NCBI GenBank assembly: GCA_009703925.1
Contig: WLFD01000008.1
Location: 1-34,728, forward strand
Reading direction: 5' to 3'
From: Actinomycetota bacterium
GTDB taxonomy: Bacteria; Actinomycetota; Acidimicrobiia; Acidimicrobiales; Acidimicrobilacustridaceae
Length of the DNA stretch: 34,728 nt
Under the pieces are notes generated by a model. That model did not search any database, had not been told where the DNA came from, and worked only from the letters and a program-made list of their open reading frames with translations. Below are positions 1 to 34,728 of the stretch, piece after piece. Within the stretch, counting starts at the first letter, position 1; every line of letters begins with the position of its first letter. The position numbers were made by a program, and so were the translations under genes.

Positions 1-1908
1 ACTCAGGCGCCCCGTCCGGGCGACCGTCTGGTTGAACGTGGCGTGGATCCGACCGTCGGGAGCGATCTCGGCAAGGAGACCCTCGCCGTAGGTCGACCGG
101 AGTTTCTCGACCTCCCGGTAGGACAACAGATGCTCGATGATCGGGTGTTGGCCCCTCAGCTTCTCGAGCGACGCGGCGTCGGTCGAGAAACCTGTCTTCG
201 TCTTCTTCTGCGGGGCGAGACCGAGACGTTCGAAAAGGATCTCGCGGAGTTTCACGGTGGAGTTCACGTTGAACTCCTCCCCTGCGTCTGCGCAGATCTC
301 CGCTCGCAATTCATCGCACCGGGCGATGAGCGAATCGTTGAGTCGTCGCAGTTCGATCTCGTCGACGCCGACTCCGACGATCTCCATCCGTGCGAGGACA
401 CGAACGAGCGGTACTTCGATGGTCGCGTTCAGATCGGCGAGACCACGGGCGACCAGCGCTTCGTTGAACGGCGCGATCAGACGATGCACCCCCAGCGCCC
501 GGCATGCCGCACTCTGACCGTCGGGTTCGGTGTCGCCACCGAAATCGAGTTGACCGGCGGGCGGACCGTCGCTGTCGGGAAGGCGTGCGTGCGCGTACTT
601 CTCGAGAAGGGTCTCGAGCGCGTAACGCGATTCGGCAGGGTCGAGGAGGTACGCCGCAATCATCGTGTCGAGTGACAGCGAACGAAGATCGATGTCGAGT
701 TCCTCGAAACTGCGGATCAGCGCCTTCGCATCGTGCGCCACGAGCGGGCGTCCCGAATCACCGACGAGATCGGCCAGTGCCCCGCCCACCTCGGGCAGCG
801 CAAGCACGGCCGATGGAATCCATGCGACGTCGGCGGACTCGGCGTCGGTCACGATGGCGAGTCCCTCGAGCGTCGAGCGACCCTCGGCGCCTGCCCACAA
901 CGCTGCGACGGCAAGCGGTTCGTCGCTGTCGGCCAGGGCCCGCAGGACGCCGACCGCATCGGTTGCGGTGAGCAGATCGCTCCGCTCGGCGAACAGGACG
1001 AGATCGGTCGACTCGGCCGGCACCGAATCGTCGGTGACGCCGAGCGCATCGATCAGTCGGGGGTACAACGCGTTGAACTCGAGGAAGTCGAACACCTGAC
1101 GGACTTCGTCGAGGTCGTAGTTCCCGATGTTGAGCTCATCCGGATCGACCGTCACGGGCGCATCGCGGCGCAGAAGCATCAGCTCGCAATTGTTGCGGGC
1201 CTTCTCCTCGTTCTCGGCGAGGTTCTGGCGCAGTTTCGGTGTGAGTGCGTCGAGATTCTCGTAGATGCCGTCGATCCCGCCATAGGTGGTGATCAGTTTC
1301 GCTGCAGTCTTTTCACCGACACCCGGAACCCCCGGGAGATTGTCGGACGGGTCACCTCGCAACGCTGCGTATTCGACATAGCTGGTCGGCTTCACACCCG
1401 TGCGTTCCAGGATTCCCGCTTCGTCATAAAGGGCGTAATCGGAAACACCGCGCTTGTTGTAGAGCACGCGGATGTGGGGATCGCGGACAAGCTGGTAACT
1501 GTCCCGGTCGCCGGTGACGATCAGCACGTCGTCGCCGCGCGCTTCGGCTTCGGTCGCAAGCGTCGCGATGATGTCATCGGCTTCGAAACCCACAAGGTCG
1601 AGAACCGGCACCCGCAGCGCCTCGACGACCTGCCGCACGAGACCCATCTGCTGGCGGAGGATGTCCGGCGATTCATCCCGGTTCGCCTTGTACGACGGCA
1701 GGGCGATGTGGCGGAACGTCGGTTCCGGACGATCGAACACAACAGCAAGGTGGTCGGGCTTCTGATCGCGCAGGAGATTGATGAGCATCGCCGTGAAGCC
1801 GTACACGGCGTTGGTGACCTGACCCGATGCTGTGGCCATGTCGGTGGGTAGAGCGAAGAACGCCCTGTACGTCAGCGAATTTCCGTCGATCAACATCAGT
1901 GTGGTCAT
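1..1908 (-). CDS. polA: DNA polymerase I, N-terminal 636 residues (cut by window edge)
   Basis: This is DNA polymerase I, which removes primers and fills gaps in replication and repair. The start is the ATG at 1908, giving MTTLMLIDGNSLTYRAFFAL. The 5'-nuclease domain covers about residues 1-300, with the IDGN start, the GFEADDIIATLA and VTGDRDSYQL metal-site segments and the helix-hairpin-helix GDPSDNLPGVPGVGEKTA. Residues of about 330-490 form the 3'-5' exonuclease-like domain, but no D-x-E proofreading motif is visible (LAVAALWAG lies where it would be), so proofreading is probably lost, as in many actinobacterial PolA proteins. The polymerase domain begins near residue 520 and the visible part ends in TGRLS of motif A, so roughly the last third lies beyond base 1. 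The start codon overlaps the stop of the upstream regulator gene as ATGA, which suggests translational coupling. Confidence 0.96.
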   Translation of the reverse strand, partial: MTTLMLIDGNSLTYRAFFALPTDMATASGQVTNAVYGFTAMLINLLRDQKPDHLAVVFDRPEPTFRHIALPSYKANRDESPDILRQQMGLVRQVVEALRVPVLDLVGFEADDIIATLATEAEARGDDVLIVTGDRDSYQLVRDPHIRVLYNKRGVSDYALYDEAGILERTGVKPTSYVEYAALRGDPSDNLPGVPGVGEKTAAKLITTYGGIDGIYENLDALTPKLRQNLAENEEKARNNCELMLLRRDAPVTVDPDELNIGNYDLDEVRQVFDFLEFNALYPRLIDALGVTDDSVPAESTDLVLFAERSDLLTATDAVGVLRALADSDEPLAVAALWAGAEGRSTLEGLAIVTDAESADVAWIPSAVLALPEVGGALADLVGDSGRPLVAHDAKALIRSFEELDIDLRSLSLDTMIAAYLLDPAESRYALETLLEKYAHARLPDSDGPPAGQLDFGGDTEPDGQSAACRALGVHRLIAPFNEALVARGLADLNATIEVPLVRVLARMEIVGVGVDEIELRRLNDSLIARCDELRAEICADAGEEFNVNSTVKLREILFERLGLAPQKKTKTGFSTDAASLEKLRGQHPIIEHLLSYREVEKLRSTYGEGLLAEIAPDGRIHATFNQTVARTGRLS

Positions 1909-2480
1909 GGTTTGAGTTCCCCGGAGATGATCTGTTCGCCGACGAGGCGCATCGTCAGACGATCACCCATCGCCGTTTTCTGGATGAACGAGAAGGCTTC
2001 GGACTCGGTGAGGCCGTGCGTGTCCATGAGGACACCTTTCGCCCTGTCCAGGATCTTGCGCGTCTCGAGTTGATCACCGAGCGATTCCGCCTGCTCCGAC
2101 ACGGCTTTGAAATCGCGGAACCGACCGATGGCCAGTTCGATCGCCGGAACCAGTTCACTGCGCTGGAACGGTTTGACCAGATACGCCAATGCCCCTGCGT
2201 CGCGGGCCTGTTCGATCAGATCGCGCTGGCTGAAGGCGGTGAGGATCAGAACGGCACAGAGTCGCTCGGCCGAAATCTCTCTGGCCACCGACAGACCGTC
2301 CATTCCCGGCATCTTGATGTCGAGAATCGCCAGATCCGGATCGAGATCCCGCACGAGGGCAACTGCTTCGTCGCCGCGACCCGTCTCGCCGACGACCTCG
2401 TAGCCCTCTTCCTCGAGGGTCTCCTTCAGATCGAGTCGGATGATCGCCTCGTCTTCGGCAAGGACCACACGGATCGACAC
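1905..2480 (-). CDS. pdtaR: Response regulator with receiver and ANTAR RNA-binding domains (PdtaR-like)
   Basis: The first ~120 residues are a CheY-like receiver: acidic pocket in LAEDEA, phospho-acceptor Asp54 in AILDIKMPGMDG, Thr81 in LILTAFS and Lys103 in LVKPF. A C-terminal ANTAR domain follows (RKILDRAKGVLMDTHGLTESEAF), an RNA-binding module that acts by antitermination on paired hairpins. The domain order matches mycobacterial PdtaR (Rv1626), which also lies near polA. No partner histidine kinase is in the window. I prefer the GTG at 2480 because AAGGGA precedes it by 9 nt and the protein then begins VSIRVVLAEDE. An in-frame ATG at 2498 would add six residues. The gene ends inside the polA start (ATGA). 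Function is secure at family level; the RNA targets are unknown. Confidence 0.92.
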   Translation of the reverse strand: MSIRVVLAEDEAIIRLDLKETLEEEGYEVVGETGRGDEAVALVRDLDPDLAILDIKMPGMDGLSVAREISAERLCAVLILTAFSQRDLIEQARDAGALAYLVKPFQRSELVPAIELAIGRFRDFKAVSEQAESLGDQLETRKILDRAKGVLMDTHGLTESEAFSFIQKTAMGDRLTMRLVGEQIISGELKP

Positions 2481-2543
2481 CGGAGCTGTTCCCTTCATGG
2501 ATCGATCACCAGCACGGTGCGGGCGCGTCCGCATCGTACCGGT

Positions 2544-2837
2544 TCAGCCTGCGACCTCGTTGAGGCGGTCGAGCAGATCGTCCTGCTGCATTTCGAGTCG
2601 CTGGAGATCGGCGATGACCTCCGTCCGGTGGCGTCCCATCGCGTCCGCGTGCTTCGCCGCCTCGCGGTGCTCCCGCTCGGCGAGAGGGGTTTCGGAGACC
2701 AGAGAACGGAGCCGGGCATCGTCGGCCTCGGCGGAAAGCTGCTGCATCTGTTCGTCGACAACGGCCAATTCGGAACGAAGGGCCTTCATCTGGGAGGAGA
2801 TCTCGACAAGGCGACGCTCGACGGTGGCTCTGGACAT
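2544..2837 (-). CDS. Small coiled-coil protein, unknown function
   Basis: This encodes 97 residues rich in Glu, Arg, Leu and Gln, with heptad-like spacing through most of its length (for example MKALRSELAVVDEQMQQLSAEADDARLRSL and, near the end, ADLQRLEMQQDDLLDRLNEVAG). There is no Cys, no signal peptide and no membrane segment, so a cytoplasmic helical dimer or oligomer is likely. I do not recognise a named family. The start is ATG 2837: TAGACT at 2849-2844 sits six bases upstream, giving the leaderless layout seen before other genes here, and there is no Shine-Dalgarno sequence. It lies upstream of pdtaR and polA on the same strand with a 63-nt gap to the preferred pdtaR start, so the three may be co-transcribed. 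Confidence 0.72.
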   Translation of the reverse strand: MSRATVERRLVEISSQMKALRSELAVVDEQMQQLSAEADDARLRSLVSETPLAEREHREAAKHADAMGRHRTEVIADLQRLEMQQDDLLDRLNEVAG

Positions 2838-2843
2838 GGAGAA

Positions 2844-2849
2844 AGTCTA
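2844..2849 (-). promoter_or_regulatory. -10 box of a leaderless promoter for the coiled-coil gene
   Basis: TAGACT is followed by six bases and then ATG 2837. This fits TANNNT with transcription starting at or next to the start codon. No clear -35 element is visible. Confidence 0.5.
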
Positions 2850-2875
2850 CGGCCGGGCCTCCGGTCCCGGGTTGG

Positions 2876-2881
2876 TAGCGT
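2876..2881 (+). promoter_or_regulatory. Candidate -10 box for tRNA-Leu
   Basis: TAGCGT lies 17 bases before the first tRNA base, on the opposite strand to the -10 of the coiled-coil gene. The gap therefore looks like a divergent promoter region. No convincing -35 box is seen. Confidence 0.4.
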
Positions 2882-2898
2882 GTCGTCCGCATCACCTT

Positions 2899-2982
2899 GC
2901 GGCGGTGCTGGAACTGGCATACAGGGCGGGCTCAAACCCCGCTGCCCGCAAGGGCTTGAGGGTTCGAATCCCTCCCGCCGCA
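2899..2982 (+). tRNA. tRNA-Leu (anticodon CAA)
   Basis: The 84-nt sequence folds as a class II tRNA. The acceptor stem pairs GCGGCGG with CCGCCGC and is followed by discriminator A. The anticodon stem GCGGG/CCCGC encloses the 7-nt loop CTCAAAC, so the anticodon is CAA and it reads UUG. A long variable arm forms GCCC-GCAA-GGGC, as expected for tRNA-Leu. The T arm pairs GAGGG with CCCTC around TTCGAAT. The next bases are CCT, so the 3' CCA is not encoded and must be added enzymatically. Confidence 0.95.
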
Positions 2983-3078
2983 CCTCCCTTCCTGCCCCGA
3001 CGGCCTCGCCATCGCCGCAGGGAGAACAGTTCGCCCATGAATCCGGCCGCAAATGAAACCGTTTGCCGGGCCGACTGG

Positions 3079-3094
3079 TCATACCTTCGTATGA
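3079..3094 (+). promoter_or_regulatory. Inverted repeat overlapping a possible fabD promoter
   Basis: TCATAC-CTTC-GTATGA is a perfect 6-bp inverted repeat, 41 bases before the fabD start. TACCTT (3082-3087), which fits TANNNT, lies inside it. A repressor bound here would cover the -10 region. Operator function is inference. The rest of 2983-3134 shows no gene. Confidence 0.35.
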
Positions 3095-3134
3095 ACTCCG
3101 ACAAAACGGCCGTAAAGGATTCACCGAACGCCCC

Positions 3135-4310
3135 ATGATCGTTTTCACCTTCCCCGGTCAGGGGTCGCAGAAGCCCGGAATGGGTGAGCAATGGCGGGAT
3201 CATCCGTCGTGGGAACTGGTCGACGAGGCATCGGCGGTTCTCGGGCGCGATCTCGGGCAACTACTCCTGCACACCGAAGCGGATGAACTCACCCGCACCG
3301 ACAACGCCCAACTGTCGACGTTCCTCACCAGCCTGATCGTTCTCGATGCCGTCGAACGTCTCGGGGTCGAACCCGCCGCCGCCGCCGGTCACAGCCTCGG
3401 CGAGTACACCGCCCTCGTCTCGATGGGAGCGATGTCCTTCGAGGACGGACTCCGACTCGTCGCCGAACGGGGATCGGCGATGTTGGCGGCCACGACCGAA
3501 CGGGTCGGAACGATGGCCGCAGTTCTCGGTCTCGATGACGATGATGTCGAGATCGCATGTTCCCGCGTCAGCAGTGATGTGTGGGTGGCCAATTACAACG
3601 CTCCCGGGCAGGTCGTCATCGCCGGTTCCCCCGAAGCCGTCGCCGAATGCAGTGACGTCGCCAAGGAACTCGGAGCGAAGAAGGTCATGCCGATGGCCGT
3701 CAGCGGGGCGTTCCACACCCCCTTCATGGCGCCCGCACGCGAACGACTCCGAGCCGCTATCGCCACCGCCGATTTCCGCGAGGCCGACCTGCCGGTCTAC
3801 GCAAATGTCGATGCCCGCCCCCACACCTCGGCCAGCGAATGGGTCGGCCTTCTGTCGTCCCAACTGTGCAGTCCGGTCCGTTGGCGCCAGACACTCCACA
3901 ACCTCGGCGACGCCGGCGGAACCGTGTTCGTAGAACTCGGACCAGGCAGCGTCCTGACCGGGATGGCCAAGCGGACGGTTACCGGAGCCACGACGCTCTC
4001 GGTCAGCACCCCCAACGATCTCGACAAACTGATCACGGCGCTCGCCACCCCGTCGGCCAGCGTCTCCGGCGTCCACGAAGGCGAGCATCTGTTCGCCACC
4101 GAGCGGATGGTGGTCAGCCCCGCCGCCGGAGTCTTCACTCCTGCTGCCGGCATCGAGGCCGGATCCACCCTCGCCCCGGGAACGGTTCTCGGCGCCGTGG
4201 GTGATGTCGATGTTCGCTCTCCATTCGATGGCATCGTGGTGGGCATGCTCGCCGTCGAAGGCGAGCGGGTAACGACAAGCCAGCCCATCGCCTGGCTCCG
4301 TACCGCGTGA
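3135..4310 (+). CDS. fabD: Malonyl-CoA:ACP transacylase with C-terminal biotinyl/lipoyl-like domain
   Basis: FabD moves malonyl from CoA to acyl carrier protein for fatty acid elongation. Residues 1 to about 300 form the transferase: GQGSQ at 8-12, nucleophile Ser87 in GHSLG, Arg112 in AERGSAML and catalytic His194 in GAFHTPF. Usual FabD proteins are near 310 residues; this one has 391. The extra part (about 320-391) resembles a biotinyl/lipoyl 'hammerhead': VVSPAAGVF, then RSPFDGIVVGMLAVEGERVTTSQPIAWL. At the position of the modified Lys (normally in EMK) the sequence is AVGDVDVRS, with no Lys, so the domain is probably not biotinylated. The start is ATG 3135, since MIVFTFPGQGSQ matches the family N-terminus. 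It is the first gene of the fab operon; its TGA overlaps an in-frame fabH GTG. Confidence 0.93.
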   Translation: MIVFTFPGQGSQKPGMGEQWRDHPSWELVDEASAVLGRDLGQLLLHTEADELTRTDNAQLSTFLTSLIVLDAVERLGVEPAAAAGHSLGEYTALVSMGAMSFEDGLRLVAERGSAMLAATTERVGTMAAVLGLDDDDVEIACSRVSSDVWVANYNAPGQVVIAGSPEAVAECSDVAKELGAKKVMPMAVSGAFHTPFMAPARERLRAAIATADFREADLPVYANVDARPHTSASEWVGLLSSQLCSPVRWRQTLHNLGDAGGTVFVELGPGSVLTGMAKRTVTGATTLSVSTPNDLDKLITALATPSASVSGVHEGEHLFATERMVVSPAAGVFTPAAGIEAGSTLAPGTVLGAVGDVDVRSPFDGIVVGMLAVEGERVTTSQPIAWLRTA

Positions 4311-4333
4311 ACGACTCACCCCGAGGGAAACCC

Positions 4334-5305
4334 ATGCCCGCTTCAACCACTCCCGCCCGGCGGGGCGCAACCATCTCCGGATGGGGCACGGCCCTACCCC
4401 CCCATGTCGTCACGAACGCCGATTTCGAGGCGCGACTCGACACCACCGACGAGTGGATCACCGAGCGCACCGGAATCCGCGAGCGTCGTCACGGAAGTTC
4501 GACGGCAGCACTCGCCATCGAAGCGGGCCGCGCCGCACTCGACATGGCTGGATTGACCGGTGACGACATCGATCTCGTTCTGCTGGCCACCACCAGTCCG
4601 GACTACCAGATCCCTTCGACGGCATCGCAGGTTCAGGACGAACTCGGCATCCGCGGCGGAGCGTGCGACATCAACGCCGCGTGTTCCGGATTCGTCTACG
4701 GCCTCGTGCAAGCGCACGGACTGATCGCAATGGGTCTGAACCGTGTCCTTCTCATCGGAGCCGAAACACTCAGTCGACTCACCGATCAGGAAGATCGAAA
4801 CACCGCGATCCTCTTCGGTGATGGCGCCGGCGCAGTGGTTCTCGAGGCCACCGACGATGCAGGACAGTTGCTCGCCTTCGACCTCGGATCCGACGGGTCC
4901 GCCCGGAAACTGCTCGATGCCCCCATCGGCGGCTACATGCAGATGAACGGCAAAGAGGTTTTCCGTCGGGCCGTCACCGTCATGGTGCAATCGGCCAACA
5001 CATCACTCGCTTCGGCCGGAATCTCCGCTGATGATCTCGCCCTCGTCGTTCCGCACCAGGCAAACATCCGGATCATCGAAGCCGCCTGCTCGCGTCTGAA
5101 TGTCGACGCAGATCGGGTCGCCACCGTTCTGGCAACAACGGGGAACACCTCCTCGGCTTCGATTCCCCTCGCCCTCGTCGACGCCCTTGACAGCGGGCGC
5201 GTCAAGAAGGGCGACCATGTACTTCTCGTCGGCTTCGGTGCCGGCATGAGTTGGGCCAGTGCCGTCATCCGTTGGACGGGTCATCTTCCGGAGGTTGCGT
5301 CATGA
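4334..5305 (+). CDS. fabH: 3-oxoacyl-ACP synthase III (initiating condensing enzyme)
   Basis: FabH condenses an acyl-CoA starter with malonyl-ACP to begin type II fatty acid synthesis. The 323-residue protein carries the full thiolase-fold triad: Cys117 in DINAACSGF, His241 in PHQANIRI and Asn271 in TGNTSSASIP. TTDEWITERTGIRERR near residues 37-52 and the FGAGMSWASA C-terminus are typical. I chose ATG 4334, preceded by GAGGG at a good distance. A GTG at 4307 that overlaps the fabD stop would add nine residues. The stop overlaps the fabG start as ATGA. Confidence 0.96.
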   Translation: MPASTTPARRGATISGWGTALPPHVVTNADFEARLDTTDEWITERTGIRERRHGSSTAALAIEAGRAALDMAGLTGDDIDLVLLATTSPDYQIPSTASQVQDELGIRGGACDINAACSGFVYGLVQAHGLIAMGLNRVLLIGAETLSRLTDQEDRNTAILFGDGAGAVVLEATDDAGQLLAFDLGSDGSARKLLDAPIGGYMQMNGKEVFRRAVTVMVQSANTSLASAGISADDLALVVPHQANIRIIEAACSRLNVDADRVATVLATTGNTSSASIPLALVDALDSGRVKKGDHVLLVGFGAGMSWASAVIRWTGHLPEVAS

Positions 5306-6021
5306 GTCGTGTTGTTCTTGTCACCGGAGCCAACCGCGGAATCGGGCTGGCATGTGCATCAGCATTCGTCGCCAACGGCGACAAGGTCGCCGTCACCTAC
5401 CGGAGCGAACTTCCTCCTGCATCGCTCGCCGACAACGTTCTGTGCGTGAAATGCGACGTCACGGATGCCGCTCAGGTCGAAGCCGCTTTCCTGGAGATCG
5501 AGGAGAAACTCGGCCCGGTTGAAGTCCTTGTCTCCAACGCCGGAATGACGGTCGACAAACTTGCCATCCGCATGTCGGACGATGATTTCGCATCGGTCCT
5601 CGACGCCAACCTCGTCGGCGGATTCCGTGTGGCCAAGCGCGCCGTGCAGAAAATGATGCGTGCCCGTCAGGGTCGGATCATCTTCATCGGCTCCGTCGTC
5701 GGCGCCACCGGTCAGGCCGGTCAGGCCAACTACGCCGCATCCAAAGCCGGACTGATCGGTCTCGCCCGATCGCTCGCCCGCGAGTTCGCCTCGCGCAACA
5801 TCACCGTGAATGTCGTGAGTCCCGGCCCCGTCGCCACCGACATGTTCGCAGCCGTTTCCGACGATGCGCGAACTGCAATCACCGACGCCGTTCCCCTCGG
5901 TCGACTCGCAGAGCCGTCCGAAATCGCGGCTGCCGTCACCTTCCTCGCGTCCGATCCCGCCGCCTTCATCACCGGTGCGGTTCTACCGGTCGACGGAGGA
6001 CTCGGCATGGGCGCGATCTAG
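5302..6021 (+). CDS. fabG: 3-oxoacyl-ACP reductase
   Basis: FabG is the NADPH-dependent reductase of the elongation cycle, a 239-residue short-chain dehydrogenase. It shows the cofactor motif TGANRGIG (8-15), the NAG motif (79-81), catalytic Ser131, Tyr144 and Lys148 (YAASK), and the C-terminal ITGAVLPVDGG. The start ATG 5302 overlaps the fabH stop (ATGA), and GGAGG lies just upstream, so translation is coupled. Membership of the fab operon makes ketoacyl-ACP reduction the likely role rather than another SDR activity. Confidence 0.95.
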   Translation: MSRVVLVTGANRGIGLACASAFVANGDKVAVTYRSELPPASLADNVLCVKCDVTDAAQVEAAFLEIEEKLGPVEVLVSNAGMTVDKLAIRMSDDDFASVLDANLVGGFRVAKRAVQKMMRARQGRIIFIGSVVGATGQAGQANYAASKAGLIGLARSLAREFASRNITVNVVSPGPVATDMFAAVSDDARTAITDAVPLGRLAEPSEIAAAVTFLASDPAAFITGAVLPVDGGLGMGAI

Positions 6022-6057
6022 CACCTTCAGAGTCTCAGCCACCACCATGCCCCCGAC

Positions 6058-6063
6058 TAGATT
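6058..6063 (+). promoter_or_regulatory. Candidate internal -10 box before acpP
   Basis: TAGATT lies 28 bases before the acpP start, in the only sizeable gap (70 bp) inside the fab operon. A start near 6070 would leave a short leader containing the AGGAG ribosome binding site. Extra acyl carrier protein output from an internal promoter is plausible but unproven. Confidence 0.35.
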
Positions 6064-6091
6064 GGGTGCACCACTTAGCAAGGAGTTCCCA

Positions 6092-6328
6092 GTGAGCGAC
6101 GAACAGTTCGAGCAGTTCAAGGCCTGTGCGGTAGAGGTTCTCGCCGTCAGCGCCGATCAGGTCACCATGGAAGCCCGCTTCGGCGACGATCTCGATGCCG
6201 ACAGTCTCGACCTTGTCGAACTCGTCATGAAACTCGAAGAGGTCTTCGACGTCACCGTCGACGAATCGGAACTCGAGAACATCGAGACCGTCGGTCAGGC
6301 CTACAACCTGGTCATCTCCAAGAAGTGA
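6092..6328 (+). CDS. acpP: Acyl carrier protein
   Basis: The 78-residue acidic protein carries growing acyl chains on a 4'-phosphopantetheine arm. The attachment Ser38 lies in DADSLDLVELVMKLEE, the canonical helix II motif. The start is GTG 6092, set by AGGAG at 6081-6085. Longer reading in this frame would run back into fabG and has no support. The gene sits between fabG and fabF; its stop codon overlaps the fabF ATG by one base (TGATG). Confidence 0.96.
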   Translation: MSDEQFEQFKACAVEVLAVSADQVTMEARFGDDLDADSLDLVELVMKLEEVFDVTVDESELENIETVGQAYNLVISKK

Positions 6329-7509
6329 TGGATCGCCGCAGGGTCGCCATCACCGGCATCGGTGTCGTCAGCCCTTGCGGTATCGGCACCGAAGCTTTCT
6401 GGCAGGGGCTGCTGTCGGCCCCGCCGGAAGGCCTCCGCCACATCAATGATTTCGACGCGGAGAAGTACTTCGCGAATCCGAAAGAAGCACGTCGCACCGA
6501 CCGCTTCGCACAGTTCGCTCTCGCCGCCGCCGAAGAAGCACTCGCGGGCGCCGGCGACATCGGCGGCGATCCCGCCCGCAAGGGCGTGTGGGTCGGGACC
6601 GGCATCGGCGGTCTGACCACTCTCGAATCACAGGTTGTCGTCCACGAGCACAAGGGTCCCCGTCGGGTCTCGCCGTTCCTCGTTCCGATGCTGATGGCCA
6701 ATGCCGCTGCTGCCGCCATCTCGATGAAGTACGGCTTCCAGGGTCCGTGCGAGAACACCTGCACGGCATGCGCTGCCGGAACCCAATCGCTCGGCAACGC
6801 CTACCGGATGATCCAGTACGGCCGATGCGATGTCGTCATCTCCGGCTCCTCGGAAGCGGCGATGACACCCACGAGCATCGCCGGTTTCTCGAACATGACG
6901 GCGATGTCGGGCGAGTGCCTCTCCCGGCCCTTCGACCGCGACCGCGACGGTTTCGTCCTCGCCGAAGGCTCAGGCATCCTCGTCCTCGAAGAGCTCGAAT
7001 TCGCACGCGCCCGCGGTGCCAACATCATCGGCGAACTCATGGGCGCGGCATCAAATGCCGATGCCCATCACATCACCGCTCCCGCCCCCGGTGGCGTCGG
7101 TGCAATCGCGTGCATGCGTCTGGCCATCGAGGACGCCGGCCTGACTCCCGGTGACATCACCCACGTCAACGCCCATGGCACCTCGACCCCGCTCAATGAT
7201 GCCGCCGAGGCTGCGGCGATCATGGAGGTCTTCGGGCCGAACGGTCCGCCGGTGACATCCATCAAGGGAGTCACCGGACATTCCCTCGGTGCGGCCGGTG
7301 CCCTCGAGGCGGTTGCCATCATCCTCGGTATGCAGAAGGGCCTCATCCCTCCGACGGCCGGCTACGTCAACGTCGATCCGGACATGGCACCGATCGACCT
7401 CGTCGTCGGTCAGGCCCGCCCCTGGACTCCCGGTCCCGTGCTGTCCAACAGTTTCGGGTTCGGCGGCCACAACGGCTGCGTCGTCATCGGGCCACCTCCC
7501 GTCGACTGA
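6328..7509 (+). CDS. fabF: 3-oxoacyl-ACP synthase II (elongating condensing enzyme)
   Basis: FabF condenses acyl-ACP with malonyl-ACP in each elongation cycle. The 393-residue protein has the active-site Cys148 (NTCTACAAGTQS), the first active His in HVNAHGTSTPLND, the second in GHSLGAAGALEAV and the C-terminal NSFGFGGHNG. The start is ATG 6328 (or GTG 6325), coupled to the acpP stop. The last 26 bases overlap the end of the convergent ogt gene, so no terminator fits between them. FabI/FabK-type enoyl reductase is not in the window; FabZ is encoded in the facing operon. Confidence 0.96.
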   Translation: MDRRRVAITGIGVVSPCGIGTEAFWQGLLSAPPEGLRHINDFDAEKYFANPKEARRTDRFAQFALAAAEEALAGAGDIGGDPARKGVWVGTGIGGLTTLESQVVVHEHKGPRRVSPFLVPMLMANAAAAAISMKYGFQGPCENTCTACAAGTQSLGNAYRMIQYGRCDVVISGSSEAAMTPTSIAGFSNMTAMSGECLSRPFDRDRDGFVLAEGSGILVLEELEFARARGANIIGELMGAASNADAHHITAPAPGGVGAIACMRLAIEDAGLTPGDITHVNAHGTSTPLNDAAEAAAIMEVFGPNGPPVTSIKGVTGHSLGAAGALEAVAIILGMQKGLIPPTAGYVNVDPDMAPIDLVVGQARPWTPGPVLSNSFGFGGHNGCVVIGPPPVD

Positions 7510-7978
7510 CGGTTCCCGACTCGAGCCTCAGGAGCAGTTCCTTGGCCGTCGTGCCCCCGGCATAGCGACCCGGGCCCCCTCCGGCCGGAAGCACCCGATG
7601 GCACGGCACGATGATCGCTATCGGGTTGGTGGCCATCGCCGAGCCGACAGCCCGGGCGGCCCGGGGCCGACCCGTCATATGGGCCAACTCCGTGTACGAG
7701 ACCGTCGTTCCGAACGGAACCGTCTCGAGCATGTCGAGGACCTCGCCCCGGAATCCGGAGCGGGCTCTGCGATCGAGGGTCACGGTGAACGCCGAGCGGA
7801 ACCCGGCGAAGTACTCCCCCAGTTCGAGTTCCGTCTGGTCCAGATGGGCATCTGCCGAGCGTCGGGCTCCTCCGGGATGGCCGGCGATGTCGGCATTCCA
7901 TCCGATGCCCGAGAGACCCTCCTCCGTTGCGACGAGGATCAGGTTTCCGATCGGTGAGCCGATCGTCCGGCAGGCCAT
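7484..7978 (-). CDS. ogt: Methylated-DNA-protein-cysteine methyltransferase
   Basis: This 164-residue suicide enzyme repairs O6-alkylguanine by moving the alkyl group to its own Cys. Acceptor Cys126 lies in the signature IVPCHRVL, followed by GGGPGRYAGGTTAKELLLRLE. VPFGTTVSYTELA near residues 88-99 belongs to the DNA-binding winged helix, and RAARAVGSAMATNP precedes the active site. It is the last gene of fabZ's operon, starting 12 bases after the fabZ stop. Its 3' end overlaps fabF by 26 bp in the convergent direction. There is no AdaA-like regulatory domain. Confidence 0.95.
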   Translation of the reverse strand: MACRTIGSPIGNLILVATEEGLSGIGWNADIAGHPGGARRSADAHLDQTELELGEYFAGFRSAFTVTLDRRARSGFRGEVLDMLETVPFGTTVSYTELAHMTGRPRAARAVGSAMATNPIAIIVPCHRVLPAGGGPGRYAGGTTAKELLLRLESGTVSRREVAR

Positions 7979-7990
7979 TGCCGGTTCAGC

Positions 7991-8419
7991 TCACGCGTCG
8001 GCGAACACGAAGAGCAGTTCGGTCTCGCACGCCGTCTCGCCACCGACATGTGCACGCCCTGCCCCCTTGCCGGCCCGGGCCGACATGCGACCGAGCGTCA
8101 CCTCGAGCTCGAGCACATCGCCCGGCACGACCTGACGCCGGAAGCGCGATTTCTCGACGCCACCGAACAACGGGAGCTTGCCGGCGAACTTCGCGTCGCT
8201 GAGAACGGCGTAGGCCCCGAGTTGGGCGATCGCCTCGAGCATCAGGACGCCGGGCAGGGTGGGACGACCGGGAAAGTGGCCGGCGAAGAAGTACTCGTCG
8301 CCCGTGAGCCGCCAGAGGCCCCTGGCGCTCTCGCCGATGACGAGGTCGGTGACCTCGTCGAGGAGCAGGAAGGGGGCACGGTGCGGGAGGACATCGGCTG
8401 GTGCAGGGAACGCGCTCAC
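7991..8419 (-). CDS. fabZ: 3-hydroxyacyl-ACP dehydratase
   Basis: FabZ dehydrates 3-hydroxyacyl-ACP to trans-2-enoyl-ACP. The 142-residue hot-dog fold protein has LPHRAPFLLLDEV (11-23), catalytic His48 in AGHFPGRPTLPG and Glu62 in MLEAIAQ, followed by FGGVEKSRFRRQVVPGD. The start is GTG 8419, which overlaps the bcp stop codon (GTGA), so translation is coupled to bcp. It faces the fab operon and supplies the dehydration step missing there. Confidence 0.94.
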   Translation of the reverse strand: MSAFPAPADVLPHRAPFLLLDEVTDLVIGESARGLWRLTGDEYFFAGHFPGRPTLPGVLMLEAIAQLGAYAVLSDAKFAGKLPLFGGVEKSRFRRQVVPGDVLELEVTLGRMSARAGKGAGRAHVGGETACETELLFVFADA

Positions 8420-8880
8420 GACTTGAGGGCCTTCAGGAGATTCGTCGGGGTGTTCTTGGGGCTGACCTTGTACCAGGCCTGCTCCACAATGCCCTTCTCG
8501 TCGATCAGGAACGCCGAGCGCACGATTCCCATGTACTTCTTGCCATACATGCTCTTCTCGCCCCAGACGCCGAATGCATCGGCAACGGCGTGATCCTCGT
8601 CGGAGAGCAAGGTGAATCCGAGCGAGTACGTGTCGTCGAACTTCTTCAGTTTCGGCGGCAGATCGGGGCTGATCCCGACGATCGCGGTCTCACCGATGTC
8701 GCGGGCGATGTCGCGCAGGCCGCAGGACTGGGTCGTGCAACCGGGCGTGTCGGCCTTCGGGTAGAAGTACACGAGTACTTTCCCGCCCTTGAATCCGGAC
8801 AGCTTGACCGGAGTGTCGTTCTGATCGGAGAGGGTGAAGGCGGGGGCCTTGTCACCGGCGTTGAGGATGATGTCGGTCAT
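8416..8880 (-). CDS. bcp: Peroxiredoxin, BCP/PrxQ family
   Basis: This thiol peroxidase reduces hydroperoxides. The 154-residue thioredoxin-fold protein carries the peroxidatic Cys48 in PKADTPGCTTQSC and the resolving Cys53 five residues later, the PrxQ arrangement. The conserved LSDEDHAVADAFGVWGEKSMYGKKYMGIVRSAFLID segment follows. The start is ATG 8880, behind a TAGTTT -10 box spaced six bases away with no Shine-Dalgarno, so the transcript is probably leaderless. It heads the bcp-fabZ-ogt operon. Confidence 0.95.
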   Translation of the reverse strand: MTDIILNAGDKAPAFTLSDQNDTPVKLSGFKGGKVLVYFYPKADTPGCTTQSCGLRDIARDIGETAIVGISPDLPPKLKKFDDTYSLGFTLLSDEDHAVADAFGVWGEKSMYGKKYMGIVRSAFLIDEKGIVEQAWYKVSPKNTPTNLLKALKS

Positions 8881-8886
8881 GGCCCG

Positions 8887-8892
8887 AAACTA
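8887..8892 (-). promoter_or_regulatory. -10 box of a leaderless promoter for bcp-fabZ-ogt
   Basis: TAGTTT, six bases, then ATG 8880. It lies downstream of the hup terminator, so this operon is insulated from hup. Confidence 0.55.
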
Positions 8893-8925
8893 GCGCCCGC
8901 CCGACGTCCGGCGGTCCGGACGCGG

Positions 8926-8955
8926 AACGGGGAAGCGCCGAAGCGCTTCCCCGTT
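8926..8955 (-). terminator. hup terminator with UUCG tetraloop
   Basis: On the minus strand AACGGGGAAGCGC-TTCG-GCGCTTCCCCGTT forms a perfect 13-bp stem capped by the very stable C(UUCG)G tetraloop. It begins 28 bases after the hup stop. There is no T run, which is common for terminators in GC-rich actinobacteria. The UUCG loop exists only in the minus-strand transcript, which supports the assignment to hup. Confidence 0.8.
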
Positions 8956-8983
8956 TCCACAATTCTCGAAAAGTACGAACGAC

Positions 8984-9268
8984 TTACTTGGCACCCTTGG
9001 CTGAAGCCTTGAGCTTCGAACCGGCGGTGACCTTCGCTGCCTTGCTGGCCGGAACCTGGATCGGTTCACCGGTCTGCGGGTTGCGAGCGGTACGGGCCTT
9101 GCGATCGGTCTGCTCGAAGCTGATGAAACCCGGAAGGGTCAGCTTCTCTGTTCCCTTGGCCACAATCTCGTGGCACACGTCTTCGAAGCCCTTGAGGGTC
9201 TTCTCGACGTCGGACTTGGCCTGGCCGGTCCGTTCTGCAATCTCGGCGATGAGTTCGCTCTTGGTCAT
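8984..9268 (-). CDS. hup: HU-family DNA-binding protein
   Basis: This 94-residue nucleoid protein bends and compacts DNA. It has the HU N-terminus MTKSELIAEIAERTG, the GFISFEQTDRKARTARNPQTGEPI beta arm that enters the minor groove, and a lysine/alanine-rich end (SKLKASAKGAK). Unlike mycobacterial HupB it lacks a long C-terminal Lys-rich tail. A strong AGGAGG stands just upstream of ATG 9268, and the 180-bp leader region upstream holds several inverted repeats, so this highly expressed gene appears to have a real 5' leader rather than a leaderless start. Confidence 0.95.
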   Translation of the reverse strand: MTKSELIAEIAERTGQAKSDVEKTLKGFEDVCHEIVAKGTEKLTLPGFISFEQTDRKARTARNPQTGEPIQVPASKAAKVTAGSKLKASAKGAK

Positions 9269-9314
9269 GGAGTCCTCCTGTTGGCCCGGCCTGTACGGCC
9301 CAGCACGGAACGTT

Positions 9315-9333
9315 TCCCGGGCTAATCCCGGGA
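9315..9333 (-). repeat. Inverted repeat in the hup upstream region
   Basis: TCCCGGG-CTAAT-CCCGGGA (plus strand) is a perfect 7-bp inverted repeat 47 bases before the hup start. It could be a leader hairpin or a protein-binding dyad; I cannot tell which. Confidence 0.45.
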
Positions 9334-9354
9334 GATCGTGACGAACTCGGGCAG

Positions 9355-9405
9355 ATCCACCCGATGGAGAAGAGCATCGCGGGGATTCGACCCCGATTGG
9401 TGGAT
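9355..9405 (-). other. Possible three-way-junction RNA in the hup leader
   Basis: A 7-bp outer stem (9355-9361 with 9399-9405) encloses two perfect 5-bp hairpins: 9362-9366 with 9375-9379 (8-nt loop) and 9380-9384 with 9391-9395 (6-nt loop). Three unpaired bases join the second hairpin to the outer stem. The element lies 87 bases upstream of hup on its coding strand. I do not recognise a known RNA family. Whether it is transcribed is unknown. Confidence 0.35.
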
Positions 9406-9420
9406 GGGCCGCGTATTTCC

Positions 9421-9454
9421 TGAAAGTTCATGCATGAGGCTGCATGAACTTTCA
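9421..9454. terminator. 14-bp inverted repeat at the end of glbO (putative terminator)
   Basis: TGAAAGTTCATGCA and its exact complement flank a 6-base loop. The first three bases on the minus strand are the glbO stop codon. Position suggests termination of the long trp transcript, but the stem is AT-rich and no T run follows, so a protein-binding dyad upstream of hup is also possible. Confidence 0.5.
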
Positions 9455-9862
9455 ATCGGTCTCGGCCACATTCACCATGTGGGCGGCGGCCATGGCGAAA
9501 TAGGAGAGCATCCGCGCCTCGTCATCCTCGGAGATCTCACCGGCCTCGAATGCAACCCCGACGGAGATCGCCATGTGACGGAACCAGGCTTCGCGCTCGG
9601 CCTCACCGATTTCGAAACCTGCATGACGCATTCGCAGGCGAGGATGCCCCCGTGTGTCGCCGTAGGTGGTCGGGCCACCCCAGTACTGCACGAGGAAGAG
9701 GGTCAGACGTTCACGGGCACCGTCGATGTCGTCGGCCGGATAGAGCGGACCGAGATACGGATCGACGACAACCGCCGCGTAGAAGCGGTCGACCAGGCGC
9801 TCGAAGAACGCAACTCCGTCGACACGGTCGAAAAGCGGTTGCTCGAGAGGGATCTTGACCAT
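9452..9862 (-). CDS. glbO: Group II truncated haemoglobin
   Basis: This 136-residue 2-on-2 globin binds haem and oxygen or nitric oxide. The proximal His80 lies in the group II signature GHPRLRMRHAGF. Other expected residues are visible: B10 Tyr28 in RFYAAV, CD1 Tyr41 in GPLYP and G8 Trp93 in EREAWFRHM. It starts three bases after the trpA stop, so it is the last gene of the trp run. A link to tryptophan synthesis is not obvious; shared transcription is the only evidence. An inverted repeat overlaps its stop codon. Confidence 0.93.
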   Translation of the reverse strand: MVKIPLEQPLFDRVDGVAFFERLVDRFYAAVVVDPYLGPLYPADDIDGARERLTLFLVQYWGGPTTYGDTRGHPRLRMRHAGFEIGEAEREAWFRHMAISVGVAFEAGEISEDDEARMLSYFAMAAAHMVNVAETD

Positions 9863-9865
9863 GAC

Positions 9866-10696
9866 TCAGCCTGCGTCGAGCGCGGCGCGGATCTCGGCGA
9901 TGAACGCCCCGGCGCCGGAAGCACCGACACCCTCGAGCACACGCCGCATCAGCGCCGAGCCGATGACGACGCCGTCGGCTTCGGCACAGATCTCGACCGC
10001 CTGCTTCGCGTTCGAAATGCCGACACCCACGAGGACCGGCTTGTCCGTGATCGCCTTGAGTCGCTTCGCTATGACGAGCGACGACGATGCGAGTGCATCG
10101 CGCTCCCCCGTCACGCCGAGAAGACCAACGGCGTAGACGAAACCCCGGGAACGGGCCACCACGCGGGGCAACCGTTCATCCGGCGCCGTGGGTGCGGCGA
10201 GCAGAACCGTCTCGACGCCGGCAGCATCTGCCGCTGTGGCCCAGGGGCCGACTTCTTCGAGAGGCAGATCGGGAAGGATCGCAGCGGAGACACCGGCGGC
10301 AGCCAACGATTGCGCGAAACGCTCGTGTCCCATGTGGAACGCAAGGTTGTAATACGTCATGACTGCGATCGGCACGCCTGCATCGATCGTACGGAGCTCG
10401 TCGAAGATCGTGACCGGCGTGGCCCCGGATCGAAGAGCGAGTTCGCTCGCCTCCTGGATCACGGGACCGTCCATCACCGGGTCGGAGAACGGGACACCGA
10501 TCTCGATGGCGTCGGCGCCGGCATCGGCGACGGCCCGAACGATGTCGGCCCAATCGTCACCGAGACCGCCGGTCACATAGGGAACCAGCAACTTGCGACC
10601 TGCGTCCCGACTGGCGCGGAGTGCGGTCTCGAGTGTGCCGTGTTCGGCCGGTGCCTCGGGAATGGCGAGACCTTCGTCGAGCGCTGACAGGCTCAT
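9866..10696 (-). CDS. trpA: Tryptophan synthase alpha chain
   Basis: TrpA cleaves indole-3-glycerol phosphate to indole, which passes to TrpB. The 276-residue TIM barrel has catalytic Glu65 and Asp76 in [16 protein letters not shown], followed by [18 protein letters not shown], the phosphate site in LLGVTGERD and [10 protein letters not shown]. The ATG at 10696 overlaps the trpB stop (ATGA), so the two subunits are translationally coupled. A longer upstream reading in this frame is only a shadow over trpB. Confidence 0.96.
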
Positions 10697-11850
10697 CCAA
10701 GAATCTCCATCATCTGGCCGACGTCCTTGTCGCCGCGCCCCGACATGTTCAACAGGACCGTCTTGCCGGCGAGCTTGGCCCGATCCCGGCTGATCCAGGC
10801 GAGGGCATGGGCGGGTTCGAGTGCCGGGATGATTCCTTCGGTCCGGCTGAGCAACTGGAACGCCTCGATTACCTCGGCGTCGGTCACCTGCTCGTAGGTC
10901 GCACGACCGATCGAGGCGAGGTGCGAATGCTCGGGTCCGACGCCCGGGTAATCGAGACCGGCCGAGATCGAATGCGCTTCCTGGACCTGACCGAACTCGT
11001 CCTGCATGAGATAGCTCTTCATCCCGTGAACGACGCCGGGCACGCCACGACCGACAGCTGCGCCACCGGCAGGCTCCACGCCCACGAGTTCGGCGTCCGT
11101 GTCGGCGAAGCCGGAGAAGATTCCGATCGCGTTCGATCCGCCACCGACGCAGGCGGTCACGACATCGGGGATCCCGCCGTCGAGCAGCGCCTCGCACTGT
11201 TCGCGGGCTTCGAGCCCGATGACGGTGTGGAACTCGCGCACCATCCACGGATAGGGGTGCGGGCCCATGACCGAGCCGAGGCAGTAATGCGTCGTCTCGA
11301 CCGTCGCGACCCAGTCGCGCATGGCCTCGTTGACTGCATCCTTGAGTGTGCGACTTCCCGACATCGCCGGAACGACCTCCGCCCCGAGGAGACGCATGCG
11401 GAAGACGTTGAGTGCCTGGCGCTCGATGTCGACCTCGCCCATGTAGACCATGCACTCCATACCGAGAAGTGCGGCAACGGTTGCGGAAGCGACTCCGTGC
11501 TGACCGGCACCCGTCTCGGCGACAAGACGCTTCTTGCCCATCCGCCGAGCCAGCAGGCCCTGCCCGAGCACGTTGTTGATCTTGTGGCTGCCCGTGTGGT
11601 TCAGATCTTCCCGCTTGAGCAACACCCGGACGCCGAGTTCGGCCGACAACCGGTGGCATTCCGTCAACGGTGACGGGCGCCCGGCGTAATCGGCCAACAG
11701 ACCGTCGAGTTCCGCCCGGAACAGCGGATCGGCCCAGGCTTCGCGGAATGCTTCTTCGAGTTCCTGACAGGCAGGAACCAGAGTCTCGGGGACGTAACGA
11801 CCACCGAACTCACCGAATCGACCGCTTGATGTAGGCGCTGCAAGAGCCAT
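10693..11850 (-). CDS. trpB: Tryptophan synthase beta chain
   Basis: TrpB condenses indole and serine with pyridoxal phosphate. The 385-residue protein has [13 protein letters not shown] near the start, PLP-binding Lys90 in [25 protein letters not shown], the phosphate-binding GGGSNA and the C-terminal SGRGDKD. The start is ATG 11850, with GAGAGG about 11 bases upstream. Further in-frame sequence upstream lacks family similarity. A TAGCCT near the end of trpF might be an extra promoter. Confidence 0.96.
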
Positions 11851-11903
11851 GGAAAAACTGACCTCTCTCCACAGGGAATGCCCGACGACGGGCTTCGCCG
11901 AGG

Positions 11904-12536
11904 CTACGCCGAGCGCGGGTCGGGGGGGAACTCGGAAAGAGCAGTTCTTGCATTGGCGATGAAGCGACGGACCTTGACGGGATCCTTGATCCCCGGCGCG
12001 GACTCGACTCCGCTGGCCACATCGACTCCCCACGGACGAACGGTTTCGATCGCCATGGCGACATTCTCGTGATCAAGACCGCCGGCGAGGATCACCCGGC
12101 GGGATTCGACCAGCGAACCGATGCCGGACCAGTCGAAGGTCTCACCCGATCCGGGAGAGGGCGAATCGAGAAGGATGGCGTCGACGTCGTACTCGTCGAC
12201 CCTGTCGAGGCGCGGATCGTCGACGGTGAACGCCTGAACGAGGAACGGCACACGCCGTCGAAGCAACGCAACGTCGGCGGGCGTCTCCTGTCCGTGGAGT
12301 TGCACCCCGCGCAGACCGGCGAGCTCGACGATCTCGAGGATGCGCCCGGGCAGTTCGTTGCGGAAGACACCCACCGTCACGACATCGGTCGGCAGTTCGA
12401 GCGTGATTGCCCGCAGTGTCTCGGGATCGACCTGCCGTTTCGAAGCGGCGAGAACGAACCCGACCGCGTCGGCTCCCATCGCCACGGCGAACAGGGCATC
12501 TCTGGCATTGGTGATTCCGCAGATCTTCACGTACAT
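11904..12536 (-). CDS. trpF: Phosphoribosylanthranilate isomerase
   Basis: TrpF converts phosphoribosylanthranilate to CdRP. The 210-residue TIM barrel begins MYVKICGIT with catalytic Cys6 and has the general acid Asp124 in [13 protein letters not shown], plus GVQLHG and [11 protein letters not shown]. Many actinobacteria lack trpF and use a dual HisA (PriA), so a separate trpF beside a complete hisA is notable. The start ATG 12536 follows TAGCGT by eight bases, so a leaderless internal promoter is possible inside the trp run. Confidence 0.95.
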
Positions 12537-12544
12537 CCGCGGGA

Positions 12545-12550
12545 ACGCTA
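12545..12550 (-). promoter_or_regulatory. -10-like box before trpF
   Basis: TAGCGT, eight bases, then ATG 12536, in the 46-bp gap after trpC. Confidence 0.4.
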
Positions 12551-12582
12551 CCGCTGCGGACCTCCGGAATCGGGGAGCGCGC

Positions 12583-13371
12583 TCAGCGGGCCGAACGAAG
12601 TGCCGCCACGCCGGCGAGCGGATCACCGGAAGTGACGAGATGCTCGCCGACGAGAATGGCGTGGTAGCCCGCCCGGGAGAGCACCGCCGCATCGGCGGGA
12701 CCGGTGATACCGGATTCGGCGACCCGCACGACACCATCCGGCATCTGGGGCGCCATCCGAACGGCCCGGGCCGTGTCGACATCGAAGGTGACGAGGTCTC
12801 GCTGATTCACGCCGACAAGGTCGGCTCCGGCGGCGATCGCCCGGGCCAGTTCCTCCTCGTCGTGGATCTCGACGAGCGCATCGAATCCGATGGCGTGGGC
12901 GAGAGCGAGGAATGAACAGAGTTCTTCCTGATCGAGGGCGGCCGCGATCAACAGCACGCAGTCGGCCCCCATGAGGCGGGCGTCGCACACGTCGCGGGCG
13001 CTGACCGTGAAGTCCTTCCTCAGGACCGGTAACGAGCAGGCTTCCCTCGCCGAGCGGAGGTCGTCGACCGATCCTCCGAAGTAGTCGACATCGGTGAGCA
13101 CCGAAAGGCACGCGGCCCCGCCGCTTTCATAACTGGCTGCGAGTTCGGCCGCATCCAGCCCGGGAGCGAGTTCGCCTTTCGAAGGCGACCTGCGTTTGAT
13201 CTCGGCAATGACAGCAACCTCGCCGCCGGCACTGACCAGCTTCAGCGCCTGACGGAAACCGCGCGCCGACGGAACGGACATCGCCCTCTCGACAAGTTCA
13301 TCGAGAGGGCGATCGTCGCGGGCTGCCGTCGCGCGGTGGGCGGCAAGAATTCGGTCGAGATACGTCTTCAG
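12583..13371 (-). CDS. trpC: Indole-3-glycerol phosphate synthase, probable CTG start
   Basis: TrpC closes the indole ring, making indole-3-glycerol phosphate. Family residues are clear: AEIKRRSPSKG, PVLRKDF, LVEIHDEEEL, VGVNQRDL and RVAESGI. The first in-frame ATG (13281) would give only 232 residues and drop the conserved N-terminal helix. The frame continues upstream with TYLDRILAAHRATAARDDRP, which fits that helix. No ATG, GTG or TTG occurs in that stretch. A CTG at 13371 overlaps the stop of the upstream gene (CTGA) and is preceded by GAAGGG at nine bases, giving 262 residues, a normal family length. I therefore propose a CTG start. Confidence 0.93.
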   Translation of the reverse strand: MKTYLDRILAAHRATAARDDRPLDELVERAMSVPSARGFRQALKLVSAGGEVAVIAEIKRRSPSKGELAPGLDAAELAASYESGGAACLSVLTDVDYFGGSVDDLRSAREACSLPVLRKDFTVSARDVCDARLMGADCVLLIAAALDQEELCSFLALAHAIGFDALVEIHDEEELARAIAAGADLVGVNQRDLVTFDVDTARAVRMAPQMPDGVVRVAESGITGPADAAVLSRAGYHAILVGEHLVTSGDPLAGVAALRSAR

Positions 13372-13682
13372 CGCGGAAGACCCTTCGCGTTTGCGGTCGG
13401 TGTTGCCATGACCATCATCGGTGGTTCGGCCATGAGCGGCGTGAGCACACCGAACAGGGCGCCCATCGCTTCGCTGCCACCGTGGATCCCGAGGGCCTCG
13501 CTGTCGCTGTAGAGCTCGAAGATCCAGACGGTGTTCTCGTCGCCCGCATCGAGATGGAACGAGTAAATGAGCGTTCCGCCCTCCGACTCCACCGTCGGGA
13601 GCATCGTCTCGAGAGCGGCGACACCTTCGTCGCGCTTGCCGGGCTGGAACACCATCTTCACGAACAGCGAGGTTTGAGTCAT
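13368..13682 (-). CDS. Antibiotic biosynthesis monooxygenase (ABM)-fold protein
   Basis: This is a 104-residue dimeric alpha/beta-barrel type protein. LFVKMVFQPGKRDEGVAALETMLPTVESEGGTLIYSFHLDAGDENTVWIFELYSD matches the ABM/quinol monooxygenase fold seen in small cofactor-free oxygenases. The substrate is not predictable and catalysis is not certain, because many ABM-fold proteins have other roles. The start is ATG 13682 behind TAGTGT (eight bases); a GTG at 13694 would add four residues. Its stop overlaps the proposed trpC start, so it is translated together with trpC. Confidence 0.8.
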   Translation of the reverse strand: MTQTSLFVKMVFQPGKRDEGVAALETMLPTVESEGGTLIYSFHLDAGDENTVWIFELYSDSEALGIHGGSEAMGALFGVLTPLMAEPPMMVMATPTANAKGLPR

Positions 13683-13690
13683 GGCCGGAG

Positions 13691-13696
13691 ACACTA
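13691..13696 (-). promoter_or_regulatory. -10-like box before the ABM gene and trpC
   Basis: TAGTGT, eight bases, then ATG 13682. It could drive ABM-trpC independently of trpE. Confidence 0.4.
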
Positions 13697-13706
13697 GGCG
13701 ATCAGG

Positions 13707-14267
13707 TCAGGATTCGCGTTCGGATTGCAGGCTCCGGGAGATCGCCACGGCCGGTGCCGCCAGAAATCCGATGATGGCGATCACCACGCCCGCAACACCC
13801 AGGGCCAGGGCAAAACCGATCTGGGCGATTGCCCCGACGATCACCATCGCCAGTCCGATGGCCAGACAGATGGCTGGCGCCATCTGCACCGATCGTTCCA
13901 TCCGGACGGCGTTCGTCGGCGTGTCGTCGAGAAGGGCGGCGTAATCGGTGTCATCGTCGTCGTAGGGAACGAAGTCGTATCGGGCCGGCGCCGGACCGGT
14001 CGGCGCGCTCGGCCCGGAGGTCGAACCGCCGAGGAGCATGTCGTCATAGGCCCGACGCTTCAGCGGATCGCCGAGCACCGTCCAGGCCTGATTGATGCGC
14101 TGCATCTCCCGCTCGTTCTCCTGGCGCTTCGCACTCGTCGCCGTGGTGTGGAAATCGGGATGATGATCCCGCGCCCGTTTGAGATATGCCTTGCGTACGG
14201 CATCCGACGAAGCCGACGGGTCAACGCCGAGCGTCTCGTAATGGGTCGGCGAACCGTGGGTCGCCAC
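13707..14267 (-). CDS. J-domain protein with two C-terminal membrane segments
   Basis: Residues of about 8-80 are a DnaJ domain: HYETLGVDPSASSDAVRKAYLKRARDHHPDFH with the HPD motif that stimulates Hsp70, then INQAWTVLGDPLKRRAYDD. A Pro/Ala/Asp-rich linker (YDFVPYDDDDTDY) leads to two hydrophobic stretches (APAICLAIGLAMVIVGAIA and FALALGVAGVVIAIIGFLA) that look like a transmembrane hairpin. There are no Cys repeats, so it is a type III J-protein that would recruit DnaK to the membrane. The start is GTG 14267, two bases after the ygfZ stop; longer reading runs into ygfZ. Total length is 186 residues. Confidence 0.85.
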   Translation of the reverse strand: MATHGSPTHYETLGVDPSASSDAVRKAYLKRARDHHPDFHTTATSAKRQENEREMQRINQAWTVLGDPLKRRAYDDMLLGGSTSGPSAPTGPAPARYDFVPYDDDDTDYAALLDDTPTNAVRMERSVQMAPAICLAIGLAMVIVGAIAQIGFALALGVAGVVIAIIGFLAAPAVAISRSLQSERES

Positions 14268-14269
14268 GA

Positions 14270-15220
14270 TCAGTGCCCGACCTGCGGATCGACGATGACG
14301 CCCGACACCGGAGTACCGCCGGAGAGGATCAGTACGGTCGATCCGATCTCGGCCGAGCGGGCCACCGGCGCAAGAACCAACGCCGGGTGGGAATCGCCCA
14401 GGCATGGCGCTGCGCTCGTGACCGATCCGATCACCGTGTCACCCTGCCGGATCTCGTCACCCGGCGATGGGCCGTTCCCGACGTCGTAGCCGCCGTTCAT
14501 CTCGATGAGCCGGACCGGGCGCGGCACGTTGCCCCCGCGGCTGTCGATTCGGGCCACGAGTTCCTGACCCGTGTAACAGCCCTTGGTGAAACTGACCGAG
14601 GCCTCGATGGCCCACGCTCCGGCCTCGCCGGGAATGGTTTCGTCCGTCAGTTCGGCCCCGAGAGACGGCACACCGTGCGCGATCCGATGGCGCTCGAGCG
14701 AGGCCGGCGATACCACCGCGTTGTCCACGTATTTCGCCGCCGCACCCTCACCCACGGCGAGCAGGATGTCCGAGCCGGCCACACCGGGACCAACCGGGGA
14801 GCCGCGGAGAACACCGGGGTGATCATCCGTCCCGAATTTCGGCGTCAGCGGATCCCAGCGATTGCACACGAGGGCCCACGTCTGAGGCTCACCGATCGTT
14901 GCGTCGGTTCGCAGGAGGAATCGACGCAGTCGGGCAAGAAGCACCTCGCCGAAACCGGGCTCCACCTCGAGGCGGAAATCGTCGTCGGCAAGGCGGTGCA
15001 CCCGAAGCCAGGCGCTCACCTTTCCGTTCGGCTGGAGAATGAACGACCATGCACTCGGGCCGGACATCGCCATCACGTCCTGGCTCAGCTGCCCCTGGAG
15101 GTAGCGGCCGGCATCGGGCCCCTGCACGGAGATGACCTCGCGACCGACGATCGCTCCCGCACCTGTTCCGTTCAGGGCATCGAACCCGTCGCGGATCTCG
15201 TCAATCGTCCAAACAGTCAT
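14270..15220 (-). CDS. ygfZ: Folate-binding YgfZ/GcvT-like protein
   Basis: The 316-residue protein belongs to the YgfZ branch of the GcvT aminomethyltransferase family, which in other bacteria uses folate to help maintain iron-sulfur enzymes. The diagnostic KGCYTGQE motif is present, preceded by GRYLQGQLSQDV near the N-terminus and followed by the C-terminal barrel (GSVTSAAPCLGDSHPALVLAPVAR). The start is ATG 15220; a degenerate -10 (GACACT, 15232-15227) lies six bases upstream. It sits between trpE and the J-protein gene. The annotation is by family. Confidence 0.92.
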   Translation of the reverse strand: MTVWTIDEIRDGFDALNGTGAGAIVGREVISVQGPDAGRYLQGQLSQDVMAMSGPSAWSFILQPNGKVSAWLRVHRLADDDFRLEVEPGFGEVLLARLRRFLLRTDATIGEPQTWALVCNRWDPLTPKFGTDDHPGVLRGSPVGPGVAGSDILLAVGEGAAAKYVDNAVVSPASLERHRIAHGVPSLGAELTDETIPGEAGAWAIEASVSFTKGCYTGQELVARIDSRGGNVPRPVRLIEMNGGYDVGNGPSPGDEIRQGDTVIGSVTSAAPCLGDSHPALVLAPVARSAEIGSTVLILSGGTPVSGVIVDPQVGH

Positions 15221-15274
15221 GGCCCAAGTGTCGCAGCATGAGGAGCCGATTGCACCAGCAGCCCGCCGAACCGC

Positions 15275-16798
15275 TCAGGGGCGGAGCCGGCCCCGACGCT
15301 GAGCCGTCATCTGCCGGGCACCGTCCACCGCGCTGAGCAACGCCCGCGCCTTGTTGTGACATTCGAGGTCCTCGTGTTCGGGAACGCTGTCGACCACGAT
15401 TCCCGCGCCTGCCTGGACGTGCGCCATTCCGTCGGCACCGACGACAAGGGTGCGAATCGCGATGGCCGTGTCGATCGTTCCCGAGAAATCGATGTACCCC
15501 ACGACCCCGGCGTAGGGACCGCGCTTCACCGGTTCGAGTTCATCGATGATCTGCATCGCCCGAACCTTCGGCGCACCCGAAACCGTTCCGGCGGGCAGCG
15601 TGGCCCGCAGGACGTCGATCGGCGTGCGTCCCGGAGCCAGCTCACCCGAGACCTGTGAGGTGAGATGCATCACGTGGCTGTAACGCTCGAGAACCATCAT
15701 CTCGTCGACCTGTTCGGTTCCGAACGACACAACCCTGCCGACATCGTTGCGGGCCAGGTCGATGAGCATCACGTGCTCGGCGAGTTCCTTCGGATGTTCG
15801 CGGAGTTCGGCGCCGAGACGGCGATCCTCCTCGTCGGTCGCCCCTCGCCGCCGCGTCCCTGCGATCGGCCGGGAGATGACGCGACCGTCGACGAGTTTCA
15901 CCATCGGCTCGGGTGACGATCCGGCCAGGCTGAGCGCTTCCGTACGCAGGAAGTACATGTACGGACTCGGATTGACCTGACGGAGCACGCGGTAGAAATC
16001 GAACGGATCCGCTTCGAGCGGGAACGAGAAACGCTGCGACAGGACGACCTGGAAGATGTCACCGGCGAGGATGTGTTCTTTCGCCGCATCCACTGCTGCG
16101 GCGTATTCGGCCGTCGACATCGACGAGCTGACCGCCGGAAGCACCGGCTCGGCCGGAGGCGGAACCACCATCGGTTCGTCAAGCGGCTTGGCCCCATCCA
16201 CCGCGAGCTGGTCAAGACGGATGATCGCTTCGTCATAGAGGCGATCGAGTTCATCGCGTCCGGCTCCGGCGGGAACGAGGACATTCTCGATCAGCGTCAC
16301 CCTCTGGCGAAAATGATCGAACGCCGCGAGTTGACCGATGATCGACATAACCGCATCGGGATATCCCGTGGCGTCGCGAGGAATCGAGGGAAGGTGCTCG
16401 ACCTCGCGGACCACGTCGTAACCGAGATAGCCCACGACGCCACCGTGCAACGGAGGAAGTTCGTCGAGAACCGGCGAACGGTAACGCTCGAGGATCCACT
16501 CGATCGCGGCGAGGATCCCTTCGTCGCGCGGCATCTCCGCCGGAAGGTCACCCTCGACTGACAGCACCCCGTCGCTGAGGATCAGGGTCGCGAGGGGGTT
16601 CCGGCCGAGAAATGACCAACGACTCCAGCGCTCGCCGTGCTCCACCGACTCGAAGAGGAAACCCGACTGATCGTCACCACAGAGACGAGCGAACGCCGCC
16701 ACGGGGGTGATCAGGTCGGCCAGAAGTTCTCGCCACACGGGAACGACGGTGTGGGTGTCCGCCAAAGAGTGGAACTCGTCGCGGGTCGGTTTGTGCAT
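15275..16798 (-). CDS. trpE: Anthranilate synthase component I
   Basis: TrpE makes anthranilate from chorismate with ammonia from TrpG. The 507-residue protein carries the chorismate-enzyme core: SSPEPMVKL, RPIAGTRRRG, LARNDVGRV, VMHLTSQVSG, AGTVSGAPKVRAMQIIDELEP, GPYAGVVGYIDF and AGAGIVVDSVPEHE. Near the N-terminus FLFESVEHGERWSRWSFLG matches the tryptophan feedback-inhibition site. No fused or adjacent glutaminase (trpG) is present. The start ATG 16798 lies four bases after the hisI stop, so hisI and trpE share a transcript. Regulation is probably by end-product inhibition; no attenuator leader is seen. Confidence 0.96.
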   Translation of the reverse strand: MHKPTRDEFHSLADTHTVVPVWRELLADLITPVAAFARLCGDDQSGFLFESVEHGERWSRWSFLGRNPLATLILSDGVLSVEGDLPAEMPRDEGILAAIEWILERYRSPVLDELPPLHGGVVGYLGYDVVREVEHLPSIPRDATGYPDAVMSIIGQLAAFDHFRQRVTLIENVLVPAGAGRDELDRLYDEAIIRLDQLAVDGAKPLDEPMVVPPPAEPVLPAVSSSMSTAEYAAAVDAAKEHILAGDIFQVVLSQRFSFPLEADPFDFYRVLRQVNPSPYMYFLRTEALSLAGSSPEPMVKLVDGRVISRPIAGTRRRGATDEEDRRLGAELREHPKELAEHVMLIDLARNDVGRVVSFGTEQVDEMMVLERYSHVMHLTSQVSGELAPGRTPIDVLRATLPAGTVSGAPKVRAMQIIDELEPVKRGPYAGVVGYIDFSGTIDTAIAIRTLVVGADGMAHVQAGAGIVVDSVPEHEDLECHNKARALLSAVDGARQMTAQRRGRLRP

Positions 16799-16802
16799 CG
16801 GT

Positions 16803-17165
16803 TCAGTCGTTCGAACCGAAAGAGGTGAAGAAACAGGAGAAGTTGCCCGTATGGCAGGCGCCCTTGCCCTCCTGCTCGACGACGAAGAGCAACGTGTCGC
16901 CGTCACAGTCGAAATAGGCCTCGCGCACGTACTGGCGGTCGCCGGATGTTTCGCCCTTGCACCAGTACTCCTGGCGCGAACGGCTCCAGAACCAGGTGCG
17001 ACCCGTCTCGAGCGTCGTGCGCAACGAGTCTGCGTTCATCCACGCCATCATCAGGACCCGACCTGTCCCCTGTTCCTGCACGATGGCAGGGACGAGGCCG
17101 TCGGAGTTGTAGGTGACGGCGGCGAGTTGTTCGGCGGTGACGGTGATCGGGACGCTCTCGGGCAT
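16803..17165 (-). CDS. hisI: Phosphoribosyl-AMP cyclohydrolase
   Basis: HisI opens the purine ring of phosphoribosyl-AMP in the third step of histidine synthesis. The 120-residue single-domain protein has [16 protein letters not shown], the Mg site DCDGD (86-90) and the Zn-binding cysteines Cys87, Cys104 and Cys111 (KGACHTG...C). No HisE domain is fused. It is separated from the other his genes by a GroES-like gene and a hydrolase, and instead leads into trpE with a 4-base gap. The start ATG 17165 has a TAGCGT -10 box six bases upstream and no Shine-Dalgarno. Confidence 0.95.
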
Positions 17166-17171
17166 GAGACA

Positions 17172-17177
17172 ACGCTA
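17172..17177 (-). promoter_or_regulatory. -10 box of a leaderless promoter for hisI-trpE
   Basis: TAGCGT, six bases, then ATG 17165. The gap to the GroES-like gene is 64 bp. Confidence 0.55.
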
Positions 17178-17229
17178 GCGGTGCCGACTGCGGGCCACGA
17201 ACGGGTTTCCGCCGACTGTGACTGCCGGA

Positions 17230-17598
17230 TCAGAGATAGAGCCCCGTACTGCCCTCGGCGAGACGTTCCGCCGCGACGGCGTGGACATCGCGCTCGCGCA
17301 GGATGATGTAGTCCGAGCCCCGAACTTCGACCTCGTAGCGATCCTCCGGGCTGAACAGGACCTGGTCGCCCGGTTCCATCGCACGGACATTCGGACCGAC
17401 CGCGACGACCTCGGCCCACACGAGCCGCTTGTTCAGCTGGGCCGTCGCCGGGATCAGGATTCCTCCGGTCGAGCGCCGCTCCCCCTCGGGGCCGCCGATG
17501 TCCACGAGTACACGGTCGCTGAGCATCTTGATCGGCAGACTCTCGCCCGAACGTCCGACACCGTCACTCAACATGTCCACTGTCTGGGGGGAGGTCAC
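17230..17598 (-). CDS. GroES-like co-chaperonin family protein
   Basis: From about residue 26 the sequence has the Cpn10 pattern: LPIKMLSDRVLVDI, TGGILIPATAQ, WAEVVAVGPNVRAMEPGDQVLF and YIILRERDVHAV. The N-terminus extends past a normal GroES and no groEL is next to it, so this is probably a GroES paralogue rather than the main co-chaperonin. I place the start at GTG 17598, six bases behind TACCGT, giving 122 residues; ATG 17574 (114 residues) is the alternative. The gene is divergent from the hydrolase and 64 bases ahead of hisI. Confidence 0.85.
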   Translation of the reverse strand: MTSPQTVDMLSDGVGRSGESLPIKMLSDRVLVDIGGPEGERRSTGGILIPATAQLNKRLVWAEVVAVGPNVRAMEPGDQVLFSPEDRYEVEVRGSDYIILRERDVHAVAAERLAEGSTGLYL

Positions 17599-17604
17599 GC
17601 CGTG

Positions 17605-17614
17605 ACGGTACCGT
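17605..17614. promoter_or_regulatory. Palindromic -10 element shared by two divergent leaderless genes
   Basis: ACGGTACCGT is a perfect palindrome, so each strand reads TACCGT. On the minus strand it is followed by six bases and GTG 17598 (GroES-like); on the plus strand by eight bases and GTG 17623 (hydrolase). Both fit the leaderless TANNNT spacing seen elsewhere in the window. Confidence 0.5.
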
Positions 17615-17622
17615 CTCGGATC

Positions 17623-18285
17623 GTGACTGACGACGCAGCCCCTCTCCCCCTGACCCTGCACACCTCGGACGGCATCGCCCTCGAAGCCGAGGTGCGACTC
17701 CCCGATCCGACGATCGTTGCCGAGGAACCCGTGTCCGGCGCCGTCGTACTGGCCCATCCCCATCCCCTCCAGGGTGGGTCGATGACGTCACTCGTGACGA
17801 GCGAACTCTTCCGACTCCTCCCCCTGCGTGGCATCGGCGTACTGCGCTTCAACTTCCGCGGGGTGGGCCGATCCGGAGGTGAGCACGGCGAGGGCCGGGC
17901 CGAGTCGCTCGACATCACGGCCGCGCTCGATGCTCTCGTCCCTCTCTGGCCCGAACGCCCGCTGGTTCTCTGTGGATGGTCGTTCGGCGCCGATGTATCG
18001 CTTTCGATGACCGACGAACGGCTCGACGGCTGGATCGGGATCGCCCCTCCGCTGCGCATACTGCCCCGGGAGGAGATCGGTGCCGCCGCCGGAGCCGATC
18101 CCCGACCCAAGCTCCTCATCATCCCCGAGCACGACCAGTTCCTCGTCCCCGAGGCCGCGGCCGAAGCCACGGAAGGTTGGGTCAACACCCGCCTTGAAAC
18201 GATCAAGGGTGGCGATCATTTCCTCGTGGGCCGGACCGACAAAGCCGCTCGCCTCGTGGCGTCCTTCTTGACTCAACTGGCCTGA
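17623..18285 (+). CDS. Alpha/beta hydrolase
   Basis: The 220-residue protein is a small alpha/beta hydrolase of the COG2945 type. It shows AHPHPLQGG (45-52, oxyanion region), RFNFRGVGRSGG, nucleophile Ser120 in the elbow GWSFGA, Asp171 in PEHDQFLVP and His199 in GGDHFLVG. No signal peptide is present, so it is cytoplasmic. The substrate is unknown. Start choice: GTG 17623 fits the leaderless pattern; GTG 17602 has a GGGGGGAGG sequence seven bases upstream and would add seven residues. It is the only plus-strand gene between fabF and the mshD-like gene. Confidence 0.85.
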   Translation: MTDDAAPLPLTLHTSDGIALEAEVRLPDPTIVAEEPVSGAVVLAHPHPLQGGSMTSLVTSELFRLLPLRGIGVLRFNFRGVGRSGGEHGEGRAESLDITAALDALVPLWPERPLVLCGWSFGADVSLSMTDERLDGWIGIAPPLRILPREEIGAAAGADPRPKLLIIPEHDQFLVPEAAAEATEGWVNTRLETIKGGDHFLVGRTDKAARLVASFLTQLA

Positions 18286-18302
18286 CCGAACTGGCCTGAC
18301 CG
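18275..18302 (+). repeat. 14-base tandem duplication across the hydrolase stop
   Basis: AACTGGCCTGACCG occurs twice in direct succession, followed by AACTG. The hydrolase TGA stop lies in the first copy. This looks like a slippage duplication. Confidence 0.7.
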
Positions 18303-18334
18303 AACTGCGGCGAAATCCGGGCGTCGACTGCGCG

Positions 18335-19111
18335 TCAGGGACGTACGGTGACGCCGGCGGCGGCGAGGTGGGCCTTGGCCTCGTGGACCGTGTGCTCGCC
18401 GAAATGGAAGATCGACGCGGCGAGAACCGCGTCGGCATTGCCCACGGTGACACCCTCGACCAGATGCTGCAGCGAACCGACGCCTCCCGAGGCGATGACC
18501 GGCACGCCAACGGCAGCACATACCGCCGCCGTGAGTTCGAGATCGAAACCGTCGCGGGTTCCGTCGCGGTCCATTGATGTGAGAAGGATCTCGCCGGCAC
18601 CAAGCTGCTCGGCCCGCCGTGCCCATTCGATGACATCCAGGCCCGTCGCCGTGCGCCCTCCGTGAATGAACACTTCCCACCCGTCGTCGGCATCACCCTC
18701 GGGGGTGCGGCGTCGTCGGGCGTCGATGGCGACGACCGCGCACTGGTTGCCGAACTCGGCGGCGATCTCGGAGACCAGCTCCGGACGCTCCACCGCCGCG
18801 GTGTTCACCGAGACCTTGTCGGCCCCGGCCCGCAGCAACCGGCGTGCATCGTCGACACTGCGGATCCCGCCGCCGATGGTGAACGGAATGAAGACCTGCT
18901 CGGCGGTGCGCCGGACCACGTCGACGATCGTCTCGCGCTGGTCCGATGATGCCGTGATGTCGAGGAAAATGAGTTCATCGGCGCCTTCGGCGTCGTAGCG
19001 CGACGCGAGTTCCACCGGATCACCGGCATCGCGCAACCCGATGAAATTGACGCCTTTCACGACGCGACCGGCATCGACATCGAGACAGGGAATGACCCGC
19101 GCAGTCCTCAT
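18335..19111 (-). CDS. hisF: Imidazole glycerol phosphate synthase cyclase subunit
   Basis: HisF joins ammonia from HisH to PRFAR, yielding imidazole glycerol phosphate and AICAR. The 258-residue TIM barrel has catalytic Asp11 in [19 protein letters not shown] and the second Asp in AVVAIDARR, with the phosphate-binding GGGIRS and ASGGVGS. The start ATG 19111 lies four bases after the methyltransferase stop. It is the last his gene on this strand before the opposing hydrolase. Confidence 0.96.
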
Positions 19112-19115
19112 GCGA

Positions 19116-19766
19116 TCAGACCGCGCCCGGCGAGAGCTTCGTCGTGTCGATGCGACGGGCCCGCACAAGCATGTCGATGGCCGTGCGAGGTCCGTCCGGG
19201 GTCTGCACGACGCGGTCGACGCGCTCGTTGCGCTCCACGACGAGCTCGACGTCGAGACCGAGTTCGGCCGCCGCAAGATCGTCGACCACGTCTTCGGGGG
19301 TCATCAGGAAATTCGCATCCTGAGGGCCGCCGTAACCCTCGATCAGATTGAGAAGATGATGGGCGATGATCAGAATCGTTCCGTCCGGCGCCATTGCCGA
19401 CACCGCAGTGCGGATCGACTTCTGACGCTCGCTCGCCGGAAGCTGCAGATACAGCATCGCCACCAGGTCGAATCCGTCGGTCGGAGCCGTCCAGTCGGTC
19501 GCGTCGGCGGTGATCCATGTTCCTGTCACCCCGGATTCGATGGCGAGCCGTTGAGCCTTCAACAGACCCACCGAGGCGAAGTCGACACCCGTGACATCCC
19601 AACCCTGCATTGCCAGCCAGACCGCATTGCGACCTTCGCCGCAAGCCAGATCGAGCGCTGTTCCCGGTTGGAGCCCGGCCACTTCGGAAACCAAAAACTG
19701 ATTGGCCTCGATCGTCCAGATCAGTTCGTCGGTTTCGTACCGGCTGTTCCAGTCGTTCGCATCCAT
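19116..19766 (-). CDS. SAM-dependent methyltransferase within the his operon
   Basis: The 216-residue protein is a class I methyltransferase. [15 protein letters not shown] (38-52) is the SAM-binding glycine motif, followed by [14 protein letters not shown], an Asp-containing strand (WITADATDW) and [12 protein letters not shown]. The N-terminus [20 protein letters not shown] resembles TehB/thiopurine-type small-molecule methyltransferases. Its target is unknown. It lies between hisA and hisF with a 4-base gap to hisF, and it has its own leaderless-type -10 (TACACT, six bases before ATG 19766). Confidence 0.88.
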
Positions 19767-19772
19767 GTGGCG

Positions 19773-19778
19773 AGTGTA
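19773..19778 (-). promoter_or_regulatory. -10 box of a leaderless promoter for methyltransferase-hisF
   Basis: TACACT, six bases, then ATG 19766, in the 31-bp gap after hisA. Confidence 0.5.
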
Positions 19779-19797
19779 CGACCCCCTGCGGAAATCG

Positions 19798-20529
19798 CTA
19801 CGAGGGATACCCTGAAGCGGCGAGGGCATCGCCAAGGGTGAATGCGCCTTCATAGAGCGCACGCCCGACAATCGCCCCGGACAGCCTGCGGCCACCGGAG
19901 CGGAGTCCGTCGAGGGCACGGAGGTCGTCCAGGGATCCGACACCGCCGGAGGCGATCACCGGCAACTCGGTGGCGTCGAGGACATCACCCAATCCGACGA
20001 GGTCCGGCCCGCTGAGGGTTCCATCCCGACCGATCTCGGTGACGATGAGTGCTTCGACGCCGGCGTCGGCGAACTCCTTGGCGACGTCCAGGATGTCGCG
20101 TCCCGAACCTTCCTCCCAGCCCCGAACCGCCACCTCGCGCCCGCGGGCGTCGAGACCGACGGCGACCGACATCCGCGATGCGAGCGACCGGACGAGTTGC
20201 GGTTGCTCGAGGGCCGCCGTCCCGAGGACGATCCGCGTGACGCCGACGGCGAAAAGCGCGTCGGCAGACGCTTCGTCGCGGATGCCCCCTCCGGTCTGGA
20301 TCGGAACACTCACGGCATCTGCAATCGCGGCGATGATCTCCCGGTTACGCGGGGTACCGCTGCGCGCCGCATCGAGATCGACAACATGAATCCACGCAGC
20401 ACCGGCCTCGGCGAAGGCAACCGCCTGCGCCACCGGATCGTCGTTGTAGACGGTTTCCCTGCCGTAGTCACCCTGATAGAGCCGCACGGCGCGGCCATCT
20501 CGGAGATCGATTGCGGGGTAGAGATCCAT
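19798..20529 (-). CDS. hisA: ProFAR isomerase
   Basis: HisA catalyses the Amadori rearrangement of ProFAR to PRFAR. The 243-residue TIM barrel has Asp8 in LYPAIDLRDGRAVRL, the second catalytic Asp in AVGLDARG, and phosphate sites QTGGGIRD and [11 protein letters not shown]. Because trpF is also present, a dual PriA role is not needed. ATG 20529 shares one base with the hisH stop (TGATG), so expression is coupled. Confidence 0.95.
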   Translation of the reverse strand: MDLYPAIDLRDGRAVRLYQGDYGRETVYNDDPVAQAVAFAEAGAAWIHVVDLDAARSGTPRNREIIAAIADAVSVPIQTGGGIRDEASADALFAVGVTRIVLGTAALEQPQLVRSLASRMSVAVGLDARGREVAVRGWEEGSGRDILDVAKEFADAGVEALIVTEIGRDGTLSGPDLVGLGDVLDATELPVIASGGVGSLDDLRALDGLRSGGRRLSGAIVGRALYEGAFTLGDALAASGYPS

Positions 20530-21170
20530 CAGACTGCAGCTCCGGTTCGTGCGACATCGACAAAAGCGCCGAGCATCTCGAGCCCGGTCCCACCTGATTT
20601 TTCTGGATGGAACTGCGTCGCCCAGAGCGAACCCCGCTCGACCGCAGCGGCCACCGGCCCCCCGTACTCACAGGTTGCGACGACAAACGGAGCGTCGGCA
20701 TCTGCGGCGTAGGAGTGGACGAAATAGACCCAGACCGGATCATCGACCGTCGAGAAAAGTGCCGACGGACGGTCGACCGAGAGACGGTTCCATTGCATTT
20801 GCGGACGCTTCACCGTGTCGGGAAGCAGTCGCAGCACACCGGGCAGTACCCCGAGGCCGGCAACCCCCGGCGATTCGTCGGATCCCTCGTAGAGCAACTG
20901 CATTCCGACACAGATGCCGAGGAACGGACGGTTGCCCGTCGCCGACTCGATGGCCAGTTCGTCGAGTCCCGAGGAACGCAGGGCTTTCATGCAGGCACCG
21001 AAAGCTCCGACGCCGGGGAGAACGACAGCATCGGCGTCGCGTATCAATCCCGCGTCGGCCGTGAGTCGCGCGTCGGCGCCGACATGCTGGAGCGCCTTCT
21101 GGGCCGAACGGAGGTTGCCGATCCCGTAATCGAGGACGGCGATGAGGGGCCGGGAGTCCGGGTCGGTCAC
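20529..21170 (-). CDS. hisH: Imidazole glycerol phosphate synthase glutaminase subunit
   Basis: HisH hydrolyses glutamine and channels ammonia to HisF. The 213-residue class I glutaminase has nucleophile Cys87 in LGICVGMQLL and His188/Glu190 in QFHPEKSG. VLDYGIGNLRS starts the fold. The GTG start at 21170 overlaps the hisB stop (GTGA), and its own stop abuts hisA. Confidence 0.95.
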   Translation of the reverse strand: MTDPDSRPLIAVLDYGIGNLRSAQKALQHVGADARLTADAGLIRDADAVVLPGVGAFGACMKALRSSGLDELAIESATGNRPFLGICVGMQLLYEGSDESPGVAGLGVLPGVLRLLPDTVKRPQMQWNRLSVDRPSALFSTVDDPVWVYFVHSYAADADAPFVVATCEYGGPVAAAVERGSLWATQFHPEKSGGTGLEMLGAFVDVARTGAAV

Positions 21171-21781
21171 AACACGCCCTTGGTGGAGGGAACTCCTCCC
21201 CCTTCGATCCGGACCGCGTCGCGCAGCGAGCGGGCCACACCCTTGAAGGTCGCCTCGACAATGTGATGCGTGTTGACGCCGCGCACGAGCGTCACATGCA
21301 GGGTGATTCCGGCGGCGGTCACGAACGCGCGCCAGAACTCTTCGATCAACTGGGGATCGAACGGCGGATCGCTGAGGATCTTCTGGCCGGGGAACTCGAC
21401 GTCGTAATAGAGGAAGGGACGACCCGAAAGATCGAGGGCGACATCGATGAGCGCCTCGTCGAGGGGGACGCGGTTCGATGCGAAACGCGTGACACCGGCC
21501 TTGTTCCCGGCGGCGACCGCGAACGCCTCACCCAGAGCGATGCCGACATCCTCCACGGTGTGATGGGAATCGATGTGGAGATCTCCCGTTGCGTTCACGA
21601 TCAGATCGAAACCGCCATGACGGCCCAACTGGGCGAGCATGTGATCGAAGAACGGGATTCCCGTCGATGTCTCCACGCGACCGTTTCCATCGAGATCGAT
21701 CTCGATGGCGATCTCGGTCTCGGCGGTTGTCCGTGCCACGGTGGCGGCCCGGCGATCGTCGGGTGTGGGTTGTGCACTCAT
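21167..21781 (-). CDS. hisB: Imidazoleglycerol-phosphate dehydratase
   Basis: This is the single-function dehydratase (204 residues), without the phosphatase domain found in enterobacterial HisB. The manganese-binding motifs DSHHTVEDVGIALG and NTHHIVEATFK are both present, as is GIPFFDHMLAQLGRHGGFD. The start ATG 21781 overlaps the hisC stop, and the gene ends inside the hisH start. Confidence 0.96.
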   Translation of the reverse strand: MSAQPTPDDRRAATVARTTAETEIAIEIDLDGNGRVETSTGIPFFDHMLAQLGRHGGFDLIVNATGDLHIDSHHTVEDVGIALGEAFAVAAGNKAGVTRFASNRVPLDEALIDVALDLSGRPFLYYDVEFPGQKILSDPPFDPQLIEEFWRAFVTAAGITLHVTLVRGVNTHHIVEATFKGVARSLRDAVRIEGGGVPSTKGVL

Positions 21782-22842
21782 GCGAGAACTTCCTTCAGGG
21801 CAGTGAGAAATGCGTCGTCTTCAGCCGGGGTTCCGACGGTAACCCGAAGGCATCCACCGAGGCGAGGCATCGACGAGAAGTTGCGGACGAGGACGGACCG
21901 TTCCACGAGACCCTTCCACACCGAGGCTCCGTCCATCCCGAGGGGGCGGAACAGGATGAAATTGGCACCAGACGGCCAGATCTGGACGGGAAGTTCCGCC
22001 AGTGCAGCGCCCATCCGGTCGCGCTCGGCCACGAGGCGATCGACACGGGCATTCATATCCTCGAGGTGACCGAGCGCCAGGCATCCGGCGATCTGCTTCA
22101 GCGCGTCGAGGTGATACGGAAGTACGACCTTCTCGAGTTCGGAGACGATCTGTGCCGGACCCACGAGATAGCCCAGACGCGCCGCCGCCATCGACCAGGT
22201 CTTCGAGAACGTCCGTGTGACCACAAGCGGTGTGTCGGCGTCGATCATCCCGACCGCCGACCACGGGGCGAACTGGCCATATGCCTCATCGACCACGAGG
22301 AGCCCGTCGACGGCTTCCACCTCGGCGAGCGTTGCACGGACGATGGATTCGTCGTCGACGATTCCGGTCGGGTTGTTCGGAGAACAGAGGAACGAAACGG
22401 CGGGGCGCGACCCTCGGATGACGCGGCGGACTTCGTCCATGTCGATCGAGAGATCGTCGGCGCGCTCACCTTCGGCCACCGACGTTCCGGCAATGCGCGA
22501 GATGTGCGAGTGCAACGCGTAGGTCGGCTCCCAGACCGCAGCGGTACGACCCGCTCCGCCGTAGGTCAGCATCACGGTCTGCAGCACTTCGTTGGAGCCG
22601 TTGGCCACGAATATCTGTTCCGGCCCGACGCCATGAAGTTCACCGATGGCCGAGCGAAGTGCCAGTGCCGCACGATCGGGATAGCGATGCCAGTCGACCG
22701 AGGCAACAGCCGCGGCAAGATCGCGGGACCATCCTTCGGGCGGTGCCTCGGGGGATTCATTCGTGTTCAGGCGAACGGCGACGTCCACCTGCGGGGAGTG
22801 ATATCCCTCCATGAGGGCGACGTCGTCGCGCGGTTGGATCAT
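21778..22842 (-). CDS. hisC: Histidinol-phosphate aminotransferase
   Basis: HisC transaminates imidazole acetol phosphate using glutamate. The fold type I PLP enzyme (354 residues from ATG 22842) has NTNESP near the N-terminus, CSPNNPTG, VVDEAYGQF and the PLP Lys214 in TRTFSKTWSMAAARLGY. The ATG shares a base with the hisD stop (TGATG); an overlapping GTG at 22845 is possible. All neighbours are his genes. Confidence 0.95.
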   Translation of the reverse strand: MIQPRDDVALMEGYHSPQVDVAVRLNTNESPEAPPEGWSRDLAAAVASVDWHRYPDRAALALRSAIGELHGVGPEQIFVANGSNEVLQTVMLTYGGAGRTAAVWEPTYALHSHISRIAGTSVAEGERADDLSIDMDEVRRVIRGSRPAVSFLCSPNNPTGIVDDESIVRATLAEVEAVDGLLVVDEAYGQFAPWSAVGMIDADTPLVVTRTFSKTWSMAAARLGYLVGPAQIVSELEKVVLPYHLDALKQIAGCLALGHLEDMNARVDRLVAERDRMGAALAELPVQIWPSGANFILFRPLGMDGASVWKGLVERSVLVRNFSSMPRLGGCLRVTVGTPAEDDAFLTALKEVLA

Positions 22843-24143
22843 CACTCCGCCCCGAGCGCGCGCTGGCGCAGGCGGACCGATTCCGCGTGGGCCGCGAAAC
22901 CTTCGGCATCGGCCAGTTCGGCGACGACCGGCGCAGCCGTATCGAAACCTTTTCGATCGACATCGATCACGTGGACCTGCTTCGTGAAGTCGTCGACCGT
23001 CAATGCACTCCCGTACCGGGCACTGCCGAATGTGGGAAGCACATGACTCGGGCCGGCCACATAGTCACCGATCGACGCCGGCGCCAAGGGTCCGAGGAAG
23101 ACCGCTCCTGCGTGACGGACCGCCGGAACGAGTGATTCGGGATCGGACGTGATGAGTTCGAGGTGTTCCGGTGCAATGTGATTCGCCACCGCCATGGCCG
23201 CTTCGGGTCCGTCGACGAGTGCACAGAAACCACCCTGGGCGAACGTTGCCTCGATCTCGCCCTTTCGGGGCGCTTCGCCTACGAGCCGCAGGAGGGCCTT
23301 GTCGACCGCGTCGGCAACCGATTCGTCCCAGGTGATCAGCCAGGCAAGACCGTCGGGTCCGTGCTCGGCCTGGACCATGAGGTCGATCGCCACGAAATCC
23401 ACCGGGGCGCTGTCATCGGCGACGACAACGATCTCCGAGGGACCGGCAAACGCCATCGGCACACCGACGAGTCCGGCCACTTCGCGCTTCGCAAGTGCGA
23501 CGAACACGTTGCCCGGTCCGGCGATCACGTCGACGGCCGCAAGCGATTCGGTTCCGTAGGCCATCGCTGCGATCGCCTGAGCGCCACCGACGGCATAGAC
23601 CTCGTCGACGCCGGCCAGGGCGGCCGCAGCGAGGGTTGCTGTCGCTATTCGCCCGGTCTCCCGATCCGGCGGAGTGCACAGCACCACTTCGGGGACGCCT
23701 GCAACGCGGGCGGGTACCGCAGTCATGAGCACCGACGAGGGGTACGAACCCCGGCCCCCGGGGACATAACAACCGGCCCGGTCGACAGGAACCGAACGAC
23801 CGCGGACGGTAATTCCGTCGCGGGTGAAGGAATGATCCGAGCGTCGTTGGGTCTCGTGGAACGCACGAACCGAGTCGCGGGCGGCCGTCAGCGCCGCGAC
23901 AAGGGCGGCTGGAGCATCGGCAAGTGCGGCATCGATTTCCGCTTGGCTCACGCGGTAGGAATCCGCCGTCACCCCGTCGAAACGCTCGGTGAAATCGCGC
24001 ACGGCAACGTCGCCGCGGTCGCGCACTTCGGCGACGATCGCTTGAACCGACGCAACCGGACCTTCGCCACCGGGATCGGGCCGCGGTAGATCGACAACGA
24101 GATCGGCACCGGTTCGGCCACGAAGATCAAGACGGTTCAACAC
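22842..24143 (-). CDS. hisD: Histidinol dehydrogenase
   Basis: HisD oxidises histidinol twice to histidine with NAD and zinc. The 433-residue protein has YVPGGRGSYPSSVLM, VYAVGGAQAIAAMAYGT, IAGPGNVFVALAKREV, AGPSEIVVVAD, the QAEHGPDG motif with zinc ligand and catalytic residues, ANHIAPEHLEL and GPSHVLPTFGSARYGSAL. The start is GTG 24143, eight bases behind TAGCGT with no Shine-Dalgarno. It is the first gene of hisD-C-B-H-A. Confidence 0.96.
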   Translation of the reverse strand: MLNRLDLRGRTGADLVVDLPRPDPGGEGPVASVQAIVAEVRDRGDVAVRDFTERFDGVTADSYRVSQAEIDAALADAPAALVAALTAARDSVRAFHETQRRSDHSFTRDGITVRGRSVPVDRAGCYVPGGRGSYPSSVLMTAVPARVAGVPEVVLCTPPDRETGRIATATLAAAALAGVDEVYAVGGAQAIAAMAYGTESLAAVDVIAGPGNVFVALAKREVAGLVGVPMAFAGPSEIVVVADDSAPVDFVAIDLMVQAEHGPDGLAWLITWDESVADAVDKALLRLVGEAPRKGEIEATFAQGGFCALVDGPEAAMAVANHIAPEHLELITSDPESLVPAVRHAGAVFLGPLAPASIGDYVAGPSHVLPTFGSARYGSALTVDDFTKQVHVIDVDRKGFDTAAPVVAELADAEGFAAHAESVRLRQRALGAE

Positions 24144-24151
24144 GAGGCAAG

Positions 24152-24157
24152 ACGCTA
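24152..24157 (-). promoter_or_regulatory. -10 box of a leaderless promoter for the his operon
   Basis: TAGCGT, eight bases, then GTG 24143. The remaining gap up to 24250 shows no other feature. Confidence 0.5.
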
Positions 24158-24250
24158 GTGGTCCTGCCCGCCGGAACCCGCACCAATTGCGCAGATCACC
24201 GTCTGCCGTTCGGGACCGTCGATCACCGACCGGCGGAGCCGAACTTCCGC

Positions 24251-24442
24251 CTATTTCATCCGGCGTGTGGCGGCAAGCAGCCTGCGGTGGGCGGTTCGCA
24301 ACGAGCGTTCGACTTCGAACAGGTCATACGCCAACGACTCGTCGCCGACTGCGTGAACTTCCTCGGCCACCCGACTCACACGCTCGACAAGATCGTCGAG
24401 GCTCGTCGTGACACTCGAGAGTTGCGCTTGTCTGTTCTCCAC
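24251..24442 (-). CDS. Small coiled-coil protein, hypothetical (63 residues)
   Basis: The frame from GTG 24442 reads VENRQAQLSSVTTSLDD followed by a helix-forming stretch rich in Val, Glu, Arg and Leu (LVERVSRVAEEVHAV, FEVERSLRTAHRRLLAATRR). Heptad spacing suggests a coiled coil. GGAAGA lies about 10 bases upstream. The open frame extends to 24616, but the extra part crosses a terminator hairpin and is Pro/Arg-rich, so I leave it out. No known family is recognised. If this is not a gene, then 24144-24709 would be a 566-base non-coding gap. Confidence 0.5.
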   Translation of the reverse strand: MENRQAQLSSVTTSLDDLVERVSRVAEEVHAVGDESLAYDLFEVERSLRTAHRRLLAATRRMK

Positions 24443-24471
24443 GGCAGTGAGTCTTCCAGACAAACTTGGCG

Positions 24472-24504
24472 CAAAAAGATGCCGACGCCCCCGAGGGGGC
24501 GTCG
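24472..24504 (-). terminator. Intrinsic terminator with T run, downstream of nth
   Basis: On the minus strand a 10-bp perfect stem (CGACGCCCCC/GGGGGCGTCG, 24504-24483; the central bases form a short loop) is followed by GCATCTTTTTG. It is the only hairpin-plus-T-run terminator I see in the window. It could end the nth transcript about 200 bases after the stop, or act as an attenuator 30 bases before the small coiled-coil ORF. Confidence 0.7.
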
Positions 24505-24546
24505 ACGAGGCGTCACTGGGCGGCGGATCCCAGATGTTGACGCCAT

Positions 24547-24568
24547 ACCAGGTGGCGGGACCTGGTAC
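24547..24568 (-). repeat. Perfect 8-bp inverted repeat upstream of the terminator
   Basis: TACCAGGT-GGCGGG-ACCTGGTA. With the palindrome CCAAATTTGG (24585-24594) and a TATGTT box (24579-24574, minus), it makes the 267-bp gap 24443-24709 look like a promoter plus structured leader for the 63-residue ORF. Confidence 0.4.
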
Positions 24569-24709
24569 GAAGCAACATAGCGCACCAAATTTGGGGATTT
24601 GACGAAAACGGTCCAAAAAGATCCCGAACGGACAAGTGTCACAGGATCGTCAAACGGCAGGTCACCACTCCATCGAGATCGGGTTTCACCATTTCCGGTG
24701 GTAGCGGCC

Positions 24710-25351
24710 TCAAATCAGCGCACTCGGACAGAAGTCATTCAGGATGCATTCGGTGCACCTGGGTTTGCGGGCTGGACATGCTCGTCGCCCGTGCAGGATC
24801 AGAAGAAGACTGAACAGTCCCCTGTCCGCCGGACGCACCATGTCGTTGAGCGCATACTCGACCTTGACCGGATCGGTCTGGTCGGTCAGTTGCAGCCGAA
24901 GCGACAGACGACCCACATGCGTGTCGACCGGAAGCCCGGGAAGATCCATCGCCACGCTGCGCACGACGTTCGCCGTCTTGCGGCCGACGCCGGGCACGCC
25001 CACCAGATCCTCCATGGACGAGGGAACCTGGCCCCCGAAGCGATCGACAAGTGCCTGGGCCATTCCGATCAGCGATCGCGCCTTGTTCCTGTAGAAGCCC
25101 GTGCTCCGCACGAGTGCCTCCACCTCCTCCTGGGAGGCCACCGCCAGATCCTCGGGCGACGGAAACCGTGCGAAGAGCGCCGGGGTCACGAGGTTCACCC
25201 TCACATCGGTGCACTGCGCCGAGAGGATGGTCGCGGCCAGCAGTTCGTACGGATTGCGATGATCGAGTTCGCAATGTGCGTCCGGGTATTCATCCCTGAG
25301 CCGAGCAAGGACCTCGCGGGTCCGTCCTTTGGGAGTACGCGGTCTGGCCAT
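24710..25351 (-). CDS. nth: Endonuclease III
   Basis: This base-excision enzyme removes oxidised pyrimidines and cuts abasic sites. The 213-residue protein has AATILSAQCTDVRVN, the helix-hairpin-helix LVGVPGVGRKTANVV with catalytic Lys125, Asp143 in LPVDTHVGR and a 4Fe-4S loop with Cys192, 199, 202 and 208 (spacing 6-2-5). The ATG at 25351 gives MARPRTPKGR; in-frame upstream starts would add up to ten residues. TATGGT (25367-25362) ends ten bases before the ATG. It is divergent from the mshD-like gene. Confidence 0.95.
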   Translation of the reverse strand: MARPRTPKGRTREVLARLRDEYPDAHCELDHRNPYELLAATILSAQCTDVRVNLVTPALFARFPSPEDLAVASQEEVEALVRSTGFYRNKARSLIGMAQALVDRFGGQVPSSMEDLVGVPGVGRKTANVVRSVAMDLPGLPVDTHVGRLSLRLQLTDQTDPVKVEYALNDMVRPADRGLFSLLLILHGRRACPARKPRCTECILNDFCPSALI

Positions 25352-25382
25352 TGCCGAAGGAACCATAGCGGCGGCACACAAG

Positions 25383-25388
25383 TAGCCT
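25383..25388 (+). promoter_or_regulatory. -10 box of a leaderless promoter for the mshD-like gene
   Basis: TAGCCT, seven bases, then GTG 25396. Confidence 0.5.
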
Positions 25389-25395
25389 CGGTGGT

Positions 25396-26025
25396 GTGCG
25401 TGCCGAGATCCGTGATGACAACAACACCCTCGTGCTGCTCGAGGCGGATCCGGCTTCGGCGGCCGACGACGACTATGCCTCCGAACACGGACTCGTGTGC
25501 TGCCGCGAAATCCTGCAACTCCGGCGCCCCCTTCCGCTCTCGGATCGGACCGATCTCGACGTCCGTCCCTTCACCGGGAGCGACACCGACGCCTTCCTCG
25601 AGGTGAACAACAGGGCCTTCGCGTGGCATCCCGATCGTTCGCACTGGACCGTCGACGATCTCCACGGACGCATGGCCGAGCCATGGTTCGACCCCAACGG
25701 ATTTCTCGTTCACGAAACCGATGGCAGGCTCGACGGGTTCTGCTGGACGAAGGTGCATGAAGCGATCGGCGACGAGCCCCGTCTGGGCGAGATCTACGTG
25801 ATCGCCGTCCATCCCGATTCACACGGACACGGTCTCGGCAGAGCACTCACGATGGCCGGCCTGCAATTGCTTTCCGACGAGGGAATCACCGTCGGCATGC
25901 TGCATGTCGAGAGCAGCAACGTCGCAGCGGTGTCGATGTACGAACGCATGGGGTTCCACGTCCACGGAGTGCACCGCTGGTGGGCCACCGAAGGAACTCC
26001 CCCGCCCGTAACCTCTCACCTGTGA
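25396..26025 (+). CDS. MshD-like acetyltransferase (mycothiol synthase family), short form
   Basis: The C-terminal ~150 residues are a GNAT domain with MshD hallmarks: VNNRAFAWHPDRSHWT, GFCWTKVHE, GEIYVIAVHPDSHGHGLGRALTMAGLQLL (acetyl-CoA site), LHVESSNVAAVSMYERMGFHVHGVHRWW. MshD acetylates the cysteine of the mycothiol precursor. Known MshD proteins have two GNAT domains and about 300 residues; this one has 209, and only the tail of the first domain is left (HGLVCCREILQLRRPLPL). The GTG 25396 start follows a TAGCCT box. The stop overlaps rlmN (GTGA). Mycothiol synthase activity is likely but not certain. Confidence 0.82.
   Translation: MRAEIRDDNNTLVLLEADPASAADDDYASEHGLVCCREILQLRRPLPLSDRTDLDVRPFTGSDTDAFLEVNNRAFAWHPDRSHWTVDDLHGRMAEPWFDPNGFLVHETDGRLDGFCWTKVHEAIGDEPRLGEIYVIAVHPDSHGHGLGRALTMAGLQLLSDEGITVGMLHVESSNVAAVSMYERMGFHVHGVHRWWATEGTPPPVTSHL
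26009..26014 (+). promoter_or_regulatory. -10-like box before rlmN
   Basis: TAACCT, seven bases, then GTG 26022. It lies inside the end of the mshD-like gene, so rlmN may be both coupled and separately transcribed. Confidence 0.4.
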
Positions 26026-27110
26026 AGACGACCCGATACGACCTCACGCGGGAAGATCTCGCAATGATGCTCGAGGGTGAACCCCGTTATCGGGTCGACC
26101 AGATCTGGACCGGCCTCTACGAGCACAAGCTCGCTCCCGAGGAACTGAGCACGCTCCCGAAATCGCTCAGGTCCCGTTTGGTCGAGCAACTTCCGCCGGC
26201 ACTCGCCCCTGTGGCCGAATCGGTCAGCGACGACGGCGACACGGTGAAATGGCTCTGGACATTGTCCGACGGCGCATCGATCGAAACCGTCCTCATGCAT
26301 TATCGAGATCGGTCGACCGTCTGCGTCAGCACCCAGGCCGGTTGTGCGATGGCGTGCGGATTCTGCGCGACCGGTCAGGCCGGCTTCGAGCGGAATCTTT
26401 CGGTCGGCGAGATCGTCGAACAGGTCGTGATCGCGGCCCGCCGCGCCACCGAGGGCACCCCGAGCCGGCGACTCTCGAATGTGGTGTTCATGGGCATGGG
26501 CGAACCCATGGCCAATTACGACCGCGTCATCGGAGCGGTGACCCGGATCCACGGAGATCTCGGCCTCTCTGCCCGACACCTCACGATCTCCACCGTCGGG
26601 ATCATCCCGGGGATCCGCCGACTTGCGGCCGAAGCGCTGCCGGTCAATCTCGCCGTCTCGCTTCACGCCGCTAACGACACACTGCGCGACGAACTCGTCC
26701 CCATCAACCGCAGATACCCGATCCGCGATCTCGTCGCCGCGTGTGGCGATTATCTCGAGGCGAAGAATCGACGATTGTCGTTCGAATGGGCACTCATCGG
26801 CGATGTCAACGACCGCGATTCCGACATCCGCGAACTCGCGGCAATCGCACGCGACCTGCGCGCCCACGTGAACCTCATTCCGCTCAACGCGACTCCGGGA
26901 TGGCCCACGGTCGGGTCGTCGCCCGAAAGAGTGAAGGTTTTCTGCGAGCGGTTGTGTGACCTCGGTGTCAATGCGACCGTGCGTGCCAACCGCGGAACCG
27001 AGATCGATGCCGCATGCGGACAACTCCGTGCGTCACACGAGATCGGGAAGAGTGCGTCAAGCGAGATCACGCTCGGTGCGACCCGGCGCGGGACGTCGGA
27101 CGAAGCGTGA
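26022..27110 (+). CDS. rlmN: 23S rRNA (and tRNA) adenine-C2 methyltransferase
   Basis: RlmN is a radical SAM enzyme that methylates A2503 of 23S rRNA and A37 of some tRNAs. The 362-residue protein has the CxxxCxxC cluster motif at Cys108, 112 and 115, VVFMGMGEPMANYDRV, SLHAANDTLRDELVPINRRYP, LIPLNATPG and the catalytic Cys332 in RANRGTEIDAACGQL. The GTG start at 26022 overlaps the mshD-like stop. The last 44 bases overlap the convergent nucleotidyltransferase gene. Confidence 0.96.
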   Translation: MKTTRYDLTREDLAMMLEGEPRYRVDQIWTGLYEHKLAPEELSTLPKSLRSRLVEQLPPALAPVAESVSDDGDTVKWLWTLSDGASIETVLMHYRDRSTVCVSTQAGCAMACGFCATGQAGFERNLSVGEIVEQVVIAARRATEGTPSRRLSNVVFMGMGEPMANYDRVIGAVTRIHGDLGLSARHLTISTVGIIPGIRRLAAEALPVNLAVSLHAANDTLRDELVPINRRYPIRDLVAACGDYLEAKNRRLSFEWALIGDVNDRDSDIRELAAIARDLRAHVNLIPLNATPGWPTVGSSPERVKVFCERLCDLGVNATVRANRGTEIDAACGQLRASHEIGKSASSEITLGATRRGTSDEA

Positions 27111-27927
27111 GTTCCGGCGAGGCGCGGATCACTCCGTCGAGGGCCTCGTCGATCCCGACCACCTGATCGGCCCAGACAACCGAGTCCGTCACCGATCCCT
27201 CGATGAGGGCGCCGGGTCCGATGACGCTGCCGATGATTCGCGCCTGCTCACCGATCGTGGCCGAAGGATCGATGATCGAATCGCCGACAAGTTCGACCGC
27301 GAGCATGTTCGCCCCGAGGTAGTCCGCCGGAGTTCCGCAGTCGACGAACGGCGATCCGGATCTGACGACGTCGAGCACGCCATGTTCATGGGCGTCGCGC
27401 CAGACGACCTCGTAGAGCCCGGTCGGGACCGGCTCGAGATCCCTGATCAACGACCATGGAAGAACACTGGCCACCACACCGATCGTCGGGCCGAAGACAT
27501 CGGTCTCGTGGGCGAGAACCGTCACCCGATCGGGTCTCCTGGATACCAGCAGTTCACCGAGCGGATCGGTGCTCCACGCATCGGCGTTGACGACCAGCAC
27601 ATCGCGACCAGCGATCCACGGAAGAAGGTTCGCGATTGCACCAGCGGTTCCCAATGCTTCGGGTTTCTCGACGACGACATGAACCTCCGACATGATCCCC
27701 GTTCCATCCCTTCCGAGATGCTGGAGGATCTCCTCCGCCCGGTGATGGAGGTTGACCGCCACAGGTCCGACGCAGCGGCGGACCCTGTCGACAGCGAGGT
27801 CGAGGAGCGGGATGTTTCCGATCGGGCACAGCGGCTTCGGCTGCACTGAACCGAGAGGACCCAGACGGGTTCCGGCTCCGGCAGCCAACACGATTCCGAC
27901 AATTTCACGATCTGACGCGTGGTCCAC
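27067..27927 (-). CDS. Sugar-phosphate nucleotidyltransferase with beta-helix tail
   Basis: The 286-residue protein begins with the nucleotide-binding signature IVGIVLAAGAGTRLGPLGSVQPKPLCPIGN. VNADAW is the metal-binding Asp region, and PFVDCGTPADYLGANM matches the family's sugar-binding end. The C-terminus shows hexapeptide-like repeats (IIDPSATIGEQARIIGSVIGPGALIEGSVT) forming a left-handed helix. Mannose-1-phosphate guanylyltransferase or a glucose-type enzyme is possible; specificity cannot be read. I prefer GTG 27927, which follows GCGGAGGAG closely, over ATG 27957. It overlaps rlmN by 44 bp at the 3' end. Confidence 0.88.
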   Translation of the reverse strand: MDHASDREIVGIVLAAGAGTRLGPLGSVQPKPLCPIGNIPLLDLAVDRVRRCVGPVAVNLHHRAEEILQHLGRDGTGIMSEVHVVVEKPEALGTAGAIANLLPWIAGRDVLVVNADAWSTDPLGELLVSRRPDRVTVLAHETDVFGPTIGVVASVLPWSLIRDLEPVPTGLYEVVWRDAHEHGVLDVVRSGSPFVDCGTPADYLGANMLAVELVGDSIIDPSATIGEQARIIGSVIGPGALIEGSVTDSVVWADQVVGIDEALDGVIRASPELTLRPTSRAGSHRA

Positions 27928-27955
27928 GGACTCCTCCGCTGCAAGACTGTCACCC

Positions 27956-28321
27956 ATGCAGACCCGCCGCTGGACAAACCCGACCCAACCCCAGACCCTT
28001 CAGATTGCCGTCATGCTGTTCTACATCTCGGCCGTTTTCGGCGTTCTCGGTGGCGGGCTGTTCAACCTTCTCGGGCTGGCGATCGTGGCCGGTCAAGCCG
28101 CCGCCGGGTTCGGTATCGCCAACGAGAAGCGCTGGGGCTACTGGATCGGCGTCCTTGTCGCCGGCGTCGGACTGCTCCCCTTCATCATCTACATCGGGGC
28201 CAACGGGGTCGGTTCGATCCTCAGCATCACCCTTCTCATCAGCCTGATCTTCCCCGTTGCCCTGTTCGCATTGCTCGTGCATCCGCAGAGCCGCGAGTAC
28301 CAGCGCATCTGGTTCCGCTGA
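27956..28321 (+). CDS. Small integral membrane protein, unknown function
   Basis: The 121-residue product has four hydrophobic segments: about 17-34 (IAVMLFYISAVFGVLGGG), 36-56, 61-82 (YWIGVLVAGVGLLPFIIYIG) and 88-107. A Gln/Arg-rich head (MQTRRWTNPTQPQTLQ) and a charged tail (HPQSREYQRIWFR) suggest both ends lie in the cytoplasm. No family is recognised. It is divergent from the nucleotidyltransferase gene. No clear Shine-Dalgarno is seen before ATG 27956. Confidence 0.75.
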   Translation: MQTRRWTNPTQPQTLQIAVMLFYISAVFGVLGGGLFNLLGLAIVAGQAAAGFGIANEKRWGYWIGVLVAGVGLLPFIIYIGANGVGSILSITLLISLIFPVALFALLVHPQSREYQRIWFR

Positions 28322-28354
28322 ATCCAGCCCCCGCCCTCGCGACGAAGTCTGTCG

Positions 28355-28397
28355 GCCGGTACGATCCGGCGACACGTTTCCTGTCGCGGTGACAGGA
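28355..28397 (+). promoter_or_regulatory. Promoter region with two inverted repeats before the acyl-CoA synthetase gene
   Basis: A -10-like TACGAT (28360-28365) is framed by GCCGG/CCGGC. Just downstream TCCTGTC-GCGGT-GACAGGA (28379-28397) is a perfect 7-bp inverted repeat. A regulator binding near the transcription start is plausible; no family can be named. Confidence 0.4.
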
Positions 28398-28415
28398 GCG
28401 CAACCGGGGGAACTC

Positions 28416-30059
28416 ATGGATTTCAATCTGTCGCAGGTCGTGCGCGCCGTCGCCGGTGCCGTCCCCACGAGGGAGGCCCTCGTTCATCGGGAGACCCGCC
28501 TCACCTACGCCCAGTTCCTTGCCCGCACCGACAGACTCGCTTCGGCCCTCGGTGAGCGAGGACTCGGATCCCATCGGGATCGCTCCGAACTCCGGGGATG
28601 GGAGTCCGGCCAGGACCACCTCGCCGTTTATCTCCACAACTGTCCGGAATACCTCGAGAGCATGATCGGCGCGTACGCCGCACGAGTCGCTCCGTTCAAT
28701 GTGAACTATCGCTACGTCGCCGAGGAACTGCGCTATCTCCTCGCCGACTCCGGCGCCCGCGCCATCGTCTTCCACTCGGCGTTCGCTCCGACGTTGCAGG
28801 CGATCCGGGCCGACCTTCCCGATCTTCAGGTCCTGCTCCAGGTCCGCGACGAATCGGCGAACGAACTGCTTCCCGGTGCCGAATGGTACGAGGACGCCCT
28901 CGCTTCCGCCCCAGCGTTTGTTCCGCTCGAGGTCTCGGCCGATGACCTCTACATCCTCTACACCGGCGGCACCACCGGTATGCCGAAGGGCGTGCTCTGG
29001 CGCCAGGGTGACATCTACCCCGCCGCACTCGGCGGTCGGAAGATCTCGACCGGTGATGAATACCCTTCACTCGACGCAATCATCGAGAACGCTCTCGAGG
29101 GCGGAACACGCGTACTTCCGTCAGCACCATTCATGCACGGTGCCGCGCACTGGATGGCGATCAACGCCTTCGGCAACGGCAACACGATCGTCCTCCCCGA
29201 CCGCGCCTCCACGTTCGACGCCGCCGACGTGTGCGCCACGATCGAACGGGAGAAGGTCAACATCATGCTCATCGTGGGAGATGCGTTCGGTCGTCCCCTC
29301 CTCGACGAGATCGACCGGGCCCCTCACGATCTCTCGTCATTGATGCTCATCGTCAGTGGCGGCGCCGCCCTCTCGGCACCGGTCAAGGGGAGCCTCCTGC
29401 AACGACTCCCCGGCATGGCGATCATGGACGGTCTCGGTTCGTCCGAAACGGGACAGCAGGCCAGTCAGGTCAGCGGTGCCGGCGGACCGGTCAGCACCGG
29501 CACGTTCAATCCGGGCAAAGGCATGGCCATCGTGAGCGAGGACCTCTCGAGGGTGCTCGGCACCGGAACAGACGAACTCGGTTGGCTCGCCCAGGAGGGT
29601 CGGGTCCCGCTCGGCTACCTCGGTGATGAACAGAAGACTGCCCGCACGTTTCCTACGATCGACGGGATCCGCTACTCGGTGCCCGGCGACCGGGCCCGGG
29701 TGAATGCCGACGGGCTTCTCGAACTGCACGGGCGCGATTCGGTCACCATCAATTCGGGAGGAGAGAAGATCTTCGCCGAAGAGGTCGAAGCGGCCCTGGC
29801 GCATCACCCGGCGGTCTACGACGTCATCGTGACCGGACGCGATTCGCCTCGCTGGGGCCAGGAAGTCGTCGCCATCGTCCAGTTGCGCGACGGGTTCACC
29901 GTCGGCAGCGCCGAACTTCTCGACGTCTGCGAACTGCACATTGCCCGTTACAAGTTCCCGAAAGAGATCCTCTTCGTCGATCACGTCGTGCGCTCGCCCG
30001 CAGGGAAGTCCGACTATCGGTGGGCGAAATCGGTCGTCAACTCCGGATCGGCGGACTGA
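28416..30059 (+). CDS. Acyl-CoA synthetase (AMP-forming)
   Basis: This adenylate-forming ligase activates a carboxylic acid to its CoA thioester through an acyl-AMP. Of 547 residues, YILYTGGTTGMPKG (179-192) is the P-loop, GLGSSETG the adenine-binding motif, GRDSVTINSGGEKIFAEEVE the hinge region and Lys531 in SPAGKSDYRW the adenylation Lys. The N-terminus MDFNLSQVVRAVAGAVPTREALVHRETRLTYAQF is typical of actinobacterial FadD-type enzymes. The substrate (fatty acid, steroid side chain or other) is unknown. GGGGGA lies five bases before the ATG. Confidence 0.92.
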   Translation: MDFNLSQVVRAVAGAVPTREALVHRETRLTYAQFLARTDRLASALGERGLGSHRDRSELRGWESGQDHLAVYLHNCPEYLESMIGAYAARVAPFNVNYRYVAEELRYLLADSGARAIVFHSAFAPTLQAIRADLPDLQVLLQVRDESANELLPGAEWYEDALASAPAFVPLEVSADDLYILYTGGTTGMPKGVLWRQGDIYPAALGGRKISTGDEYPSLDAIIENALEGGTRVLPSAPFMHGAAHWMAINAFGNGNTIVLPDRASTFDAADVCATIEREKVNIMLIVGDAFGRPLLDEIDRAPHDLSSLMLIVSGGAALSAPVKGSLLQRLPGMAIMDGLGSSETGQQASQVSGAGGPVSTGTFNPGKGMAIVSEDLSRVLGTGTDELGWLAQEGRVPLGYLGDEQKTARTFPTIDGIRYSVPGDRARVNADGLLELHGRDSVTINSGGEKIFAEEVEAALAHHPAVYDVIVTGRDSPRWGQEVVAIVQLRDGFTVGSAELLDVCELHIARYKFPKEILFVDHVVRSPAGKSDYRWAKSVVNSGSAD

Positions 30060-30095
30060 TCCTCCCCCTGACCGACCAACACCCCGATGTCGCCC

Positions 30096-30101
30096 TAGCC
30101 T
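30096..30101 (+). promoter_or_regulatory. -10 box before the DMFase-beta-like gene
   Basis: TAGCCT, nine bases, then GTG 30111; no Shine-Dalgarno. Confidence 0.4.
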
Positions 30102-30110
30102 GACCGATCG

Positions 30111-31784
30111 GTGACTACGAACAGCGGTAATCGACGGGCATTGGAGATTCTCGGGGTCACGGCGATCGTGATTCTGTTGGCGTTCGCAGGGATTCGGTTC
30201 GCGACCCTCGACTCGGGGGCATCGACACCGACGGCATCAGATACGGCCTCAGCGGTCGGTAACGACGCACAGGCCACTTCCCCGAGCGATCCCATCGCCC
30301 AGTACCGCAAGGCCGGGTGGATCGCCGAAGAGAACGCCAAACCCGGCACGACCGATTGGCACATCCCCGACGACAAATCGATGTGGGACAAAATTCAGGG
30401 CTACGCCGACGCGACCAGCATCGACTTCAACGAGTCCGTCACCCTCCATGTTTCGACAGCGGCGAAGAGCTGGCAGGTGTCGGCCTACCGGATCGGCTGG
30501 TACGGCGGTCCCGGCGGGCGCCTCGTCTGGCGCAGTTCCCCACAACCCGGGGTGAACCAGCCGAAAGCGACGGTCGAGAGCGTCACGAAGACCTGGAGCG
30601 CACCCTGGACCCCGTCTCTCACCATCGACACCGACGAGACCTGGCCTCCCGGGCAATACCTCCTCCGACTCGAGAGTGACAACGGTGGTGCGACCTTCGT
30701 GCCACTCGTGATCCGCGACGACGGAAGCCATTCGGATCTCCTCATGCAGAGCGCCGTGGCGACATGGCAGGCCTACAACGGTTGGGGCGGCGCCAGCATC
30801 TACACCGGCAACAACGGACGGGCCGACGTCGTCAGCTTCGATCGTCCTTACACCGGCAACGGCAGTGGCGAATTCCTCGGTCGCGAATTCGAGTTCATCT
30901 GGTTCGTCGAGCGCGTCGGTTACGACGTCTCGTACTGGACCAACATCGATCTCCACGAGCGCGGCGAACTCGCCCTGAACCACCGCGGCATCATCATCCC
31001 GGGACACGACGAGTACTACACGGTGCAAATGCGTACGAACCTGGAAACCGCCCGCGACGCAGGCGTGAACCTCGGCTTCTTCGGAGCGAACAACGTGTAT
31101 CGACGGATCCGCCTCGAGAACTCCCCCAGTGGATCAAGTCGCAAAATGGTGAACTACCGCGACGCATCGCGCGATCCACTCAACGGCAAGAATCCCGCCG
31201 AGGTGACCACCAGTTTCCGCGAGGCGCCGAACGCGAACCCCGAAAGTTCGCTCATCGGCAACCATTACGAATGCAACCCCGTCTCCGCCGACTGGGTTGT
31301 CGGCGACGCATCCGTCTGGATGTTCGAGGGGTCCGGGTTCAAGAACGGTGACCGCGTTCCGAAAATGGTCGGAAACGAATACGACCGCGTCACTCAGGGC
31401 GTACCGACTCCCGCCAACATCCAGGTCATCGCCCATTCCCCCGTCACATGCAAGACGCTGAATTCCTGGGCCAACTCGACCTGGTACTCCGCGCCGGGTG
31501 GAGCGGGCGTGTTCTCCGCCGGAACATTCGGATGGTCTCCGACCGTGGATGCAATCTGTCCGAACGGGCCCGACACCAACGTCGAGTGCCGGGTGGTCAA
31601 GGTCACCGAGAACCTTCTCGACGCATTCTCGAAGGGACCGGCCGGGGCGGCCCATCCGAGCGTTTCGAATCTCTCTAAATTCGGCATTCCGACTCCGAGG
31701 GTGACCACTCCTTCGGCGCCCGGTACCGGGGCAGGTTCCAGCTCGACAGTCGCGCCGACGTCCTCGAGCAGCATCCAACGTTGA
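30111..31784 (+). CDS. Secreted or membrane-anchored protein resembling the C-terminal domain of DMFase beta subunit
   Basis: The 557-residue protein starts with an uncleaved-looking signal anchor (ILGVTAIVILLAFAGIRFA) and a Ser/Thr/Ala-rich linker. The body has an Ig-like part (SVTLHVSTAAKSWQVSAYRIGWYGG) followed by QAYNGWGGASIYT, SFDRPYTG, DYSYWTNIDLH-like text (VSYWTNIDL), IIIPGHDEYYT and LGFFGANNVYRRIRLE, matching the family named after the N,N-dimethylformamidase beta subunit. It ends in a Ser/Thr/Pro-rich tail (TTPSAPGTGAGSSSTVAPTS). Actual substrate unknown; amidase activity should not be assumed. Its stop overlaps the next gene's TTG (TTGA). Confidence 0.8.
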   Translation: MTTNSGNRRALEILGVTAIVILLAFAGIRFATLDSGASTPTASDTASAVGNDAQATSPSDPIAQYRKAGWIAEENAKPGTTDWHIPDDKSMWDKIQGYADATSIDFNESVTLHVSTAAKSWQVSAYRIGWYGGPGGRLVWRSSPQPGVNQPKATVESVTKTWSAPWTPSLTIDTDETWPPGQYLLRLESDNGGATFVPLVIRDDGSHSDLLMQSAVATWQAYNGWGGASIYTGNNGRADVVSFDRPYTGNGSGEFLGREFEFIWFVERVGYDVSYWTNIDLHERGELALNHRGIIIPGHDEYYTVQMRTNLETARDAGVNLGFFGANNVYRRIRLENSPSGSSRKMVNYRDASRDPLNGKNPAEVTTSFREAPNANPESSLIGNHYECNPVSADWVVGDASVWMFEGSGFKNGDRVPKMVGNEYDRVTQGVPTPANIQVIAHSPVTCKTLNSWANSTWYSAPGGAGVFSAGTFGWSPTVDAICPNGPDTNVECRVVKVTENLLDAFSKGPAGAAHPSVSNLSKFGIPTPRVTTPSAPGTGAGSSSTVAPTSSSSIQR

Positions 31785-33028
31785 CCGAACGGACTGCCGT
31801 CACCGACGAAGCCCGTTTCGACGACGCCGATCAGATCGTCGACATCGTCGACGCGGTGCTCGGTCGCCACGAAGTTCCCTCGGTCCGGGCCTGGCTTCGA
31901 CACACCATCGGGACTCCGGGCTCCTGGCGAGTCGTCCGCGACCAGTCGGCGCCGCCCGGGGTCGCTGCGCCGATCGTGTCGGTCGCCGCATGCATCCCGA
32001 TGCCGATCCGTCTCGGGTCCGTTTCCATCCCCGCAGCGCGCATCGACTTCGTCGCCACCAGGGCGAGCGACCGCGGCCAGGGGCACGCTTCGCGTCTCGT
32101 ACGGGAACTCCTCGCCGATAGCGATCGTCGAGGCGATCTGGTGCAACTCACCGACGGGCTCCCGTACTTCTACCGTCAGTTCGGATTCGGCTATGCGCTG
32201 AACCCACCGGGAACGGTTGTCCTTCCCCGGGCTGGCGCGGCAGGATCGCCGGGCGACCGGGATGTCGATGGCAGACCGCTGACCATCCGGCCTGCGGTCA
32301 CCGCAGACATCGAACGTCTCGACCGGTATGTGGCCGCTTCCACTTCGGGGTTCGACATCGCTCCGGGGGAATTGCCGTGGACCACCTGGCTCGAGATTTC
32401 CGCAGGTGCAACCGACACCGATCACCTCCTCGTCGCCGAATCGGATGGGGCGATCGTCGGGTTCACCCGCGCCCACCTCGACGGTGACGACGTGCTGCGC
32501 ATCCAGGCGTCATATGCCGATTCGCCCGGAGTCGCCCGCCGGATCCATGGCGCACTCGCAGCGATCAGGAACAACGGATTGCTCGCACTCGACTGCGGCA
32601 ATGCGGCATGGCGAGATCACCTTGCCGCACAAGCGCCGGTCGTGACCCTCCCGTTCGGGATCTCTGCACGCACACCCGATCCCGTCGAACTGCTCGGCCT
32701 CCTCCGACCGGAATTCGATCGTCGCCTTGCAGACGCGTCCACCTCGAAAACGGACCGGAAACTTCGACTGTCGATGTTCACATCGACAGTCGTCCTCGAG
32801 ATTCTTCGCGGAAAGATCGCTGATGTCCGCCCGGCGTCACCGGTCGAAGATCCGGCTGCACCCGACGACGCCGCCATCGCTCCCGACTGGTTTCCGGCGC
32901 TGGTGTTCGGTCGCTGGGGCGCCCGGGGCCTGGCCGAGCGCGTCGACGATGTCATCTCCGGAACCGATCCATCGGCCATGAACAACCTCTTTCCGGCCCT
33001 GAACGCGCACGCGCTCGTCGATCTCTAG
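31781..33028 (+). CDS. Eis-like GNAT acetyltransferase
   Basis: The 415-residue protein has the layout of the Eis/GNAT family: a first GNAT domain with the acetyl-CoA loop ATRASDRGQGHASRLVRELL followed by LPYFYRQFGFGYAL, a second degenerate GNAT-like region (about 165-290) and a C-terminal part (from about 300) resembling the SCP2-like module. Mycobacterial Eis acetylates aminoglycosides and proteins; the substrate here is unknown. The start is TTG 31781, overlapping the previous stop; no ATG or GTG occurs near the N-terminus. Only a weak ribosome binding site is visible, which suggests coupling. Confidence 0.82.
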   Translation: MTERTAVTDEARFDDADQIVDIVDAVLGRHEVPSVRAWLRHTIGTPGSWRVVRDQSAPPGVAAPIVSVAACIPMPIRLGSVSIPAARIDFVATRASDRGQGHASRLVRELLADSDRRGDLVQLTDGLPYFYRQFGFGYALNPPGTVVLPRAGAAGSPGDRDVDGRPLTIRPAVTADIERLDRYVAASTSGFDIAPGELPWTTWLEISAGATDTDHLLVAESDGAIVGFTRAHLDGDDVLRIQASYADSPGVARRIHGALAAIRNNGLLALDCGNAAWRDHLAAQAPVVTLPFGISARTPDPVELLGLLRPEFDRRLADASTSKTDRKLRLSMFTSTVVLEILRGKIADVRPASPVEDPAAPDDAAIAPDWFPALVFGRWGARGLAERVDDVISGTDPSAMNNLFPALNAHALVDL

Positions 33029-33068
33029 CCCCATCGCCTCCGATACGGTCGGGAACCGCCAGCGCCCG

Positions 33069-33074
33069 TAGGCT
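33069..33074 (+). promoter_or_regulatory. -10 box of a leaderless promoter for menG
   Basis: TAGGCT, six bases, then GTG 33081. Confidence 0.55.
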
Positions 33075-33080
33075 GGACAC

Positions 33081-33791
33081 GTGGTCGACATGGATGCAGA
33101 GAATCTTCCCCAAGGTGACGAGAAAGTCCGGGCTGTCCGATCGATGTTCGATTCGATCGCCCCCCGCTATGACCTCGTGAACCGCATCATGACATTCCGC
33201 ATGGATGTCCGGTGGCGCAAACGGACGGTCCGCGAACTCGCTCTCGCACCCGGTTCGCTGGTCGCCGACCTCGCGTGTGGCACCGGGGATTTCTGCCGTG
33301 AACTCGACGCCCAGAAACTCCGGCCGGTCGGCTTCGACCTCTCCTACGGGATGCTGGCAGCCGCCCGCACCTCCGCTCCGCTCGCCGAGGCCGACATCCT
33401 GCGCCTCCCGGTTCCCGATGGCTCGCTCGATGGAATCACCTGCGGATTCGCATTGCGCAATCTTGTCGAACTCGAAGCGTTCTTCGTCGAACTCTCCCGG
33501 GCGGTTCGCCCCGGCGGTCGCATCGCGATCCTTGAAGTCGCCGAACCACCCAATCGATTCCTGCGCTGGGGTCACTCGATCTACTTCGGCAAAGTCGTGC
33601 CGAAGGTCGGTGGACTTCTGTCCGATGCCTCCGCCTACCGGTACCTCCCCAAGTCGGTGGCCTATCTCCCCGATCCGGCCGTCATGCTCGAACAGCTTGC
33701 TTCGGCCGGTTTCGTCGACGTGAAGCGAACTCTCCTCTCCACCGGCATCTCGCAGCTGATCACGGCGACGCGGAGTCAACCCGGGACGTGA
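33081..33791 (+). CDS. menG: Demethylmenaquinone methyltransferase
   Basis: UbiE/MenG methylates the quinone ring in the last step of menaquinone synthesis. The 236-residue protein carries VRSMFDSIAPRYDLVNRIMTFRMDVRWR, the SAM motif VADLACGTGDF, GFALRNLVELEAFF, PGGRIAILEVAEP and YRYLPKSV, all family-typical. GTG 33081 follows a leaderless-type -10; an ATG three codons on is also possible. Its stop overlaps the isochorismate synthase GTG (GTGA), which supports a menaquinone role over ubiquinone. Confidence 0.95.
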   Translation: MVDMDAENLPQGDEKVRAVRSMFDSIAPRYDLVNRIMTFRMDVRWRKRTVRELALAPGSLVADLACGTGDFCRELDAQKLRPVGFDLSYGMLAAARTSAPLAEADILRLPVPDGSLDGITCGFALRNLVELEAFFVELSRAVRPGGRIAILEVAEPPNRFLRWGHSIYFGKVVPKVGGLLSDASAYRYLPKSVAYLPDPAVMLEQLASAGFVDVKRTLLSTGISQLITATRSQPGT

Positions 33792-34728
33792 GCGAGTTCA
33801 GCGGCCTCGTCGCAATCACGCGTCAACTTGATTTCGAGCCCGACCTTGTTGCGGCCGCCGGCGATTCCGGATTGCTCTTCGTCCACGAATCGGTCGGTTT
33901 CGCAGGTGTCGACGTAGCGGGAAAGATCCGTCTGCCGCGAACCGGTGGCGCCGACGATGCACAGACGGTTCGTGTCGCCCTCGAGTCGATCGAGTGCAAA
34001 GGGGCACCGGCGCTCGCCGGAGTCGGAGTCGTCGCCCTCGGGGCCCTGCCCTTCGATCCGGATTCCCGCGGTGAACTCACCATTCCCGCTATAACAATCG
34101 CCCGCTGCGCCGACGGGACCAACTGGCTCACGACGATCGGACCCGCCGAGGATCTCCCCCGCGACCGGCGGATCGAATCGGTTCTCGCGCGGGCAGCTTC
34201 CGTGCAACGGGGTTTCACCGGCGATGCCGCCGCCGCAACCGTTGCGCTCGCCCCCTCCCGATTCGAGGTCCGTCCCGAGCGACCCTCCGACGAGTGGTGC
34301 GATGCGGTCGCGATGATCACGGAGCGGATCGCCGCCGGTCAGGCCCAGAAGGTGGTCCTCGCCCGCGCCATCGAGATCATCGCCGACCAACCCTTCCGGG
34401 CCGGCGCCGTCCTTGCGCTCCTGCGCCGATCCTTTCCTGCCAGTTACCTCTTCTCCATCGACGGTTTCGTCGGCGCCACCCCAGAACTTCTCGTGGCCCG
34501 CGACGGCGATTCGGTTCGATCACATCCGATGGCGGGAACCGCACCCCGCAGCGGCGATCCCGTCGTTGATGCGCGACTGGCCGCCGCGTTGCTGGCATCG
34601 AGCAACACCATCGACGAGCACCGTCAGACCATCGACATGGTTCACGACACGCTGCTTCCCTGGTGCTCCTATCTCGACGAGGAGGACGAGCCCTCCATCG
34701 TGGCAATGGCCAACGTGCAGCATCTCTC
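33788..34728 (+). CDS. menF: Isochorismate synthase, N-terminal 313 residues (cut by window edge)
   Basis: The open frame from GTG 33788 runs to the end of the window. It reads as a chorismate-using enzyme: QKVVLARAIEI, YLFSIDGFVGATPELLVARDG, SHPMAGTAPRSGDPVVD and SNTIDEHRQTIDMVHDTL. The HPMAGTAPR form and position next to menG fit isochorismate synthase (MenF/EntC group) rather than anthranilate synthase. It feeds menaquinone or possibly a siderophore. The start codon overlaps the menG stop (GTGA). The C-terminal third, with the metal-binding motif, lies outside. Confidence 0.9.
   Translation, partial: MSEFSGLVAITRQLDFEPDLVAAAGDSGLLFVHESVGFAGVDVAGKIRLPRTGGADDAQTVRVALESIECKGAPALAGVGVVALGALPFDPDSRGELTIPAITIARCADGTNWLTTIGPAEDLPRDRRIESVLARAASVQRGFTGDAAAATVALAPSRFEVRPERPSDEWCDAVAMITERIAAGQAQKVVLARAIEIIADQPFRAGAVLALLRRSFPASYLFSIDGFVGATPELLVARDGDSVRSHPMAGTAPRSGDPVVDARLAAALLASSNTIDEHRQTIDMVHDTLLPWCSYLDEEDEPSIVAMANVQHL

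Follow-up and report, generated by a model that had tools for sequence, protein, structure and literature searches.

Within the window (the whole stretch of DNA analysed, 34,728 nucleotides), a forward-strand open reading frame begins with ATG at 3135, ends with its stop codon at 4308-4310 and encodes a 391-residue FabD with a C-terminal biotinyl-like domain that has no biotinyl lysine, an assignment drawing on the ORF (3135-4310), on the family model TIGR00128 and on relatives. The draft genome carrying the window is 2.5 Mb in size, and its nearest named relatives, Microthrixaceae and other Acidimicrobiales MAGs, many of them apparently from freshwater, place it in the Acidimicrobiia (Actinomycetota). 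We assigned residues 1-304 (3135-4046, forward strand) to the malonyl transferase domain from the TIGR00128 score, the alignment and the AlphaFold2 model. TIGR00128 (fabD) matched residues 2-281 with 285.2 bits, above its curated cut-off of 260.9, the Pfam Acyl_transf_1 match covered residues 2-284, and S87, R112, H194 and Q243 were unchanged in the alignment across 53 fused relatives; we take S87 and H194 to be the catalytic serine and histidine of FabD, and R112 and Q243 to be its malonyl-binding arginine and glutamine. By sequence, the N-terminal ~300 residues form a genuine malonyl transferase. They are followed by a flexible linker, residues 305-319 (4047-4091, forward strand), delimited with the AlphaFold2 model and dN/dS, and by a predicted barrel-sandwich domain resembling biotin carboxyl carrier protein (BCCP), residues 320-391 (4092-4307, forward strand), recognised with AlphaFold2, Foldseek, VIA and alignment. 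The initial annotation's reading of a complete malonyl transferase with an extra tail at this position agrees with the ORF; in starting the domain at 4080 it was right about the tail but too early for the fold, since residues 309-319 are linker (pLDDT <50 and disordered in the full-length model) and the fold sets in at about residue 320 (4092). The conserved GEHLFATER stretch from 4080 forms the lead-in to the barrel-sandwich domain.

Downstream on the forward strand lie fabH (4331-5305; ORF and relatives' gene order), whose start codon is unsettled, the ORF call running from 4307, and the remainder of the type II fatty-acid synthesis (FASII) operon, fabG, acpP and fabF (5302-7509), called from the ORFs, the same order in relatives and the fabF match. 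The window's FabF (6325-7509) scored 445.8 bits against an NCBIfam FabF cut-off of 493.75, and because of this score we regard the FabF of the window's group as divergent. Directly upstream of fabD is a tRNA-Leu (CAA) at 2899-2984; a GIEPARPxGQRILSPPRLPV-like peptide is read through upstream of FabD in four relatives (L107, L113, L119 and L157), and this similarity suggests that the position of the tRNA-Leu is kept in them. Long ORFs upstream of FabD were considered as real extensions of the protein, and unrelated DNA upstream, read through in frame, seems to account for them.

Predicted fold of the tail and the missing lysine

AlphaFold2 modelled the full-length protein (53 sequences) with a mean pLDDT of 93.0, placing six strands at residues 323-389 after the linker, and a model of the tail alone (tail plus 51 relatives) likewise gave a barrel-sandwich, with a mean pLDDT of 90.2 and a core at ~98. 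The top structural match of the tail model was 4hr7_G, E. coli BCCP in the BC-BCCP complex (VIA Z 12.1, rmsd 1.0 over 67 residues), followed by 1bdo, 5gua and 2d5d, while Arabidopsis BCCP1 gave a Z of 11.5; Foldseek and VIA alike ranked biotin carboxyl carrier proteins first. The carrier-like fold that the initial annotation had proposed for the ~70 extra residues is thus what structure prediction returned. Efflux adaptors, weighed as the tail's relatives instead, share the fold, yet BCCP is closer, as the adaptors had similar or lower Z and mostly larger rmsd.

Several library models scored the tail below their thresholds: Pfam Biotin_lipoyl (PF00364) at E 0.004 and 17.4 bits (12.6 for the whole protein; cut-off 22.1), Pfam HlyD_3 (PF13437) at E 0.003 and 18.7 bits (cut-off 22.2), TIGR01730 at 16 bits (cut-off 94.9) and TIGR03309 (YqeB) at E 2e-6 and 27.4 bits (cut-off 220). 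A PF00364 search of the whole genome at E 0.01 returned only the true BCCP and a lipoyl E2, the tail being absent. A profile of the tail built from 18 relatives, however, reached solved BCCPs by sequence alone (P. horikoshii BCCP 2d5d, E 2.6e-5), so that the family likeness suggested earlier failed with the Pfam model and held with the relatives' profile. We conclude from profile and predicted structure that the tail is homologous to biotinyl domains.

In the profile alignment to 2d5d, exactly the four letters AMKM fall in a gap of the tail, and a two-residue Gly-Asp turn (4200-4205, forward strand), identified from that alignment, the DSSP assignment of the model and the sequence, replaces the biotinylation hairpin. 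With the structural matches in agreement and AMKM left unmatched by the alignment, the tail is a biotinyl homologue that has lost the attachment hairpin. The modified lysine, already noted as missing from the window's protein, is likewise absent at the biotinyl column from all 185 unique tails; that column is a gap in 126 and holds mixed residues, mostly Gly, in the others, and the eight tails with a lysine nearby show no pattern. In the stand-alone forms of the domain described below, the hairpin exceeds that of the fused Acidimicrobiales forms by ~5 residues, and turns rich in Gly, Ser and Asn stand where AMKM would be. The single ordinary BCCP in the draft genome is a BC-BCCP chain with an intact EAMKME, and the carboxylase genes found there by family search lie on other contigs than the window's. 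Since an ordinary BCCP with intact AMKM is present, the tail is not the working carrier, and the idea that FabD is fused to an ordinary, biotinylated BCCP was rejected because the lysine is missing and the real BCCP is located elsewhere.

Stand-alone and fused forms of the domain

The domain forms an ORF of its own, ~95 residues long (mostly ~84-118), in other families of the order and class and in several more of the phylum. The usual order at the loci examined was fabD - domain - fabH - fabG - acpP - fabF, the few exceptions being eight loci at which fabG or fabH was not found, the contig ended or the fab genes were unrecognised. The unfused gene lay directly 3' of fabD, and 5' of fabH at every locus where the latter was recognised (77 unfused loci, repeats included). 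Taking the nearest in-frame start to the fabD stop as the stand-alone start, from which true starts may differ, we obtained a median distance of -1 nt to the end of the fabD stop in 46 non-redundant cases; the start overlapped the fabD stop in 27 and lay within 30 nt in 44. The stand-alone gene looks translationally coupled to fabD.

Nearly every genome in the genus has FabD with the tail, mostly at ~80-96% identity, and the close homologues to which the initial annotation had pointed therefore keep it; its framing of the tail as a FabD architecture was right about the fusion to an intact FabD but too narrow, since elsewhere the domain is a separate gene flanked by fabD and fabH, or is absent. 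All 80 loci in the named genome collection were fused. A search of the class (395 genomes, 360 with a FabD-family match) placed the domain at a minimum of 150 sites at E 3.3e-15 or better; weak class and phylum matches (E 1e-4 to 1e-8, ~600-aa frames) are likely ordinary BC-BCCP chains and were excluded from the domain counts. In a tree of 68 FabD domains, the minimum for the fused state is two changes, and a single origin is compatible with the well-supported branches; three fused genes of other families (L231, L248 and L251) were placed far from those of the Acidimicrobiales. Conservation of the tail into distant families led us to reject an accidental extension of fabD or read-through beyond it. 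No relative of the domain was found in viral contigs, and a viral origin was rejected on that ground. Three fused tails (L041, L190 and L193) have long insertions in the loop between strands 2 and 3 and keep the GERV...QP(V/L)AWL end. Three records deposited as 'Bifidobacterium breve' MAGs (L082, L087 and L092) contain FabD-tail fusions whose tails are 81-97% identical to the window's, and are almost certainly mislabelled Acidimicrobiia.

The domain is not universal among such operons. One genome of the same order (G426) keeps the operon with a tail-less FabD and no domain gene, and nine further operons of other families have neither a FabD tail nor the domain gene; because these tail-less FASII operons exist, the domain is an accessory, dispensable for FabD chemistry. 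Separately, in eight Acidimicrobiia genomes 89-99% complete (G062, G031, G035, G036, G055, G380, G420 and G058) we found no acyltransferase/FabD domain and no convincing FabF, G035 having a partial FabF match; the set includes a genus of the window's own family (g12) and the single-contig genome G062, and FASII loss or reliance on outside fatty acids is possible in these organisms.

Proposed function of the domain at FabD

We give about an even chance to the proposal that the tail is an unmodified adaptor that descends from BCCP and acts at FabD. A BCCP-like domain would have lost its biotinylation hairpin and become a non-catalytic docking module at the malonyl-loading step of FASII. Its original or alternative form would be the separate ~95-residue protein encoded between fabD and fabH, and in the window's order and a few other lineages the domain would have become covalently joined to FabD through a short flexible linker. 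The existence of fused and unfused forms of one pair is a classical sign of physical or functional partnership, and gene fusion together with constant fabD adjacency argues that domain and FabD work jointly. It would hold FabD beside a partner: the FabH/ACP pair, the user of malonyl-ACP, or acetyl-CoA carboxylase, which makes malonyl-CoA and would be met by the face that the domain inherited from BCCP. The initial annotation, too, had put forward docking of acetyl-CoA carboxylase or ACP, with malonyl handed over locally. BCCP kinship and the example of plant BADC make the carboxylase a candidate, whereas the operon position points to FabH or ACP instead. Binding of FabD by the stand-alone protein, binding of a second partner and the identity of that partner are points that we infer; no fusion of the domain to other proteins, which could name the partner, was found. 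Contacts of mycobacterial FabD with FabH and further FASII enzymes have been reported (PMC2765072) and make FASII assemblies around FabD plausible.

Alternatively, the domain might bind BC or the BC-BCCP chain and tune the assembly or activity of the carboxylase, FabD being merely an anchor that reports or channels malonyl-CoA. BCCP is the nearest fold, and plant BADC, an AMKL-less BCCP relative, binds both BC and BCCP (PMC11926652); on the other hand, the carboxylase chain here is a BC-BCCP fusion, unlike the heteromeric plant enzyme, and the hairpin region is remodelled, and we consider this regulatory role unlikely. Were carboxylase binding true, bacteria would have in this domain a counterpart of plant BADC, and there would be direct evidence that malonyl-CoA synthesis and use are coupled. 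Quite unlikely, in our judgement, is an appendage serving FabD by itself, for dimerisation, stabilisation or substrate gating, with no second partner. Fusion in a large clade through a short linker, and the separate form's direct adjacency to fabD, would suit such a part, but the ~11-15 disordered residues of the linker suggest that the domain moves freely, the FabDs of relatives manage without the domain, and the solved FabDs among the matches listed have no such part.

A degenerate accB remnant, stranded in the fab operon and being lost, would account for the clear BCCP kinship, the loss of the essential lysine and the several lineages without the domain. A drifting remnant would, however, resemble the linker in dN/dS, and the median over 26 fused genes (genus and family) was 0.39 for the linker, against 0.098 for the tail and 0.093 for FabD; purifying selection acts on the tail as strongly as on FabD. 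The domain also keeps one position across several Actinomycetota families and has family-specific invariant residues, and we hold the remnant explanation to be very improbable. The residues invariant beyond the generic fold consensus are E377, R378 and W387 together with the GEHLFATER lead-in, and these may form a binding face. Although most of this fold family are carriers, a carrier modified or ligand-bound at a residue other than the usual biotin or lipoate lysine is scarcely credible, no single modifiable residue having replaced that lysine.

Returning to the adaptor at FabD, its most far-reaching version would be an undescribed scaffold subunit of Actinomycetota FASII, a biotin-stripped BCCP copy, free or fused, that physically couples acetyl-CoA carboxylase to FabD for local hand-over of malonyl to ACP; stated so fully, the idea is unlikely. 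With fused forms, unfused forms and domain-less relatives to hand, the question is testable with small purified proteins.

Relation to known systems

Few bacterial operons have been studied as thoroughly as the fabD-fabH region, and yet it contains here a conserved, apparently uncharacterised gene that falls below the Pfam Biotin_lipoyl threshold. We found no description of the domain, of its gene or of such a FabD in Pfam, NCBIfam or the open-licence literature (a weak negative), which accords with the initial annotation's impression that FabD with a carrier tail is not a described architecture. What appears new is a family tied to FASII and its fusion to FabD; the fold, and the notion of a BCCP-like helper that has no lysine, were known before. 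Stand-alone members could be misannotated as biotin carboxyl carriers and lead to misleading metabolic reconstructions.

The query shares with known FabDs (TIGR00128; 1mla, 3ezo and 1nm2) the whole catalytic domain and the catalytic residues, but the matches to solved FabDs end at residue ~305 and none among those listed aligns to the tail. The YqeB/EF2563 family (TIGR03309) has a weak sequence match to the tail and a different partner protein. Periplasmic adaptors (HlyD, AcrA, MacA and BesA) are likewise barrel-sandwiches without a modified lysine; compared with BCCP their Z is lower or their rmsd larger, and as parts of membrane efflux systems they have no FASII link. With the BCCP/biotinyl domain itself (AccB; PF00364; 1bdo, 4hr7 and 2d5d) the tail has in common the predicted barrel-sandwich, ~67 residues superposing at 1.0-1.3 Angstrom, and profile-level kinship, whereas it lacks the lysine in an exposed (A/V)MKM hairpin that BCCP requires and is joined to, or encoded beside, FabD rather than a carboxylase. 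A precedent is plant BADC, a relative of BCCP that lacks the AMKL motif and is reported to act as 'glue' in acetyl-CoA carboxylase assembly (PMC11926652). Both are BCCP-like and have lost the biotinylation motif, and BADC is tied to malonyl-CoA supply (PMC11926652); BADCs, however, are plastid subunits of the heteromeric acetyl-CoA carboxylase with a known carboxylase interaction and no FabD link, whereas for the tail the carboxylase is a candidate partner.
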